Of a stretch of DNA of 56,925 nt, positions 1 through 56,925 are shown in pieces. The translations under genes were made by a program, and so were the position numbers. Source of the stretch: Verrucomicrobiales bacterium. GTDB taxonomy: Bacteria > Verrucomicrobiota > Verrucomicrobiia > Verrucomicrobiales > DEV007. The number at the start of each line of letters is the position of its first letter. The stretch's first letter is position 1. The notes below the pieces were generated by a model. The model did not search any database and was not told where the DNA came from. It saw only the letters and a list, made by a program, of their open reading frames with translations. The stretch is taken from the NCBI GenBank assembly GCA_029233965.1, contig JARGOP010000032.1:1-56925 (forward strand). Reading direction: 5' to 3'.

Positions 1-2116
1 GAGCAGCCTCGGCCTGGGCACGTGCCTGTTCTTCGGCCATCGCAGTCTGCTGAACGGCTTCGGTCTGAACAGTTGCCTGTTCTTCGACCATCGGAGCTTG
101 CTGAGCGACTTCGTCCGTATTTCCGGCCGGCTCCTCCTTCATCTCTTCCGCTTGCCCGGGAGCTTGTTCATCGGTGATGTCTCCCCCGGACGCGGCCTCA
201 GTCCGGGAGACCGTTGGTGCTTCCGTCATTGCTTCTTCTCGGAGCGCCCCGCCCGGAGGACTCGTCGGCTCGTTCGCCATCTCCGTTTCTTGTGGCCCGG
301 CCCCGGTTTGAACCGCGTTCGACACCTCCGCAGTCGCGGTTTCCTGACTCCCTCCGGGTGGGGTATTCGGCTGCTCTGCGGGTAACGCCGGTTCCGGAGC
401 GGTTTCCGGCTGCGCTGCGTTGACAACAACCGGCCCGGAAGACGATATCTCGCCAGGTGCTTCGACAACAGGCTCCGTCGCAATGGTCAGGGTTTCCGCT
501 GCGGGGAGGACTGATCCGGGCGCATCACTGCCGCCCGGAGACGTTCCGATTGTTTCGGAAGCGGAGAGGTTCGTTTGTTCGGGTGCGGTGGGGACTGCTG
601 CCACATCCTCGCCGGTAGTCGCTCCTTCCGCGACAGGAGGATCGGGAGAACTGTCGGCAGGCGATTCCGCGCTCTCGACGGGAGAGGTAACCGAAGGCGT
701 CACCGGCGCTGCGACCTGACCGCTTTCGAGGGCGGGAGAAGAGGGAATCGTCGGAGCAACAATTGGCGCGACAACTTCAGGGACGGCCGCCACGGCAGCT
801 TCCTCCCTCGCGGTCACTTTGGCGACATCGTTGGCAATTTCCTCTCGAATTTTCGCGACCTCAGTCGCGGGCACCCCGGCAAAGGAATCGACGCGGCTGG
901 CCTCCCGGATCCGTTCTGCGATCTTCGGCAGGACGGCAGGAGTTTTGGCAGCAGCAAGCGGAAGGGTCACCAGGGAGAGATGGGATTTTTTCCCGTTTGT
1001 TTTCGCCCCGTGATTCCGCGAGCCATGCCCCCCCCTTTCCACATAGACCTCACGCTGCGGGATGCGGGTACGACATGCGCTTTCCACCTGAAGCCTCGAA
1101 GGCCCCCCCTGTTGAATGAAAAGATCGGGATGACCGTGACCGTGACGTGGAATAATCCGGGTTGTATTCACGCTGCGGCGGAAGAGTGCAGGGTTCCGGT
1201 CAACCGGAGAATAAACCGTGGTGTAGCTGTTGCTGACGAAACGGTTCGTCGTAATGAAGATGTAATTCGAAGGTCCGAGATCGTATTTCAGATCACAATT
1301 CCGATCCGCTCCACGATAGCGGTCACGGCGTGGAGGCAAAGGTGCCCAGCCGACATGGTCGTTCGTCTGACGCCAGGAGACCCAGGCGGGAGCCCACTCG
1401 GAATCGGGCACCCAAACCCAGCCGACCCGGTTCAGATTGACCCATCGCCCGTAATGATAGGTCGCCCAGCCGAAGGGCTCATTTGAGTTCCAGGCCCAGC
1501 CGTATTCGGTCCACGACCAGGATCCATCAAGGTAGGGCCGCCATCCCCGATTGGAAGCGACATGGGGCTGCCAGGAATTCCCGTATTCATCAATCTCGAC
1601 CCAGCGACCATGCGGAGAGAGCCCTTCGTAAAACATCGTGTAGTCGCGGGGACGTTCATCCGGCCGGTCCTGATAGGGCACCTCGTGATCACGTGGATTA
1701 CCGGAGGAAGCGGTTTCATAGTCCGGGACAGGAATCGGCTCCGCTCGCAGTTTCGGAGTCGCTTCGAGGCGACGTGCGAGAGTTTCACTTTCGATACGGG
1801 CGGCATTGGCCTGCTCCTCCAGCTCCCGGTTCTGGCGGGTCAGCGAATCGAGAGAGTCGCGCAAGTCCGCATTCTCACGCTCCGACAGCGCGGCTTGCAT
1901 TTCTGCGAGCTGCTTCTCGATGAGGGCACTGCGATTCTCCATCTCAAAGGCCTGACGCGACATGAGATCCTGCGCTTCTTCCAGTTCGGCCCGGGTTTGA
2001 GCAAGCTCGGCTTCGGTGGTGGGAATGTCGCCGACTTGAGGATCGGGAGCCCGATCACAGGAAGAGAGGGCGGCGAGAAATGAAACGACTGCGAAGAGAC
2101 GTAAAGGGAGGTGCAT
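1..2116 (-). CDS. DUF6600-like tryptophan-rich lipoprotein, 3' end outside window
   Basis: Open without a stop from the ATG at 2116 to the window edge (705 codons seen), so the protein is C-terminally incomplete here. A signal peptide ends in the lipobox LSSC with Cys20 as the lipidated residue, followed by an acidic coiled-coil-like stretch at about 35-120. Residues about 165-260 are rich in Trp/Gly/Tyr with repeated motifs such as GRW, YGW and YGRW, which resembles DUF6600 proteins. A basic His-rich patch follows, and the rest is a low-complexity Pro/Ala/Glu/Thr tail. I infer a cell-envelope lipoprotein anchored by its N-terminus; no catalytic motif is visible. It is divergent from the FGE-like gene at 2305. 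Family assignment rests on the Trp/Gly motif pattern only. Confidence 0.75.
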   Translation of the reverse strand, partial: MHLPLRLFAVVSFLAALSSCDRAPDPQVGDIPTTEAELAQTRAELEEAQDLMSRQAFEMENRSALIEKQLAEMQAALSERENADLRDSLDSLTRQNRELEEQANAARIESETLARRLEATPKLRAEPIPVPDYETASSGNPRDHEVPYQDRPDERPRDYTMFYEGLSPHGRWVEIDEYGNSWQPHVASNRGWRPYLDGSWSWTEYGWAWNSNEPFGWATYHYGRWVNLNRVGWVWVPDSEWAPAWVSWRQTNDHVGWAPLPPRRDRYRGADRNCDLKYDLGPSNYIFITTNRFVSNSYTTVYSPVDRNPALFRRSVNTTRIIPRHGHGHPDLFIQQGGPSRLQVESACRTRIPQREVYVERGGHGSRNHGAKTNGKKSHLSLVTLPLAAAKTPAVLPKIAERIREASRVDSFAGVPATEVAKIREEIANDVAKVTAREEAAVAAVPEVVAPIVAPTIPSSPALESGQVAAPVTPSVTSPVESAESPADSSPDPPVAEGATTGEDVAAVPTAPEQTNLSASETIGTSPGGSDAPGSVLPAAETLTIATEPVVEAPGEISSSGPVVVNAAQPETAPEPALPAEQPNTPPGGSQETATAEVSNAVQTGAGPQETEMANEPTSPPGGALREEAMTEAPTVSRTEAASGGDITDEQAPGQAEEMKEEPAGNTDEVAQQAPMVEEQATVQTEAVQQTAMAEEQARAQAEAA
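12..114 (-). repeat. 17-residue tandem coding repeat in the lipoprotein tail
   Basis: Two adjacent 51-base units encode near-identical 17-residue blocks built around (A/V)QQ(A/T)xMxEEQA. The array continues toward or past the window edge, so the copy number is unknown. It lies in the low-complexity C-terminal part of the lipoprotein. Confidence 0.6.
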
Positions 2117-2304
2117 GGGATACTGACGAGTGGCGCCTCCGTAGTATGCGGCCGCATTTGAACAACGAAGGGAAAATCGCAGGATCTTCGAAAGATTTAC
2201 TGGGCCGGTCGGGACGAACATCGTGCCCGGCATCAACCCTCGAACAGGCTCATTTGAAAGTGGATGAGATGAAACAGCGAACGTAAGCTCTTCGTGTCCA
2301 AGGT

Positions 2305-3525
2305 ATGAATCCCCTACATTTCTCCCTCGTCTCATCCGTCGTGCTGCTGACTTCCTGCTCTGAACCGTCCGGAACAGATCCCGGCGACGAGAAGGTCCCG
2401 GCCTCTTCCCCCGGGTCTGTTCCATCTGATTCCGCCTCATCCGGGCCGCCAAAATCCTCACCGGACAACGCCCCTGAAGGAATGGTCCTGATCCCCGGAG
2501 GCCCCTTCATGCGTGGCGGCGATGCCGGGGAAATGGGTGGGAATTCCTTCTCACATCAGTCGGCTTATCCTGTTCACGAGGTCCAGGTCGATGCCTTCTG
2601 GATCGACGAAACCGAAGTGACGAATCGTCAGTTCATGCAATTCGTCGAAGCGACCGGCTACAAAACCTTTGCGGAGCGACCGCTGCCGGAAGCGCGCGTG
2701 CAGGAGCTCCGGGAGGACGCGAGAAGAAACCTCGCCCGGCTCGAGCTGCTCGCGGACCGCGCGACGGGCTCGCAGCGTGACGAAATGCTCGCTTCCATGG
2801 AACGCATTCGGGAAGCTTCAGAGTTCGGTCATCTTGCCGGTTCGATGATTTTCGCGACCCCGGAAGGTGAGCTCTACGATTCGCAGGACATCTCCCAGTG
2901 GTGGAAACTGGTTTCGGGTGCGAATTGGCGAACCCCGGGAGGCCCCGGAACTACTCTCGATGGACTCGAGGACCACCCTGTCGTCAATGTCACCTACGAG
3001 GATGCGGCCGCCTACGCGAAATGGGCGGGAAAACGGCTCCCGACCGAAGCGGAGTGGGAAAAGGCAGCCCGGGGCGGGCTTGAGCATCACCCCTATACCT
3101 GGGGAAGCGAAATGTTCCCGCTGGGAGAAGGCGTCTGGATGGCAAACATCTGGCAGGGCGAGTGGCCGCATGAAAACTCCGAGGAGGATCGATTTTTCGC
3201 GACAGCGCCCGTGAAAAGCTTTCCGCCCAACGGCTACGGCCTCTACGACACCTCGGGAAACGTCTGGGAGATCGTCGCGGATTTGTATCACCCCAACGCC
3301 TACGAGCTGGCTTCTGCGACCGCTCCCAATTCGACGGGGCCCTCGTCCAAGGTGGCGATCGCACCGGGAGCGAAGGTAATTCCCCACGTGACCAAAGGCG
3401 GGTCTTTCCTCTGTTCGGATATGTGGTGCAAAGGCTATCAGCCGGGGTCACGGCAACAACTTGACAATGAATCACCCTCGAATCACACCGGATTTCGTTG
3501 TGCGATGGATGTAGTCGGTGAATAA
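2305..3525 (+). CDS. Formylglycine-generating-enzyme (FGE/SUMF1) family lipoprotein
   Basis: 406 residues. The signal peptide ends in LTSC (Cys18), so this is probably a lipoprotein. The FGE-sulfatase domain runs from about residue 60 to the end, with family motifs MVLIPGG, DETEVTNRQF, PVVNVTYEDA, RLPTEAEWEKAARGG and YDTSGNVWE. Near the C-terminus the motif GGSFLCSDMWC places Cys370 and Cys375 five residues apart, the same spacing as the two active-site cysteines of SUMF1. Many bacterial relatives of this fold lack that pair, so real formylglycine-generating activity is plausible. The likely client in the window is the Cys-type sulfatase at 23321. Other members of the fold (EgtB, PvdO) do different chemistry, so the activity is inferred. 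Confidence 0.85.
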   Translation: MNPLHFSLVSSVVLLTSCSEPSGTDPGDEKVPASSPGSVPSDSASSGPPKSSPDNAPEGMVLIPGGPFMRGGDAGEMGGNSFSHQSAYPVHEVQVDAFWIDETEVTNRQFMQFVEATGYKTFAERPLPEARVQELREDARRNLARLELLADRATGSQRDEMLASMERIREASEFGHLAGSMIFATPEGELYDSQDISQWWKLVSGANWRTPGGPGTTLDGLEDHPVVNVTYEDAAAYAKWAGKRLPTEAEWEKAARGGLEHHPYTWGSEMFPLGEGVWMANIWQGEWPHENSEEDRFFATAPVKSFPPNGYGLYDTSGNVWEIVADLYHPNAYELASATAPNSTGPSSKVAIAPGAKVIPHVTKGGSFLCSDMWCKGYQPGSRQQLDNESPSNHTGFRCAMDVVGE

Positions 3526-3604
3526 GGGTAGTCCGTTCGGAGAGCCGGTAGTGGTGATTTCCGCTCACTGAGAGTATCGTTTCGCGTTCCCCTGTCCCCC
3601 GCCC

Positions 3605-4525
3605 GTGAATCCCGGTTACATTTATATTCTGCAGAACCCCTCCCTCTCGGAATCGCATCTGAAGATCGGCCGGACCGGGCGCGATCCGGAAGAGCGCGCC
3701 GCTGAAATCTCGAGAGCGACCGGAGTGCCGACGCCCTTCGAAGTCGTCTGGTGGAGTGAGTCGGTCGACTGCCACCTCGCCGAGTCGATTCTGCATCATC
3801 ATCTCGACATCTACCGGACCAACACAACGCGCGAATTTTTCGACCTTGAGATCGACGAAGCAATCCGCGTCGCAGAGCGGGCGATTCGACAATCCGGCGG
3901 GCGCAGCGCCGGCATCGCCTACTCCCTGCGCCGGATCTCGCGGTGGACCTTTCATGCTCTGATCCGGCCGCTCCTGAGGTTTCCCGTCCAACTTATTCTC
4001 CTCGCCGGTCTGATCACATGCGGGGTGATCAAAAGCACCCACCTGCTGATGTGGGGAGTCGTCCGCGGCGTGCTCTCTATCCTCGCTGCTCTCTTCGCTC
4101 CGCGGCGTGGACAGCGCAAAAGCCGAAGGAAAAAAGCGGCTCATTCATCAGGATCGCAGAGAAGGAGGAGCCTCGTTGAGGGCAACGACTTTTATCTCAA
4201 GGAAACCGTCGGGGCGGCTCTGTGGATATCACTGACGTATTTTGTTTTTCACGCAGATGGCGTGAGTCGCTGCCGCGAGATTCTTTCGCCGCTATTTAAA
4301 CGGGTTCACCACGCGAACGCCACCGTAGTCCTGCCCATCGTTGAGGTCTTCAGAATAGACCACACGGCAGCCCAGTTTATTTGCGGCAGCGAGAATATTG
4401 GCGTCCCAAAACGAGGTCTGAAACCGCTTCTGCAAGCTCACCGCATCGCGAAACAATTCGAGGTCGTTGGCCTGCACCGGAAAAGCGGAGAGCGCCTCGA
4501 TCACTTCGACCACTTCCTCTCTTGA
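3605..4525 (+). CDS. T5orf172/MUG113-like (GIY-YIG-related) domain protein with membrane segments; C-terminus doubtful
   Basis: GTG start at 3605. Residues 1-100 show YIYILQN, LKIGRTGRDPEERAAEIS, then ESILHHHLD and REFFDLE, matching the T5orf172/MUG113 group, which is related to GIY-YIG nucleases. Two hydrophobic segments follow at about 120-160 and then a very basic stretch. From 4292 the frame runs antisense through the coding region of vapC, and that tail has no recognisable features. Another forward frame closes cleanly at 4179 with a charged C-terminus, so a frameshift near 4110-4130 may have fused junk to the true end. Function is unknown; nuclease activity is not established for such membrane-attached members. 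Confidence 0.6.
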   Translation: MNPGYIYILQNPSLSESHLKIGRTGRDPEERAAEISRATGVPTPFEVVWWSESVDCHLAESILHHHLDIYRTNTTREFFDLEIDEAIRVAERAIRQSGGRSAGIAYSLRRISRWTFHALIRPLLRFPVQLILLAGLITCGVIKSTHLLMWGVVRGVLSILAALFAPRRGQRKSRRKKAAHSSGSQRRRSLVEGNDFYLKETVGAALWISLTYFVFHADGVSRCREILSPLFKRVHHANATVVLPIVEVFRIDHTAAQFICGSENIGVPKRGLKPLLQAHRIAKQFEVVGLHRKSGERLDHFDHFLS

Positions 4526-4696
4526 AAGCGGCTCTTTTCGTCGTGGATGCGTAGCCTGCACGAAAAACTCCTGAAATACCTGAACTGAAAACGCGAGGTC
4601 TCCTTTGGCGATGAGATCGGCTGCGATCGCGGGGCGGGGAGACGCCCCATCAGATCCGAAAGCGTAGATCAGGACATTGGTATCCAGAAAGTTCAT
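4292..4696 (-). CDS. vapC: PIN-domain toxin, VapC family
   Basis: PIN-domain ribonuclease of about 134 residues from the ATG at 4696. Acidic active-site positions are visible: Asp5 in FLDTNVL, Glu in VFQEF, Asp in FWDANILAAA and Asp near the end in SEDLNDG. An in-frame TTG at 4711 would overlap the stop of the upstream antitoxin and is an alternative start. PIN toxins cleave RNA and are held inactive by the cognate VapB. The gene lies directly downstream of the RHH antitoxin on the same strand, the usual order, so the two are probably co-transcribed and autoregulated by the complex. Confidence 0.9.
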   Translation of the reverse strand: MNFLDTNVLIYAFGSDGASPRPAIAADLIAKGDLAFSVQVFQEFFVQATHPRRKEPLSREEVVEVIEALSAFPVQANDLELFRDAVSLQKRFQTSFWDANILAAANKLGCRVVYSEDLNDGQDYGGVRVVNPFK

Positions 4697-4707
4697 CGTC
4701 GACCGAA

Positions 4708-4968
4708 TCAACGGGCATGAATTTCCTCACGGGTGAGTCGTGCTTCGGGATCGAATTCAGGATGGCGCTCCCGCATTTTCCGAACAATTCGCAGAACCTC
4801 CTGAGAAGGCCCGGACGCTTGATGAACACTTTCGGAAGTGCGCTCGCCTGCGGTGTATTCGGTCAAAAATTCACGAACCAGGGCAGTCACCGAAGTGTCG
4901 GCTTCGGCCGCAGCTATCCGGGACCGGCGATACAAATGATCATCGAGGGAGACCGTGATGTTCTTCAT
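4708..4968 (-). CDS. vapB: Ribbon-helix-helix antitoxin, VapB-like
   Basis: 86 residues. The N-terminus (MKNITVSLDDHLYRRSRIAA) has the beta-strand plus helix pattern of a ribbon-helix-helix DNA-binding domain, and ALVREFLTEY forms the second helix. The C-terminal third is charged and would wrap the toxin. It precedes vapC with the reading frames touching. By analogy with the family it should repress its own promoter, which must lie just above 4968, a region shared with the divergent phosphatase gene. Confidence 0.85.
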   Translation of the reverse strand: MKNITVSLDDHLYRRSRIAAAEADTSVTALVREFLTEYTAGERTSESVHQASGPSQEVLRIVRKMRERHPEFDPEARLTREEIHAR

Positions 4969-5082
4969 GGAAACACATTTTCACATTTTCACAACAATGG
5001 CGAGGAAATTCTCTGGATCGCTCCTGCTTACGCCCCAAAAAACTTTCGACACTCCCGAACCCGCGCTAGTAACTATCCCAAC

Positions 5083-5595
5083 ATGTCCAACCCCGTCCGC
5101 CCCTGGTACTGGCCTGAAAACGGCCAACCGGAAAGAACCGAACCTTTCACCTGGATTGTAGAAGGCGTCATTGCCGCGTCGTGGTGGCCGGATCCGTATG
5201 TCTTCGACCTTTACGAGGAAAACAGAATCCGGGCGGTCGTGAATTGCTGTGAGTTCGACAACCGGCAGGATGTGCCGAAGCAGTTTGCCTATCATCACAT
5301 CAATGTGCCGGACTATGGCGTCCCGACCGATGAGCAGATCCAGCGGTTTCTGGATCTCATGGATGAGCATCATGAAGCGAAAGAAGCGGTTGTGATTCAC
5401 TGCGTCGCGGGATGCGGCCGGACCGGGCAGTTCATCGTGGCCTGGTGCGCGAAGGCGGGATTCATTCCCAAAGGGACCGATCCTCTGGATTGGATCAGGG
5501 CCCGCCGGAAATGCTGCCTCGAAACGGCTGACCAGATTAAATGCGCCCGTCGACTAACGCAGAAATATCGCGGAGCGGTTGAAGAGGGGCAATAG
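5083..5595 (+). CDS. Protein tyrosine / dual-specificity phosphatase
   Basis: The frame is open from 4717, but I place the start at the ATG at 5083 because the upstream part is antisense to vapB and featureless. The resulting 170-residue protein has the cysteine-phosphatase signature HCVAGCGRTG, giving nucleophile Cys107 and phosphate-binding Arg113, and a likely general acid Asp77 in NVPDYG. Size and layout fit compact dual-specificity phosphatases. No signal peptide is visible, so it is probably cytoplasmic. The substrate cannot be told from sequence. It is transcribed divergently from vapBC and is followed by the SHD1 gene 88 bases downstream. Confidence 0.88.
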   Translation: MSNPVRPWYWPENGQPERTEPFTWIVEGVIAASWWPDPYVFDLYEENRIRAVVNCCEFDNRQDVPKQFAYHHINVPDYGVPTDEQIQRFLDLMDEHHEAKEAVVIHCVAGCGRTGQFIVAWCAKAGFIPKGTDPLDWIRARRKCCLETADQIKCARRLTQKYRGAVEEGQ

Positions 5596-5683
5596 TTTGC
5601 GGTTTCGGAGTTTCGACCGCTCGAAGCCCAGTCTATATCTCCGGACTCGAAATCCGCGACGGACGTGATAGTCTTTCCCCACC

Positions 5684-6526
5684 ATGAGACTGATCCTCCT
5701 TTTCGCCCTTTCCCTTTCCCTGTCGTCACTTCTCACCGCTGACGAGAATCTTCGCGACTGGACAAACACGGACGGGAAAACGATCTCGGCGGAACTGATC
5801 GGAGTCGAAGGAGACAACGCCACCCTGAAGATGGCGAACGGCCGCCGGTATGAGATCTCTCTCGCGACCCTCAGCGAAGCGGACCGGGCTTATGCGGCGA
5901 CGTGGCAAAGCAGACAGGAATCCATTGCCAAGGTGGATAGCATGGGGTTGAAACTCGGCCTGCCGACCGACGTGATTGTCGAATCCCCATTCAACGAAGA
6001 CACGCCGAGAACCCGCAAAGCGGATCTCGCCGGTTGGCAGGCAGGCATCGGCGAATGGCGGATTGAGGAAGGCGCCCTCATAGGGGATGAAGTCGCGGAG
6101 GACAATCATGCCTCGTCTCTGACGCATCGCATGGAGACAGAGAATCTGATTATCACCGCGCAGATTCAGCTGGGAACCGCGGAGCAAATTGCCTTCGCCT
6201 GTCGTGACACGGTGCCGCCGAATCTTCATTTGGCTCGCCTCTATGTGACACAGGACAAACTTTGGATTCAGCACATGACAGGGATCGCAAAGACGACGAA
6301 AGCGGAAAAGCTGGTCACCAAAGAGGTCGATCTCGATCCCGATACGTGGTACGACGTGACCATCGAAATCATCGGCGACCACTACCGCGCCACTGTCGGC
6401 GATGAAGAAATCGAGGCGACTCACCCCCGCTTCGCCGACGCCAAAGGAATCGTCGCTCTCGTGAACAAAGGCCAGGGTGCCAAATACCGGAACGTCTCGC
6501 TCTGGCAGGCGAAGGCGGTGGAGTGA
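5684..6526 (+). CDS. Secreted SHD1-domain protein with LamG/DUF1080-like C-terminal domain
   Basis: 280 residues. The signal peptide (about residues 1-19) is followed by an SHD1-type small beta domain at about 24-72 with RDWTNTDGKTISAELIG and then the YEISLATLSEAD motif. The remaining 190 residues look like a concanavalin/LamG or DUF1080-type jelly roll (WRIEEGALIG, DTWYDVTIEI, GIVALVNKG). SHD1 domains are common in secreted proteins of planctomycetes and verrucomicrobia. The role is probably carbohydrate or envelope binding, but no catalytic residues are evident. It converges on the Nramp-like gene, with 21 bases between the stops. Confidence 0.7.
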   Translation: MRLILLFALSLSLSSLLTADENLRDWTNTDGKTISAELIGVEGDNATLKMANGRRYEISLATLSEADRAYAATWQSRQESIAKVDSMGLKLGLPTDVIVESPFNEDTPRTRKADLAGWQAGIGEWRIEEGALIGDEVAEDNHASSLTHRMETENLIITAQIQLGTAEQIAFACRDTVPPNLHLARLYVTQDKLWIQHMTGIAKTTKAEKLVTKEVDLDPDTWYDVTIEIIGDHYRATVGDEEIEATHPRFADAKGIVALVNKGQGAKYRNVSLWQAKAVE

Positions 6527-6547
6527 GTTGGCTTCCAACCTCTCTGC

Positions 6548-7834
6548 CTACGATCCCAAACCGAACGTCTCAAGCAGCCCGGGAAGGCCGACCCAGGCGA
6601 AGAAGCCGAGGATGATGACAAGGGCGAGTGAGGTCCACCAGCGGTTGCGAAGGGATTTCCCGACCCAGGCCTCCCGTCCATTGAGAAGGAGAAGCGTCAG
6701 CGCGACCATCGGCATGACGAGAGCCCCGAAGATCGAGTAGGCCTTCTGCGCGATTTGGAAATCGTAGCCGAGCCCGAGCAGCGGAACCAGCGCCAGAGCA
6801 AGGAGGTAACCACGATAAGCCCTTCCCCGTGTGTTGACTTGATAGGGTGTAAACTGATCCGCCGAGAGGGATCGGTGCTGCGACTGGAGATGCCGGAAAT
6901 CAGCGAAGAGATAGGGCACTGCCTGCCAGACGCCGAGGAGACTGCTGAAGACCGCCGCCCACGCTCCCGCGAGAAACAGGATCTCGACCGACGGGTGGGT
7001 TTGTTCGCCGATCCGGTTCGCGAGATCGACAACGAGCGTCGCTCCTTTGCCGCTGAGCTGCAGTCCGTCGGACAGGATCACCATCGCAATCCCGAAGAGC
7101 GCCATGAGGAAATAACTGATCCCGATATCCCACCGGCAGAGCCGGAGATCTTCGGGGCCTGACCGGTGTTTCTCACGAATCCAGTAGCCGTAGCAGAGGA
7201 CCGTGAGGGTTCCGCCGACGCCTCCCATGAGCGCGAGCGTCCAGGCGACGCCTTCCGGGTGATCGGGAATTTGTGGCACAGTCAGGCCCCGGAGAACCGC
7301 TCCCCAGTCCGTTCCGACAAAGGCTCCCGTCGCGAGAACGACGACGATCATGATCGACACGAGCACGGCCATGATTCGCTCGAGAAAGCGGAAGGATCCG
7401 ATCCAGACGAGGGCGAGCCCGAGAAGAGAATGAACCATCCCGAAGACGATCTTCGCGGTGGGGGCTTCCTCGAAAACCGGGAAGAGCGCATGGGTCGCAA
7501 CGCCACAGGCCCCAATCAGCGCCGTCCCGACGACAAAGGACCAGAGAAGGAGGTAGACGAGAAATCCCCATCGGATCGCCGGCCCGAGCCGAAGAACCGC
7601 GCCCTCGAGGAGCGTCGTTTCCGTGGCGAGCTGCCAGCGGGCCAGACCCTCGGTGATGACATATTTAAAGACCGCGCCGAGCACGACCGCCCAGAGCACC
7701 GCAACCCCGAGATTCATTCCCGCGAAGGCACCGCCAGCGAGATCCCCCGCCCCCACCCCGGTCGCCGCGAGCATCAGTCCCGGACCGATGAAAGCGAGGA
7801 GAGGAAGTCGGGCGCCGGAGGATTTTCGATTCAT
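6548..7834 (-). CDS. Nramp-family-like metal ion transporter
   Basis: About 428 residues from the ATG at 7834 (a TTG one codon upstream is also possible), with around eleven hydrophobic segments. The first begins FIGPGLMLAATGVGAGD, which aligns with transmembrane helix 1 of Nramp transporters. The metal-binding DPGN motif of canonical Nramp helix 1 is not present (VGAGD occupies the place), and I see no MPH motif in the middle helix. Ion specificity may therefore differ from Mn/Fe. The gene lies on the same strand as the TSUP permease, 67 bases downstream of it. Confidence 0.75.
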   Translation of the reverse strand: MNRKSSGARLPLLAFIGPGLMLAATGVGAGDLAGGAFAGMNLGVAVLWAVVLGAVFKYVITEGLARWQLATETTLLEGAVLRLGPAIRWGFLVYLLLWSFVVGTALIGACGVATHALFPVFEEAPTAKIVFGMVHSLLGLALVWIGSFRFLERIMAVLVSIMIVVVLATGAFVGTDWGAVLRGLTVPQIPDHPEGVAWTLALMGGVGGTLTVLCYGYWIREKHRSGPEDLRLCRWDIGISYFLMALFGIAMVILSDGLQLSGKGATLVVDLANRIGEQTHPSVEILFLAGAWAAVFSSLLGVWQAVPYLFADFRHLQSQHRSLSADQFTPYQVNTRGRAYRGYLLALALVPLLGLGYDFQIAQKAYSIFGALVMPMVALTLLLLNGREAWVGKSLRNRWWTSLALVIILGFFAWVGLPGLLETFGLGS

Positions 7835-7901
7835 CAAGGGAAGAGCTTGTCAGGGAGCGCGGGCCATGGCAAGACGCGAAGAGGTCCCGCTTTGAGGGAT
7901 C

Positions 7902-8687
7902 TCAGCCCGGCCAGAGAAGTTTGAGCGCCATGAAAAAAAGAGCGACGTAGAGCGTCGTCCGGATCCAGTTTTCGCCTTTGAGGACACTGAGCTGCGAGCC
8001 GATCCAGCCACCGAGAGAATTTCCAACCGCGAGAGCGAGTCCGGGAATCCACAGGACCTGGCCTCGCGAGGCGAAAATGATGAGGGCAGCGAGGGTGAAA
8101 ACTGCCACGATGAACACTTTGTGCATGTTCACCCGGACGAGATCGAGCCCGAGGACCCGATGCAGCGCAGCCATGAGGAGAAAGCCAACCCCCGCCTGGA
8201 TAAATCCTCCGTAGAATCCCACCGCGACCATCGCGAGATGCCCGAGGACGAGCTGGCGGCGCGAAGGGCCCGGTCCCGCCGACTTCGGGGTTTCCCCCGG
8301 CTCAGCACGGCCACTCTCTCGCTTCCGCCACTGTTGCACCGCCATGAGGAGCAGCACCCCGATGAGGACCCCGCCGAGAACCTTGTTGAAAAGCTCCCCC
8401 CGAACCATGGTACCGAGCAAAGCGCCACAAATGCCCCCGGGCAGGGCCGCGAGGGCGAGCGAGAAACTCAACTTCATGTCGGAGAAGCCGAGCGACCGGA
8501 AGCCCCCCACCGCAGTCACATTCTGGGCGAGAATCGCAACGCGGTTCGTCCCGTTCGCGACCGCTCCGTCGAGCCCGAGAAAAACCATCGCGGGCAGGGT
8601 GAGAAGCGATCCCCCACCGGCGAGAACATTGAGAGTGCCCGCGACGACTCCGAGACCGGCAAGAAGAAAATAGTGCCACCATTCCAT
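7902..8687 (-). CDS. TSUP-family (TauE/SafE-like) sulfite/sulfonate exporter-type permease
   Basis: 261 residues with about eight hydrophobic segments. The opening segment carries LAGLGVVAGTLNVLAGGGS, and a second half repeats the theme with GFIQAGVGFLLM, the internal duplication typical of the TSUP (DUF81) family. Members move sulfite, sulfonates or related organic anions across the inner membrane. The substrate here cannot be assigned. It precedes the Nramp-like gene on the same strand. Confidence 0.85.
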   Translation of the reverse strand: MEWWHYFLLAGLGVVAGTLNVLAGGGSLLTLPAMVFLGLDGAVANGTNRVAILAQNVTAVGGFRSLGFSDMKLSFSLALAALPGGICGALLGTMVRGELFNKVLGGVLIGVLLLMAVQQWRKRESGRAEPGETPKSAGPGPSRRQLVLGHLAMVAVGFYGGFIQAGVGFLLMAALHRVLGLDLVRVNMHKVFIVAVFTLAALIIFASRGQVLWIPGLALAVGNSLGGWIGSQLSVLKGENWIRTTLYVALFFMALKLLWPG

Positions 8688-8797
8688 CGGTGAAACATCC
8701 TACCTCCATTTCGAAATTGTGCCGGTCGGAAACGGAGAACAAAACGACTCGTCCAGGACGCCGGGGCCCGGTTATCCGGATCAAACAAGTTCGCGAT

Positions 8798-8832
8798 CAA
8801 ACAGGGTCAGGTCACGGACCCAACCCTGTTTG
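8798..8832. repeat. Long two-part hairpin in the oxidoreductase-TSUP gap
   Basis: Perfect 10-base arms CAAACAGGGT and ACCCTGTTTG enclose an inner GGTC-ACG-GACC stem, separated by a CA/CA mismatch. The hairpin lies 33 bases past the oxidoreductase stop and 111 bases upstream of the TSUP start. It lacks a T-tract, so it could be a weak terminator, an RNA-processing hairpin or a degenerate REP-type element. Confidence 0.5.
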
Positions 8833-8864
8833 GTTCAGGAAAGAAGAGGACTTCTGTCTCCCGC

Positions 8865-10199
8865 TCAGACCAGCTTCCAGTCGCCGCGATAGGAGAGATC
8901 CATGAGCAACTTCTGTGCTTCTTCGTCTCCGACGACTTCCTCCTTCTCCGAATCCCACGAGATGGCGCGCCCGAGCTTAAGTGAGACATAGGCAATGTGT
9001 CCCGGAGTCGCGGAGCGATGACCGGTTTCGGCCGGGCAGATACATTCCTTCCGATTGAGGACACCGTCCATGAAGTTGGACTGATGGCCGGCGCCGGGGT
9101 GATAGCCTTTCCAGTCTCCCGCGACAAAACCCTCTTCGATCCAGGCAGGATTGGACGCCTCCAGTTTGCCACGGTTCACGTAGACCCAGCCATTCTCGCC
9201 GATCCACTTGGTGCCCATGGTGTTTCGTGAGGACATCACGACCTCGATATCGCCGGGATACTGACTGACGACATCGTAGTTCACGGGCGAATCATAGATC
9301 TCCGTGAGTTCGTCGATGTATTCGAAATTTTTCGCCTCGACGCTGAGGGGACCGGCTTTGTCCATTCCGAGTCCCCAGTGGGCGATGTCGTTGTGGTGAC
9401 CGATCCAATCCATCAACTGCCCCCCGCCAAAGTTCATGTGCCAGCGCCAGTTCCAGTGGTAACGGGCCTCCATGAAGGGAAGCTTTTCACCGGGGCCGCA
9501 ATACATGTCCCAGTCGAAATTCTCCGGCGGCGCTTTGATCGTGGTGTCTCCCTGCGGGGTCGTCTTTCCGCTCGGCAGGCCGACTTCCACTCTCTTGACT
9601 TTGCCGATGACCCCGTTGCGGACCAACTCAACTCCCTGGCGGAAATTTTTGTCGGATCGCTGCTGGGAACCGACCTGAAAAATGAGGCCACGCTTCGCGA
9701 CTTCGCGATGGAGATGGTAGCCTTCGGCAAAACGATGCGTGATGGGTTTTTCGCAGTAAATGTCGAGACCGGCCCGGGCGGCCTCCATGCAGACGAGCGC
9801 GTGCCAATGGTCCGGAGTCGCGACCATGACGGCATCGAGATCCTCCCTCGCGATCATCTCGCGAAAGTCTTTGTAGCCTTTCACGCCCGAGTCGCTGCCA
9901 CCCTTTTTCGCATTCGCGGCATTGAGGAGGCGGAGGCCTTCATCGAGGCCCTGAGGATTTCCGTTGTTCGGGGCGAGATAACTTTGGTGAAGATCACAGA
10001 CCGCAATGCCCTGGGCCGACTTGTGATTCATGAGAGCGCCCATGACGCCCCTCCCCCGGTTTCCCATCCCGATGAAGCCCATGTTGATGCGGTTGCTGGG
10101 AGCGTCTTTCCCAAGCACGGAGGACGGAATAATCGTGGGGAAAGCGAAAACGCTGGCAGCTCCGGCAAGGAAGCCACGACGTGAGGGGGTGGTTTTCAT
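8865..10199 (-). CDS. Gfo/Idh/MocA-family oxidoreductase with Tat signal
   Basis: 444 residues from the ATG at 10199; the frame extends upstream, but this start gives a clean twin-arginine signal (SRRGFLAGAASVFAF). The Rossmann motif GFIGMGNRGRG follows the signal, and YCEKPITH holds the EKP motif of the family. Such enzymes use NAD(P) to oxidise or reduce sugar-type substrates; exported members are abundant in planctomycetes and verrucomicrobia and are linked to polysaccharide or inositol breakdown. The exact substrate is unknown. It stands alone, with 177 bases before the TSUP gene. Confidence 0.88.
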   Translation of the reverse strand: MKTTPSRRGFLAGAASVFAFPTIIPSSVLGKDAPSNRINMGFIGMGNRGRGVMGALMNHKSAQGIAVCDLHQSYLAPNNGNPQGLDEGLRLLNAANAKKGGSDSGVKGYKDFREMIAREDLDAVMVATPDHWHALVCMEAARAGLDIYCEKPITHRFAEGYHLHREVAKRGLIFQVGSQQRSDKNFRQGVELVRNGVIGKVKRVEVGLPSGKTTPQGDTTIKAPPENFDWDMYCGPGEKLPFMEARYHWNWRWHMNFGGGQLMDWIGHHNDIAHWGLGMDKAGPLSVEAKNFEYIDELTEIYDSPVNYDVVSQYPGDIEVVMSSRNTMGTKWIGENGWVYVNRGKLEASNPAWIEEGFVAGDWKGYHPGAGHQSNFMDGVLNRKECICPAETGHRSATPGHIAYVSLKLGRAISWDSEKEEVVGDEEAQKLLMDLSYRGDWKLV

Positions 10200-10393
10200 A
10201 GTCATGATGGTTTCGGAGGCAGTTGCCTCTCCGATGTTTGTTCTACCGGTTCGGGAATTCCTTTTCAACCACGCAAATCCGTCTCGAGGCAGCGGCGCGG
10301 GCCCGGAGTCGTTCGGAAATCACTGTCGTCCCTGCTTGAAAACCACGCACTTTTCCACCAGCCTGTCCGAAGCCATCTCCGACTCCCCTGCCC

Positions 10394-13300
10394 ATGCCTC
10401 TCCTCCACAATGAAATGATTCTCGCCTCGGCGGGATCGGGGAAAACCTACCAGCTCACGAATCGCTACATCGGCCTCATGGCAATGCAGCTGCTCGCGGA
10501 GCGTCCCGTCACCCCGGAGCGGATCATTGCGGTCACGTTCACGCGAAAGGCGGCGGGAGAATTTTTTGATTCCATCCTCAAAAAACTGGCCGCGGCGGCA
10601 AAGAACCCTGACAAAGCACCCGTTCTCGACACTGACGATGCGATGGCCCGGGCCGTCACCGAACTCGGTCGCGAGGAGTTCATCCGGCTCCTGCGTATCT
10701 TCATCAGCCGGATGCCACGGCTTTTTCTCGGCACCCTCGACAGCTTTTACTCGAACATTCTCCGGTCTTTCCCGAGCGAGTTCGGGCTCGCGGGAGACTT
10801 CGAAATCCTCGACACACATCTCGAAGAGCTCGCGCGGCGCGACGTCTACCGTTCCGTTTTTCAGAGGCGCTTCGATCGCGGGCAGAAAGGGGATGACGCG
10901 CAGCGGGAATTTCTCGAAGCCTTTCGTCAGGCGACCTTCGGCAAAGAGGAGTCGCGGATTCGACGTGAGCTCGATCAGTTCGTCTCCGATCTCCACGGGA
11001 TCTACCTGGAGGCTCCGAACGGGGAACGCTGGGGACAGGAGGAAGCGATCTGGCCGGGGGGATGTCCGTTTCTCGGGAGTAAAACTGATCTGATAAAAGA
11101 CTTCGACGAACTGTTCGCGCTCTTACGCGAGCGCGACCAATCAGCGGAAGAGAAGGACGCCTTGAAACCCGCCGACTGGGATTTCTGGGAGGAATTTCGC
11201 GACGAAGCCCCCCTTCATCGCCCCGGCGCAAAGTTGACGAGGCGGATTGAATACATGTTTAAAAACCTCCTTCCTCACTGGGGAGATCTCGAAGCCGGTG
11301 TAGCCACAGCAACCGTCAACCGCAGAAAGCATGCCTTCACGATGAGAGAGTGCGCCGTTGTCGTCCGCATCCTCCAGCACCTCGTCGGAAACGAAATCGA
11401 GAACCGGCTCCAACGTACCCACGGCGTCTGGCACCTCCTCCATCGCTACGAATCGACCTACGCCGAGCGCGTCCGGCGCCAGGGGAAACTCACTTTCCAG
11501 GACCTCGCCCTCCTCCTCTCCGGCACATCCTCGAACGGAACCTCGAACGCCCCCCTTCTCAGCCAGACTCCGGGCGAAGACGACCGGCTCCGCATCGACT
11601 ACCGTCTCGACGCCCGCTACGACCACTGGCTTCTCGACGAGTTTCAGGACACGAGCTTCCTGCAATGGAAGGTGATCGCCAACCTCATCGACGAAGCTGT
11701 GCAGGACACCTCGGGCGAGCGCTCCCTTTTCCAGGTCGGCGACATCAAGCAGTCGATCTACTCCTGGCGGGGGGGCGATCCGACCCTCTTTCGCGATATC
11801 TACCGGCACTACAATCAGCACGAGGAGCGGATCATCCGCCGTGACCTCGACGTCTCATGGCGCTCCGGTCATGACGTCATCCGTCCGGTGAACGAAATCT
11901 TCGGCAATCGGACCGTGCTCGGGGAACTCGAAATACCGCCTGAAGCGCTTGACCGCTGGGAGTGGAACGAACACCAGGTTTGCCCGCCCCACGAAACCCT
12001 CACCGGCTACACCGCTCTCCTCAATCCCGTCACCCCGGACGGGGAAAAGCCGGAGGAGGAGGACCGCTTCGCCATCGTCGTGCAAATTCTGGAGGAGATG
12101 CAACCGATCCAGCGCGGCATCGAGTGCGCCATTCTCGTGCAGACGAACAAGGTCGGCCGCCGCCTCGTCGATTACATCCGGGCCGCCTCGGACATTCCCG
12201 TGATGAGTGAAGCCGACGTCCCCATCGCGACCGACAACGCCCTGAATCGCGCCGCGCTGAGCTACCTCCAGCTCGGGGCTCACCCCGGAGATACCTTCTC
12301 CTGGCAGCACCTCCTCCTGACCCCGTTTCGGGCAGTCATCGAACGGGAGGGCTTGACTTCGCGGCAGCTCTCTTCGCGGATTCGGAAAGAGATCTTCGAG
12401 GAAGGCTTCGAGGAAGTGATCCGTGATTTCATCGAAGAACTGGACGGGCTCCCCGGCCTCGAGCTCGATGAGTTCAGCCGCCGCCGCGGGGAAGACCTCG
12501 CCCTCTCGGCCCGCCTTTTCGACCGCGACGGATCACGGGACATCGACGAGTTTCTCTCCTTCGCCCGCAACCGCACTGTCCGTGAGCCCGATACCCGCAG
12601 CGCCGTGCAGGTCATGACGATCCACAAGTCGAAGGGCCTCACTTTTGACGCGGTGATTCTCCCCGACCTCGGCGGCAATTCGCTCACGACAGTACGCAAT
12701 GACATCGGGGCGAAAAAAGGCTCCAACCGCGAGATCGCCTGGGTCTACGATCTCCCCCGCAAGGAAATCTACGAAGCCGACGAAACCCTCCGGGCCTACC
12801 ACGAAGAGCGGGAAGCCGAAGCGGCCTTCGAAAACCTCTGCAAGCTCTACGTCGCGATGACCCGCGCCCGCTGCGCAAATTATCTCATCACCGAGCCGCG
12901 CGGCAAGAGCGCCAAATCGAACAACTTCGTGAAGCTCCTTGAAACCGCGCTCTGCGCCGCTGATCCCGTTGATACCCTGATCGGTGACTGTCCGGTTTCG
13001 CTTCTCTTTGAGACCGACCTGCCGACGACGAATCGGCGCTGGTTTGAGAGTCACCACCTCACTCCCGCAGAGGAAACCGGGACGGAGGAAAGTCCATCGC
13101 CTCTTCCCGGCTCCCTCGCCCGGCAGCGCCCCCGCCGCCGGACCCCGAGCGGGTCGGAAAAATCGATCGTAACCGCCAAGCAGATCTTTTCGTCGGGCTC
13201 AGCCGCAGCCCGTGAGCTCGGCACCCGGATCCATGAACTCTTTGAACGGATTGAGTGGCTCGGGGAAGACACCCTGACAGAACTTCAATCCACACTTCCC

Positions 13301-13681
13301 GAAAGTGATCCGGCGTTTGAACAGATCCGGAAGAGCCTGGAATCACCCAAGGTGCGGGCTGCCCTGAGCCGCCCTTCCGCGACCGCCATGATCTGGCGGG
13401 AGAAGAGCTTTGAGGTCCTCCTCGAAAACGAATGGCTCTCCGGCACCTTCGACCGCGTCACGATCGTGACAGATACTTCCGGAAAGCCTGTCTCTGCGGC
13501 GATCCTCGATTTCAAAACCGACCGCGTCGCCTCCGACGAAGACATCGAACGGTCGATCAAAGTTTATCGCCCTCAGTTGGAAACCTACCGGCAGGTTCTC
13601 GCCCTTATCCTGCAACTTCCAGAGGAAAAAATCTCGGCGTCTCTGCTCTTTACGAGACTATCAAAACTCGTTGATCTCTAA
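10394..13681 (+). CDS. UvrD/AddA/RecB-like ATP-dependent helicase-nuclease
   Basis: 1095 residues. Superfamily 1 helicase motifs are in order: Walker A ASAGSGKT (residues 11-18), Walker B DEFQDTS, motif III QVGDIKQSIYSWRGGDP, motif V VMTIHKSKGLTFD and motif VI LYVAMTRAR. The C-terminal region has GTRIHELFERIEW and the RecB-family nuclease motif ILDFKTD at about residue 1037, so the protein should unwind and degrade DNA ends as in AddAB/RecBCD recombination repair. No addB or recC/recD partner is adjacent. No four-cysteine iron-sulfur signature was noticed. Confidence 0.9.
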   Translation: MPLLHNEMILASAGSGKTYQLTNRYIGLMAMQLLAERPVTPERIIAVTFTRKAAGEFFDSILKKLAAAAKNPDKAPVLDTDDAMARAVTELGREEFIRLLRIFISRMPRLFLGTLDSFYSNILRSFPSEFGLAGDFEILDTHLEELARRDVYRSVFQRRFDRGQKGDDAQREFLEAFRQATFGKEESRIRRELDQFVSDLHGIYLEAPNGERWGQEEAIWPGGCPFLGSKTDLIKDFDELFALLRERDQSAEEKDALKPADWDFWEEFRDEAPLHRPGAKLTRRIEYMFKNLLPHWGDLEAGVATATVNRRKHAFTMRECAVVVRILQHLVGNEIENRLQRTHGVWHLLHRYESTYAERVRRQGKLTFQDLALLLSGTSSNGTSNAPLLSQTPGEDDRLRIDYRLDARYDHWLLDEFQDTSFLQWKVIANLIDEAVQDTSGERSLFQVGDIKQSIYSWRGGDPTLFRDIYRHYNQHEERIIRRDLDVSWRSGHDVIRPVNEIFGNRTVLGELEIPPEALDRWEWNEHQVCPPHETLTGYTALLNPVTPDGEKPEEEDRFAIVVQILEEMQPIQRGIECAILVQTNKVGRRLVDYIRAASDIPVMSEADVPIATDNALNRAALSYLQLGAHPGDTFSWQHLLLTPFRAVIEREGLTSRQLSSRIRKEIFEEGFEEVIRDFIEELDGLPGLELDEFSRRRGEDLALSARLFDRDGSRDIDEFLSFARNRTVREPDTRSAVQVMTIHKSKGLTFDAVILPDLGGNSLTTVRNDIGAKKGSNREIAWVYDLPRKEIYEADETLRAYHEEREAEAAFENLCKLYVAMTRARCANYLITEPRGKSAKSNNFVKLLETALCAADPVDTLIGDCPVSLLFETDLPTTNRRWFESHHLTPAEETGTEESPSPLPGSLARQRPRRRTPSGSEKSIVTAKQIFSSGSAAARELGTRIHELFERIEWLGEDTLTELQSTLPESDPAFEQIRKSLESPKVRAALSRPSATAMIWREKSFEVLLENEWLSGTFDRVTIVTDTSGKPVSAAILDFKTDRVASDEDIERSIKVYRPQLETYRQVLALILQLPEEKISASLLFTRLSKLVDL

Positions 13682-13683
13682 GA

Positions 13684-13723
13684 TGAAAATTGCCGCATTG
13701 GGTGTCAAAATCAGCAATTTTCA
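13684..13723. terminator. Inverted repeat after the helicase gene
   Basis: Perfect 10-base arms TGAAAATTGC and GCAATTTTCA flank a 20-base loop starting two bases after the helicase stop. The position suggests transcript ending or 3' protection. There is no clear T-run, so termination is an inference. Confidence 0.4.
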
Positions 13724-13863
13724 CGAATGGGTATTGCCACCTGATCGTCGCTTTGCTAAAAGCCTTTCCCAGATCTTTTCCATCTCTTCCGGTGTACGAA
13801 AAATATCCCATCACAGGCATCACGCAATCTTATCGGCACACCCGTGAAACACCCACGGTTGTC

Positions 13864-14556
13864 ATGCCGGTCTTGATTGTCAGTTTGATCGCGGCGATGG
13901 CTGTCTTCTTCGTAAAATCAAAGCCACAGGAAACAGTCGAACCTCACGAAATCGTCAGCACCGACGAAGAGACTCCGGGCAGTCCAAGTGAATCCAGCCC
14001 GGCAATCAAAGACTTAGAATCTTCATCCGGGGTTCAGGAAGCAGAGTCTGCAATGGAAGAGGAATTGAGTTCGGAGGAGGATTCCGTGCCCGACATCAAC
14101 ACCGTCTCCGCGCCGGCAGAAACATCCGGTGAATTCACTGCCTGGATGACTCCCCTCGCGCTCGACACCTACATTCGCCTCAAGAACCGGGGATACAGCG
14201 AGAGCTTCTGGCAGCGGGGACACTGGATCACCGCAGTCGAAGGGCGATGGGAAAACGGAAGTCAGGAATTCCGCATTGCTCTCGACAAGGTTCCCGACTT
14301 GAACCGCTGGCAGTGGCAGTATCGCGTCAATCAAACCACGGAGGAATTTGCGAATGCATCGCGGGACTTTGCGGACCGGGGATTCGAGCTGGTCCACACG
14401 CAAACCTTTACCGAGCCCGGCGGGAAGAGCAGATTTCAGGCAGTCTGGCAGCGCGAAGTTTCCGCAGCCGCCCCTGTCGTTGAGACAAGCATCACGACCG
14501 CGCCGACCACGGACTCCCCGCAGGCGCTCGACGTGAATAATCTTCGATTCCGCTGA
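13864..14556 (+). CDS. Membrane-anchored protein of unknown function
   Basis: I place the start at the ATG at 13864, directly before a single hydrophobic anchor (MPVLIVSLIAAMAVFFV). The frame is open from 13690, but the upstream part does not look like a signal. After the anchor comes an acidic Ser/Glu/Pro linker to about residue 90, then a compact domain at about 95-200 with paired blocks such as TYIRLKNRGYSES and FADRGFELVH followed by FQAVWQRE. These faintly recall the bacterial tandem repeat BTRD1-type fold, but the match is weak. No function can be given. It stands between the helicase and the convergent DUF1501 gene. Confidence 0.6.
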   Translation: MPVLIVSLIAAMAVFFVKSKPQETVEPHEIVSTDEETPGSPSESSPAIKDLESSSGVQEAESAMEEELSSEEDSVPDINTVSAPAETSGEFTAWMTPLALDTYIRLKNRGYSESFWQRGHWITAVEGRWENGSQEFRIALDKVPDLNRWQWQYRVNQTTEEFANASRDFADRGFELVHTQTFTEPGGKSRFQAVWQREVSAAAPVVETSITTAPTTDSPQALDVNNLRFR

Positions 14557-14653
14557 GTCCCCGGGGTCGAAGTGAGTTCCCTCCTTCCACCAGGGGTAGC
14601 GAATGACATCAGTCTTCCTTCGTCTCCCGCCTCCGAAACTCCCGCGAGTTCCG

Positions 14654-16045
14654 CTACCCGATCAAATCCTCGATCACGGTTCCGCCGAATTGAGAGAGTT
14701 GCTTGAAGCGGCCCGCATGAAAGTAGGTCAACTTGTTGTCATCCAGCCCTAACAAACGCAAAAGCGTAATGTGAAAATCGCGGACATGGTGAACGTTCTC
14801 CACCGCCGTCGCGCCGATTTCGTCAGTCGCTCCGATCGTGTGCCCGGCTTTGACCCCACCCCCGGCCATCCAGACTGTCATCGCATCAGGGTTGTGATCC
14901 CGACCATAGGCGGTGCTGTCACCGCGCACGCCGTTGTCCGGCGTCCGGCCGAACTCACCCATCCAGACAATGAGTGTCTCGTCGAGCATCCCGCGATCCT
15001 TCAAATCCTTGATGAGCGCCGCGATCGGCTTGTCGACCCGCGGAATGAGAGATCCATGCGCTTTCGAAATGTAATCATGGGAGTCCCACGAGCTGACGTA
15101 GAGCTGCACAAAGCGAACCCCCTTTTCCACCATCTTGCGGGCAAGGAGACAGCGGCGCCCGACTTCATCGGTGGGTTCCTGCCCGATGCCGTACATCTCT
15201 TTGGTTTTCCCGCTTTCCCCGTCAATGTTCACCGCCTCCGGGACCTCGGTCTGCATGCGGTAGGCGAGCTCGTAGTTCTTCATCCGTGCAACAAGTTCGT
15301 CGTGCCCGGGATGCCAGCTTGCATGCCGCTCATTGAGTTGGGCGAGGAAGTCGAGATTCTTTCGCTGATGCTCCGCAGTGATGCCTTTCGGCGGCTCGAT
15401 GTCGAGAATGGGCGACCCCTTGGGACGGAGTGGCGTGCCCTGAAAACTCGTCGGCAGGTAGCCGTTTCCCCAGTTCGCGGCGCCGCCCTGCGGTTGCGCC
15501 AGTTCCGGCAGGACGACGAACCCGGGAAGGTCTTCGTTTTCGCTGCCGAGTCCGTAATTCACCCAGGCACCGATTCCGGGGTCCCCCCCGAACTGATTGC
15601 CCGTGTTCGCCTGATAATTCGCGGCCGGATGATTCACCGAGTCGACCTGCATGCCCCGGTAGAAGCACATGTCATCGGCGCAGTCCTTCAGGTTCTCCCA
15701 AAGCGTGCACATGTCGGCACCGCTCTCGCCGGCCTTGATGAACTCGAAGGGCGACTGCACGTAGTAGCGCTTTCCACTCGACATCGCCGACTGCTCGACG
15801 CCTTCGCGGGTGAATTCCTTCAGATGCAGATCCTTGAGCTTCGGTTTCGGATCAAAGGTATCGATGTGCGACGGCCCGCCCTCCATGTAGAGAAAAATAC
15901 AGTGCTTCGCTTTGGCCTGCGGAAAATGGAGTGCCTGAGCCCCGGGACCGGGATAAGCGTTGGCATGGCGTGCCAGCATCGAGGTGAAGGCGATGCTTCC
16001 GATGCTCGATCCGAGCCCGTACATAAAATCGCGACGTGTCTTCAT
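14654..16045 (-). CDS. DUF1501 domain-containing secreted protein
   Basis: 463 residues. A short twin-arginine-like start (MKTRRDFMYG) precedes the DUF1501 fold, related to sulfatase/alkaline-phosphatase-type proteins: FLYMEGGPSHIDTFDPKP, WGNGYLPTSFQG, FVQLYVSSWDSHD and WMGEFGRTPDN. It is the last gene of the sigma/FecR/PSD1 operon, 21 bases behind PSD1. PSD1-DUF1501 pairs are a hallmark of planctomycetes and verrucomicrobia and are thought to act outside the cytoplasm, perhaps in complex-polymer breakdown. The reaction is not known. Confidence 0.9.
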   Translation of the reverse strand: MKTRRDFMYGLGSSIGSIAFTSMLARHANAYPGPGAQALHFPQAKAKHCIFLYMEGGPSHIDTFDPKPKLKDLHLKEFTREGVEQSAMSSGKRYYVQSPFEFIKAGESGADMCTLWENLKDCADDMCFYRGMQVDSVNHPAANYQANTGNQFGGDPGIGAWVNYGLGSENEDLPGFVVLPELAQPQGGAANWGNGYLPTSFQGTPLRPKGSPILDIEPPKGITAEHQRKNLDFLAQLNERHASWHPGHDELVARMKNYELAYRMQTEVPEAVNIDGESGKTKEMYGIGQEPTDEVGRRCLLARKMVEKGVRFVQLYVSSWDSHDYISKAHGSLIPRVDKPIAALIKDLKDRGMLDETLIVWMGEFGRTPDNGVRGDSTAYGRDHNPDAMTVWMAGGGVKAGHTIGATDEIGATAVENVHHVRDFHITLLRLLGLDDNKLTYFHAGRFKQLSQFGGTVIEDLIG

Positions 16046-16066
16046 AGGATGATTTCCGGAAAGTGG

Positions 16067-18823
16067 TTAGTAGAGATACACAAATTCATTGGAGTTCAGG
16101 AGCGCGAGACAAAGATCGGCAAAGCCGCGCGTCCTCGCATCGACCTCGTGCGGCTGCCGGTCGTGCTCATACACTTCGTAAATGCGCAGCTGTTCGTCGA
16201 AGGAGAAAAGTTCCCCGGTCCGCTCATCGGCGGCGCGGCGGGTGATTTCGATGGGATACGATCTCGGTTCAAAGGTGATGCCCCTCTGAATCCCGGTCAT
16301 TTCCTCCCAGTGCCGGATCGAAGCCTCGATCTCAGCCGGCACAGGCTGGCGTCCGTAGGCTAGCATGAAGGCACGCCGCACCGCCATCTCGTCGGACTGT
16401 CCCTCGCGCTCTTTGAGAACGCGATCAGCGAAGGCAAGCGCCCGGTCGAAGGACTCTTCGCTGTTGAAGAGGGCAAAGACCTGTGGGGTGATATTCGACG
16501 CATCCCGCATCTCACAGGAAAGATCCGGTGTCGGCTGATTGAAGACCTCCAGGAACGGATCCCGCTGTCCCCTCGTCTTGTGCGCGTAGATGGTGCGGCG
16601 ATTGCGCTGTTCCGGCTTCGGATTCGGGACGTAGCTCGGGGCAAAGGTTCCCATGATCATGCGGGGCTGCAACGCTGCCTCCAGGTTCATGTCAGGGCGG
16701 ATCGGAATCCCGCCCGCCTCGCGGTTGAGCTCGCCGGACACCAGCAGCATCGAGTCGCGCATTTCCTCAGCCGAGAGTCGGCGCGGGGTGAAGACCGCGT
16801 AGCTGATGCCCTCCGGATCCTTCTCGTTCAACAATCCGGGCGACGAGTAATTCGTAGAACGACGATAGGCATCGGAAAGCATGATCATCCGATGCATCGC
16901 TTTCACGGACCAGCCCTGTTCGATGAACTCCGCCGCAAGCCAGTCGAGCAACTCCGGGTGGGTCGGCTTCTTTCCGGTCGCGCCGAAATTGTTCGGATTG
17001 CCTGAAATCGCTTTTCCGAAATGATACTGCCAGACGCGGTTCATCATGACTCGTGCCGTTAATGTATTGTCAGGATCAGCGATCCAGTCCGCCAGCGCAG
17101 TCCGTCGACCGTCAACGGTTTCAGGAATCGCATACTCAAGCCCCCCGGGAACGGCACTGAGCACGCCCGGTTTGACCGGTTCGGTGGGGGAAAAGGGATC
17201 GCCTCCCCCGAGAATTGCAGTCTCCTCCAGTTCACCTTCCTTCATTGGATCCTCCGGCATTTCGATGCGACCGTAGTTCCCACGTGGCTTCCGGGTCTTC
17301 CCGTTGTAGACGGTGTAGGCAACCGGCTCATAACGGTCCAGCTCCCAAATGAAACGGTTCGACCATTTCTTCGAAATTGGTCCCAGTGCAAACTCCTCCG
17401 GCTTCTCGAAGAGTCGTCCCTGCGGAAGCTGATCGCCCTTGAGGCCTGCTTTTTTTGCCTCGGCGACCGACCGGTAAGGCAGACCGCGTTCGGAAAACCA
17501 CTTCGCCTCGTAAAATTCCTCCCGCTTTTTGAGCATGGCCTTGCGCCGGTCGTTGTCTTTGATCCGCAGTTGAAACAGCGCCTTGTCCTCCTTCATTCCA
17601 TTGCGGTTCTCCCCTTCGATCCAGTCGGTCCTGACCTCGGCGAACTGGGTCGTCGCAAAAACGGCCTGCATCGAATAAAAGTCTCGCGTCGGCACTGGAT
17701 CAAACTTGTGGTCGTGGCACTTCGCACACTGCAGAGCATGGGCGAGAAAAACCTGCCCGACCGAATCAGTGACGTCGTCGAGAAAGAGCTGGCGGGTCAC
17801 CCGGGCAACACTCATGCCGGTGTGCTCCCACGCGCCCATGCGGAGAAATCCGGTCGCAACGAGGGCCTCGGGATCCTCTCGTTTCGTGATTTCATCCCCG
17901 GCGATCTGCTCGCGGATAAACTCATCGTAGGGCTTCCCTTCGTTGAAGGCACGAATGACATAGTCGCGGTAGCGCCAGGTATTCGGCCGCTCGTAATCGT
18001 TGGCGAAGCCGGAACTGTCCGCGTAACGCACCACATCAAGCCAGTGGCGCCCCCACTGCTCACCATAATGCGGGCTGGCGAGGAGGCGGTCGATGAGGTC
18101 GCTCCACGCTTTCATGGCGTCGACCTCCCACGCGGCGAGAAAGTCATTCACCTCGCGCGGAGTCGGGGGAAGGCCGAGCAGATCGAAAGTGGCGCGCCGG
18201 ATCAAAATACCGGGCTCAGCCTCCGGGGCCGGTTTCAGTCCCAACTCGTCAAGCTTCGCCCCGATAAAGGCATCCACGGGGTGCGCGGCCTTTTGGTCAG
18301 GAACGGATGGCCGTGTCAGGGGCTGATACGCCCAGAGATCTTCCGGCTTGTAGCGGCGGTTCTGCCAGTCTTCGGAAAGCGCCTCCGAAAGCTCCAGCTG
18401 CACCCCTTCGGCATACTTCTCCTGGATCAGGTGAACGCGCTCGTCATCCGGCCACGGCGCGCCTTCATTGATCCAGTCACGAATCCACCACTGCTGTTCT
18501 TCGGTGAGTTGATCCGCTGCCTTCGGGGGCATCTCGTAGTCCTCCTCGGTGCGGGTCGTCGTGAGGTAGAGAAAGCTTTCCCCGCCTTTGCCCGGCATGA
18601 GCACTTCCTCACCAAAGTAGTCCCCGCCCTTGAGGATCGCCTCGCGTGTGCGCATGTCGAAGTCACCCTTCAGCTTATCCGGCTCGTCGCCGTGACAGGC
18701 ATTACACTTCTCGGCAAAAAGCGGCTTCACGTGGAGCGCGAAGAGCTTCTCACCTTTGCTGATCTCCTCAGCCCGGAGAAGAGCCGGGAGAGCAAGCGCC
18801 AGAAAGAGGGGGGTGAACTTCAT
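16067..18823 (-). CDS. PSD1 / planctomycete cytochrome c domain protein (DUF1549-DUF1553)
   Basis: 918 residues. A signal peptide (residues 1-18) leads into a planctomycete-type cytochrome c domain with heme motif CNACH (40-44) and a distal MPP methionine region. DUF1549 follows (RRATFDLLGLPPTPREV, HYGEQWGRHWLDVVRYAD) with a second CAKCHDHKFDPV motif, then DUF1553 toward the C-terminus (RVWQYHFGKAI, FTPRRLSAEEMRDS). The ATG overlaps the stop of the FecR gene (ATGA), showing translational coupling. Probable role is a periplasmic heme protein working with DUF1501; heme would be attached by the ResB/CcsA system encoded at 31-34 kb. Confidence 0.92.
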   Translation of the reverse strand: MKFTPLFLALALPALLRAEEISKGEKLFALHVKPLFAEKCNACHGDEPDKLKGDFDMRTREAILKGGDYFGEEVLMPGKGGESFLYLTTTRTEEDYEMPPKAADQLTEEQQWWIRDWINEGAPWPDDERVHLIQEKYAEGVQLELSEALSEDWQNRRYKPEDLWAYQPLTRPSVPDQKAAHPVDAFIGAKLDELGLKPAPEAEPGILIRRATFDLLGLPPTPREVNDFLAAWEVDAMKAWSDLIDRLLASPHYGEQWGRHWLDVVRYADSSGFANDYERPNTWRYRDYVIRAFNEGKPYDEFIREQIAGDEITKREDPEALVATGFLRMGAWEHTGMSVARVTRQLFLDDVTDSVGQVFLAHALQCAKCHDHKFDPVPTRDFYSMQAVFATTQFAEVRTDWIEGENRNGMKEDKALFQLRIKDNDRRKAMLKKREEFYEAKWFSERGLPYRSVAEAKKAGLKGDQLPQGRLFEKPEEFALGPISKKWSNRFIWELDRYEPVAYTVYNGKTRKPRGNYGRIEMPEDPMKEGELEETAILGGGDPFSPTEPVKPGVLSAVPGGLEYAIPETVDGRRTALADWIADPDNTLTARVMMNRVWQYHFGKAISGNPNNFGATGKKPTHPELLDWLAAEFIEQGWSVKAMHRMIMLSDAYRRSTNYSSPGLLNEKDPEGISYAVFTPRRLSAEEMRDSMLLVSGELNREAGGIPIRPDMNLEAALQPRMIMGTFAPSYVPNPKPEQRNRRTIYAHKTRGQRDPFLEVFNQPTPDLSCEMRDASNITPQVFALFNSEESFDRALAFADRVLKEREGQSDEMAVRRAFMLAYGRQPVPAEIEASIRHWEEMTGIQRGITFEPRSYPIEITRRAADERTGELFSFDEQLRIYEVYEHDRQPHEVDARTRGFADLCLALLNSNEFVYLY

Positions 18824-20394
18824 GGTTTTCCAATTTCGTAAATTGCCTCGATCTCCTCAGCGGAGAGCGGGGCGTTAAAAAGGGCAAATTCATCAATACG
18901 ACCGTTCAGGGTCCGGATCGCGGTCTCCCAGATGGGCTCGCTCCAGTTTCCGAGATCCGCCTCTCCGATGCGCACAAATTCGAGAGGCTTTTGCATCTGA
19001 GTGCCTCCGCTGAATCCGACCGGACGTCCGTTGATGTAATGCGTGACTCCTCCGACGCCCATTTTTACCGTCGTCGCGAGATGAAACCACTGGCCGCTTT
19101 TTCCCTGATCCCAAAAAAGATCGGAGAAGTAGCGGCGGTTGTGCTCATCGATGTCACGGGGGCCCTCAGGACTTGTTGCAAAATGGAGCGCGCCCTTTTG
19201 CGAAAGCTGCCAGTGGATCTCATGCTCGTCGAAAAAATCGGTCACAAAGAGCGAATTCAAATTCCGGTCGAGCGCGTCGATGCGCACCCACGCAAAGATC
19301 GTGAGCCCCTTGAATTCACCGGGAATATCGAACCGGACCCGGTCGCCCTCGAGCCGGAAGTCGAGCGCGGTCTTTTCACTCCAGCGCCCCTGAGCGACCC
19401 GCGCCCCGACGATGCCGCCGTCGAGTTCCGATCCCGACGGTGCCCGGTTTTTGAGCCGACGCGAAACCGGAGTCAGGTTTTCAAAATCGTAGTAGGCAAT
19501 GAGCCGGGGGTCGTTGCGCAGCTCGAGACTGGCTTCCTTCCAGTTCGCGTAGCGGAGATCGGCACGGTTCCCCGAACCGGCAAAGACATCCTCAATATCG
19601 GGAAAACTCCCGACTTCGCTGGCGGGCTGACGCAATGTCTCGCCATTGATCAAACTGGCCGACTCTCCGTCTCTCAACGAAAGAGGTTTTCCATCGAGTC
19701 CCGTCGCGACGACCTCTCCATCGAAGACGATCAAATTTGCAGTGGAATCCTCGTCGACCGAGAGTCCGAAGGTGGTGCCAAGATCTTCGAGAAGGACATC
19801 GCCGGTCTGAATTTCAAACCCCCGGGCTGCCGGTGGGACGTCCGCTTTGAGGCGCCCCCGGTTGAGAACCGCTTTGTCCCGCGTCACGAGTTCGATCTCA
19901 GCGGGGCCGGAAAGACTGATCGAAGCGCCGCCAAAGAAATCGATCTGCACCAGCCCTTCGCGAAGCCGGAAGATTCCCGGCTCAAGCGGAATTCCCTTTC
20001 GAATGAGTTGACTCTCCCCGGGTTCCCAGACTGCATTCGCTTCCGCCGTGATCACCGCAACTCCCCTTGTTTTCGGCGAGGCGTCCGCGAGGGAATCGGA
20101 GGCAGGGCGCGGCCAGACCATCCAGGAAGCCACCGCAAGAAAAACGAACGCAGCGGCCATCGCAAAAAATCCGGCCCGCGAAGAGGTCGGGGCAGGAAAC
20201 GGAGTCACGGCAGGAGACACTTCCTCCACCATGACTAGATCACGAAGGCCCGAGTCGAGATTACCGAGACGAATGAATTCCCTCCGCCACTCCGGAGAGC
20301 CACGAAGAGCCTCCTGCAATTCAGCAAATTCCGCTTTGCTGAGATCCCCGTTCAGCCAGCGCTGGCTCGTTGCTTCAAATTCCTCCCGATTCAT
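18820..20394 (-). CDS. FecR/LamG transmembrane regulator paired with ECF sigma factor
   Basis: 524 residues from the ATG at 20394, which overlaps the sigma-factor stop (ATGA) and has GGGAGG just upstream. The N-terminal helical part resembles an anti-sigma segment. One transmembrane helix (FFAMAAAFVFLAVASWMVW) is followed by a periplasmic FecR domain (about 120-270) and then a LamG/concanavalin domain (IAYYDFE, KGLTIFAWVRID, GRIDEFALF). Fusing LamG to FecR suggests sensing of a carbohydrate ligand outside the membrane and signalling to the sigma factor. It is the middle gene of the coupled operon. Confidence 0.88.
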   Translation of the reverse strand: MNREEFEATSQRWLNGDLSKAEFAELQEALRGSPEWRREFIRLGNLDSGLRDLVMVEEVSPAVTPFPAPTSSRAGFFAMAAAFVFLAVASWMVWPRPASDSLADASPKTRGVAVITAEANAVWEPGESQLIRKGIPLEPGIFRLREGLVQIDFFGGASISLSGPAEIELVTRDKAVLNRGRLKADVPPAARGFEIQTGDVLLEDLGTTFGLSVDEDSTANLIVFDGEVVATGLDGKPLSLRDGESASLINGETLRQPASEVGSFPDIEDVFAGSGNRADLRYANWKEASLELRNDPRLIAYYDFENLTPVSRRLKNRAPSGSELDGGIVGARVAQGRWSEKTALDFRLEGDRVRFDIPGEFKGLTIFAWVRIDALDRNLNSLFVTDFFDEHEIHWQLSQKGALHFATSPEGPRDIDEHNRRYFSDLFWDQGKSGQWFHLATTVKMGVGGVTHYINGRPVGFSGGTQMQKPLEFVRIGEADLGNWSEPIWETAIRTLNGRIDEFALFNAPLSAEEIEAIYEIGKP

Positions 20395-20933
20395 GCGCGA
20401 CCTCCCTTTTCCGAAATGATCTCGCGCTCGATGCACTGCAGGAGCCCGGCTCGCGCGCGGTTCAGGGTCTTATAAAAAGCGGTCGCCGTTCTTCCCAGGG
20501 CCTCCGCGACCTGATTCAGTCTCACACCGGGCTCGTAGGCCGCGATGACGATGCGGCGCTGCTTCTCCGGGAGTTTCTTCAGGCACACCTCGAGGGCACG
20601 TCGCTCGTTCGCCAGACCCTCATGGTCATCCGCCACCTCTTCGGCGAGCATGTTGACGAGGTCTTCATCAAAGACATGACGATCCCTGGCTTTGTCACGA
20701 CGCCACGCCAGCACCTCAAAGCGCGCCACAACACAGGCCCAGCGCATGAAATCGGTTTCCCGATCAAGGGAATCAAACTTCCTCCAGAGGACGAGGCCGG
20801 TGTTTTGCATAACCTCGTTGGCATCATCCCACGAAAAAACGAGCGACCGGACAAAGGCGCGGAGTCCCGGCTCATGACGGGTGAAGAGCGAGACAAACTG
20901 CTCGTATCGCTCATCTGTGGATTCCTTCTGCAT
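20391..20933 (-). CDS. ECF-type RNA polymerase sigma factor
   Basis: 180 residues. Sigma-70 region 2 is seen in VFSWDDANEVMQNTGLVLWRK and the DFMRWACVVARFEV stretch, and region 4 in LPEKQRRIVIAAYEPG with the helix-turn-helix RLNQVAEALGRTATAFYKTL. This matches the Rhodopirellula/Verrucomicrobium group of small sigma factors. It heads the FecR-PSD1-DUF1501 operon and probably directs transcription of that operon and other targets, with the FecR/LamG protein as its membrane control. The divergent sbtA gene begins 138 bases away. Confidence 0.92.
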   Translation of the reverse strand: MQKESTDERYEQFVSLFTRHEPGLRAFVRSLVFSWDDANEVMQNTGLVLWRKFDSLDRETDFMRWACVVARFEVLAWRRDKARDRHVFDEDLVNMLAEEVADDHEGLANERRALEVCLKKLPEKQRRIVIAAYEPGVRLNQVAEALGRTATAFYKTLNRARAGLLQCIEREIISEKGGRA

Positions 20934-21071
20934 AGGGTCTTCCCCTCATTACTCCGGAGGATGAAAAAATTGCCCACAAATTCCGATCTTTTTCAGGGGG
21001 AATAAAGGGTGCTATTTATGACCTGTTTTTTTTTGCATAATTCACTGAGTAGCCTATGAAAGAAGCTCCCC

Positions 21072-22031
21072 ATGGACCTGCTTGTTCAAAATCTCGTCTC
21101 TCCGATCGTTCTGGCGTTTGCCCTCGGCATGGTGGCCCGCTGGGTAAAAAGCGATCTCGAAATCCCTGATGCGATTTATCAGGCCCTGTCGATCTACCTG
21201 CTTTTCGCGATCGGCCTCAAGGGTGGCGTCGCCATTTCCGAGACTCCGGCAGCGCAGTTGATCGGCCCGATCAGCATCACCTTGATCCTTGGTGTGCTTA
21301 CCCCCATCTCGGCCTTTTTCGTCCTCAAATTTTTCGGACGTCTTTCCCGCATCGATGCCGCCGCCTCGGCAGCTCACTACGGCTCCGTCTCCGCGGTGAC
21401 TTTCCTCGCTGCGATCGAAGCCGCGAAGTTCGCGGGCATTCCCGCCGACGGCTACCTCCCCGCCCTCGTCGCGGTGCTCGAAGTTCCCGGAATTATCGTG
21501 GGACTTCTCCTCGCCCGCCAAACCCGCGGTGGAGGCATCAAGTCCGCCCTCCATGAGGTGCTTGCCGGAAAGAGTATTTTCCTCCTCATTGGCGGCATGG
21601 TCATCGGCGGAGTTTGCGGCGCGGCAAAGATCGCCTCCGTAGCGCCTTTCTTCATCGATCCTTTCAAAGGGGTTCTCTGCATTTTCCTGCTCGAACTCGG
21701 GATGGTCGCAGGCCGCCGCATCGTTGATGCGAAAAAGGCAGGATGGCGCCTCATCGTTGCCGGCTGCGTCCTTCCCCTCGTCCACGGCCTCCTCGGAACC
21801 TTCGGCGGAATCCTCTTCGGGATGTCTTCCGGCGGGGCCGCCGTCTTCGGAGCCATGGTTGGCAGCGCTTCCTACATCGCTGCTCCGGCCGCAGTCCGTA
21901 TTGCGCTGCCAAAAGCCAGCCCCGGCATTTATCTGACACTTGCCCTCGGAATCACTTTCCCGTTTAATCTTGCCATTGGAATCCCCACCTTTTTGTCCTT
22001 CGCCGAGTATCTTGAAGGCATCCTGAAATGA
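21072..22031 (+). CDS. sbtA: Sodium-dependent bicarbonate transporter SbtA
   Basis: 319 residues with about ten hydrophobic segments and SbtA-family landmarks: LFAIGLKGG in the first half, AHYGSVSAVTF, LPALVAVLEVPGI, and the second-half repeat MVGSASYIAAPAA. SbtA imports bicarbonate with sodium. It is best known from cyanobacterial carbon concentration, though homologs occur in many heterotrophs. The stop overlaps the start of sbtB (ATGA), so the two are co-translated. A T-rich stretch lies in the upstream gap. In this organism the role may be supply of bicarbonate for carboxylases, which is inference. Confidence 0.92.
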   Translation: MDLLVQNLVSPIVLAFALGMVARWVKSDLEIPDAIYQALSIYLLFAIGLKGGVAISETPAAQLIGPISITLILGVLTPISAFFVLKFFGRLSRIDAAASAAHYGSVSAVTFLAAIEAAKFAGIPADGYLPALVAVLEVPGIIVGLLLARQTRGGGIKSALHEVLAGKSIFLLIGGMVIGGVCGAAKIASVAPFFIDPFKGVLCIFLLELGMVAGRRIVDAKKAGWRLIVAGCVLPLVHGLLGTFGGILFGMSSGGAAVFGAMVGSASYIAAPAAVRIALPKASPGIYLTLALGITFPFNLAIGIPTFLSFAEYLEGILK

Positions 22032-22333
22032 AAGTCCCCCTGACAAAAGTCTCTATCATCATTGAGAGTCTCCTCAAAGACGAGGTCATTGAATTGATCC
22101 GCAAGCACGGCGCAACCGGCCACACCTTGACCAAGGTGGAAGGAGAAGGTTCGAGCGGCAGACACGCGAGTGACTGGGGCGGTCGGAATATCAAGGTCGA
22201 GACACTCGTCTCCAAGGAAGCCGCCGACGCGATTATGGACGACCTCTCCGACGAATACTTCGAGGACTATTCCGTCATCGCCTGGCTCGTCGAGGTCACC
22301 GTCCTGCGCGGCGATAAGTTTATTAAGAAATAG
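22028..22333 (+). CDS. sbtB: PII-like regulator SbtB
   Basis: 101 residues, the size of a PII-like ferredoxin-fold protein. The N-terminal strand-helix (LTKVSIIIESLLKDEVIELI) is followed by a glycine-rich T-loop region (GEGSSGRH) and a second strand-helix. The start codon overlaps the sbtA stop. In cyanobacteria SbtB binds adenyl nucleotides, including cAMP, and controls SbtA at the membrane. I see no C-terminal CGPxGC redox loop. A class III cyclase at 38843 could supply cAMP, but that link is only conjecture. Confidence 0.88.
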   Translation: MKVPLTKVSIIIESLLKDEVIELIRKHGATGHTLTKVEGEGSSGRHASDWGGRNIKVETLVSKEAADAIMDDLSDEYFEDYSVIAWLVEVTVLRGDKFIKK

Positions 22334-22403
22334 TTCCTCAAGGAAATCCGGAAAAAAGGACGGGCAATGGGGCGGCCTCACGGAGTATCCTGTAAGATCC
22401 GCT

Positions 22404-23324
22404 ATGTCCAGGCCTCTTCCCCTCCTCCTTATCGCACTCTTTCTGTCGACGCTGCTCTCTGCCGATGAAGACTGGCAGAAACTGCCGCAGACAAAGATAA
22501 CGCCGTCGATCGAATCAAAGATCGATGCGTTCCCGGATCTCACTTACGCGACCTATGGAGATCGCGAGTTGAAGCTGGATCTCTATCGCCCTGAAGGAGC
22601 TGTGGAAAAGCTCCCCGGAATCGTTTGTATTCATGGCGGAGCCTGGTGGAAAGGAGAGCGCCGGAATCACGCACACATCGCGAAGGCGCTGGCGGCACGG
22701 GGTTTCGTCGCAGTCACCATTTCCTACCGCCTCTCCGGGGAACAGCCCTTCCCCGCCCAGATCGAGGACTGCAAGGCTGCCGTTCGCTGGATGCGGGCCA
22801 ACGCTGATACATACGGCATCGATGCGGATTTTATCGGCGCGACCGGATCCTCCGCCGGCGGTCATCTCGCCAATCTCCTCGCGACTTCGGGAGGGGTCAG
22901 CGAACTCGAAGGCGAAGGGGGAAATGCGGATTTCTCCAGCACGGTCCAGGCAGCCGCTCCGATGGGGGCTCAGTCGGATCTCGAAACAGAGCGAATCCGG
23001 CTTCGCTCCCTCGATCCCAAAGCGGCCTTCTACCCGCAGTTTCTGGGCGGCACTCAGGAGGATGTACCCGGCACCTATCAACTGGCTTCACCAAGGCATC
23101 ATCTCGATGCGGGGGATCCTCCGATTTTCTACCTGACCGGCGAACTCGACGATCCCAGCACACACGCCGACGAAGTCCGGCGCGAGATGGAGAATCTCGG
23201 TATTCCAACCGGATTGCATATCCTCAAAGGCGCACCGCATCCTTTTCTCACGAAGCAGAAATTCTTCGATGAGGGGCTCGATCTTCTCGACGATTTATTC
23301 ACCACTCATCTCAAGTCCCGGTGA
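22404..23324 (+). CDS. Secreted alpha/beta-hydrolase (esterase/lipase-like)
   Basis: The start is set at the ATG at 22404, which gives a signal peptide (MSRPLPLLLIALFLSTLLSA) and 306 residues; the frame is open further up but without features. The oxyanion-hole motif IHGGAWW, nucleophile motif GSSAGGH, a late acid in GELDDPSTHADE and the histidine of KGAPHPF give the expected catalytic triad. It belongs with the BD-FAE/acetylesterase type of hydrolases acting on esterified polysaccharides. Its stop overlaps the GTG start of the sulfatase, so the two form one unit, suggesting joint removal of acyl and sulfate groups from a polysaccharide. Confidence 0.85.
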   Translation: MSRPLPLLLIALFLSTLLSADEDWQKLPQTKITPSIESKIDAFPDLTYATYGDRELKLDLYRPEGAVEKLPGIVCIHGGAWWKGERRNHAHIAKALAARGFVAVTISYRLSGEQPFPAQIEDCKAAVRWMRANADTYGIDADFIGATGSSAGGHLANLLATSGGVSELEGEGGNADFSSTVQAAAPMGAQSDLETERIRLRSLDPKAAFYPQFLGGTQEDVPGTYQLASPRHHLDAGDPPIFYLTGELDDPSTHADEVRREMENLGIPTGLHILKGAPHPFLTKQKFFDEGLDLLDDLFTTHLKSR

Positions 23325-24760
23325 GGCTCGACCCTGTTATATCCCCGACCCGACCCTGTCTGATCCAGGCGCTTGTGATCATCCTTGTGGCGGTGTCAGG
23401 GATCACATTCTCAAGTGACCGCCCCAACGTTCTCTTCATCATCGCCGACGATCTCCGAAACGAACTGGGGTGCTACGGATCAGAGATCGCGATCACTCCG
23501 AACATTGATGCGCTCGCTTCCTCCGGGCTGAGATTTGATCGAGCCTACTGCCAAAAGGCGGTTTGCTGGCCTTCGCGAAACAGCCTCCTCTCCGGACTGC
23601 TTCCGGGGAACCTGGGGAAAGCAAATGCGACGCTGACTTTTCGGGCAAGCCATCCTGACATCACCTCGCTGCCGCATCATTTCAAGAACCACGGATACTT
23701 CACGGCTAGCTTCGGGAAAATTCTACACAACGGGCAGGACGACCCGGAATCGTGGTCGGAGCCTAATTTTGACCCACCGCCTCTGCACTACGCGCGCCCG
23801 GAAAACGTCGACAAGCACCCGATCATCAATCGCAGCGCCCCGGAAAACGCAATCAACCCGCTCGTCGAATCCGCCGCGGTGCCGGACACAGCCTATGAAG
23901 ACGGAGTGACGACGGAGAAAGCAATCGAAACGCTGCGACGCCGGGCGGCCGGAGTGTCGCCTTTTTTCCTGATGGTGGGCTTCCACAAACCCCACTCCCC
24001 TTTCAATGCGCCAAAGCGTGACTGGGATCTCTACGCCGGTCTTACCATTCCCCTGTCGCCATTTCCGCGTCAACCGGACGGTGCTCCGACACAGCATACC
24101 TTTCATCCCTCGAACTATCTCCGCAGTTTTGCCAACTTTCCGACGGAGGGCGAAATCCCGGAAGAGACTGCCCGGAGAACCCGCCACGCCTACCTCGCCT
24201 GCGTCAGCTACATCGACCGTCTCACCGGCCAACTCCTCGCCGCACTCGAGGAAACCGGTGCAGGGGAAAACACGATCATCGTCTTCACCTCCGACCACGG
24301 CTATCATCTCGGTGACCAGGCGCTCTGGTCCAAGCACAGCACCTTCGAACTCGCGACCAGAGTCCCGCTCATCATAGCCGGGCCGGGCATTTTGCAGGGA
24401 GAATCGACCAGGGCTCTCGTGGAGCTGGTCGATCTTTTCCCGACGCTTTCGGAATTCGCCAATCTGGAGCTGCCCGCTCATCTGGAAGGGACCAGCTTCG
24501 CTCCCGTTCTCTCCGGGGCCGGGAAAGAAGCCCGCGCCGCAGCCTTCAGTGAGTACTCGCGTGGAGGGGCCCGTGGATTTTCAATCCGCACCGCTGACTA
24601 TCGCTACACGGAGTGGCGCGATCTGAAGACCGATGCAATCACGGCGAGGGAACTCTACGATCTACATCGCAATCCGGTGGAAACAGAGAATCTATCGGAT
24701 GATGCCGCTTTCTCCGGGGTTGTCGAAGAGCACGCAAAACTTCTCCGCGATCGTTTTTGA
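23321..24760 (+). CDS. Cys-type sulfatase, iduronate-2-sulfatase-like
   Basis: 479 residues from a GTG that overlaps the stop of the esterase gene. After a hydrophobic signal (about 14-30) come the metal-binding Asp43/Asp44 in IIADDLR, the sulfatase signature with Cys82 in VCWPSR (the residue converted to formylglycine), FHKPHSPF at 221-228 and DHG at 325-327 within FTSDHGYHLGDQ. The pattern is that of the iduronate-2-sulfatase-like group. It should hydrolyse sulfate esters on a polysaccharide in the periplasm or outside. Its Cys form requires a maturase; the FGE-like lipoprotein at 2305 is a candidate. Confidence 0.92.
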   Translation: MRLDPVISPTRPCLIQALVIILVAVSGITFSSDRPNVLFIIADDLRNELGCYGSEIAITPNIDALASSGLRFDRAYCQKAVCWPSRNSLLSGLLPGNLGKANATLTFRASHPDITSLPHHFKNHGYFTASFGKILHNGQDDPESWSEPNFDPPPLHYARPENVDKHPIINRSAPENAINPLVESAAVPDTAYEDGVTTEKAIETLRRRAAGVSPFFLMVGFHKPHSPFNAPKRDWDLYAGLTIPLSPFPRQPDGAPTQHTFHPSNYLRSFANFPTEGEIPEETARRTRHAYLACVSYIDRLTGQLLAALEETGAGENTIIVFTSDHGYHLGDQALWSKHSTFELATRVPLIIAGPGILQGESTRALVELVDLFPTLSEFANLELPAHLEGTSFAPVLSGAGKEARAAAFSEYSRGGARGFSIRTADYRYTEWRDLKTDAITARELYDLHRNPVETENLSDDAAFSGVVEEHAKLLRDRF

Positions 24761-25855
24761 TCAAATCCAACGCTTCCTGACAAAAAGCCAGAGCATAAGC
24801 AGGGCGCTCACGACAAAGGCTACCCAGACCGCCGGGTAACCCCACTCCAGTTTCAGCTCCGGCATGTGCTCAAAGTTCATGCCGTAGATACCGGCAATGA
24901 AGGTGAGAGGCAGGAAGATCGTTGAGAAGCAGGTCAACACTTTCATGACCTCATTCATCCGGTTACTCACCGTGGAGAGGTAGAAATCGCGGAGGCCTGA
25001 GGCGCCCTCGCGCAGGTGCTCGATCGTTTCCCGGGCCTGCAGGGAATGATCGTTCAAATCGACGAGGAACGGGCGGGTCTTCTCATTGATCAACGGGGAA
25101 ACGGATCGGCAGAGCCCCCCCGAGATCTCCCGCAGTGGTCGAATCGCCCGGTAGAGAATTCCGGTTTCTCGTTTCAACGCATAGAGTTCCTCAGTCGAAA
25201 CATTGACTGCATTTTCCTGCATTCGGATTTCGAGTTCGAGAATCAAGTCCTCGACCTGATCGAGAACAAACAGGTAATGATCGACGACGGCATCGAGCAG
25301 GGCCCAGAGCAGATAGTCAGCACCATACTTTCTGATTCTTCCGCCGGAACCGGTTTTGATTCGTTCGATGACAGGATCAAAAGCTTCCGTCGGGCCTTCA
25401 AGAAAAGAGAGCAGTACGTTGTCCGGAAGAAGAACGAGCGAAAACTGCTGGATGTCGATCTCCTGAGTTTCCACATCAAAGAAAATCAGCTTGGTCACGA
25501 CGAAGATAATGTCGTCGCGCTTCTCAAGTTTAGGCCGCGCCCCGGTGTTGAGAACGTCTTCCACGAGCAGAGATGGAATGTCGAAAACCTCCGCGACCTG
25601 CGACAACTCTTCGATGACGTGCAGTCCGCTTATTTCGTGCCAGTTCACTTCGTCCGGAACGCCCCGTTCGGTTCCCTGGATGGAATCGTTCTCGACCAAC
25701 TCGAACTTCGAAACGTCATAGGTGATCGTCCGAATCGAGAACGAATCCGTCCGCTTCGCTCCGAAGTGCACGAAAGAACCCGGAGGACGCGCGAGGTCGC
25801 TGCTTTTGCGGGTGGAGCGGGAGCGGGGGAAAATCCTGAGTTTTGAAAAGGCCAT
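24761..25855 (-). CDS. corA: CorA-family magnesium/cobalt transport protein
   Basis: 364 residues. A long cytoplasmic alpha/beta and helical domain precedes two C-terminal hydrophobic helices, with the signature GMN in the loop (YGMNFEHMPEL) after the first (IFLPLTFIAGI). This is the pentameric CorA channel for Mg2+ and related divalent ions. The gene converges on the sulfatase with the two stop codons directly adjacent, leaving no room for separate terminators. Confidence 0.93.
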   Translation of the reverse strand: MAFSKLRIFPRSRSTRKSSDLARPPGSFVHFGAKRTDSFSIRTITYDVSKFELVENDSIQGTERGVPDEVNWHEISGLHVIEELSQVAEVFDIPSLLVEDVLNTGARPKLEKRDDIIFVVTKLIFFDVETQEIDIQQFSLVLLPDNVLLSFLEGPTEAFDPVIERIKTGSGGRIRKYGADYLLWALLDAVVDHYLFVLDQVEDLILELEIRMQENAVNVSTEELYALKRETGILYRAIRPLREISGGLCRSVSPLINEKTRPFLVDLNDHSLQARETIEHLREGASGLRDFYLSTVSNRMNEVMKVLTCFSTIFLPLTFIAGIYGMNFEHMPELKLEWGYPAVWVAFVVSALLMLWLFVRKRWI

Positions 25856-25880
25856 GATGAGGAGGAATCAGCCCCCGCGA

Positions 25881-26697
25881 CTAACCCGAAGGGACAGCCT
25901 GAACTTGATGGTTTTTCACGATACGAACCAGAAGAATCACGAGCGAACCGAAAAGCAGCAGTGCTGAAAACCCGGTGAGCGGCAGTTTCGGGTGCTGCTT
26001 CATGATTTCAAACCACTGGCTCTACGTCGCAAAACTCTGTGATTTCCAGGAGGCATTGACGAACATGTAGGACTGCTCCCGCAGTGGGGCGGTGGTTTGA
26101 ATCGTCAACCCTCCGGAAGTCTCCGTCAGTTCGTAACCGGTGTCGGCAGACAGACTTCCACTCAGAGCCGGCGTGTAATGGGTCAGTTCGACTCCTTCCG
26201 GAAGCTGCAGTTGGAACGTCAGATTCCCGATGGGGAAGGATTTGAAAGACTCCGTGATTTCGTAGGCCCAATGCGCCATTCCATCGCGATAAATCCAGTC
26301 TCCATTGCGTACGAACCGAATGACATAGCGATGTTCGCCCTGCTCCGGGAGGACATCCTTTTCTCCGCATACTATCCTTCTCATCCCTTCGTAGTCTTCC
26401 ACTTTGAAGGGCTCCCGCTTTCCATTTCTCCACACCTCCTGAACCCGCATTTTGTGATCGAGAACTAAATCCCCGAATCCACGATAGGCAGTCAGGTAGG
26501 AAAGAATGGGACCACGCTTGATCTCGCCATCTTCTCCCAACGAGAGCACGAACTCCTGCTCGATCTCGAGTTCCCCGGTTCTCAGGATCTTTACCGAAAC
26601 ATGGAGAGAGAATTTCATCCCGATCCATTTCGGCAGGAACGCTCTCCGCCTCGTCAGCAACGAGAACCGTCGCCAGGCAGAGAAGAGTCCAGATCAC
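25881..26697 (-). pseudogene. Broken DUF2207-type membrane protein gene
   Basis: Three pieces of one gene appear in order. A GTG at 26697 opens a clear signal peptide (IWTLLCLATVLVADE) in one frame. The DUF2207-like extracellular domain lies in another frame (VSVKILRTGELEIEQEF onward, open from 26660), with the junction near a CTCTCTCC tract at about 26615-26622. That domain stops at an amber TAG (26022-26024). In the same frame, eight codons further, a 40-residue piece from 26003 to 25881 encodes one transmembrane helix (FSALLLFGSLVILLVRIV), the part DUF2207 proteins normally have after the domain. A +1 frameshift plus a nonsense codon would restore a normal protein. Decay or consensus error are both possible. 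Confidence 0.65.
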
Positions 26698-26778
26698 AGC
26701 AAAACCGGGACCGGGTAGTGGATGAGAAGCCTGACGCGTGAGGGAAACCTACCCTCAAAACGCCACCAATAACAACAA

Positions 26779-28179
26779 TTATAGAATGTTCAACAATTTC
26801 TCATGAATCCCGCCAAAACCGCCATTGCTGAAAACAATGATGACATCGCCATCCTCCGCCTCACTGGAAAGTCGATTCACGATCGCCTCCACATCCGGCT
26901 CGTAGTAGGCGGGCTTTCCTCCGGCGCGGAGGGTTTCCATCATGAGATCTGTGTCGAGCCGCTCTTCGACATCAAGCTGATCGGCTCTCGCCACCGCTGC
27001 GATACACACCGCATCAGCCTGCCCGAGTGCCTCGGGAAGTGCTTCCTGGAAGACATTTCGCCGGGTCGTGTTCGAACGGGGTTCAAAGATGGCCCACATT
27101 CTGGAGCCCTCATATTTCCGTCGTAACCCGGTGATCGCTTCGCGAATTGCCGTCGGGTGATGCCCGAAATCATCGATCACAGTGATGTTCCGATCAGTCA
27201 CGCCGCGAACTTCCTGCCGACGTTTGATCCCGCTGAAGGCGAGGAGCGCTGCCCTGATTTCATCGACACTGAGACCACCGAAACGGGCCGCCGTGATCGC
27301 CATGGCTCCGTTTCGGACGTTAAACTCCCCGTTCAAGGGAAGCACGTAGTGCTCGCCCTCGATCTCGAAAGTCGTCGATTCGGGCGCATACTCGACATTG
27401 GTGATGCGGGCCTCGCAGTTTTCCGCAAAGCCGACGCGCTTCATGGGGGAATGCCCCTGAGCCTGAAAGACATCGAGGCAGTTCCGGTCATCGCCATTGA
27501 GAAGAACCATGCCGTTCCCGGGAACCAGCCTTACCATGTGCCCGAAGGTCCGCTTGATCGCATTGAGGTCATCAAAAATGTCAGCGTGATCAAACTCGAT
27601 ATTGTTTACGATCGCGACCTCGGGGAGGTAATTGATGAACTTCGAACGCTTGTCGAAGAAAGCGGAGTCATACTCATCGCCTTCGAGAACGTTGATATCG
27701 GAGTCCGTAAAGCGGGCGCCCTGCCCGAGATTTCCGGGGATTCCCCCGATCACAAATCCCGGATTTTTCCCAGCCGATTCAAAGAGCCAGGCAAGGAGCG
27801 ATGCCGTCGTCGTCTTTCCGTGCGTGCCGCTCACCACGAAATTCCGCTTCCCGCGAAGAACCTGATCGCGAAGCAACTCAGGCAGCGAAATGTAGTGGAG
27901 TTTGCGACGCATCACCTCTTCCACTTCGGGATTTCCGCGACTCTGGGCGTTACCGATCACGAAGAGATCTACATCATCGGGGAGATTCTCCGCTTTGTAG
28001 CCGTTGAGGATTTCAATCCCGCGACTCTCAAGGAAGGACTTCATCGGATCATACACCTGAGCATCCGATCCGGTGACTCGATACCCGGCGTCGCGAAACG
28101 CAGCAGCCACGGACCCCATCGCCGTTCCACAAATCCCCATGAAATAGAGGTGCTTCCCATTTTCCAGAATTTCACTCAT
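26779..28179 (-). CDS. mpl: UDP-N-acetylmuramate:L-Ala-gamma-D-Glu-meso-DAP ligase (murein tripeptide recycling)
   Basis: About 466 residues from the ATG at 28179 (GTG one codon upstream possible). N-terminal Mur ligase Rossmann motif FMGICGTAMGS, P-loop GTHGKTTT (118-125), central-domain NNIEFDHADIF and the C-terminal RRQEVRG and DDFGHHPTAI motifs place it in the Mpl branch rather than MurC. Mpl re-attaches tripeptide from turned-over peptidoglycan to UDP-MurNAc in the cytoplasm. It implies meso-DAP peptidoglycan with recycling. It is divergent from the DUF2231-like gene. Confidence 0.9.
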   Translation of the reverse strand: MSEILENGKHLYFMGICGTAMGSVAAAFRDAGYRVTGSDAQVYDPMKSFLESRGIEILNGYKAENLPDDVDLFVIGNAQSRGNPEVEEVMRRKLHYISLPELLRDQVLRGKRNFVVSGTHGKTTTASLLAWLFESAGKNPGFVIGGIPGNLGQGARFTDSDINVLEGDEYDSAFFDKRSKFINYLPEVAIVNNIEFDHADIFDDLNAIKRTFGHMVRLVPGNGMVLLNGDDRNCLDVFQAQGHSPMKRVGFAENCEARITNVEYAPESTTFEIEGEHYVLPLNGEFNVRNGAMAITAARFGGLSVDEIRAALLAFSGIKRRQEVRGVTDRNITVIDDFGHHPTAIREAITGLRRKYEGSRMWAIFEPRSNTTRRNVFQEALPEALGQADAVCIAAVARADQLDVEERLDTDLMMETLRAGGKPAYYEPDVEAIVNRLSSEAEDGDVIIVFSNGGFGGIHEKLLNIL

Positions 28180-28414
28180 CACAAAAAAGACCGGCCCCGT
28201 GAGGCAGTGAGCGCTTGCTTACGACGAAATCACTGCCCCCGCAATGTCTTTCCCTGTCTACGGGACGATGCCGGGCGGTCTTTCAAACAAGTGAAAAAGC
28301 CCCCCCGAGTCCGAAATCGACAGCGGCACGTCCTGTCATTACGGTTCTTATCATAAAAAACTGGGCGCTAACACGCGATTGACCCTGTAATGGACCGGAA
28401 CGAACCTGTCAGGT

Positions 28415-30409
28415 ATGAGCACTTTTGTGAAACATCAAAAACCCAAGCCGAAAGGTGTCAAACTGGCCCTTTTCCTTGGAGTCCTCTGGCTGGTTCTCCT
28501 CGCCGTCATGTGGTTTGCCTATAGGAACAGCGAAGGTGATGGCGGCGGCATCATGAATTTTATCGGCCGCTTTCACATCCTGATTGTCCACCTTCCGATC
28601 GGGGTGATTTTCCTGGGTGCAGTCATGGACGTCCTCTCCCGGCTCGCGGTCTTTTCCCATCTTCGAAGCAGCCTGCCTTTTGTTCACTGGATTGCCTTCA
28701 TCGGAGCAATCGGTGCGACGCTTGTCGGCTACCTTCTCATGAGCGTTGAGGGATTTGCCGGTCGCGCCATGGATCTGCACCTCTATTTCGGCCTGGCCGT
28801 CGTCGTCGCGACCTTCTTCGCCCTCTTCTTCTCACTTCGGAACCAGACCGTCCTCTCAACCCTCGCTGCTTTTGCTGCCGTCGGGACTGCGATGGCCAGT
28901 GGCCACTTCGGAGGCGCTATGGTTCATGAGGGTGACTACCTCGTCGAACACGCCCCCGAGCCACTGAAACCACTCCTCCTTATAGGCCTCGAAATTCACG
29001 GTGATGCAGCCCAAATCGAAGAAGTCGCCGGGAAAGAGCCTGCCGTAGCCGAAATCCCCCTGAGCGAGCGTATCGTCTACACTGACTTTGTCATTCCCAT
29101 CCTGGAAGCCAAGTGCAACGAGTGTCACAACGAGAACAAGGTGAAGGGCAAGCTGCGCATGGACACTCACGAGCTTCTCCTCGCCGGGGCTGAGGGTTCC
29201 GACTTCCCGACCATTGTCCCGGGAGACGCGGAGCAATCCGAAATGATCGTCCGGGTCACGCTCCCCAGTGATCATGACGAGTTCATGCCCACCAAGGGAG
29301 ATCCCCTCACTCCCGAGGAGATCGAACTGCTCAGCCTCTGGATCAAAGCAGGGGCCGGCACGGATATCACGATTGCCGGACTCGGAGAGGATCCCTCAAT
29401 CGAGGCAACCGCCCTCGCGGTTGAGGCCGGTTTCGAGGGTGCTGAAGAAGTCGCCGACATCGCGATGGCCACCTATGAGTCAGTCTGGGACACGCTCACC
29501 CCCGAAGAGCAGGACGCCCGCATGGCTGAAGTCAACGATGCCGCCGCCAAGTATCATTTTTCTGTGATGCCCATCTCGGCCGAAGATGACCGCCTCCGCA
29601 TCAACGTGATCAATGCTGCGAAGGAATTCGGGGATGACCAACTCGCGATGCTTGAGCCCGTCGCTGATCGCATTGTCTGGCTCGATCTGGCTCGCAGTCA
29701 GGTCACTGATGCCGGCATGGCTACCGTCGGAAAAATGCGCGCTCTCGAACGGCTTCACCTCGAAAATACCAGGGTGACCGATGAAGGCATCGCCAAAATC
29801 GGCGGACTCACCGGTCTCGAGTATCTGAACCTCTATGGCACCGGTGTGGGGAATGGTATCTTCGCGACCCTCGCGAACCTGCCCAACCTCAAGAAACTCT
29901 ATCTCTGGCAGACTGATGTCGATCCGACCGAGGCGAGAGCGTTCGAGCGCAGCGTGAATCTTGAAATCAACACCGGAGTTGAACTCGCCGCAGCCACTCC
30001 CGCGACCGCTCCGGCAGAGGAAGCGAAGCCTGCTCCGGAACCGGCGAAACCGGCCCCTGCAAAAAAGGAGGAGCCAAAGCCCGCCCCCAAGCCGGCCGAA
30101 GCGAAGAAGCCTGAGCCGAAGTCGGCCCCCAAGCCTGCTGAAACGAAAAAGACTGAAGCCAAGCCGGCGACCCCGGCCGCTAAACCCGCGACCCCGGCCG
30201 CAAAGCCGGAAACCAAGCCCGCGCCCAATCAAAAGCCGGCAACTCCGGCAGCGAAACCGGAACCTGCCGCAGACACTCCCCCGGCGGAAAAAGCAGAGCC
30301 GAAAGCCCCTGCCAAAGCAGAGACGAAACCGGCGGAAAAGGCCGCTCCGGCTCCGGCAAAAAAGGCCGATACCCCGCCAGCCCCCAAGCCGGCGGCAAAA
30401 GCAGATTAG
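28415..30409 (+). CDS. Membrane protein with planctomycete cytochrome c domain, leucine-rich repeats and Pro/Ala/Lys tail
   Basis: 664 residues in four parts. Residues 15-190 hold about five hydrophobic segments, including HILIVHLPIGVIFLGAVMDV, as in DUF2231-type modules. A cytochrome c-like domain has heme motif CNECH (234-238) and distal FMPTKGDPL. Two or three leucine-rich repeats follow (MRALERLHLENTRVTDEG, GLEYLNLYGTGV). The last 140 residues are Ala/Pro/Lys/Glu repeats, suited to spanning the periplasm. It probably carries heme on the outer face of the inner membrane; its redox partner is unknown. It precedes the ResB/CcsA genes that would mature such a protein. Confidence 0.85.
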   Translation: MSTFVKHQKPKPKGVKLALFLGVLWLVLLAVMWFAYRNSEGDGGGIMNFIGRFHILIVHLPIGVIFLGAVMDVLSRLAVFSHLRSSLPFVHWIAFIGAIGATLVGYLLMSVEGFAGRAMDLHLYFGLAVVVATFFALFFSLRNQTVLSTLAAFAAVGTAMASGHFGGAMVHEGDYLVEHAPEPLKPLLLIGLEIHGDAAQIEEVAGKEPAVAEIPLSERIVYTDFVIPILEAKCNECHNENKVKGKLRMDTHELLLAGAEGSDFPTIVPGDAEQSEMIVRVTLPSDHDEFMPTKGDPLTPEEIELLSLWIKAGAGTDITIAGLGEDPSIEATALAVEAGFEGAEEVADIAMATYESVWDTLTPEEQDARMAEVNDAAAKYHFSVMPISAEDDRLRINVINAAKEFGDDQLAMLEPVADRIVWLDLARSQVTDAGMATVGKMRALERLHLENTRVTDEGIAKIGGLTGLEYLNLYGTGVGNGIFATLANLPNLKKLYLWQTDVDPTEARAFERSVNLEINTGVELAAATPATAPAEEAKPAPEPAKPAPAKKEEPKPAPKPAEAKKPEPKSAPKPAETKKTEAKPATPAAKPATPAAKPETKPAPNQKPATPAAKPEPAADTPPAEKAEPKAPAKAETKPAEKAAPAPAKKADTPPAPKPAAKAD

Positions 30410-30415
30410 CAGAAA

Positions 30416-30457
30416 CCCCATCATTGGTGAAGAAGGTCCCGTGATGAGGGCTTTTTT
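30416..30457 (+). terminator. Rho-independent terminator after the cytochrome/LRR gene
   Basis: Arms CCCCATCA and TGATGAGGG (one bulged A) surround a loop of about 17 bases and are followed by six T residues. It starts seven bases after the stop codon of the upstream gene. Confidence 0.7.
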
Positions 30458-30505
30458 CTAACACATTAACGGTTCGAGCTGTCGTATTGATCGCTGCAAA
30501 CTTAC

Positions 30506-31159
30506 ATGAGACTTTCTTCCACCCTCCCGACTTTGCTGCTCGCGGCCCTGATGGCCACGAGCTGCGGTGACAATGGCCCCTCCGGTTCCGAAATCGTGAC
30601 CCGCGAACTTCCCGAATCGCAGCAGTCCTTCCGTCTGGTCGATTCCAGTGCCGAGCGGTTTCGTTATCAGAAGCGCGACGCGGCGGCCCCGGCGGCATCC
30701 TCGCAAGCTTCCTCAGCGCCTGAATTGATCTACACCACGCCCGAAGGCTGGGAAGAGAAAGCCGGCTCCATGATGCGTGACGTGAATCTTTCCTTCGGTG
30801 AAAACGACGAGGGCGAATGCTACGTCGCCCGTCTCCCCGGTGCCGGTGGCGGACTGGTTGCAAATGTGAATCGCTGGCTGGGTCAAATGGGTGCGGATTC
30901 CCTCACCGAGGAGGAGATCAATGCGCTTCCGAAGAAGCCCCTGTTCGGGCAGCCCGCGACTTTCATCGATGTCACCGGCGACTTTTCTCCCGGCATGGGT
31001 TCCTCCGAGGTGAAGAAGAATCATCGTTTACTCGGACTCATTCTTGCCTCCGATGCGGGTGCCGTGTTTGTCAAAATGACCGGCCCGGAGAAGCTCGTCG
31101 CTGAGAATGCAGACGGGTTCGATGTCTTCACCTCCTCTCTCGACGTATCGCTCAACTGA
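30506..31159 (+). CDS. Lipoprotein of unknown function upstream of cytochrome maturation genes
   Basis: 217 residues. The signal peptide ends ATSC (Cys20), a lipobox. The mature part is a single globular domain with WEEKAGSMMRDVNLSFG, then CYVARLPGAGGG and VKMTGPEKLV near the end. I do not recognise the family; the layout (a lipoprotein evaluating to a small mixed domain) is all that can be said. It lies 24 bases before resB and after a terminator, so it is probably the first gene of the resB-ccsA unit, hinting at a role tied to cytochrome or envelope assembly. Confidence 0.75.
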   Translation: MRLSSTLPTLLLAALMATSCGDNGPSGSEIVTRELPESQQSFRLVDSSAERFRYQKRDAAAPAASSQASSAPELIYTTPEGWEEKAGSMMRDVNLSFGENDEGECYVARLPGAGGGLVANVNRWLGQMGADSLTEEEINALPKKPLFGQPATFIDVTGDFSPGMGSSEVKKNHRLLGLILASDAGAVFVKMTGPEKLVAENADGFDVFTSSLDVSLN

Positions 31160-31183
31160 TTACCCGCGTAATTCTTTACTACC

Positions 31184-32422
31184 ATGGCAGGCAAATCCAT
31201 CAACTGGTCTCCCTCAAACTGGCCCAGGCTTTTCTATCAGTTCTTCACCTCCTTCAAGGTCGCGACGGCAGTGTTCGTCCTTATGACCCTGGTGACTCTT
31301 CTCGGTACGCTCGCGCAGGTCGATCACGGCCTCTACGCCGCAAAGGTGAAGTATTTTCACTCCTTCTTTTTCACCGAAAAGATTTTCGGAATTCCTGTCC
31401 TCCTCCCCGGGGGATTGCTTCTCATGATCATCCTCACGATCAACATGGTTCTCGGAGCTCTGGTAAAAGTGAGGAAACGCTGGAGAGGTGCCGGACTTCT
31501 CATTTCCCACTTCGGCATGATCATGCTTCTTGTGGGAGGATTTGTGACCTGGGCCTTCGCGACCGACGGCTACATGGCCCTCTACCCCGGCATGTCCTCA
31601 AACCGGGTCGAAAGCTATCGCAACTGGCAGCTTGAAGTCTTTCCTCTCGACGAAAACGGCAAAGCGAAGCAGGCTTGGATCCTCCCTTCGGATGAGCTGC
31701 AAAGCATCCGCGTCGATGAACAACGAAGCTATGACGCCGACGGCCTTCCCTTCAATGTGATCGTGAATGGCTTCACGAAGAACGCGACTCCGATTCCGGT
31801 CACGGCAAGTGCGGCTTCGGATGCGACCGGCAAGGAAATTGACGGGTTCAAGTTGGCTCCCCAGGATGCGTCGAAGGAAGCCGAGCAAAACCTCCCCGGC
31901 GCCTATGTTGCCTTCGATCCGGACGGAGAGGGCGAAAATGTTGAGGCGATCCTCTGGGCCGGCTCCTATCGTTTTGATCCGAAAGAGGATCCCATGCCTT
32001 TCCAGTTCACTGTCGATGGACAGAAATACGGAGCGATGCTCGCGAAAAAATCCTGGCACGTTCCCTTCGAAGTACGCCTCGACGAATTCATCTTCGAACG
32101 CCACCCCGGAGTGAGCACCGCACGAAACTTCGAAAGTCGTGTGACCCGACTCGAAGAGGAAAAGGAAACCTCTCTCGAAATCAAAATGAACGAGCCGATG
32201 CGTTACGTCGGCTACACCTTCTTCCAGGAGTCCTTCGGCCCACCCGACGGGAGACCGGGCGAAATGTTTTCCCAGTTTGCCGTGGCCAACAACCCTGCGG
32301 ATCAGTGGCCTCTCTGGTCGCTCGTGGTGACCGGAATCGGACTCGGGATTCACTTTTGCGTTATGCTCGTTGACTTTATCATTCGCTCCCGCAGGAAAAC
32401 CTCTGCCTCCCCCCAGTCATGA
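31184..32422 (+). CDS. resB: ResB-like cytochrome c biogenesis protein
   Basis: 412 residues. Hydrophobic segments at the N-terminus (FKVATAVFVLMTLVTLLGTLAQ), at about 65-90 and about 105-125, a large periplasmic domain, and a final helix near the C-terminus (LVVTGIGLGIHFCVMLVDFI) match ResB/Ccs1. In system II maturation ResB and CcsA form the heme-delivery and ligation complex that attaches heme to CxxCH proteins. The stop overlaps the start of ccsA. Mature targets in this window include the PSD1, DUF1592 and class I cytochrome proteins. Confidence 0.87.
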   Translation: MAGKSINWSPSNWPRLFYQFFTSFKVATAVFVLMTLVTLLGTLAQVDHGLYAAKVKYFHSFFFTEKIFGIPVLLPGGLLLMIILTINMVLGALVKVRKRWRGAGLLISHFGMIMLLVGGFVTWAFATDGYMALYPGMSSNRVESYRNWQLEVFPLDENGKAKQAWILPSDELQSIRVDEQRSYDADGLPFNVIVNGFTKNATPIPVTASAASDATGKEIDGFKLAPQDASKEAEQNLPGAYVAFDPDGEGENVEAILWAGSYRFDPKEDPMPFQFTVDGQKYGAMLAKKSWHVPFEVRLDEFIFERHPGVSTARNFESRVTRLEEEKETSLEIKMNEPMRYVGYTFFQESFGPPDGRPGEMFSQFAVANNPADQWPLWSLVVTGIGLGIHFCVMLVDFIIRSRRKTSASPQS

Positions 32423-34455
32423 AACGTCTCCTTGTTGCCCTCCTTTTTACGGTATTCACGCTGCCCGGATTTGTCTCGGCCCGTGATTTGCCCAAGACAC
32501 TCCTGCCCTCCTATGAGCCCTGGGATCAGGAAGTCGTTCATACGTTCGAAAACCTGCTCGTGCAGGACGGCGGCCGCGTAAAACCGATTTACTCGGTGGC
32601 CCGCTTTACTCTGATGCAGTTCAGCGGCAAGACGACGGCTTCCTTCCAGACGGCCGATGGCGTGGATCACCGTCTCCACTATGCCGAGTGGCTCCTCAAT
32701 GTGCTTTTCAAAGGTGAGGTCGCTAAAGATCTCCCCGTTTTCGTCGTCGACGACTCCGCTGCGGTGGTTCAGATCGGAGTGTCGCCAAAATCCAAACGCG
32801 ACCGCTACTCCTACAACGAACTCTTTCCCGGGCGCGCCAAGCTCGCCGAGTTGAGTGCCCAGTTCGCAGAGAAGCAGAAGAAATACGAGGACAGCGAAAA
32901 AGATCCTCAATATGAACTCGGTCGCGTCGAGGGAATGATTCTGACCCTTGGACGAAACATCAGCTCTTTCGAGTATCTCATCGGTCAGTTCGGATTCGCC
33001 CGCCAGGGGGAGTTGCTCGTGAATGAGAATATTCTCCCGCCGGAGCTCACCGAACTCGCCAAGCGACTCGACGTCGTTGAAATGCTCGAACGCATGCCGG
33101 AAATGACTCTCGACCAGCTCGTGCAGGCGGTCCGCTCCCAGCCGGGTGCGTCTGAAGACGAGCGCATGTTCTCCGGCGCTCTTCGCCTTTTCTTTTTTCA
33201 CGCCAACACCGCGAGAGGGCTGAACCTTTTCCCCCCGCAGGAAATGGACAACGAAGTGTGGCTCTCTGCGAGCGATGTCATGATCGAGGCCCTCGGAAAT
33301 AAAGAGATGCGTCCCTGGGCCGGTGAGCAACTCAACAAGATCAAGGTTCTTGTCGATGCCCGGAACGAAAGCCCCGAGGCCTTCGCCAAAGAACTCACTG
33401 CCTTCGCGGAATGGCAGCATTCGATCTCCGACCCCCGCGGGGAAGGACTGCATTCCAGTCTCGAGGTCCAAATGTACCGCGATAAGCCTTTCTACAACTC
33501 CCTCGTCTGTTTCATCATCGCGTTTGTCGTCATGGCCTTCAGCTGGCTTACGCCCGGCAGCAAAACAGGCAAAGCGCTCATCCTCATTGCGAGCCTCATC
33601 GCCCTCGCCGGTCTCGTCCTCAACATTTACGGCATCACGCTGCGCAGCATCATTCGCCAGCGACCGCCGATCACGAACCTCTACGACACCGTCATCTTCA
33701 TCACCGGCACGGCCGTTCTCCTCGGTCTCCTCATCGAGTATTTCACCCGCCTCGGCGTTGGAACTCTGGTCGCGATCCTTTCCGGACTCATGGGAATGTT
33801 CCTTTCGATAAAGTATGAGGCCAAGGAGGCGACGGACACGATCACCCAACTCGTCGCTGTGCTGGACACGAACTTCTGGCTCGCCACCCACGTAACGATC
33901 ATCAACATCGGATACGCTGCAGGACTCGTCGCAGCGATCATCGGGGTGATCTACCTGACCGGGCGCTTTGTCATGATGCTCATGGGGAAACAGGCGAAGG
34001 ATTTCTTCAAGACATTGACCCGCATGAACTACGGGGTGATTTGCTTTTGCCTCTTTTTCGCGCTCGTCGGCACCGTCCTCGGCGGAATCTGGGCCAACTA
34101 CAGCTGGGGGCGCTTCTGGGGCTGGGATCCCAAAGAAAATGGAGCGCTCATGATCTGTCTCTGGACCCTCGTGATTCTTCATGGTCGCATGGCCGGATGG
34201 ATTCGTGATCTCGGTGTCCACATGAACGCGATCATTCTTGCGATTATCACCACCTTCAGCTGGTGGGGCGTGAACAACCTCGGTGTGGGTCTCCACAGCT
34301 ACGGCTTCACCGAGGGCGTCTGGGGAGCTCTCTATGGTTCGTGGGCGATCCTTGGTATTTTCATGCTCATGGGCGTCGTCGTCTGGTGCAACGACCGGAA
34401 GAAAAAATCCACGAAGAAAGGCGACGCCAAGGGGGCCGAGCCGGTCCCCGCCTGA
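32419..34455 (+). CDS. ccsA: CcsA/ResC cytochrome c maturation protein with N-terminal extension
   Basis: 678 residues starting in an ATGA overlap with resB. The first 350 residues form a soluble, secreted-type domain with a signal at the N-terminus, which is longer than the usual CcsA. The C-terminal half has about eight transmembrane helices with the tryptophan-rich heme-handling motif WGRFWGWDPKENGA (about 562-575) and flanking histidines. It acts with ResB to move heme out and link it to apocytochromes. The N-terminal extension resembles the ResB-associated part seen in Bacteroidetes/verrucomicrobial forms, but I cannot name it. Confidence 0.9.
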   Translation: MKRLLVALLFTVFTLPGFVSARDLPKTLLPSYEPWDQEVVHTFENLLVQDGGRVKPIYSVARFTLMQFSGKTTASFQTADGVDHRLHYAEWLLNVLFKGEVAKDLPVFVVDDSAAVVQIGVSPKSKRDRYSYNELFPGRAKLAELSAQFAEKQKKYEDSEKDPQYELGRVEGMILTLGRNISSFEYLIGQFGFARQGELLVNENILPPELTELAKRLDVVEMLERMPEMTLDQLVQAVRSQPGASEDERMFSGALRLFFFHANTARGLNLFPPQEMDNEVWLSASDVMIEALGNKEMRPWAGEQLNKIKVLVDARNESPEAFAKELTAFAEWQHSISDPRGEGLHSSLEVQMYRDKPFYNSLVCFIIAFVVMAFSWLTPGSKTGKALILIASLIALAGLVLNIYGITLRSIIRQRPPITNLYDTVIFITGTAVLLGLLIEYFTRLGVGTLVAILSGLMGMFLSIKYEAKEATDTITQLVAVLDTNFWLATHVTIINIGYAAGLVAAIIGVIYLTGRFVMMLMGKQAKDFFKTLTRMNYGVICFCLFFALVGTVLGGIWANYSWGRFWGWDPKENGALMICLWTLVILHGRMAGWIRDLGVHMNAIILAIITTFSWWGVNNLGVGLHSYGFTEGVWGALYGSWAILGIFMLMGVVVWCNDRKKKSTKKGDAKGAEPVPA

Positions 34456-34521
34456 GTCGATGCTCCTGACAGTTTTGATCTTCCCGCTGGCAATTGCGCA
34501 GAGTTTGCCTACTATCTTTGC

Positions 34522-34611
34522 ATGGCCATTTTTCTAGGAATCTTCATCGCAGTCGTGTTTCTCCTCGCCGGCATCCTTGCCTTTCAGTATCTCCTGAACG
34601 GCAAGAGCTAG
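34522..34611 (+). CDS. Possible 29-residue single-helix membrane peptide
   Basis: ATG at 34522 opens a frame for 29 residues that is almost wholly one transmembrane helix (MAIFLGIFIAVVFLLAGILA) and ends NGKS. It lies 66 bases after ccsA on the same strand. No convincing ribosome-binding site is seen, so this is a candidate only. Confidence 0.3.
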   Translation: MAIFLGIFIAVVFLLAGILAFQYLLNGKS

Positions 34612-34670
34612 GCGGGAAACACCGGAGACAGAGCAGACCACAATAAGCGGCACCTCCACCCTGTCAGAAC

Positions 34671-35711
34671 ATGGCAGGTTTCACGTCCGGAACGACGTCG
34701 GAGCGACCGTCTTTTCTATTCTTTCGGGTATTTCCGCCATGTTTTTCACGGCCCGGGTCTTCAGTTCCGCTGAATGCGCCGGACCGAAGCCGGAAGCGAC
34801 GATTGATCCGATCCCCCCCCACCGGCGCTGCCGTCTCAACGCTCACGAATGAGCTCGCGACTGCCCGGGAGGCCCTCGAGGCCGAATCTTCAAGCCGGGC
34901 GGAATTGGCCCTCCAGCTACGTCAAAGCCACGAAGCGGTGACTGATTATGAAGCGGAGAAAGCAGAGCTGATCGCAGCAAGAGAGAAGCTTTCCGGAGAG
35001 AGCGAGTCGCTGCGGAAAAGAATTGGAGCGCTCATTGCTGAGCAGCAGACTTTGCGCGCTGAACTCTCAAAGACATCCGCTTCTGATTCCACCTCTTTGA
35101 AAAACGAAGTCGCCAGGCTGAAAAAACAGATCGAATCGGAAAGAAAAAAAACTGCGAAGAGGCGAAAGCCGGCCTCACCGCAGAGATTGAAACGCTTCAA
35201 AAGGGAATTGATCAGGCCCTCTACGGGGATCAGCTCAAACCCGTCGGCGATTTTCCCGCGCTCGACCTTCCATTCCTCATCAATGATCCCATCCAACTGG
35301 ATCGGAAATTCCGTTCTGTCTTCATCGAACTCCGCGGCATGAAAGACAGCGGAGAGGAGATGAAGGCGGCATACGACAAGCTCACGAAAGACGGGAAAAC
35401 GAGTGCACTTCACCGGATCCCCTTCGAATCCGGCTCCGCTGAGGTGGTTGCATCCGAGACAAAAAAGCGTACGGAGCTGCTCAAAGAATCGCCCCGGGGG
35501 GCCAAATTTCTCGTCGTGGGCTATGCCTCGACGGACGGAGACGCGAAATCGAATTACGAGCTTTCCTCGAAACGGGCTTCGAGTTTCGCCGCGAAACTGG
35601 CGGGCTTCGAAGGCATGGATAAGGAGTCCGTGCAGGCCGTTTACTTCGGACAGACTCAGCGCCTCCGAGATGGCTCCGAACCGCATCGTTGAAGTCTGGC
35701 GGGTGAAGTGA
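34671..35711 (+). pseudogene. OmpA-like peptidoglycan-binding protein gene with three frame breaks
   Basis: Parts of one coiled-coil plus OmpA protein occur in alternating frames. A hydrophobic anchor (VGATVFSILSGISAMFF) is in one frame up to a run of eight C at 34813-34820. A coiled coil (TNELATAREALEAE to KKQIESERKK) is in the next frame up to a run of eight A at 35144-35151. The OmpA domain (RIPFESGSAEVV, FLVVGYASTDGDAKSNYELS) lies in the first frame again, and the expected tail (EMAPNRIVEVWRV) is shifted once more near 35660. Intact, it would tether the envelope to peptidoglycan. Start coordinates are approximate. Confidence 0.65.
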
Positions 35712-35740
35712 TCACGCCTTGGCCTCCCTTCACTTGATGG

Positions 35741-35775
35741 AAGCAGTCCACGTCTTCGGACCGGACTGCTTTTTT
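35741..35775 (+). terminator. Rho-independent terminator before pyruvate kinase
   Basis: Perfect 9-base arms AAGCAGTCC and GGACTGCTT with a 13-base loop run into a stretch of seven T. It separates the OmpA-like locus from pyk. Confidence 0.8.
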
Positions 35776-35839
35776 GTGTCAAAATGGTGAATCGTGTTCT
35801 CTATTTCCCTGCCTATTGTTTTTCTCTCTTCCTTCTCCC

Positions 35840-37246
35840 ATGAGCACCCGCAAAACGAAAATCATCTCCACCCTTGGCCCCGCGACCCAGAGTCCGGAAA
35901 TGATCGCGAAACTGATCGAAACCGGAGCCAACGTGTTTCGCCTCAACATGAGTCATGCCTCGCACGAATGGACTCGCGAGATCGTCAAACACATCCGGGA
36001 GCAATCGGAAGCACTCGGCATGAGTGTGGCAACCCTCATCGATCTACAGGGTCCTTCCATCCGCACCGGAGATGTCGATGGAAAACTCGATCTCAAAAAG
36101 GGTGATGTCGTCGAGTTCCGAAATGCCAACCTTGAGGCAAACAGCAGGATTTCCGTGACAACCAACTACGACGGCCTCCACGAAGATGTCTCCGTGGGAG
36201 ATGTCATGCTCGTCGACAATGGAGAGATTCATTTCCGCGTCGATCGCATCGATGAAGGCCGCCTCACCTGCGAAGTCCTCACCGATGGCCTCATGGGATC
36301 GCGCCGTCACATCAACCTTCCCGGAATTCGTGTGAACCTCCCTCCTCTCACAAAAAAGGACCTCTGCGATCTCGAACTCGCCGCCGAACTCCAGGTCGAT
36401 TTTATCGCAATCAGCTTCGTGAGGGACGGCGGCCATGTGAAATACCTCCGTGAAAAGCTCGATGAGCAGGACTGCAGGGCGAGGATCGTTTCCAAGATCG
36501 AGGACCAGGAAGCGGTGAAAAATCTCACGGAGATCATTGTCGAATCGGATGCCGTCATGGTTGCCCGCGGTGATCTCGGCATTGAAGTTCACATCGAGGA
36601 ACTTCCTGTGATTCAGCGAAACATCGTCAAGGAGTCGGCCCGCATCGGACGCAAAGTCATCGTTGCCACTCACATGCTCGAATCGATGGTCGAGAACCCG
36701 GTTCCGACCCGTGCTGAAGTCACCGACGTCGCCAACGCAATCTTTGAGCAGGCCGATGCCGTCATGGTCAGCGGTGAAACCTCGGTCGGGCACTACCCCG
36801 TCAAATGCATTGAGGTTCTCAACCGGATCGCCTGCCGCATGGAGCGCGAACCGGGTGCCGGTTTCAGCAAAGAGATCGAACTTCGCACCGAGAAACAGCA
36901 CACCGTGAAAGCGGCCGTCGGTCTCGCTGATTCCCTTCACGATTCGACCATCATCATCTTTACCGCCCGGGGCGTACTGGCCAACTACGCCGCCCACATG
37001 CGACCGGCTCACTCCGGCATCTTCGCTTTCTGCCCGGATGCTTCCGTGGTGCGATCACTCCACATGAATCGAAGCGTATTTCCCTACGTCATGGAATTCG
37101 CCGATGATCCGGAGGAAAGCATCCGACGGGCGATCGAATTTTTGAAGGAAAAGGACCTGATCGAATCCGGCGATCAGGTCGTGATTCTCAGTGACGTGCT
37201 CAACCGGGAATTCGACACGGAATCTATTCTCCTCCGCCGGGCATGA
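35840..37246 (+). CDS. pyk: Pyruvate kinase
   Basis: 468 residues from the ATG at 35840. The N-terminus is the canonical TKIISTLGPATQSPE, then VFRLNMSHASHEW, the metal-site region DFIAISFVRDG, the substrate-loop SKIEDQEAV, and MVARGDLGIEV with VATHMLESMVENPVPTRAEVTDVANA. It makes ATP and pyruvate from phosphoenolpyruvate in glycolysis. The C-terminal domain is of normal length. Its stop overlaps the DUF4250 gene start (ATGA), so both are translated together. A terminator stands just before it. Confidence 0.96.
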   Translation: MSTRKTKIISTLGPATQSPEMIAKLIETGANVFRLNMSHASHEWTREIVKHIREQSEALGMSVATLIDLQGPSIRTGDVDGKLDLKKGDVVEFRNANLEANSRISVTTNYDGLHEDVSVGDVMLVDNGEIHFRVDRIDEGRLTCEVLTDGLMGSRRHINLPGIRVNLPPLTKKDLCDLELAAELQVDFIAISFVRDGGHVKYLREKLDEQDCRARIVSKIEDQEAVKNLTEIIVESDAVMVARGDLGIEVHIEELPVIQRNIVKESARIGRKVIVATHMLESMVENPVPTRAEVTDVANAIFEQADAVMVSGETSVGHYPVKCIEVLNRIACRMEREPGAGFSKEIELRTEKQHTVKAAVGLADSLHDSTIIIFTARGVLANYAAHMRPAHSGIFAFCPDASVVRSLHMNRSVFPYVMEFADDPEESIRRAIEFLKEKDLIESGDQVVILSDVLNREFDTESILLRRA

Positions 37247-37455
37247 ACTTGAAGCAATTTGACAAGCTGGATCCCAATCTCCTTCCGGGACTGCTGAATA
37301 CCGCTTTGCGAAATGACTGCGACAACCTCGAAGACCTCGCGAGAACTCACGACCTCGATCAGGAAGCTCTCGAGCAGAAACTAAAACACCTCGGCTACCG
37401 CTATGTGGCCGGGGTGAATCAATTCCGTCCCGTTCCGGGGAGTGGAGACTCGTGA
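37243..37455 (+). CDS. DUF4250-like small protein
   Basis: 70 residues. LDPNLLPGLLNTALRN followed by NLEDLARTHDLDQEAL and LGYRY with NQFRP matches the DUF4250 pattern (a short helical protein with an HTH-like look). The ATG overlaps the pyk stop. Its function is unknown, and it converges on the cytochrome gene with four bases between. Confidence 0.72.
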   Translation: MNLKQFDKLDPNLLPGLLNTALRNDCDNLEDLARTHDLDQEALEQKLKHLGYRYVAGVNQFRPVPGSGDS

Positions 37456-37459
37456 GTGA

Positions 37460-38143
37460 TCACTTGTGAGCGTCGACGATCGCCTGAATCTCGGCGCGCT
37501 TCACTCCGGCCGGAGCATTGACATCAGCGAACTTCGCCCGAGCTGCCGCGGCCTGTTCAACCGTAATCGCCGGCGCACTGTTCCCCCACTCGTTCCGGGT
37601 GTAGGTGAGAACCCCGGCGAGTTTTTCATCATTCAAACCGGCCGCGAGGGAGGCCATCATCCCCATGTAATCCATGTTTTCCTTGGCAATTCCCTTGAGA
37701 ACAATCAGGAGGGCCGCATCCGGATCTCCGAGAAGAATCTCAGATCCAACGAGACTTGGAGCCATCAACATTGGCCCCGCTTTCAATCCTTTTCCATCCG
37801 CCCCGTGACAAGCCGCACACATCGCATACGAAGCCTTTCCGATTTCCATAAGTTCGGCGGGCGGAGCGTCCCCTGCGGGAGTCGCCGCAGCAGTCTCGGC
37901 AGGGGCTGTTTCTTCAGACGCAGCGGGGGCCGTCTCAGCAGCAGGAGGGGCCGCCTGGGCAGCAGGGGAAGAGGCCAGAGTTGCCGGTGGCGCTTCTTCC
38001 TTCACGTCCAGACCGGAACCGCCGAGAAAGGCAAACCCGACGACGCCGAGCATCACAATCAGTGCCGCCGGCACAATGAAAAGGAAGGCCGTGCCAATAA
38101 ATGCCAGCACCGGGTTCTTGGGATCGTTGGTTGGGTCGCTCAT
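37460..38143 (-). CDS. Membrane-anchored class I c-type cytochrome
   Basis: 227 residues. One N-terminal transmembrane anchor (LAFIGTAFLFIVPAALIVML), an Ala/Pro/Glu linker at about 48-95, then a cytochrome c domain with heme motif CAACH (109-113) and a distal Met probably in YMGMMASL. The linker would let the heme domain reach partners in the periplasm. It is likely a small electron carrier; its partners are not next to it. Heme ligation would use ResB/CcsA. Confidence 0.88.
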   Translation of the reverse strand: MSDPTNDPKNPVLAFIGTAFLFIVPAALIVMLGVVGFAFLGGSGLDVKEEAPPATLASSPAAQAAPPAAETAPAASEETAPAETAAATPAGDAPPAELMEIGKASYAMCAACHGADGKGLKAGPMLMAPSLVGSEILLGDPDAALLIVLKGIAKENMDYMGMMASLAAGLNDEKLAGVLTYTRNEWGNSAPAITVEQAAAARAKFADVNAPAGVKRAEIQAIVDAHK

Positions 38144-38268
38144 GTCCGCGTGAAAAAAGCCTGATTCTGCCGGAAGTCAATTGTTTGCTCGCCTCCTGCA
38201 TGGTTGATTTACGGACCAATCACCCCCGAAGATACTTCAAACCCTCCGATTTTGGTCCGTTCCTTGCC

Positions 38269-38790
38269 ATGATTCCGCCCCCTTCGCCGGTGACATTCTC
38301 CCCCGTCTCATCCCGGGACTACCCCCGGATCCGTGAAATGGCGCTCCGAATTTGGTCGGAAGCCTATCGGGAGATCATTTCGGAGGAGCAGATGCACTAC
38401 ATGATCGAGCGCATGTATTCCTCCAAAGTCATCGCCAATGAGGTCAAATCGGACGGGATCCGCTATCAGTGGATCCTCGAAGCGAGCGAGCCGGTCGGCT
38501 ATCTCGCCTTCGGCCCGGTCGAACCTCGAAAGCCCTGCACCCTTCAAAAACTCTATCTCCTCCCGAACCGTCACGGAAAAGGGATCGGCTCAGCGACGCT
38601 GAAATGGCTGTTCCAAACGCTCCGGGAAGCATCAGTTCCCGATCTCAATCTTCGCGTCAACCGGCAGAACGAAGCCGCGATCCGCTGCTATGAAAGGAAC
38701 GGATTCCAAACCATCGCCGAAGACTGTCTCGACATTGGCCATGGCTACGTCATGGATGACTTCATCATGAGGCTTTCCCTCAATCCCTGA
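38269..38790 (+). CDS. GNAT-family N-acetyltransferase
   Basis: The start is placed at the ATG at 38269; the frame is open upstream but that part is antisense to the cytochrome gene. The 173 residues include the acetyl-CoA loop LLPNRHGKGIGSATLKWLF and the late motif NRQNEAAIRCYERNGF. The substrate is not predictable. It probably starts its own transcript. Confidence 0.85.
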   Translation: MIPPPSPVTFSPVSSRDYPRIREMALRIWSEAYREIISEEQMHYMIERMYSSKVIANEVKSDGIRYQWILEASEPVGYLAFGPVEPRKPCTLQKLYLLPNRHGKGIGSATLKWLFQTLREASVPDLNLRVNRQNEAAIRCYERNGFQTIAEDCLDIGHGYVMDDFIMRLSLNP

Positions 38791-38842
38791 CAAAATCGAT
38801 TTTTCCATCGCACGGGGCTGCGGATCGGGCGACAATGGGGCG

Positions 38843-40555
38843 ATGTCATCCGTCACGAGCCAGGCCATCCTTTCTCTTCTCTTCCGCGACCTCGGTCCTG
38901 CGGCGGATAAGCTGGCGCAATTGATCCGGGAACTCGCTGAGACAATTCCTCAGGAAGAACTGAAGGGACAAATCGCCAACGACATCGCGAAGCTGAACGA
39001 GGAGGCCGCCGGCTTTCAGACCGACGTCAAAGAATGGTGCGGTGAACCATTCAAAGGAGAAAAAGATGAGTTTGAGGCTTACATGCGTCACTCCCGCCAT
39101 GAGGTGAGAAATCGCCTCAATCACCTGTTTGGCGTCATTCAGCTCGTGCAGATGATGCCCCCCTCGCCGGCCTTCGCCGAAAAATGCGTTGAGATTGTCG
39201 GCTCTCTCGAAACCTGTCTCAGCTTCGTCGCCGGGACATCAAAAGCGGCGAAAGAAGCGGCATCGAAAGCCGAGCAGGAACCCCACGTTCTCCCGCCGCC
39301 CTGCGAGCCGGGGGAAACGAGAGGACGTCTTCTTATCGCCGACGATGACGAAGAGAACCGGCTCATTCTCGACCGGCTCCTCTCCCCCTGTGGCTTCGAA
39401 ATCGTTTTCGCGGTGAATGGTCGCGAAGCGATCAAAGAGATGGAAGCCCATGATTTCGATGCGGTTCTCCTCGATATTGAAATGCCGGAAATGAACGGCT
39501 TCGAAGTCCTCGAGAGCCTTCGCGCCTCCGGGCATCTCCGTCACACTCCGGTGATCGTTGTGACCGGACTGCAGGAGGAGACCGATGCAGTGCGGTGCAT
39601 TGAAATCGGTGCGGAAGACTTTCTTTCCCGACCGATCCGGCCCGCCCTGCTCATGGCACGTCTCAACGCCAGCCTTGAGAAGAAAAAGCTCCGCGAGAAA
39701 GTCTTTGAGCAACACTTCACCCCGGAGCTGGCGCGCGAACTGGCGCGGAACCCCGACCCGATGAAGATGCAGGCCCGCCAGGCCGAAGTCTCAGTTCTTT
39801 TCTGTGATATCCGCGGCTTTTCCACGATCAGTGAACGCCTCGGCCCTTCCCAGACAATCGACTGGCTCAGCGGTGTCATGGGCGAATTTTCCACCATCGT
39901 GATCGAACTGGGCGGCGTGCTCGTGGACTACACGGGGGACGAACTCATGGCCCTCTGGGGGGCTCCCAACCGCCAGCCCAACCACGCCGAGCTGGCCTGC
40001 CGGGCAGCTCTCGACATCATGGCGAGCCTTCCGAAGTTGAATGCCCAGTGGGAGGAGCTTGTCGGGGCCGAGACTTCGGTCGGGATCGGCGTGAACACCG
40101 GGGAAGCTCTCGTCGGCAATGTCGGGACGCACCGGAAATTCAAATACGGACCGCTCGGAACGGCGGTGAATCTCGCGAGTCGCGTCCAGGGAGCCACGAA
40201 ATATCTCAAGACCTCTCTTTTGATCACCGGGGAAACGGCCTCTCAGCTACCGGACAGTTTCGGCAAACGGCGACTCTGTCAGGTCGTCGTGAAAAACATC
40301 CGCAAACCGGTCAATCTCGTCGAGCTGGAGCCCCCGGGCTCCTCTGAAGACTGGCAGGAGCTGGCAACGAAATATGAAGAGGCGCTTCTGCAGTTTGAAG
40401 AGAGCAACTTCCGGCGCGCCTCCTCGATTCTCAGTGATTGTCTCATGTCCACTCCGAACGATGGACCGAGCCTTCAACTGATGTCCCGCGTCGTTGACGC
40501 GATGCTGAACGACGGGAAAGACTTTACCCCGACGTGGACGCTGCCGGGGAAGTAA
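38843..40555 (+). CDS. Response-regulator class III cyclase with DHp-like N-terminus
   Basis: 570 residues. Residues 75-100 hold an H-box-like sequence (RHSRHEVRNRLNHLFG, His86) without any ATPase domain after it. A receiver domain covers 162-280 with Asp168/169 and phosphoacceptor Asp211 in VLLDIEMPEMNGF. A class III nucleotide cyclase domain (about 312-500) has metal Asp322 in FCDIRGFST, Asp366 in YTGDELMALWG and KFKYGPLGTAVNLASR. The Lys/Thr at the purine-specifying places fits adenylate rather than guanylate cyclase. It should make cAMP in response to phosphorylation of the receiver. Confidence 0.88.
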   Translation: MSSVTSQAILSLLFRDLGPAADKLAQLIRELAETIPQEELKGQIANDIAKLNEEAAGFQTDVKEWCGEPFKGEKDEFEAYMRHSRHEVRNRLNHLFGVIQLVQMMPPSPAFAEKCVEIVGSLETCLSFVAGTSKAAKEAASKAEQEPHVLPPPCEPGETRGRLLIADDDEENRLILDRLLSPCGFEIVFAVNGREAIKEMEAHDFDAVLLDIEMPEMNGFEVLESLRASGHLRHTPVIVVTGLQEETDAVRCIEIGAEDFLSRPIRPALLMARLNASLEKKKLREKVFEQHFTPELARELARNPDPMKMQARQAEVSVLFCDIRGFSTISERLGPSQTIDWLSGVMGEFSTIVIELGGVLVDYTGDELMALWGAPNRQPNHAELACRAALDIMASLPKLNAQWEELVGAETSVGIGVNTGEALVGNVGTHRKFKYGPLGTAVNLASRVQGATKYLKTSLLITGETASQLPDSFGKRRLCQVVVKNIRKPVNLVELEPPGSSEDWQELATKYEEALLQFEESNFRRASSILSDCLMSTPNDGPSLQLMSRVVDAMLNDGKDFTPTWTLPGK

Positions 40556-40583
40556 AACGGGCAGCCTCGAAAACACGGGCAAC

Positions 40584-40886
40584 CTATGCCGCCTCGCACT
40601 GGCAAATCGCGGAAATACACCCGCAGCCGCCGCAGAGATCGAAGCGGCCGCCGCAAGCCGCAGGCAGACCGTCGAGGACCCGGTTGATGCGGCAGCGACA
40701 CGCTCCGCATCCCGTTCCGGCCCCGGTTTTCGTCATCACTTCTTCAACCGTTTTGACGCCGCCGGATTGAACCATGGCATGCACGGAAGACTCAGCGACT
40801 CCGGTGCAGTGACAGAGCACGCCCCCCACTTCACCGGCCGACGCAAAGCGGCAGGTGGGAATGAGGGGTGGTGCCTGGGTTTTCAT
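40584..40886 (-). CDS. bfd: Bacterioferritin-associated ferredoxin-like [2Fe-2S] protein with Cys-rich tail
   Basis: 100 residues from the ATG at 40886 (TTG at 40925 would overlap bfr). The Bfd/Fer2_BFD domain is seen from CHC (Cys25, Cys27) to GTGCGACRCRI (Cys60, Cys63), the four ligands of the [2Fe-2S] cluster. Unlike E. coli Bfd, it has a 20-residue N-terminal extension and a C-terminal tail with six further cysteines (CGG, CGGCGC, CQC). It lies 17 bases after bacterioferritin on the same strand, so the pair is one unit. Bfd passes electrons to ferritin-stored iron to release Fe2+. Confidence 0.85.
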   Translation of the reverse strand: MKTQAPPLIPTCRFASAGEVGGVLCHCTGVAESSVHAMVQSGGVKTVEEVMTKTGAGTGCGACRCRINRVLDGLPAACGGRFDLCGGCGCISAICQCEAA

Positions 40887-40902
40887 GGTCTGATGGACGA
40901 TT

Positions 40903-41385
40903 TTATTCGCCCTCTGATTCACCAAACTGCTGAGCGAGGTATTTCTCGATGCCGACCAACTTGATCATATCGAACTGAGTTTCAGCCCAATCGACACTCT
41001 CTTCAGACTCAACCACCATGCGCTCCATCAGCTCACGGGACCCCGCGTCCTTCACTTCGATACAAAGCTGAATCGCCTCGTTGTAGGTCGCCACCCCCTT
41101 GCACTCAAGCGTGTGGCTGTCCTTGATCTGCTGCTCCGGATTGTCGCCCACGAGGATCTTGTCGTAGCGCGCAATTTCAGGAATCCCGTCGAGGTAAAGA
41201 ATGCGGTCAATCACCTCTTCCGCATGTTTCATTTCCTCGATGGACTCATCGTAGAAGTGCTTCGCGAGCTTGTTCAGCCCCCAGTCAGCACACATTTTTG
41301 AGCAGATAAAATACTGATTGATTGCCGTCAGCTCGATCGTAAGACCGGCATTCAGCGCGTCGATAACTTCCTGGTTTCCCTTCAT
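40903..41385 (-). CDS. bfr: Bacterioferritin with incomplete diiron site
   Basis: 160 residues, the normal length. Glu18, Glu51, heme-ligand Met52, His54 and Glu94 are in the usual places (ELTAINQYF, EEMKHAEEV, TLECKG). Aligned to E. coli Bfr at SRELMERMVVESEESVDW, Glu127 and His130 of the ferroxidase centre are both replaced by Ser. The protein keeps the heme site and cage fold but may not oxidise iron alone. It precedes the Bfd gene. Families with paired Bfr subunits, one catalytic and one heme-bearing, offer a precedent. Confidence 0.92.
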   Translation of the reverse strand: MKGNQEVIDALNAGLTIELTAINQYFICSKMCADWGLNKLAKHFYDESIEEMKHAEEVIDRILYLDGIPEIARYDKILVGDNPEQQIKDSHTLECKGVATYNEAIQLCIEVKDAGSRELMERMVVESEESVDWAETQFDMIKLVGIEKYLAQQFGESEGE

Positions 41386-41651
41386 AATTCTTAACCTGGC
41401 CGGTCATTCCCCGGCTCAGGGTCATCGTAAAAACAGCTCGCCCTTTCTCCAATGACGTTTCCTGGTGAAATCTCGTAAATCTTAATGCTATCGAGACGTA
41501 ATCTCAATAAAGAGTCGTCCGCAAGGAATTATTCGTTTTCCGGGTGGCGCAAAAAGGCTCCCTCGATGACCACCGAGGATCTATGTTGCAGATCTCCACC
41601 CTCCCCTGAAGCCTGAAATTGCAAATCCCCGCAAACCCTTCATCTTCCCCC

Positions 41652-42008
41652 ATGGCCAAAGTCACGATTTATCATTACCCGCATTGAGGCTCCTCTGACA
41701 ATGCCCTGGCGGTCGCCAGCGAGCTCGGAGTCGATCACGAAGTTGTCCTTTACATCAAGACCCCTCCCGGAAAAGAGGAGCTGGAAGCGATCGTTTCCAG
41801 GCTCGAAGACCCGGTCGAGGATCTCGTGCGAAAGGATTCCAAATTCAAAAAGCTCGAACTGAATCCGGACGACTATGTCGGAAATCCGGCAGCCGTGGTC
41901 GAGATTCTCGTGAAGCACAAGCAACTCCTCCAACGCCCTGTGTTGGTCAAAGGAGACAAATCGATCATCGGAAGACCGAAGGCGCGCATCGTCGAGTTTC
42001 TATCCTGA
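41652..42008 (+). CDS. ArsC-family thioredoxin-fold reductase, probable selenoprotein (UGA at catalytic Cys)
   Basis: ATG at 41652 gives a 118-residue ArsC/Spx-family protein if the TGA at 41685-41687 is read through. Before it is VTIYHYPH and after it GSSDNALA, aligning with HNPACGTSRNTL of E. coli ArsC so that TGA sits at catalytic Cys12. Downstream the match continues to the end with LYIKTPPGKEELEAIV, LVRKDS (Arg60), LLQRPVLV (Arg95) and IIGRP (Arg108), the three ArsC active-site arginines. There is no other stop in frame. I infer selenocysteine at residue 12; the alternative is a nonsense-mutated gene. It follows the divergent bfr gene; no sel genes are in the window. Confidence 0.75.
41685..41732 (+). 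promoter_or_regulatory. Bacterial SECIS-like stem-loop directly after the UGA
   Basis: Just after the TGA, GGCTCC (41688-41693) can pair with GGAGTC (41727-41732), and within it CTGGC (41706-41710) pairs with GCCAG (41715-41719) around a GGTC loop. The apical G starts 24 bases from the UGA. A G/GU apical loop at 16-37 bases is the known bacterial SECIS layout recognised by SelB, and fdhF also presents GGUC in its loop. Confidence 0.6.
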
Positions 42009-42030
42009 AGGCCGGGCGACGACTCGCCGC

Positions 42031-43470
42031 TCAGGCAAGCATCTCTTTGAGAACATGCCCGTGCACATCCGTGAGGCGACGATCAATCCCATTGTTCCGC
42101 ACCGTGAGCCGTTCATGATTGATGCCGAGTTGGTGGAGAATCGTGGCGTGGATGTCGTAGACGTGCGTGGGATGCGCGCGGTCGGCGGGTTTGAAGCCCC
42201 ACTCGTCGGACTCGCCATAGGTGCCGCCTTTGATGCCTCCTCCACACATCCAGTTCGTGAAGACGAAGGGATTGTGATCGCGACCTTTGCTGCCCTGCGA
42301 GCAGGGCATGCGGCCGAATTCGGTGGTCCAGAGAATGATCGTGTCCTCGAGCATGCCGCGCTGCTTCAGGTCTTTGATGAGAGCCGCGGCCCCGCGTGAC
42401 ATCCCGAGGGCGAGCGGAGCATGGTCGCGTTCCACGTCCCCATGACTGTCCCAGTTACGGCGGGGAAAACCATTGTCGTTGCCGCTCCAGACCTGGACAA
42501 AACGGACCCCGCGCTCAAGGAGACGACGGGCGACGAGACATTTGCGTCCGAAAAATTCGCTCTCGGCCTTTTCGTTAATCGTGCCGGAATCATCGACGCC
42601 GGGTCCTTCGGGGGCGAGGCCGTACATGTCCTTGATGTATTGCGGTTCTTTCGAAACGTCGAGCGCATCGGTCGCACTCAGCTGCATCGCGGCGGCGAGT
42701 TCGTAGCTGCGGACGCGGGCGGAAAGCCGATCATCTCCGGGACGCGCGGAGGCGTGCAGCGAGTTCAGCTTTGAAAGTGCGTCGAGGCCGGCACGGTCGT
42801 TCATCGCGTTGATGAAATCACTTGGCGGCGGGAAGAGGTCGGCGATGGGCTTTTCGTTGCCGGGGCGGATCACGGTGCCCTGGTGATCGGCGGGAAGAAA
42901 GGCATTGGCCCAGTTCTTGGCACCGTTCGAGGCAAGTCCGCGATGGTCCGGGAGGACGACGAAGCCGGGCAGGTTTTCACTTTCGCTACCGAGCGCGTAG
43001 GACACCCATGATCCGGCGCTGGGGAATCCGGGGAAGTTGAACCCCGTCGTCTGGAGGAGGGTGCCCTGACTGTGGACGCCGGTTTTCCCCTCGACGTTGT
43101 GAACGAAGGCGATGTCATCGACGACGTCACCGAGCGGCGCGACGATGTCACTCATCATTTTGCCGCTCTGGCCGTAGGGTTGGAACTCCCACGGGCTCGC
43201 GAAGGTCGCCCCCGGAGTGCTTTGGAAAAGCTCGACAGTCTCGCCGGGGTCCCAGGGCTGACCGTCTTTCTGCTTCAGCAACGGTTTGTAGTCGAAGGTA
43301 TCGACATGGCTCGCGGCACCGGCCATGAAGAGCTGGACGACGCGCTTCGCTTTCGGGGGATGATGGAGACGGTCGCCGACGACCCCTTCGCGGGCGAGCA
43401 GATCGCTCAGGGCAAGGCCGGGAAAGGTTGAGGCAAGGGTGCCGAGAAAGTGGCGGCGGTTAGGATTCAT
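42031..43470 (-). CDS. DUF1501 domain-containing secreted protein (second copy)
   Basis: 479 residues. Tat-like start (NRRHFLGTLASTFPG) and DUF1501 motifs LFMAGAASHVDTFDYKP, FVLPDHRG, FVQVWSGNDNGFPRRNWDSH and WTTEFGRMP. It is similar in plan to the copy at 14654. Its PSD1 partner at 44326-47346 lies upstream on the same strand but is separated by 855 bases filled by a RAYT gene and two REPINs, so the natural PSD1-DUF1501 coupling has been split. Whether it is still transcribed from the PSD1 promoter is open. Confidence 0.9.
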   Translation of the reverse strand: MNPNRRHFLGTLASTFPGLALSDLLAREGVVGDRLHHPPKAKRVVQLFMAGAASHVDTFDYKPLLKQKDGQPWDPGETVELFQSTPGATFASPWEFQPYGQSGKMMSDIVAPLGDVVDDIAFVHNVEGKTGVHSQGTLLQTTGFNFPGFPSAGSWVSYALGSESENLPGFVVLPDHRGLASNGAKNWANAFLPADHQGTVIRPGNEKPIADLFPPPSDFINAMNDRAGLDALSKLNSLHASARPGDDRLSARVRSYELAAAMQLSATDALDVSKEPQYIKDMYGLAPEGPGVDDSGTINEKAESEFFGRKCLVARRLLERGVRFVQVWSGNDNGFPRRNWDSHGDVERDHAPLALGMSRGAAALIKDLKQRGMLEDTIILWTTEFGRMPCSQGSKGRDHNPFVFTNWMCGGGIKGGTYGESDEWGFKPADRAHPTHVYDIHATILHQLGINHERLTVRNNGIDRRLTDVHGHVLKEMLA

Positions 43471-43486
43471 AGATTCTTCGGAGCTA

Positions 43487-43569
43487 CAAGGAGAGGCGGT
43501 TTTCTACCGCCTGCACTGGCTTTGCGGGCGCATTTCGCTTTGCGGGCGGTAGAAAACCGCCCCTCCTTG
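43487..43569. repeat. REPIN copy 1 (inverted REP pair)
   Basis: Outer sequence CAAGGAGAGGCGG at the left and CCGCCCCTCCTTG at the right form an inverted pair; each half is itself a small hairpin (GGCGG...CCGCC; GGGCGGT...ACCGCCC). It lies 20 bases from the RAYT stop side and 17 bases from the start of the DUF1501 gene. Confidence 0.85.
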
Positions 43570-43588
43570 TGATTGATGGTTCGAACTG

Positions 43589-44239
43589 CTATTCAATGGC
43601 TTGGGTGATTTCACTTTCCCAGAGGAGGTATTCTCCGGGCCGGAGTTTGGCTTTTTCAGGATTTCGGCGGATATATCGCACGCAATTTTCGAAGTGCTTT
43701 TGATCGCGAATCAGTCGATCAAAGTAATCTTTCTGCCAAAGCGGCGTTCCTTCTGAGCCACTCTGTCGGTTGATCTGCACGGACGAGTTTCGTTTCCACG
43801 AATGCAGCATCTTCTCCAAAGTCCATTCCGCGTTGAGAGCAAACAGGGCGTGGACATGATTCGGCATGATCACAAAACTCAACATGGCGGTGCGCCCGGA
43901 CTCAAAATAGAGCAGCGCCTCTTTGACCACCTCCGCGTTCCCGGAATTCCGAAGAAGACAGGACCCGTAGCCCGCATCCATCCACTCATCGATTCGACCG
44001 GAAAAGCGGCGATGGTATTCGTCTTCGGTTTCGTCATCCCGCGGTTCGGGATGGTCGGCTTTCCACAAGGTGATTTCCTCGAAGTGCTCGTCCTGCTTTT
44101 CTTTCGGGATCGAATCCGCAAGACGCCAGGTCACGAAGTATACAGCACCCCGCTGCTGCCAGTGCGGCAGGCGATTCCGGGTGGTTTCTATCTCGATCCA
44201 CGGATTGAAAAACTGGAGGCTGTCTTGAGGGTCTGACAT
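43589..44239 (-). mobile_element. REP-associated tyrosine transposase (RAYT, Y1/IS200-like)
   Basis: 216 residues. The metal-binding HUH motif is MPNHVHALF (His128, His130) after FVIMP, and the likely catalytic tyrosine is in WQKDYFDRLIRD (Tyr172), followed by NCVRYIRRNP. This is the RAYT/TnpA-REP branch of IS200-like enzymes, which act on REP hairpins instead of having their own terminal repeats. REPINs lie immediately on both sides. RAYT genes are usually kept as single copies in a genome, maintained by the host; the REPINs it mobilises include one inside the neighbouring PSD1 gene. Confidence 0.92.
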
Positions 44240-44256
44240 GAGGTGCGGTGGTCTCT

Positions 44257-44321
44257 CAAGGAGAGGCGGTTTTCTACCGCCTGCATTTCTTTATCGGGCG
44301 GTAGGAAACCGCCCCTCCTTG
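44257..44321. repeat. REPIN copy 2
   Basis: Same outer arms as copy 1 with a shorter 11-base spacer between the two hairpins. Its right end stops four bases short of the PSD1 stop codon, so the element abuts the end of that gene and lies 17 bases upstream of the RAYT start. Confidence 0.85.
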
Positions 44322-44325
44322 TTTT

Positions 44326-47300
44326 TCAGTCCACATAAACAAAGGCGTTCAGGTTAAAGAGGACCCGGGCGAAGGCGGCTTCGCCGTGTTGCTCGAGGTG
44401 TTCGGTGAGGATTTTCTGCTCCTGAGGAGAGGGCTCGCGACCGAGGATGAGATGACTGGCGTAGGCGACTTTCCCGGCGTCCGATGCCGGGGCCTCTTTG
44501 CGCAAACGTTCCGCAAACGTTTCGGCCATCGCCTCGACGAAGCGATTGTTCCATTGGGTCAGGGCCTGGAGTGCGGTGGTCGATTCATCGCGCTCGGGCA
44601 CGCTCATGGATGGGTCAGCGCAATCGAGCGTGGTCAGCATCGGCTGCGGCTGGGAGCGGACGATGAACCGGTAGACTGACCGCCGATGCGATTTCGGATC
44701 GTTCGGATCGTGAAGGTGGTATTGATAATGCGGCGAGTGCTGCGGCTTCTCGATCACGAAGTCCTGAAAACCCGGTCCGCCCATGGTCCGGTCGAGCGCG
44801 CCGCTGACGAGTAAGAGCGAATCGCGGATCTCCTCGGCGGAAAGCCGGCGCCGGTTCGCACGCCAGAGGTAGGCGTTGCCGCCATCGATCGCCGCATTCT
44901 CGGAGTCATGAGCACTCGAGCGACGGTAGGTTTCGCTAGTAACTAACATTCGCACCAGGCTCTTCATCGACTGATCGGGATCGTCGCGCAGGGTCGCGGC
45001 GAGAAAGTCGAGCAACTTCGGGTGCGTCGGCTCCATTCCGCCGCGCCCGAAGTCATTCGGCGTGCCCACGAGCGGGGCGCCGAAGGTCCACTGCCAGAGG
45101 CGGTTCGCGATGGAGCGCCAGATCAGCGGGTTGTCCTGTCGGGTCAGGTAGCGGGCGAGTTCGGCGCGGGCTTCCGCTTCCTTCCATTCCAGCTCCGGGG
45201 CGTCACCGAAGAAGGTCGGTTCGACCTCGCTCCAGAGTGGAGGCACTCCGGGGGTCATGGCGTCGCCGGGCGACCCGATGTCGCCCCGATGAAGAAGATG
45301 GATCGGGCGCGGCCTGCCCTCGGTCGCGGTAAAGCGTCCTCCCCGGGGAAAATGCGTCGCGGCGGCGTAGACGAGTTGTCCTTCGGGAAAGGCCTTGCGC
45401 TCGGCTTCCAGCTTCCTGACTTCCTCTTCGATCTCCGCGAGGCGGGCGTCGGTGTCGGCAGGTCGGAGCGACTCGGCAATAGCGTCGCGCTGTTCCTCAA
45501 GGCCGGCCAACTCTTCCGCCGCCTCCGGATTGTCCACTTCGCGGAAATAGATGCCATCGACGAGATTGGCCCGGCCCCAGCGAACATTGGATTCGATCGT
45601 GTCCTTCGCGGTGACGGTGGCCTCACGGGCGAAGTTTTCGGCCCCGCCTTCGTTGACGACTTCGATCTCGCCGAGCGCGAGAATGTAGTCGCTCTTGCGC
45701 TCCGCCAAGCGGGTCGCGGTAAAGCGGAGGTAGCGGAAGGCCTTGCCGTCGCCGTCGATCTTGAGGGTTTGCTTTTTCGGATTCGGCTGGTCTTTTCCGG
45801 CCGCGTCGGAGAGGAGACGGACGTCCGTTTTGAAGGCAGGATCGTTGGAGACCTCGACGCGATACCGGAGCGGGAATCCGAAGCCTGCGCCGATGTTGTT
45901 GTAGTCGTCATAAGCCGGCATAATCCGTACCCCGGTAGCACCGCGCGGCCGGCCCAGATCGAGCTGGACCCATTTTTCCTCATCGGGATTTTTCGTGATC
46001 TGACTGTGGTAGCCGTATTGCGGCTGCAGCCCGGAACCGGTGCCGTATTTCTCTTTCAGTTCAGCGATACGGCGATCCAGCCCCGAGGTCTTCGCGGAGA
46101 CGAGACGCTTGATCTGCGTGGTCAACTTTTCCTGCTCCTGCTTCAGCGTATTGATTCGGGCGGTGACTTCGTTCTTGCGCCGCTCCTCTTCGGGCGGCAG
46201 CCCGTCGTAAACCCGGTCGGCGCGGTCGACCGCGGCGAAGACGGCGTGGAGCCGGTAGTAGTCCTCCATGCGGATCGGATCGAACTTGTGATGGTGGCAC
46301 TGGGCACACTGGACGGTGGTGCTCTGGAACGCATTGAAGACCGCGGAGATCATCTCGTCGCGGTCGAGGTGCTTCGCGATGCGACCGTCGACCTTGGCTT
46401 CGCCGACTTCCCAGTGGCCGATGAAATCCCAGGGGCCGGCGGCGAGAAAGCCGAGGGCTTTGATTCCGTCTGGATCGCCCGGAAAAAGGATGTCACCGGC
46501 GACCTGTTCCTGCACGAAGCGGGAGAACGGCTTGTCCTCGTTGAAGCTCCCGATGACATAGTCGCGATACGGCCACGCGTTGTTTCGCGGCTTGTCCTTG
46601 TCGTAACCGTGCGTCTCTCCGTAGCGGGCCACATCGAGCCAGTGCTGAGCGAATTTTTCGCCGAAGGCCGGAGAGGCAAGGAGACGATCCACGGTCGCTT
46701 CCCAGTCCGGGTTCGTGAGGAAGTCGTCCACCTCCTCCGGTGTCGGCGGAAGGCCGGTGAGGTCGTAGGTGACGCGGCGGATCAGGGTGGCGGGATCGGC
46801 CTCGGGAACGGGGTGGAGCCCTTTTTCCTGGAGTTTTGCTTCGATGAAGGCATCAGGGAGAGGCGGTTTTCTACCGCCTGCGGAGGCATCTTGATTGCTT
46901 TGCGGGCGGTAGGAAACCGCCCCTCCTTGAGGAGGCGATGGAATGGGCCGCAGCGACCACCAGTCGAGATCGCGTTTGGGATCGTGGACGAGCGTTCGCG
47001 ATTCCGGCCACTCCGCCCCGGCGGTGATCCAGTCACGCAGGATCGCGACCTCCTCCTCCGTGAGCGGGTCCGCCTTTTTGGGCATGTCAGGGTCAGGTCC
47101 ACTCACGACCTCAAGAAGCAGGCTTGCCTCCGGATTTCCCGGAACGATCCCGGCCTCAAACCCGAAAGCCGCGGCGCGGGTGGAAAGATCAAGATCGCCT
47201 TTGGTCTCGTGCTCGTTATGACAGAAGAGGCAGGTCTGCTCCAGAATCGGGGCAACTTCCTTTTCAAAATCAGGCGAAGCCACCCCGATTGTGGGAAGCG

Positions 47301-47346
47301 CGACCGCCATGAGAAGGAACGGATAAAGTCGTCGAAAGGCGAACAT
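44326..47346 (-). CDS. PSD1 / planctomycete cytochrome c protein with discoidin domain and REPIN-derived insert
   Basis: 1006 residues. The signal peptide is followed by a cytochrome domain with heme motif CLFCH (39-43) and MPKKADPLTEEE. DUF1549 (RRVTYDLTGLPPTPEEV, FGEKFAQHWLDVARYGE), CAQCHHHKFDPI, an F5/8C discoidin-like domain at about 440-560, a helical stretch and DUF1553 (RLWQWTFGAPL, RRLSAEEIRDS) follow. At about 140-164 lies an in-frame stretch encoded by REPIN copy 3, absent from the related protein at 16067. The discoidin domain, also found in the histidine kinase, suggests glycan binding. DUF1501 at 42031 is the expected partner. Confidence 0.92.
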   Translation of the reverse strand: MFAFRRLYPFLLMAVALPTIGVASPDFEKEVAPILEQTCLFCHNEHETKGDLDLSTRAAAFGFEAGIVPGNPEASLLLEVVSGPDPDMPKKADPLTEEEVAILRDWITAGAEWPESRTLVHDPKRDLDWWSLRPIPSPPQGGAVSYRPQSNQDASAGGRKPPLPDAFIEAKLQEKGLHPVPEADPATLIRRVTYDLTGLPPTPEEVDDFLTNPDWEATVDRLLASPAFGEKFAQHWLDVARYGETHGYDKDKPRNNAWPYRDYVIGSFNEDKPFSRFVQEQVAGDILFPGDPDGIKALGFLAAGPWDFIGHWEVGEAKVDGRIAKHLDRDEMISAVFNAFQSTTVQCAQCHHHKFDPIRMEDYYRLHAVFAAVDRADRVYDGLPPEEERRKNEVTARINTLKQEQEKLTTQIKRLVSAKTSGLDRRIAELKEKYGTGSGLQPQYGYHSQITKNPDEEKWVQLDLGRPRGATGVRIMPAYDDYNNIGAGFGFPLRYRVEVSNDPAFKTDVRLLSDAAGKDQPNPKKQTLKIDGDGKAFRYLRFTATRLAERKSDYILALGEIEVVNEGGAENFAREATVTAKDTIESNVRWGRANLVDGIYFREVDNPEAAEELAGLEEQRDAIAESLRPADTDARLAEIEEEVRKLEAERKAFPEGQLVYAAATHFPRGGRFTATEGRPRPIHLLHRGDIGSPGDAMTPGVPPLWSEVEPTFFGDAPELEWKEAEARAELARYLTRQDNPLIWRSIANRLWQWTFGAPLVGTPNDFGRGGMEPTHPKLLDFLAATLRDDPDQSMKSLVRMLVTSETYRRSSAHDSENAAIDGGNAYLWRANRRRLSAEEIRDSLLLVSGALDRTMGGPGFQDFVIEKPQHSPHYQYHLHDPNDPKSHRRSVYRFIVRSQPQPMLTTLDCADPSMSVPERDESTTALQALTQWNNRFVEAMAETFAERLRKEAPASDAGKVAYASHLILGREPSPQEQKILTEHLEQHGEAAFARVLFNLNAFVYVD
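46855..46929. repeat. REPIN copy 3 inside the PSD1 coding region
   Basis: GGGAGAGGCGG to CCGCCCCTCCTTG, the same inverted pair as next to the RAYT gene, in the same orientation. It falls in the linker between cytochrome and DUF1549 domains and is translated in frame without a stop. Confidence 0.9.
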
Positions 47347-47352
47347 GAAAAG

Positions 47353-47413
47353 ACCCTATCAAAAACGACCGCGCCCGTCATGTCCCGAGAACCCGTTACA
47401 CCAGGCCCTCTCG
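47353..47413. repeat. Direct repeat, left copy (61 bases)
   Basis: 51 of 61 positions match 53309-53369 in the same orientation, with a 22-base identical core that includes CCCGTTACACCAGG. In the right copy that core holds the last codons and stop of the response regulator; here it is noncoding, just above the PSD1 start. Confidence 0.7.
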
Positions 47414-47455
47414 TTCCAACTGAAAAAACAGGCGTCTTGTCCTGAAAATGCTCTT

Positions 47456-49261
47456 CTATTTCACCTCGAGCGAAGACAACGGAATCACGGCCAGTTCCGC
47501 ACTGTTGAGGTTGCCTTTGCGCCCCCCGTTGTTCGAGTAGCCGACATAGAGTTTGCCCTCGTGCCCGGTGGCGCAGGGGTAGGATAGGCTGAGGCGTTCC
47601 GCCGATTCGCCGGGGGCGGCGTGTTCGCTGCGGCGGATCACGAACACTTTGCTGAACTTGTCTTCGCCGGGGCGCGAGACGGCGATCGTCAGCGGGCTTC
47701 GTTTGCCGCCGTTCCTGTCGGCCGTGGTGCAGACAAGGTAACGCTGACCCGTGCTGAGCATTCCGGCGGCGGGCTTTGAGGTCGTCATGGGGAGGTTGCT
47801 GATCTCGCTTTCGGTCCAGGTGCGACCGAAGTCTTCGCTTGTCGCAACGAGAGCCTGAGCGCCGCCTCCGTAGCGGGCGATATTGGTGATGTCCGGACCG
47901 TCCACGATGAGCGATGACTCACCCCACATGCGCGTAATTTCCGCGGAGGGTTCAATCCTGACAAAATCCCACTTTGTAAAATCATCTCCCCGACTGATGG
48001 CAACCGCAGCGGGAAAAACTTTCTCATTCGCATAGGGCCCGAACGATCCGCCCGGCATGATCCAGTTGCCGTCGTCCATTTTCACCGGCTGATTCATCGC
48101 CCAGAAACCGTTTTCGACGATGACTCCGTGCTTCCTCCATTCCCCGGTTGCTTCATTCAGAGAATAGGCACGGGTGTGGATGTTCTCCATAAACCCGTTG
48201 TAAGCCCCATGGAAGGCCCAGAGCGTTCCCTCATGCGAGAGGAAGACGCCATGACTGACGGCGAGGTTTTCCTCCTCTCCGGCGTCGATGACTTGCAGCG
48301 GCCCCCAGGTTTTGCCGTCGTCTTCGCTGACCCGGTATTGCGCCTCTTCGGTGACGGTGTTTTCCGCGCCCCGGTTGTGACCGATTGAGGCATAGAGTCT
48401 GCCCTTGTGCGAGACGAGACTGACGCCGTGGAGAAAGGTGTAACCGTCGGCGGGCTGGTCCCATTTTTTGATGACATGAAACTCGACGCCCTCGAGTTCC
48501 GGCAGGTCGGCTGCGAGAGGGAGCGTCTCCGATTCGTCCCACAACGGAAAACGTTCCGGCGGTTCGGGGATCTCGTGAGTCAGGGAAACCGGCGTGTGGA
48601 GGGCGGCCATGGCACCGGCGGAGAGCGGTGGTGAGTCCAGTTGAACTTCATCGAAGGCTCCATGAAAAAGCTGTTTCCTGACGCCGTCGTCGATGCCTCC
48701 CAGAGTGATCGGTGCCCCGGTGCGTGGCGCGGGAGTCTTCAGGGTCACGTGATCTTCGAGGGTTCCGTTGATCCAAAGTCCGGCGTGATCATCCCGGATC
48801 ACGATGCCAACGAGTTGCCAGTGCCCCGGTTTCGGGAGGGTTTTCGCCGTGGCCGTTTTCCATCCCATCGACTGCACATAGAGTCTGAACTTTCCATCGG
48901 CATCAATCATGACACCCCACTCGCGTTGATCGAGCGAGTAGCGATTTTTTCCGGCGAGAATCTGCTGTTCGCCACGATCCGCGGCATACGGGTTGACCCA
49001 GAGATTCAATGAGAATCCTTCGGCCTGATGAGACAGGTTGGCGGAATCATTCAGCTCGATCAGTGAGTGACCGTCGAAGACAAGGCTCTGATTCTTGACC
49101 CCGGCGGCGGGCGTAACTTCGCCGTGGACGGAAAGGCCCTTCATCGAACTGTCATCGAGCGACCAGCGGGAGGTCCCGGCAGGTTCCGCAGTGAGGGCAA
49201 GCGTGATCGATCCGCAAAGGGACGCGACCGCGGCAGGAGAGAGGAGAATATTTTGCTTCAT
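47456..49261 (-). CDS. Secreted LamG plus sialidase/BNR-like protein
   Basis: 601 residues from the ATG at 49261; the frame is open further up, but that part is antisense-like and this start opens a signal peptide (ILLSPAAVASLCGSITLALT). Residues about 30-210 are a LamG/concanavalin domain (SLVFDGHSLIELND, GHWQLVGIVI). The rest is a sialidase-like propeller with Asp-box-like turns such as SEDDGKTWGPL and SEDFGRTW. It may be an exo-sialidase or another glycoside-active propeller. It lies between DUF1592 and PSD1 genes on the same strand. Confidence 0.8.
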   Translation of the reverse strand: MKQNILLSPAAVASLCGSITLALTAEPAGTSRWSLDDSSMKGLSVHGEVTPAAGVKNQSLVFDGHSLIELNDSANLSHQAEGFSLNLWVNPYAADRGEQQILAGKNRYSLDQREWGVMIDADGKFRLYVQSMGWKTATAKTLPKPGHWQLVGIVIRDDHAGLWINGTLEDHVTLKTPAPRTGAPITLGGIDDGVRKQLFHGAFDEVQLDSPPLSAGAMAALHTPVSLTHEIPEPPERFPLWDESETLPLAADLPELEGVEFHVIKKWDQPADGYTFLHGVSLVSHKGRLYASIGHNRGAENTVTEEAQYRVSEDDGKTWGPLQVIDAGEEENLAVSHGVFLSHEGTLWAFHGAYNGFMENIHTRAYSLNEATGEWRKHGVIVENGFWAMNQPVKMDDGNWIMPGGSFGPYANEKVFPAAVAISRGDDFTKWDFVRIEPSAEITRMWGESSLIVDGPDITNIARYGGGAQALVATSEDFGRTWTESEISNLPMTTSKPAAGMLSTGQRYLVCTTADRNGGKRSPLTIAVSRPGEDKFSKVFVIRRSEHAAPGESAERLSLSYPCATGHEGKLYVGYSNNGGRKGNLNSAELAVIPLSSLEVK

Positions 49262-49307
49262 GAGATGGAGGAACCGTTTGTTTTCCGCCCGTCGGTGCTG
49301 ATCCGGT

Positions 49308-51968
49308 TTACTTTCTCGCAAACGCCTCCGACTGCACCAGCGCATGAAGATAGGCCCGGGGAGCGCCCCCCTGCTGCCCTCCCTGCGCGAGAATGGCGTC
49401 GGCGAGGTCCTGATCAGTGAACCCGTAGGGGCGGCCGAGGGCATATTCGATAAGGTGCTCGACGAAGCCGCGGGCGAAGGCCTCGTGACGGGCGGCGATC
49501 TCGTCGCGCAGTTCGAAGAAGCCGTCGAACTCGGTGCCGTCGGGCAGGGTCCCGGAATCGTCGATAGGATGCTCCTTCGACTCGCGGACCCGGTTGTTCG
49601 CTGCGATATCGACATACTCGAGCTCACGCCAGAGACCGACGGCGTCGAAATGTTCGAGCCCGTAGCCGATGGGATCGATCTTTCGGTGACACTGGGCGCA
49701 TTGCGCTTCCTCCATGTGCATCTCGAGAAGCTCGCGGGCGGGAAGAAGTTTCCCGGCGTGACGGCTGAGCTGCGGCACGTTCGGGGGCGCGGGCGGAGGT
49801 GGGTCGTTCAAAAGTTTCTTCAGGACCCAGACACCGCGCTCGACCGGGGAGGAGCGCTCGCCGTCGGATCCCATCGCGAGGATGGCGGCCATGCCGAGGA
49901 GTCCACCGCGCGGCATCCCCGCGGGCACTTTGACCTCGCGGAAGCGGGACCCCCGGACCCCTTCGATGCCGTAGTAGTCGGCGAGGAGTTCGTTGATGAC
50001 CACGGTGTCGGACTTGAGTAATCCGGCGAGGGGGCGGTTGCCCCGGATCAGGTTCAGAATCGTCTCGTAGACCTCCTGCCGCGCTGCTTCCTTGACCGAG
50101 TCATCGAACTCGGGATAGAGACGGTAGTTGTAGTTGAAAAAATCGAGCCGCTCCATGTGCAGCCACTGGTGGGTGAAACCGCTCACGAACTCCGCCGCCC
50201 GCTCGTCAGCGAGGAGACGGTTCACTTGGCGGGCGAGCCCGGCGGGGGTGTCGAGTTCTCCTTTTTTCGCCGCAGCAAAAAGTTCCTCATCGGGAGGGGC
50301 GCTCCAGAGGAAATAGGAGAGGCGGACGGCGAGTTCACCCGGCGAGAGGGGGTGGCGGTTCGGAGCGTCCTCCGTTTTCCCGGACTCGGCAAGGCTCGCC
50401 GGCTCGGCCTGTGCCACTGGCTCGGACTGGTAGAGAAAGCCCGGCGACGCGAGCACGATCGAGAGCGGTTTTTTCAGCGCTTCCTCGAAGGGCTTTTCTG
50501 CCTTCCTTTCGGCGGCGAAGAAGGTCATGAGCTGGTCAAGGTAGGCCGGATCAGGTTTCCGGGTGCGGAAGGCACGCTCGGCGAAACGCTTCACGATTTC
50601 GCGGGCATAGGCGTCATTTTTCTCTGCGTCAGGCGCTTTGAAAAGGAGCGTCCGGTGCGAGGCGGGCGGCCATTCCTCCACGATGGGTCCCTCCCACTCG
50701 ACCCAGTCGATCCAGAGAGCGGGTTCGATGTTGAACCCGGTCTCGTCAGTGGACTGGCGGCGGATGAACCGGGCGGCGTCACGGCTGTTGGGGTGGCGCT
50801 GACGAAAAGCAATGACCCGTTCGCCCAGGGTGACCTCCTTCTTTGTCTGCGAGCCGACGTCGACGGTGAGCGGACGCGTCAGGGGCGGCAGCTCGATTTC
50901 GGTCTCGATGACCTCGGGATTCTGCATCGGCGCGTTGACCTTGATACAATCGATCAAATCAATCGCGGACTCGATATTTTCTCCACGAAATCCGATCTCA
51001 ACAAAGGTGCGGGAGGGATCAGGCTTGGCCGTGCCGTTGATGGCGATCTTCGCGCGGATCCGGTAGCGGCCCGCGGGTGCTTCGTCGGGGATGGCGAGCC
51101 CGACCTGCGGATTCGGCGTCGAGACTGTGAGGAAGGCACCGGTCTGCGTCTCCACGCGGGCGAGGTAATCGGCGAAGTCGGGCGACTCCCGATCCCAGAC
51201 AAGCTTGCGAAAATTGATCTCCGCCTCATCGATGAAACCGAAGTCGGTGGTCGGCTTGCCCTTTGAGGCCTGCCACTTCTTCCACGCGACGTAGCCCTGC
51301 TTCTGGTAGCCGCGGAAGATCATGCGGACGCGTCGGTTTGCCTCTTCCTCGGCTTCGATGCGAACCGTTTTTGTCTCAGGTTTCGGACCTGTCACGATCG
51401 CGGCATCGAGCGCCTTCCGGGCGAGCGCGAGATACTGCTCGAACTGATCGCTGGAGAAAAAGAGCGCCCCGCCCGAGGTGTCGAATCCACCCGGATTGGC
51501 GTCACCGGGAAGGTCGGAGGCGTCGATCGAAACACCAAGAAGATCTTTGATCGTGTTCTCGTATTCGCGGCGGTTGAGTCGCCGCATCGTGATCTCGCCC
51601 CCGGTGTCGCTAAGGAGCTTGCGGGCAGTCACGAGCTGGCCGGACAAATCATCGAGGAGCCCGGCTTTTTCCTCAAACTCCGGCTGTGGCTTGTCTTCCG
51701 GTGGCATCTCGCCGGAGTTCAGCGTGTTCAGCACCTTCTGCCAGGTCTCGGCGGACTCCATCGTGCCGAGATCGAAGGAGAGCGCCTCGAGGTCGATTCC
51801 CCCTTTTTCGGTGAGGCTGTCGTGGCATTCGAGGCAGTACTTGTCGAGAAAGGTGAAATGCTTTTCCGGCAGTTCCGCCCGAATCTCCTCCGCCGCATAG
51901 AGGCGCAGCGACGGCGACGCGAGGAGCGCGAGGCCGAGAAGTCCGGCGGGAAGGCGGGGACCGGTCAT
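49308..51968 (-). CDS. DUF1592-family secreted cytochrome-like protein (DUF1587/1592/1588/1585)
   Basis: 886 residues. After a signal peptide, heme motif CLECH (45-49) with GEMPP later marks a planctomycete cytochrome domain. DUF1587 is seen in [17 protein letters not shown], then DUF1592/1595 ([19 protein letters not shown]), DUF1588 ([21 protein letters not shown]) and DUF1585 ([19 protein letters not shown]). The ATG overlaps the stop of the DUF1552 gene. DUF1592 and DUF1552 are habitual neighbours; both are exported and their reaction is unknown. Mature heme would need ResB/CcsA. Confidence 0.9.
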
Positions 51969-53251
51969 GCCATCAACTCGTCCAGGGTTCCCGTGCTGTC
52001 TCCATGCGACTCGACTTCGACGCCGCTGCCGTTCAAGAGAGTGAGCCAGAGGTTGCAGAGCGGGGTCTTCGCGGGCATGACAAGATGGCGGCCGTGCTTC
52101 ACCCCGGCTCCGCCGCCGGTGATGACGGTGGGGCAGTTGTCGAGGTAGTGGATGCTCTGAATGTTGCTGCCGTAGCTCAGGCAGACGTGGTCGAAAAGAC
52201 TGGAGCCGTCCGGTTCCTTCGAAGCCTTGAGCTTGTCGATAAGTCCCGCGAGGAGTTCCGACTGCTTGCGGTCGCGCATTTCCGAAACCTCCATGCGCAT
52301 GCCCGGCTGGTAATGGCTCATGTTGTGGCCGGTGATCGTCGCGCCGAGGCTGCGGATGAAACTATCGACCGGCTGGCGGTAGGTGAGGACACGGGTGGCG
52401 TCGGCCTGGAGCGCGGCGACCATGAGATCATACATGATCTTCACTTCTTCGAAGCCCTCGACCTCGGAGGGCGGTTCTTCGACCGGGTCCTTCGGCTTCG
52501 CCTTGGGCACATCGAGCCACTGCTCTTCCTTCGAAAGTCGCGTCTCGATGTCGCGGATCGACTGGTAGTATTCGTCGAGCTTGTCGACGTCAGTTTTCGT
52601 CAAACCACGTTTCACGCTTTCTGCATCGGTCAGGACGGTGTCAAGGATGCTGCGCTGGTCCTTCAGCATGGCCTGGCGCTGCTCCAGCGGAGTGCCGTCG
52701 TCGGCAAAGAGGCGATGATACGCGGTGACCGGATTGTTGAGGCCCGCGACCGGTTTCCCCTGACGATTCCACGCCAGCGAAAGCCCGGGGCCGTGCCCTG
52801 ACGTCTCCGCGTCCTCGCACCCGAGCTGGAGAGAAGTGAATCGGGTGTCTTTTCCGAACTGTTCCGCAGCGACCTGATCAGCGGAAATGGTGTTGGAAAA
52901 ACTCTGCCCCGGCTCCGCGTAGCGATTCGCTCCCGTGAGGTAAAAGGTGCTGCCCCAGTGCGCCTCGTTGTTGAACTGGTTCGCAAGTCCCTGGATGACC
53001 GTGAGATCCTTCTGGTGGCGCTTCAAGGGAGCGAGGCCTTTCGGCAATTCGTAGCCGGTGCCGATGGTTGTCTCGTCCGGATACCAGCTCTCTTTGGTCA
53101 CCCCCCAGCCGAAGCCGAGAAAGATCATGCGCTTCGGCGGCGGCGCAGTCTGCGAAGCGGCGGTGGCGAAGCGGCGAAAGCCGAGCGATTCGAGAGCCGG
53201 CAGCGCGATGAGCGCGGAGGTGCTGCGGAGGAAGTGGCGTCTGGTTTTCAT
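51965..53251 (-). CDS. DUF1552 domain-containing exported protein
   Basis: 428 residues with a twin-arginine-type start (MKTRRHFLRSTSALIALPAL). DUF1552 motifs include FLGFGWGVTKESWYP, LTVIQGLANQFN and HYQPGMRMEVSEMR. The stop overlaps the DUF1592 start, so the two are coupled. It lies 101 bases below the response regulator gene and may be part of its operon or target. The family's role is not established; links to oxidative polymer turnover are inference. Confidence 0.88.
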   Translation of the reverse strand: MKTRRHFLRSTSALIALPALESLGFRRFATAASQTAPPPKRMIFLGFGWGVTKESWYPDETTIGTGYELPKGLAPLKRHQKDLTVIQGLANQFNNEAHWGSTFYLTGANRYAEPGQSFSNTISADQVAAEQFGKDTRFTSLQLGCEDAETSGHGPGLSLAWNRQGKPVAGLNNPVTAYHRLFADDGTPLEQRQAMLKDQRSILDTVLTDAESVKRGLTKTDVDKLDEYYQSIRDIETRLSKEEQWLDVPKAKPKDPVEEPPSEVEGFEEVKIMYDLMVAALQADATRVLTYRQPVDSFIRSLGATITGHNMSHYQPGMRMEVSEMRDRKQSELLAGLIDKLKASKEPDGSSLFDHVCLSYGSNIQSIHYLDNCPTVITGGGAGVKHGRHLVMPAKTPLCNLWLTLLNGSGVEVESHGDSTGTLDELMA

Positions 53252-53308
53252 GGAGAAAAATGGAAGGATCGAGTCGAAGGGTAGCCGTCGAAAATTCCCC
53301 CGTTTTTC

Positions 53309-53369
53309 ACCCTAGCCAAGACAACCGCTGCGGTCATGTCACGGGAACCCGTTACACCAGGCCCTCGCG
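53309..53369. repeat. Direct repeat, right copy (61 bases)
   Basis: Partner of 47353-47413. It spans the response-regulator stop codon and the gap before the DUF1552 gene. Within it, minus-strand TGTAACGGG-TT-CCCGTGACA is a near-perfect inverted repeat, better preserved here than in the left copy. Confidence 0.7.
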
Positions 53370-53993
53370 CAGCGCCCTGGCCACGGCACCGCCGAGGGTG
53401 TTGACGTGCAGTTTGCGATAGATCCGGCGGGTGTAGGTATCGACGGTATGAATGCTGAGGTCGAGCCGGTCGGCGATCTCCTTTTTGGCGAGGCCGTCGA
53501 CCATCGCCTTGAGGACGTCCCGCTCGCGGTCGGAAAGTTCTGTCGTCGTACTGGTCGCCCCGAGACGGTTGAAGCGATCCAACATGAGCCGGGCGATTTC
53601 CGAAGTCATCGGCGATCCTCCGCGCAGCACTTCCCCGACCGCGGTGGCGATGCGCTCGAGCGGCTCGGATTTCAAGAGGTAGCCGGACGCGCCCGCGCAG
53701 ACCGCTTCGAAGATGCGCTCAGGTTCGTCGTGGACCGTGAACATCACAATCTCCACTTCGGGAAAGCGATCCTTGAAGCAGCGAATCCCTTCGAGACCGC
53801 TCATGCCCTGAAGACCGATGTCGAGAATGATGACCGCAGGCGGTCCCGCAGCGGTCTCTTCGAGAGCTTCTTCGCACGAAGCAAAGGTCGTCACCGTTCC
53901 CGCCACTTCCGCGATGAGCTCACGAAGCGATTCGCGGAGGCGCGAGTGGTCTTCCACGATCCAGACAGGTTGATCTTTGTTCTCGTCGCTCAT
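53352..53993 (-). CDS. NarL/LuxR-family response regulator
   Basis: 213 residues. Receiver domain with phosphoacceptor Asp58 in VIILDIGLQG and GYLLKSEPLERI near its end; the C-terminal LuxR-type HTH has LSDRERDVLKAMVDGLAKKEIADRLDLSIHTVDTY in abbreviated form of the family's motif. Its start overlaps the kinase stop, so both are one unit. It likely binds DNA upstream of the downstream DUF1552-DUF1592-sialidase-PSD1-DUF1501 genes, or elsewhere. Confidence 0.92.
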   Translation of the reverse strand: MSDENKDQPVWIVEDHSRLRESLRELIAEVAGTVTTFASCEEALEETAAGPPAVIILDIGLQGMSGLEGIRCFKDRFPEVEIVMFTVHDEPERIFEAVCAGASGYLLKSEPLERIATAVGEVLRGGSPMTSEIARLMLDRFNRLGATSTTTELSDRERDVLKAMVDGLAKKEIADRLDLSIHTVDTYTRRIYRKLHVNTLGGAVARALREGLV

Positions 53994-56002
53994 GATTTTT
54001 TTCCCGGAAGCGGCACCCTGAGCTGCACGGTGACGCCTTCCTCCGGATTCGGTGAAATGGCAAGCTTACCGCGCAGGGCCGAGGCGCGACGTCGATAGGT
54101 TTTCATGCCCAGCCCCGGCGAGAGGGCAGGATCGTCGGGGTCGAATCCACACCCGTTGTCCTTGACCGAGAGCTGCAGCTCGCGTGGTTTCCAATCCAGT
54201 TTCACATCGATCCGCGAGGCCCCGGAATGGCGGCGGGCGTTGCTGAGGGCTTCTTTGAAAAAGAGCACCCACTCTCTCGCCCACGCGATCTCGGGACGCC
54301 CCTGGGGCACCTCTCCCTCGATCAAGAATTCGTGCTCCACGCCTTCGAGCATTCGTTCGGTGATGCCCTCGACACGGCGCTGAAATCCCTCCCAGCTTTC
54401 CGCCGTCGGAGCGAGCAGCCAGATAACATCCCGCATGTTGTCGAGCGTCTCGCGCGCCGTTTCGGAAAGCCCGGTGAGACGGTCCCGCACCGGGTCATCG
54501 CCGGCGAGCTGGCGGCGGGCGAGATCGCTTTCGAGGGCGAGGTGACTGAGACTCGCCCCGAGTTCATCGTGCAGATCATGGGCGATGCGCTCCCTCAGTT
54601 CCTCGCGTGAAACCGCGGCCCGGCGGCGCTGCCAGATCAGCATCGTCGTCAGTCCCGCGAAAACCGCAGCGAGGAGGCCCGCCCCGAAGATCACTGCGAG
54701 ACGGCGTCTCTCTGCCGCGATCAGGGCGAGTCGTTCGTCAATGACCGGGAGTCGCGCTTCCAGCGAAAGTCGCTCCTCCCGGCGATCCATCCAGGCGTTC
54801 CAAGAAAGCAACTCGCGGCGGCTTGAGTTCCCGTCGGTGAGCGACTCCAATTTCCAGAGGCCCACCTCCAGCTTGTCGCTCGCGTTCACGAGAGAGCCGG
54901 TGGCGACGTTTTCCCCCTGCGACCAGGCCTGCAATTCTGCGAGCGCAAAAAGGTAGTCGCCGGTGCGCTGCCAGAGTTCGAGAGATTCGACCCGCAATCG
55001 ACTCAGCGGCCGGCCCTCAGCGGGGATCATCACCGTGGCCGCCCCCGGATTCGGAAACGGTTCGTCGCCCGAATCGAAGAGGACCGTCTCGCGATCCGCC
55101 GCGTCGTATCCGAGGACACGAAAATGCGGCGGAAAACCGAACCCCGCCGTGTCGGCAAAATCACGGGGATGCGCGGGCACGAGATGCACCTCATCGACCG
55201 GCACTTCCGCAGCGAAGACGACCTCGACCCACTTGCGATGCTCCGCCTCCGTTTCGATAGCGCTGTGAAAACCATTCCACTCTGCGAGGTTCCGGCCCCG
55301 CCCGGGGAGGCACCAGAGATAGCCGTCCGTCAGATTCCCCGGCTGCCAACGGGGAGCGTTCCCCACTTCTGCCGAACTCTCGACGGGACGACGCAACGCG
55401 ACATTCCTACCTCCTGCCAAAACCACAATTTCGCCGAGTGAGTAAAAGCTGCCCTTGCCCGAGGAGCGCGGTCGATCCCCGAAAATCCGCACCCGCAGAA
55501 AGCGTCCCGCGACTCCGCTCGCGGCGTCCATCTGCAAACGGACAAAGGGCGGCGACAATCCGGCCCCGGGTCCGGACTCCTCCCATCGTCCAATCCGGAC
55601 AGCGTCTTCAAAGGAATCGTCTTCCGCAATTTCGACCTGAAGCTCGGGCGGAAATCCCTCCGAACCGTCTCCGCCCGAATCGACCGGAAGCCGCGCCGGA
55701 AAAAGGATCACCTCCTCAGGCACGACCCGCGATCCGAGATCAATCACGATCCACTGCGCCGAAGCGGGTCGTCCATAAAACCCGATTCGCCCGTGGACCT
55801 GGCCGGAATGAATCGCCTCCGGAAGTTCATCCAACCGGACCTGAATCCGCTCCTTTTCCTCCCGCAAGGCAGACGCGGAAGATTCCTCCCCGGCAGAAGA
55901 CACGAAGCCGGTCAGCAAAAAGCTCACGAGAAAGAGGGCGGGAAAATGGAAACTGAGAGAAGGCACCGGACTGAGGATGACCACTGCCGCGAGCCCGGTC
56001 AA
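53990..56002 (-). CDS. Sensor histidine kinase with discoidin-like periplasmic domains
   Basis: 670 residues; TTG start at 56002 has GGAGG nine bases upstream, with GTG alternatives a few codons in. The signal peptide is followed by two F5/8C discoidin-like domains (about 55-200 and 205-385), a coiled-coil linker, one transmembrane helix (LAVIFGAGLLAAVFAGLTTM), a HisKA_3 phosphoacceptor box AHDLHDELGASL (His475 region) and an ATPase domain with EALSNARRHSGA and DNGCGFDP. This is the NarX/LiaS-like kinase class. Sugar-binding sensor domains suggest it detects an extracellular glycan and phosphorylates the adjacent regulator. Confidence 0.9.
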   Translation of the reverse strand: MTGLAAVVILSPVPSLSFHFPALFLVSFLLTGFVSSAGEESSASALREEKERIQVRLDELPEAIHSGQVHGRIGFYGRPASAQWIVIDLGSRVVPEEVILFPARLPVDSGGDGSEGFPPELQVEIAEDDSFEDAVRIGRWEESGPGAGLSPPFVRLQMDAASGVAGRFLRVRIFGDRPRSSGKGSFYSLGEIVVLAGGRNVALRRPVESSAEVGNAPRWQPGNLTDGYLWCLPGRGRNLAEWNGFHSAIETEAEHRKWVEVVFAAEVPVDEVHLVPAHPRDFADTAGFGFPPHFRVLGYDAADRETVLFDSGDEPFPNPGAATVMIPAEGRPLSRLRVESLELWQRTGDYLFALAELQAWSQGENVATGSLVNASDKLEVGLWKLESLTDGNSSRRELLSWNAWMDRREERLSLEARLPVIDERLALIAAERRRLAVIFGAGLLAAVFAGLTTMLIWQRRRAAVSREELRERIAHDLHDELGASLSHLALESDLARRQLAGDDPVRDRLTGLSETARETLDNMRDVIWLLAPTAESWEGFQRRVEGITERMLEGVEHEFLIEGEVPQGRPEIAWAREWVLFFKEALSNARRHSGASRIDVKLDWKPRELQLSVKDNGCGFDPDDPALSPGLGMKTYRRRASALRGKLAISPNPEEGVTVQLRVPLPGKKS

Positions 56003-56101
56003 CTCCGACCGCCTCCGGCCATGAGACGAGTTCGCGGGACACGGCCGATGTCTCGCCCCCGCCCGCCTCTGCCACCGGCGGTCTCCCCGTGCCGCCCTCG
56101 C

Positions 56102-56866
56102 TCAGGGCTTCGCCTTTTTCTCCAGCATCGACTGGACCCGGGCCCGCTCTTTCTCCAGCGCCTCGCCGGCCACGGGCATCGGCTCGAAATCGGGATCGGG
56201 CGTGATCGTCTCGCCTTCGGAGATCTCCCGCCAGCGCAGGTTCCGGAACCAGACATCCTGCCCGTGATCCTGCAGCCAGAGCCGGCCACCGCGTCCGGTA
56301 AGGTCCCCGCCGCGAATCGCGAGAAGCTCGACATACTCAGCCCATTTCGGATCTTCGTAATCGAAAGACAGGACGCGCTCTCCGTTGAGCCAATGCTCGA
56401 TGACGGTGCCCTGACAAATGATGCGCGCCGTGTTCCACTCACCCACGGGGCGGGTCGCGTCCTTTCTCGGGGCCATGCAGAAAAAAATCGAGGCCGCCGC
56501 CTGACGGGCATTTTCGCCGTAGGGACTGCCGAGGTTGTCGAGGATCTGATACTCCACCTGTCCGGGCCGGTAGTAGACACCTGAGTTGCAACCCTCCGAG
56601 ACTTTCCATTCAAAGCGCAGCTCGAAATCGTCCGGCACCGTCGCGGCGGTGTACGTGAGCGAACCACCCCGGTCATGGCGATAGAAAGCGCCGTCTTCGA
56701 TGACCCAGTTTCCGCCGTGCTCCCATCCGTTGAAGGTTCTCCCGTCGAAGAGCGACGCGAATCCTGCCTCGGTGGGCTTTGCCTCGTCGGCACCGGCGGG
56801 GACGGAGGAAACGGCCAGCAAGGCGACGGCGCCAAGGCGGATATGAAAGAGGCTGGGAACATTCAT
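56102..56866 (-). CDS. DUF1080 (3-keto-disaccharide hydrolase-like) secreted protein
   Basis: 254 residues with a signal peptide (HIRLGAVALLAVSSVPAGA). DUF1080 motifs are GFASLFDGRTFNGWEH, WVIEDGAFYR, FELRFEWKVSEGCNSGVYYR and NTARIICQGTVIEHWLNG. The fold is a concanavalin-like jelly roll; some members hydrolyse 3-keto-glycosides, a reaction that pairs well with Gfo/Idh/MocA oxidoreductases such as that at 8865. It is 99 bases upstream of the kinase gene and may start the whole 15-kb block. Confidence 0.87.
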   Translation of the reverse strand: MNVPSLFHIRLGAVALLAVSSVPAGADEAKPTEAGFASLFDGRTFNGWEHGGNWVIEDGAFYRHDRGGSLTYTAATVPDDFELRFEWKVSEGCNSGVYYRPGQVEYQILDNLGSPYGENARQAAASIFFCMAPRKDATRPVGEWNTARIICQGTVIEHWLNGERVLSFDYEDPKWAEYVELLAIRGGDLTGRGGRLWLQDHGQDVWFRNLRWREISEGETITPDPDFEPMPVAGEALEKERARVQSMLEKKAKP

Positions 56867-56925
56867 AAGCTCGTGATGGACTGGTTTCAGAGTGCCATTT
56901 CGTGAAAAGAGTTCAACTGAATCCG

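Follow-up and report, generated by a model that had tools for sequence, protein, structure and literature searches.

The described bacterioferritins (Bfr) closest to the protein considered here are six-ligand homo-oligomers, such as E. coli Bfr and Pseudomonas aeruginosa BfrB, and hetero-oligomers such as SoBfr12 of Shewanella. The two irons of the E. coli Bfr centre share Glu51 and Glu127 as bridging ligands; His54 and Glu18 belong to site A, and His130 and Glu94 to site B (PMC7762939). Asn17 and Asp96 line a "ferroxidase pore" in the same protein, and Asp132, Glu135 and Asp139 are named as residues of the B-channel (PMC4319037). In SoBfr12, SoBfr1 is the dominant ferroxidase subunit and has Glu18, Glu51, His54 and Glu94 as its ligands; mutants in its Glu128 and His131 showed no visible loss of stored iron by in-gel iron staining, and the kinetics shown are those of E18A and M52L (PMC12120770).

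The window analysed here, a 56,925-nt stretch of DNA from a Verrucomicrobiales bacterium (GCA_029233965.1, contig JARGOP010000032.1), carries a bfr gene with a bfd gene beside it (Table 1). The Bfr protein scores 171.8 bits against NCBIfam TIGR00754 (bfr; cut-off 125.55) and also matches the Pfam ferritin domain. Its AlphaFold2 model (mean pLDDT 95.7) is a four-helix bundle with a short helix E (helices at residues 5-34, 38-64, 83-110, 114-144 and 146-152), and by family and fold the protein is a bacterioferritin. An earlier note on this DNA had claimed that Ser occupies the positions of both Glu127 and His130 and that Glu18, Glu51, His54, Glu94 and the heme ligand Met52 are kept. This is confirmed by the model and by ungapped phmmer alignments with the four best chains shown (Azotobacter 1sof and 2fkz, Pseudomonas BfrB 4tob and 3is7), in which Tyr25 is retained as well. 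The model superposes on P. aeruginosa BfrB, 44% identical in sequence, at 0.7 Å rmsd over 156 residues (Z 26.5), and Foldseek agrees with this superposition. Because residues 1..156 lie on 1..156, the helix-D register is right, and at the level of the backbone positions 127 and 130 are predicted to hold no substitute carboxylate or His, the arrangement that the earlier note had named as its refutation. A shift of this register, with Glu126 and residue 129 or with Glu128 taking over, was considered and rejected on the strength of the ungapped sequence and structure alignments and of the variability of residue 129. Tyr101 was likewise rejected as a replacement ligand, being nearly invariant across the alignment and present in ordinary Glu127/His130 relatives (for example L135-L142).

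Table 1. Features of the bfr locus and two further genes of the same genome; positions are those of the window unless another handle is given.
Feature	Position	Strand	Basis
bfr, heme bacterioferritin with Ser127/Ser130, 160 aa plus stop	40903..41385	-	ORF, profile, alignment, model
Codon 127, TCT (Ser; Glu in six-ligand Bfr)	41005..41007	-	Read directly; alignment
Codon 130, AGT (Ser; His in six-ligand Bfr)	40996..40998	-	Read directly; alignment
bfd, Bfd-like [2Fe-2S] ferredoxin, 100 aa from ATG at 40886	40584..40886	-	PF04324, 48.7 bits (cut-off 26), from a scan as 113-aa ORF
Gap from bfr stop to bfd start, 16 nt	40887..40902	-	bfd downstream, same strand
Cys-rich C-terminal tail of Bfd	40587-40697	-	
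ArsC-family ORF with in-frame TGA at codon 12	41652-42008	+	PF03960, 49.7 bits (cut-off 24)
Dps-like protein with complete E...ExxH...E...ExxH ferritin-type site	G000:C83:53108-53527 (L002 1489-1953)	-	Site read by eye

The two substitutions are widely shared. A scan of the genome collection with the window's Bfr returned 69 relatives, and among these and the loci of its family, Ser127 and Ser130 occur together in 47 distinct sequences (query included) that are 69-100% identical to the query. Their sources are mostly metagenome genomes of Verrucomicrobiales, Akkermansiaceae, Roseibacillus and Opitutia, with one (L071) from Planctomycetales. In the 48 of 50 distinct DNA rows that reach both sites, codon 127 is TCC (24), TCG (16), TCT (6) or TCA (2), and codon 130 is AGC (31), AGT (16) or TCT (1). 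With several codons at each Ser, it is the residues that are kept and not one DNA word, and 47 distinct sequences with both Ser and varied codons exclude chance or sequencing error. A search of a single open-access library found no publication on a Ser127/Ser130 Bfr class.

A related form, Ser127 with His130, was found in L077 (Planctomycetaceae), the locus on whose genome two further samples, of its order and of its phylum, are centred and on which their Planctomycetota label rests. A Bfr above the cut-off is present in 112 of 170 genomes of the order. The 112 loci from the 111 genomes other than that of L077 comprise 64 Ser/His, 42 Ser/Ser, 5 Thr/Ser and a lone Glu/His locus (L299), which is a second gene of G713, just 37% identical and of another kind; Glu18, Tyr25, Glu51, Met52, His54, Glu94 and Glu128 are present in all 112. 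In the phylum sample, 38 of 246 genomes exceed the Bfr cut-off, 13 of which repeat genomes of the order of L077; the remaining 25 hold 19 Glu127/His130 forms, one Ser127/His130 form (L343) and five with Glu127 and Ala, Gly or Ser at 130. Glu127/His130 is also the form of eight full-length relatives above the cut-off (40-46% identical) from elsewhere in the phylum of the window itself. As read from these sequences, loss of helix-D ligands has taken place on more than one occasion among these bacteria, and the ligands of helices A-C stay. The five Planctomycetota proteins that keep Glu127 (L335, L337, L338, L341 and L342) mark a second route to loss of the site-B His.

The relationships were examined in a quick tree without bootstrap, built from 220 distinct rows out of 309 after rows with more than 3 gaps or fewer than 120 filled columns were dropped, and with columns 43, 50, 127 and 130 excluded; 82 of its 217 inner branches have support below 80. 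In this tree, 154 distinct sequences from Verrucomicrobiota and Planctomycetota, the window's included, form one branch (SH-aLRT 96) in which residue 127 is Ser (149) or Thr (5) and no row has Glu127. Ser130 is also present in 91 of the 154, and these rows form one branch of the first tree (support 93). Essentially all 154 retain Glu18, Glu51, His54 and Glu94, the exceptions being a row whose end is missing at 18 and a row with an unread X at 54. The heme ligand Met52 is found in 46 of 47 Verrucomicrobiota, all 44 Planctomycetota Ser130 and all 63 His130 sequences; given Leu52 in the Ser/Ser protein L075, heme is not a universal feature. The Verrucomicrobiota rows are nested within the Planctomycetota Ser130 rows (62-row branch at 98, inner forks weak), and the sequences suggest that the Verrucomicrobiota form was acquired by transfer from Planctomycetota. 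After the addition of 26 rows, the 154-row branch persists (97), with L343 outside it, and 14 Ser130 rows separate from the main group. These trees imply one or two losses of His130 inside the class, and loss in the Glu127 group as well (support 58). Across the rows there is a strong pattern in which His130 goes with Lys43/Gly50, and Ser130 with His43 and Glu or Asp at 50. A statistical claim of covariation among 130, 43 and 50 was dropped because the His/Ser switch occurs once on the first tree and has one or two origins overall. Present in many related bacteria, mostly without any hint of a helper subunit, the change seems to represent a stable variant of the design rather than damage.

Comparison with the known types places this protein outside each of them. 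It shares with homo-Bfr (E. coli Bfr, P. aeruginosa BfrB) the fold, Met52, a Bfd partner gene and the B-channel residues, but it fails the six-ligand test (Glu18, Glu51, His54, Glu94, Glu127, His130) at Ser127 and Ser130 and has Ile and Lys for the pore residues Asn17 and Asp96. The earlier note had reasoned that a half-site would be a poor ferroxidase; this is not safe, since SoBfr1 (PDB 9iig) works with Glu18, Glu51, His54 and Glu94, the counterparts of Glu127 and His130 being dispensable, as described in PMC12120770. SoBfr1 is the best precedent for a working four-ligand centre, and its relatives also carry a hydroxyl residue at 127: in the Shewanella-type group, Thr127 is found in 20 of 23 aligned rows, the other three being aligned one residue off. 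In contrast to the window's class, however, Glu and His are still present in that group one residue further along helix D. SoBfr1 also differs in being heme-free, without Met52, and in needing SoBfr2, whereas the window's Bfr has Met52, and so lacks the Met52 loss that defines a heme-free subunit of the SoBfr1 type, and no partner for it was found. Heme subunits of the SoBfr2 type resemble it in having Met52 and a weakened centre, but the weakening is the reverse: they have lost Glu94 (Val, Leu or Ile in 16 of 19 read), carry Asp51 and keep Glu127 (19 of 19). The protein therefore belongs to neither the six-ligand homo-Bfr type nor the hetero-Bfr heme subunit type as these are defined. Many Shewanella and Enterovibrio loci (within L079-L101) hold bfr pairs in which one member has Thr127 and lacks Met52, and its counterpart has Met52 and Asp51 but in most cases not Glu94.

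The reading preferred here, which we consider about equally apt to prove right or wrong, is a self-sufficient, homo-oligomeric heme Bfr that is emptied by Bfd and whose di-iron centre has lost two of its six protein ligands. Such a protein would assemble into a 24-mer and bind heme. Fe2+ would enter through B-type channels, as Asp132, Glu135 and Asp139 are kept in the 47 Ser/Ser sequences (one has Glu139; residue 139 varies in Planctomycetota) and the ferroxidase-pore positions are changed (Asn17 to Ile in 43 of 46, Asp96 to Lys in 36 of 47), a combination that points to the B-channel and not to the pore. With Glu127 and His130 lost, site A plus Glu51 and Glu94 remain, and Fe2+ may be held at Glu18, Glu51, His54 and Glu94 as in a loosely bound, transit-type site. 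Oxidation at this site would persist, slower or by a different route than in a six-ligand centre. The Fe3+ mineral would then grow on the cavity wall at His43, Glu47 and Glu50 of this branch and would be emptied as the neighbouring Bfd passes electrons through the Met52 heme. Several points stand against the scheme. Loss of the Glu127 bridge and of His130 may abolish di-iron chemistry, and SoBfr1, the precedent, retains a Glu and a His one residue on in helix D, its mutants at these residues having been judged by iron staining of gels. L075 lacks the heme ligand, and no Bfd-like gene stands within 2.5 kb at 9 of the 40 Verrucomicrobiota loci and at 8 of the 32 Planctomycetota loci with His130.

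The release step draws on the neighbouring gene, the only BFD-domain match in its own genome. From the short same-strand spacing, bfr and bfd probably share one transcript; in the hetero-Bfr paper, bfr and bfd are described as never found co-transcribed (PMC12120770). A phmmer search of the PDB with the window's Bfd returned no natural Bfd at E <= 0.001. Of 40 Verrucomicrobiota loci, 31 have a Bfd-like gene no more than 2.5 kb away (on the same strand downstream in 17 and upstream in 10, convergent in 4); among Planctomycetota (loci L224-L305, without L193-L222) the same holds for 41 of 43 Ser130 and 24 of 32 Ser127/His130 loci, all of them convergent. In these counts, close relatives are not thinned, and loci with a flank shorter than 2.5 kb and no Bfd were dropped (4 of 44 Verrucomicrobiota, 5 of 37 His130 and 1 of 44 Ser130). 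A bfr-Bfd link that survives rearrangement into three arrangements argues for a working Bfd-heme iron release, and heme-driven release is probably intact. The earlier note had proposed a heme-bearing or electron-entry role, and both features hold up: Met52 makes the protein heme-competent by sequence, and Met52 together with the adjoining Bfd gene makes electron entry very likely part of its work. The Cys-rich C-terminal tail of the window's Bfd may form a second metal centre. Of the 68 Ser/Ser loci that have a Bfd-like match, 45 show at least five Cys past the Bfd cluster motif, compared with 1 of 39 Ser/His loci and none of five Thr/Ser loci.

Animal L-chain ferritin has an acidic cavity wall and no heme, and it works together with H chains. 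It has no di-iron site (PMC7762939). An L-chain-like heme cage is a possible, if doubtful, alternative for the present protein: there would be no di-iron chemistry, iron would be oxidised by air, H2O2, heme or another protein, the mineral would form on the acidic cavity wall, and the cage would serve mainly for storage and for release via Bfd. Two of the six ligands are gone, the bridge among them, and acids of helix B that would face the cavity by helix geometry are fixed where His130 is lost (in Verrucomicrobiota Glu50 in 47 of 47, Glu57 in 47 of 47 and His43 in 46 of 47; in Planctomycetota Glu or Asp at 50 in 44 of 44). The replacement of the E. coli pore residues fits this reading as well. 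An iron store fed by another protein, which the earlier note had offered as its other suggestion, likewise stands as a possible alternative. An unused centre, however, should let Glu18, Glu51, His54 and Glu94 drift over 154 sequences, and no drift is seen. The likeness to the L chain extends to a ferritin subunit with an incomplete centre, but different ligands are lost in the animal protein.

A six-ligand centre restored by residues such as Glu126, Glu128 or His43/44 is improbable. Glu128 is invariant in the class and His at 43 or 44 is nearly universal, but Glu128 is common in ordinary Bfr too, position 129 varies, and in the model, which keeps the helix-D register, Glu126 and Glu128 are predicted to sit as in ordinary Bfr.

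The earlier note had also proposed a mixed cage in which this protein is the heme-bearing subunit and a partner supplies the complete site, and had advised looking for a second complete bfr or ftn gene. No such gene was found in the bacterium's own genome (96% complete), which has no second TIGR00754 match and no other 24-mer-type PF00210 match; its one other PF00210 match, of 154 aa, is nearest to Dps profiles (below their cut-offs) and to Dps-type structures, and we take it to fall in the 12-mer class. Dps proteins form a 12-mer class (PMC12120770). The rubrerythrin profile PF02915 found nothing in this genome, and the window contains no tandem bfr pair. Close relatives of the Dps-like protein are common across the same family of genomes. 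The Ser/Ser gene is held by 24 genomes of that family, a count that includes the copy of G013, cut by the contig start, and omits fragments or broken copies in G023, G030 and G062. In seven of the 24 it is the lone PF00210 match; a further 15 have additional matches whose nearest profiles are those of Dps, at scores under the Dps cut-offs, so that 22 of 24 lack another 24-mer-type ferritin by this search. The remaining two, G025 and G027, encode a partner-like protein, an extra Bfr-like product with a complete site (EELGH...DEEGH) and Leu52. A second sample of 22 Ser/Ser genomes, drawn from 23 of the 46 loci L033-L078, gave Bfr alone as PF00210 match in 19; in G651 the second match is a fragment at a contig end that agrees with the Bfr at all 63 residues they have in common and is probably the same gene. 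Hetero-Bfr with divided labour is on record (PMC12120770), and yet the partner is missing too often for a mixed cage to be the general rule, which is mostly not supported; for the window's protein it is quite unlikely.

Use of the cage for another metal, or for a redox or heme task other than mainly iron storage, would fit the altered metal site but is very unlikely, given that iron-storing Bfr has the same B-channel residues, Met52 and Bfd neighbour (PMC4319037). A decaying ferroxidase heading for loss, of which a degenerate partial copy with an in-frame stop in G030 and another with TGA in G023 might be taken as signs, can practically be set aside, as 47 distinct sequences have both Ser fixed under varied codons, the remaining motifs persist, and a Bfd gene is near at most loci.

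Near the bfr gene lies the ArsC-family ORF of Table 1, with its in-frame TGA at the family's active-site Cys position. Because the TGA persists in a relative of 84% identity (L034/L018) and the genome has a SelB above its cut-off, the ORF probably encodes a selenoprotein. A search for tRNA-Sec gave only matches below the cut-off, and the RNA fold after the TGA is no better than that of shuffles (z 0.53).

The four-ligand, Bfd-emptied cage preferred above leads to a broader and more tentative proposal, which we hold at somewhat short of even confidence: a single-subunit heme cage may be a third kind of Bfr, found in Planctomycetota and Verrucomicrobiota, that lacks the bridged six-ligand centre, uses a four-ligand, probably asymmetric or mononuclear site together with the cavity wall, and releases iron via heme and a Bfd that is Cys-rich-tailed in part of the class. 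If true, this would be an exception to the stated rule by which all prokaryotic ferritin subunits carry a catalytic iron-oxidation centre of the kind known so far. Fixed in nature and apparently without a partner, a Bfr that lacks the bridging Glu and the second His offers a test of which ligands a cage needs, and of whether storage requires site B. Related bacteria supply a natural set of variants for this purpose, from Glu127/His130 through Glu127 with Ala, Gly or Ser at 130 and Ser127/His130 to Ser127/Ser130.
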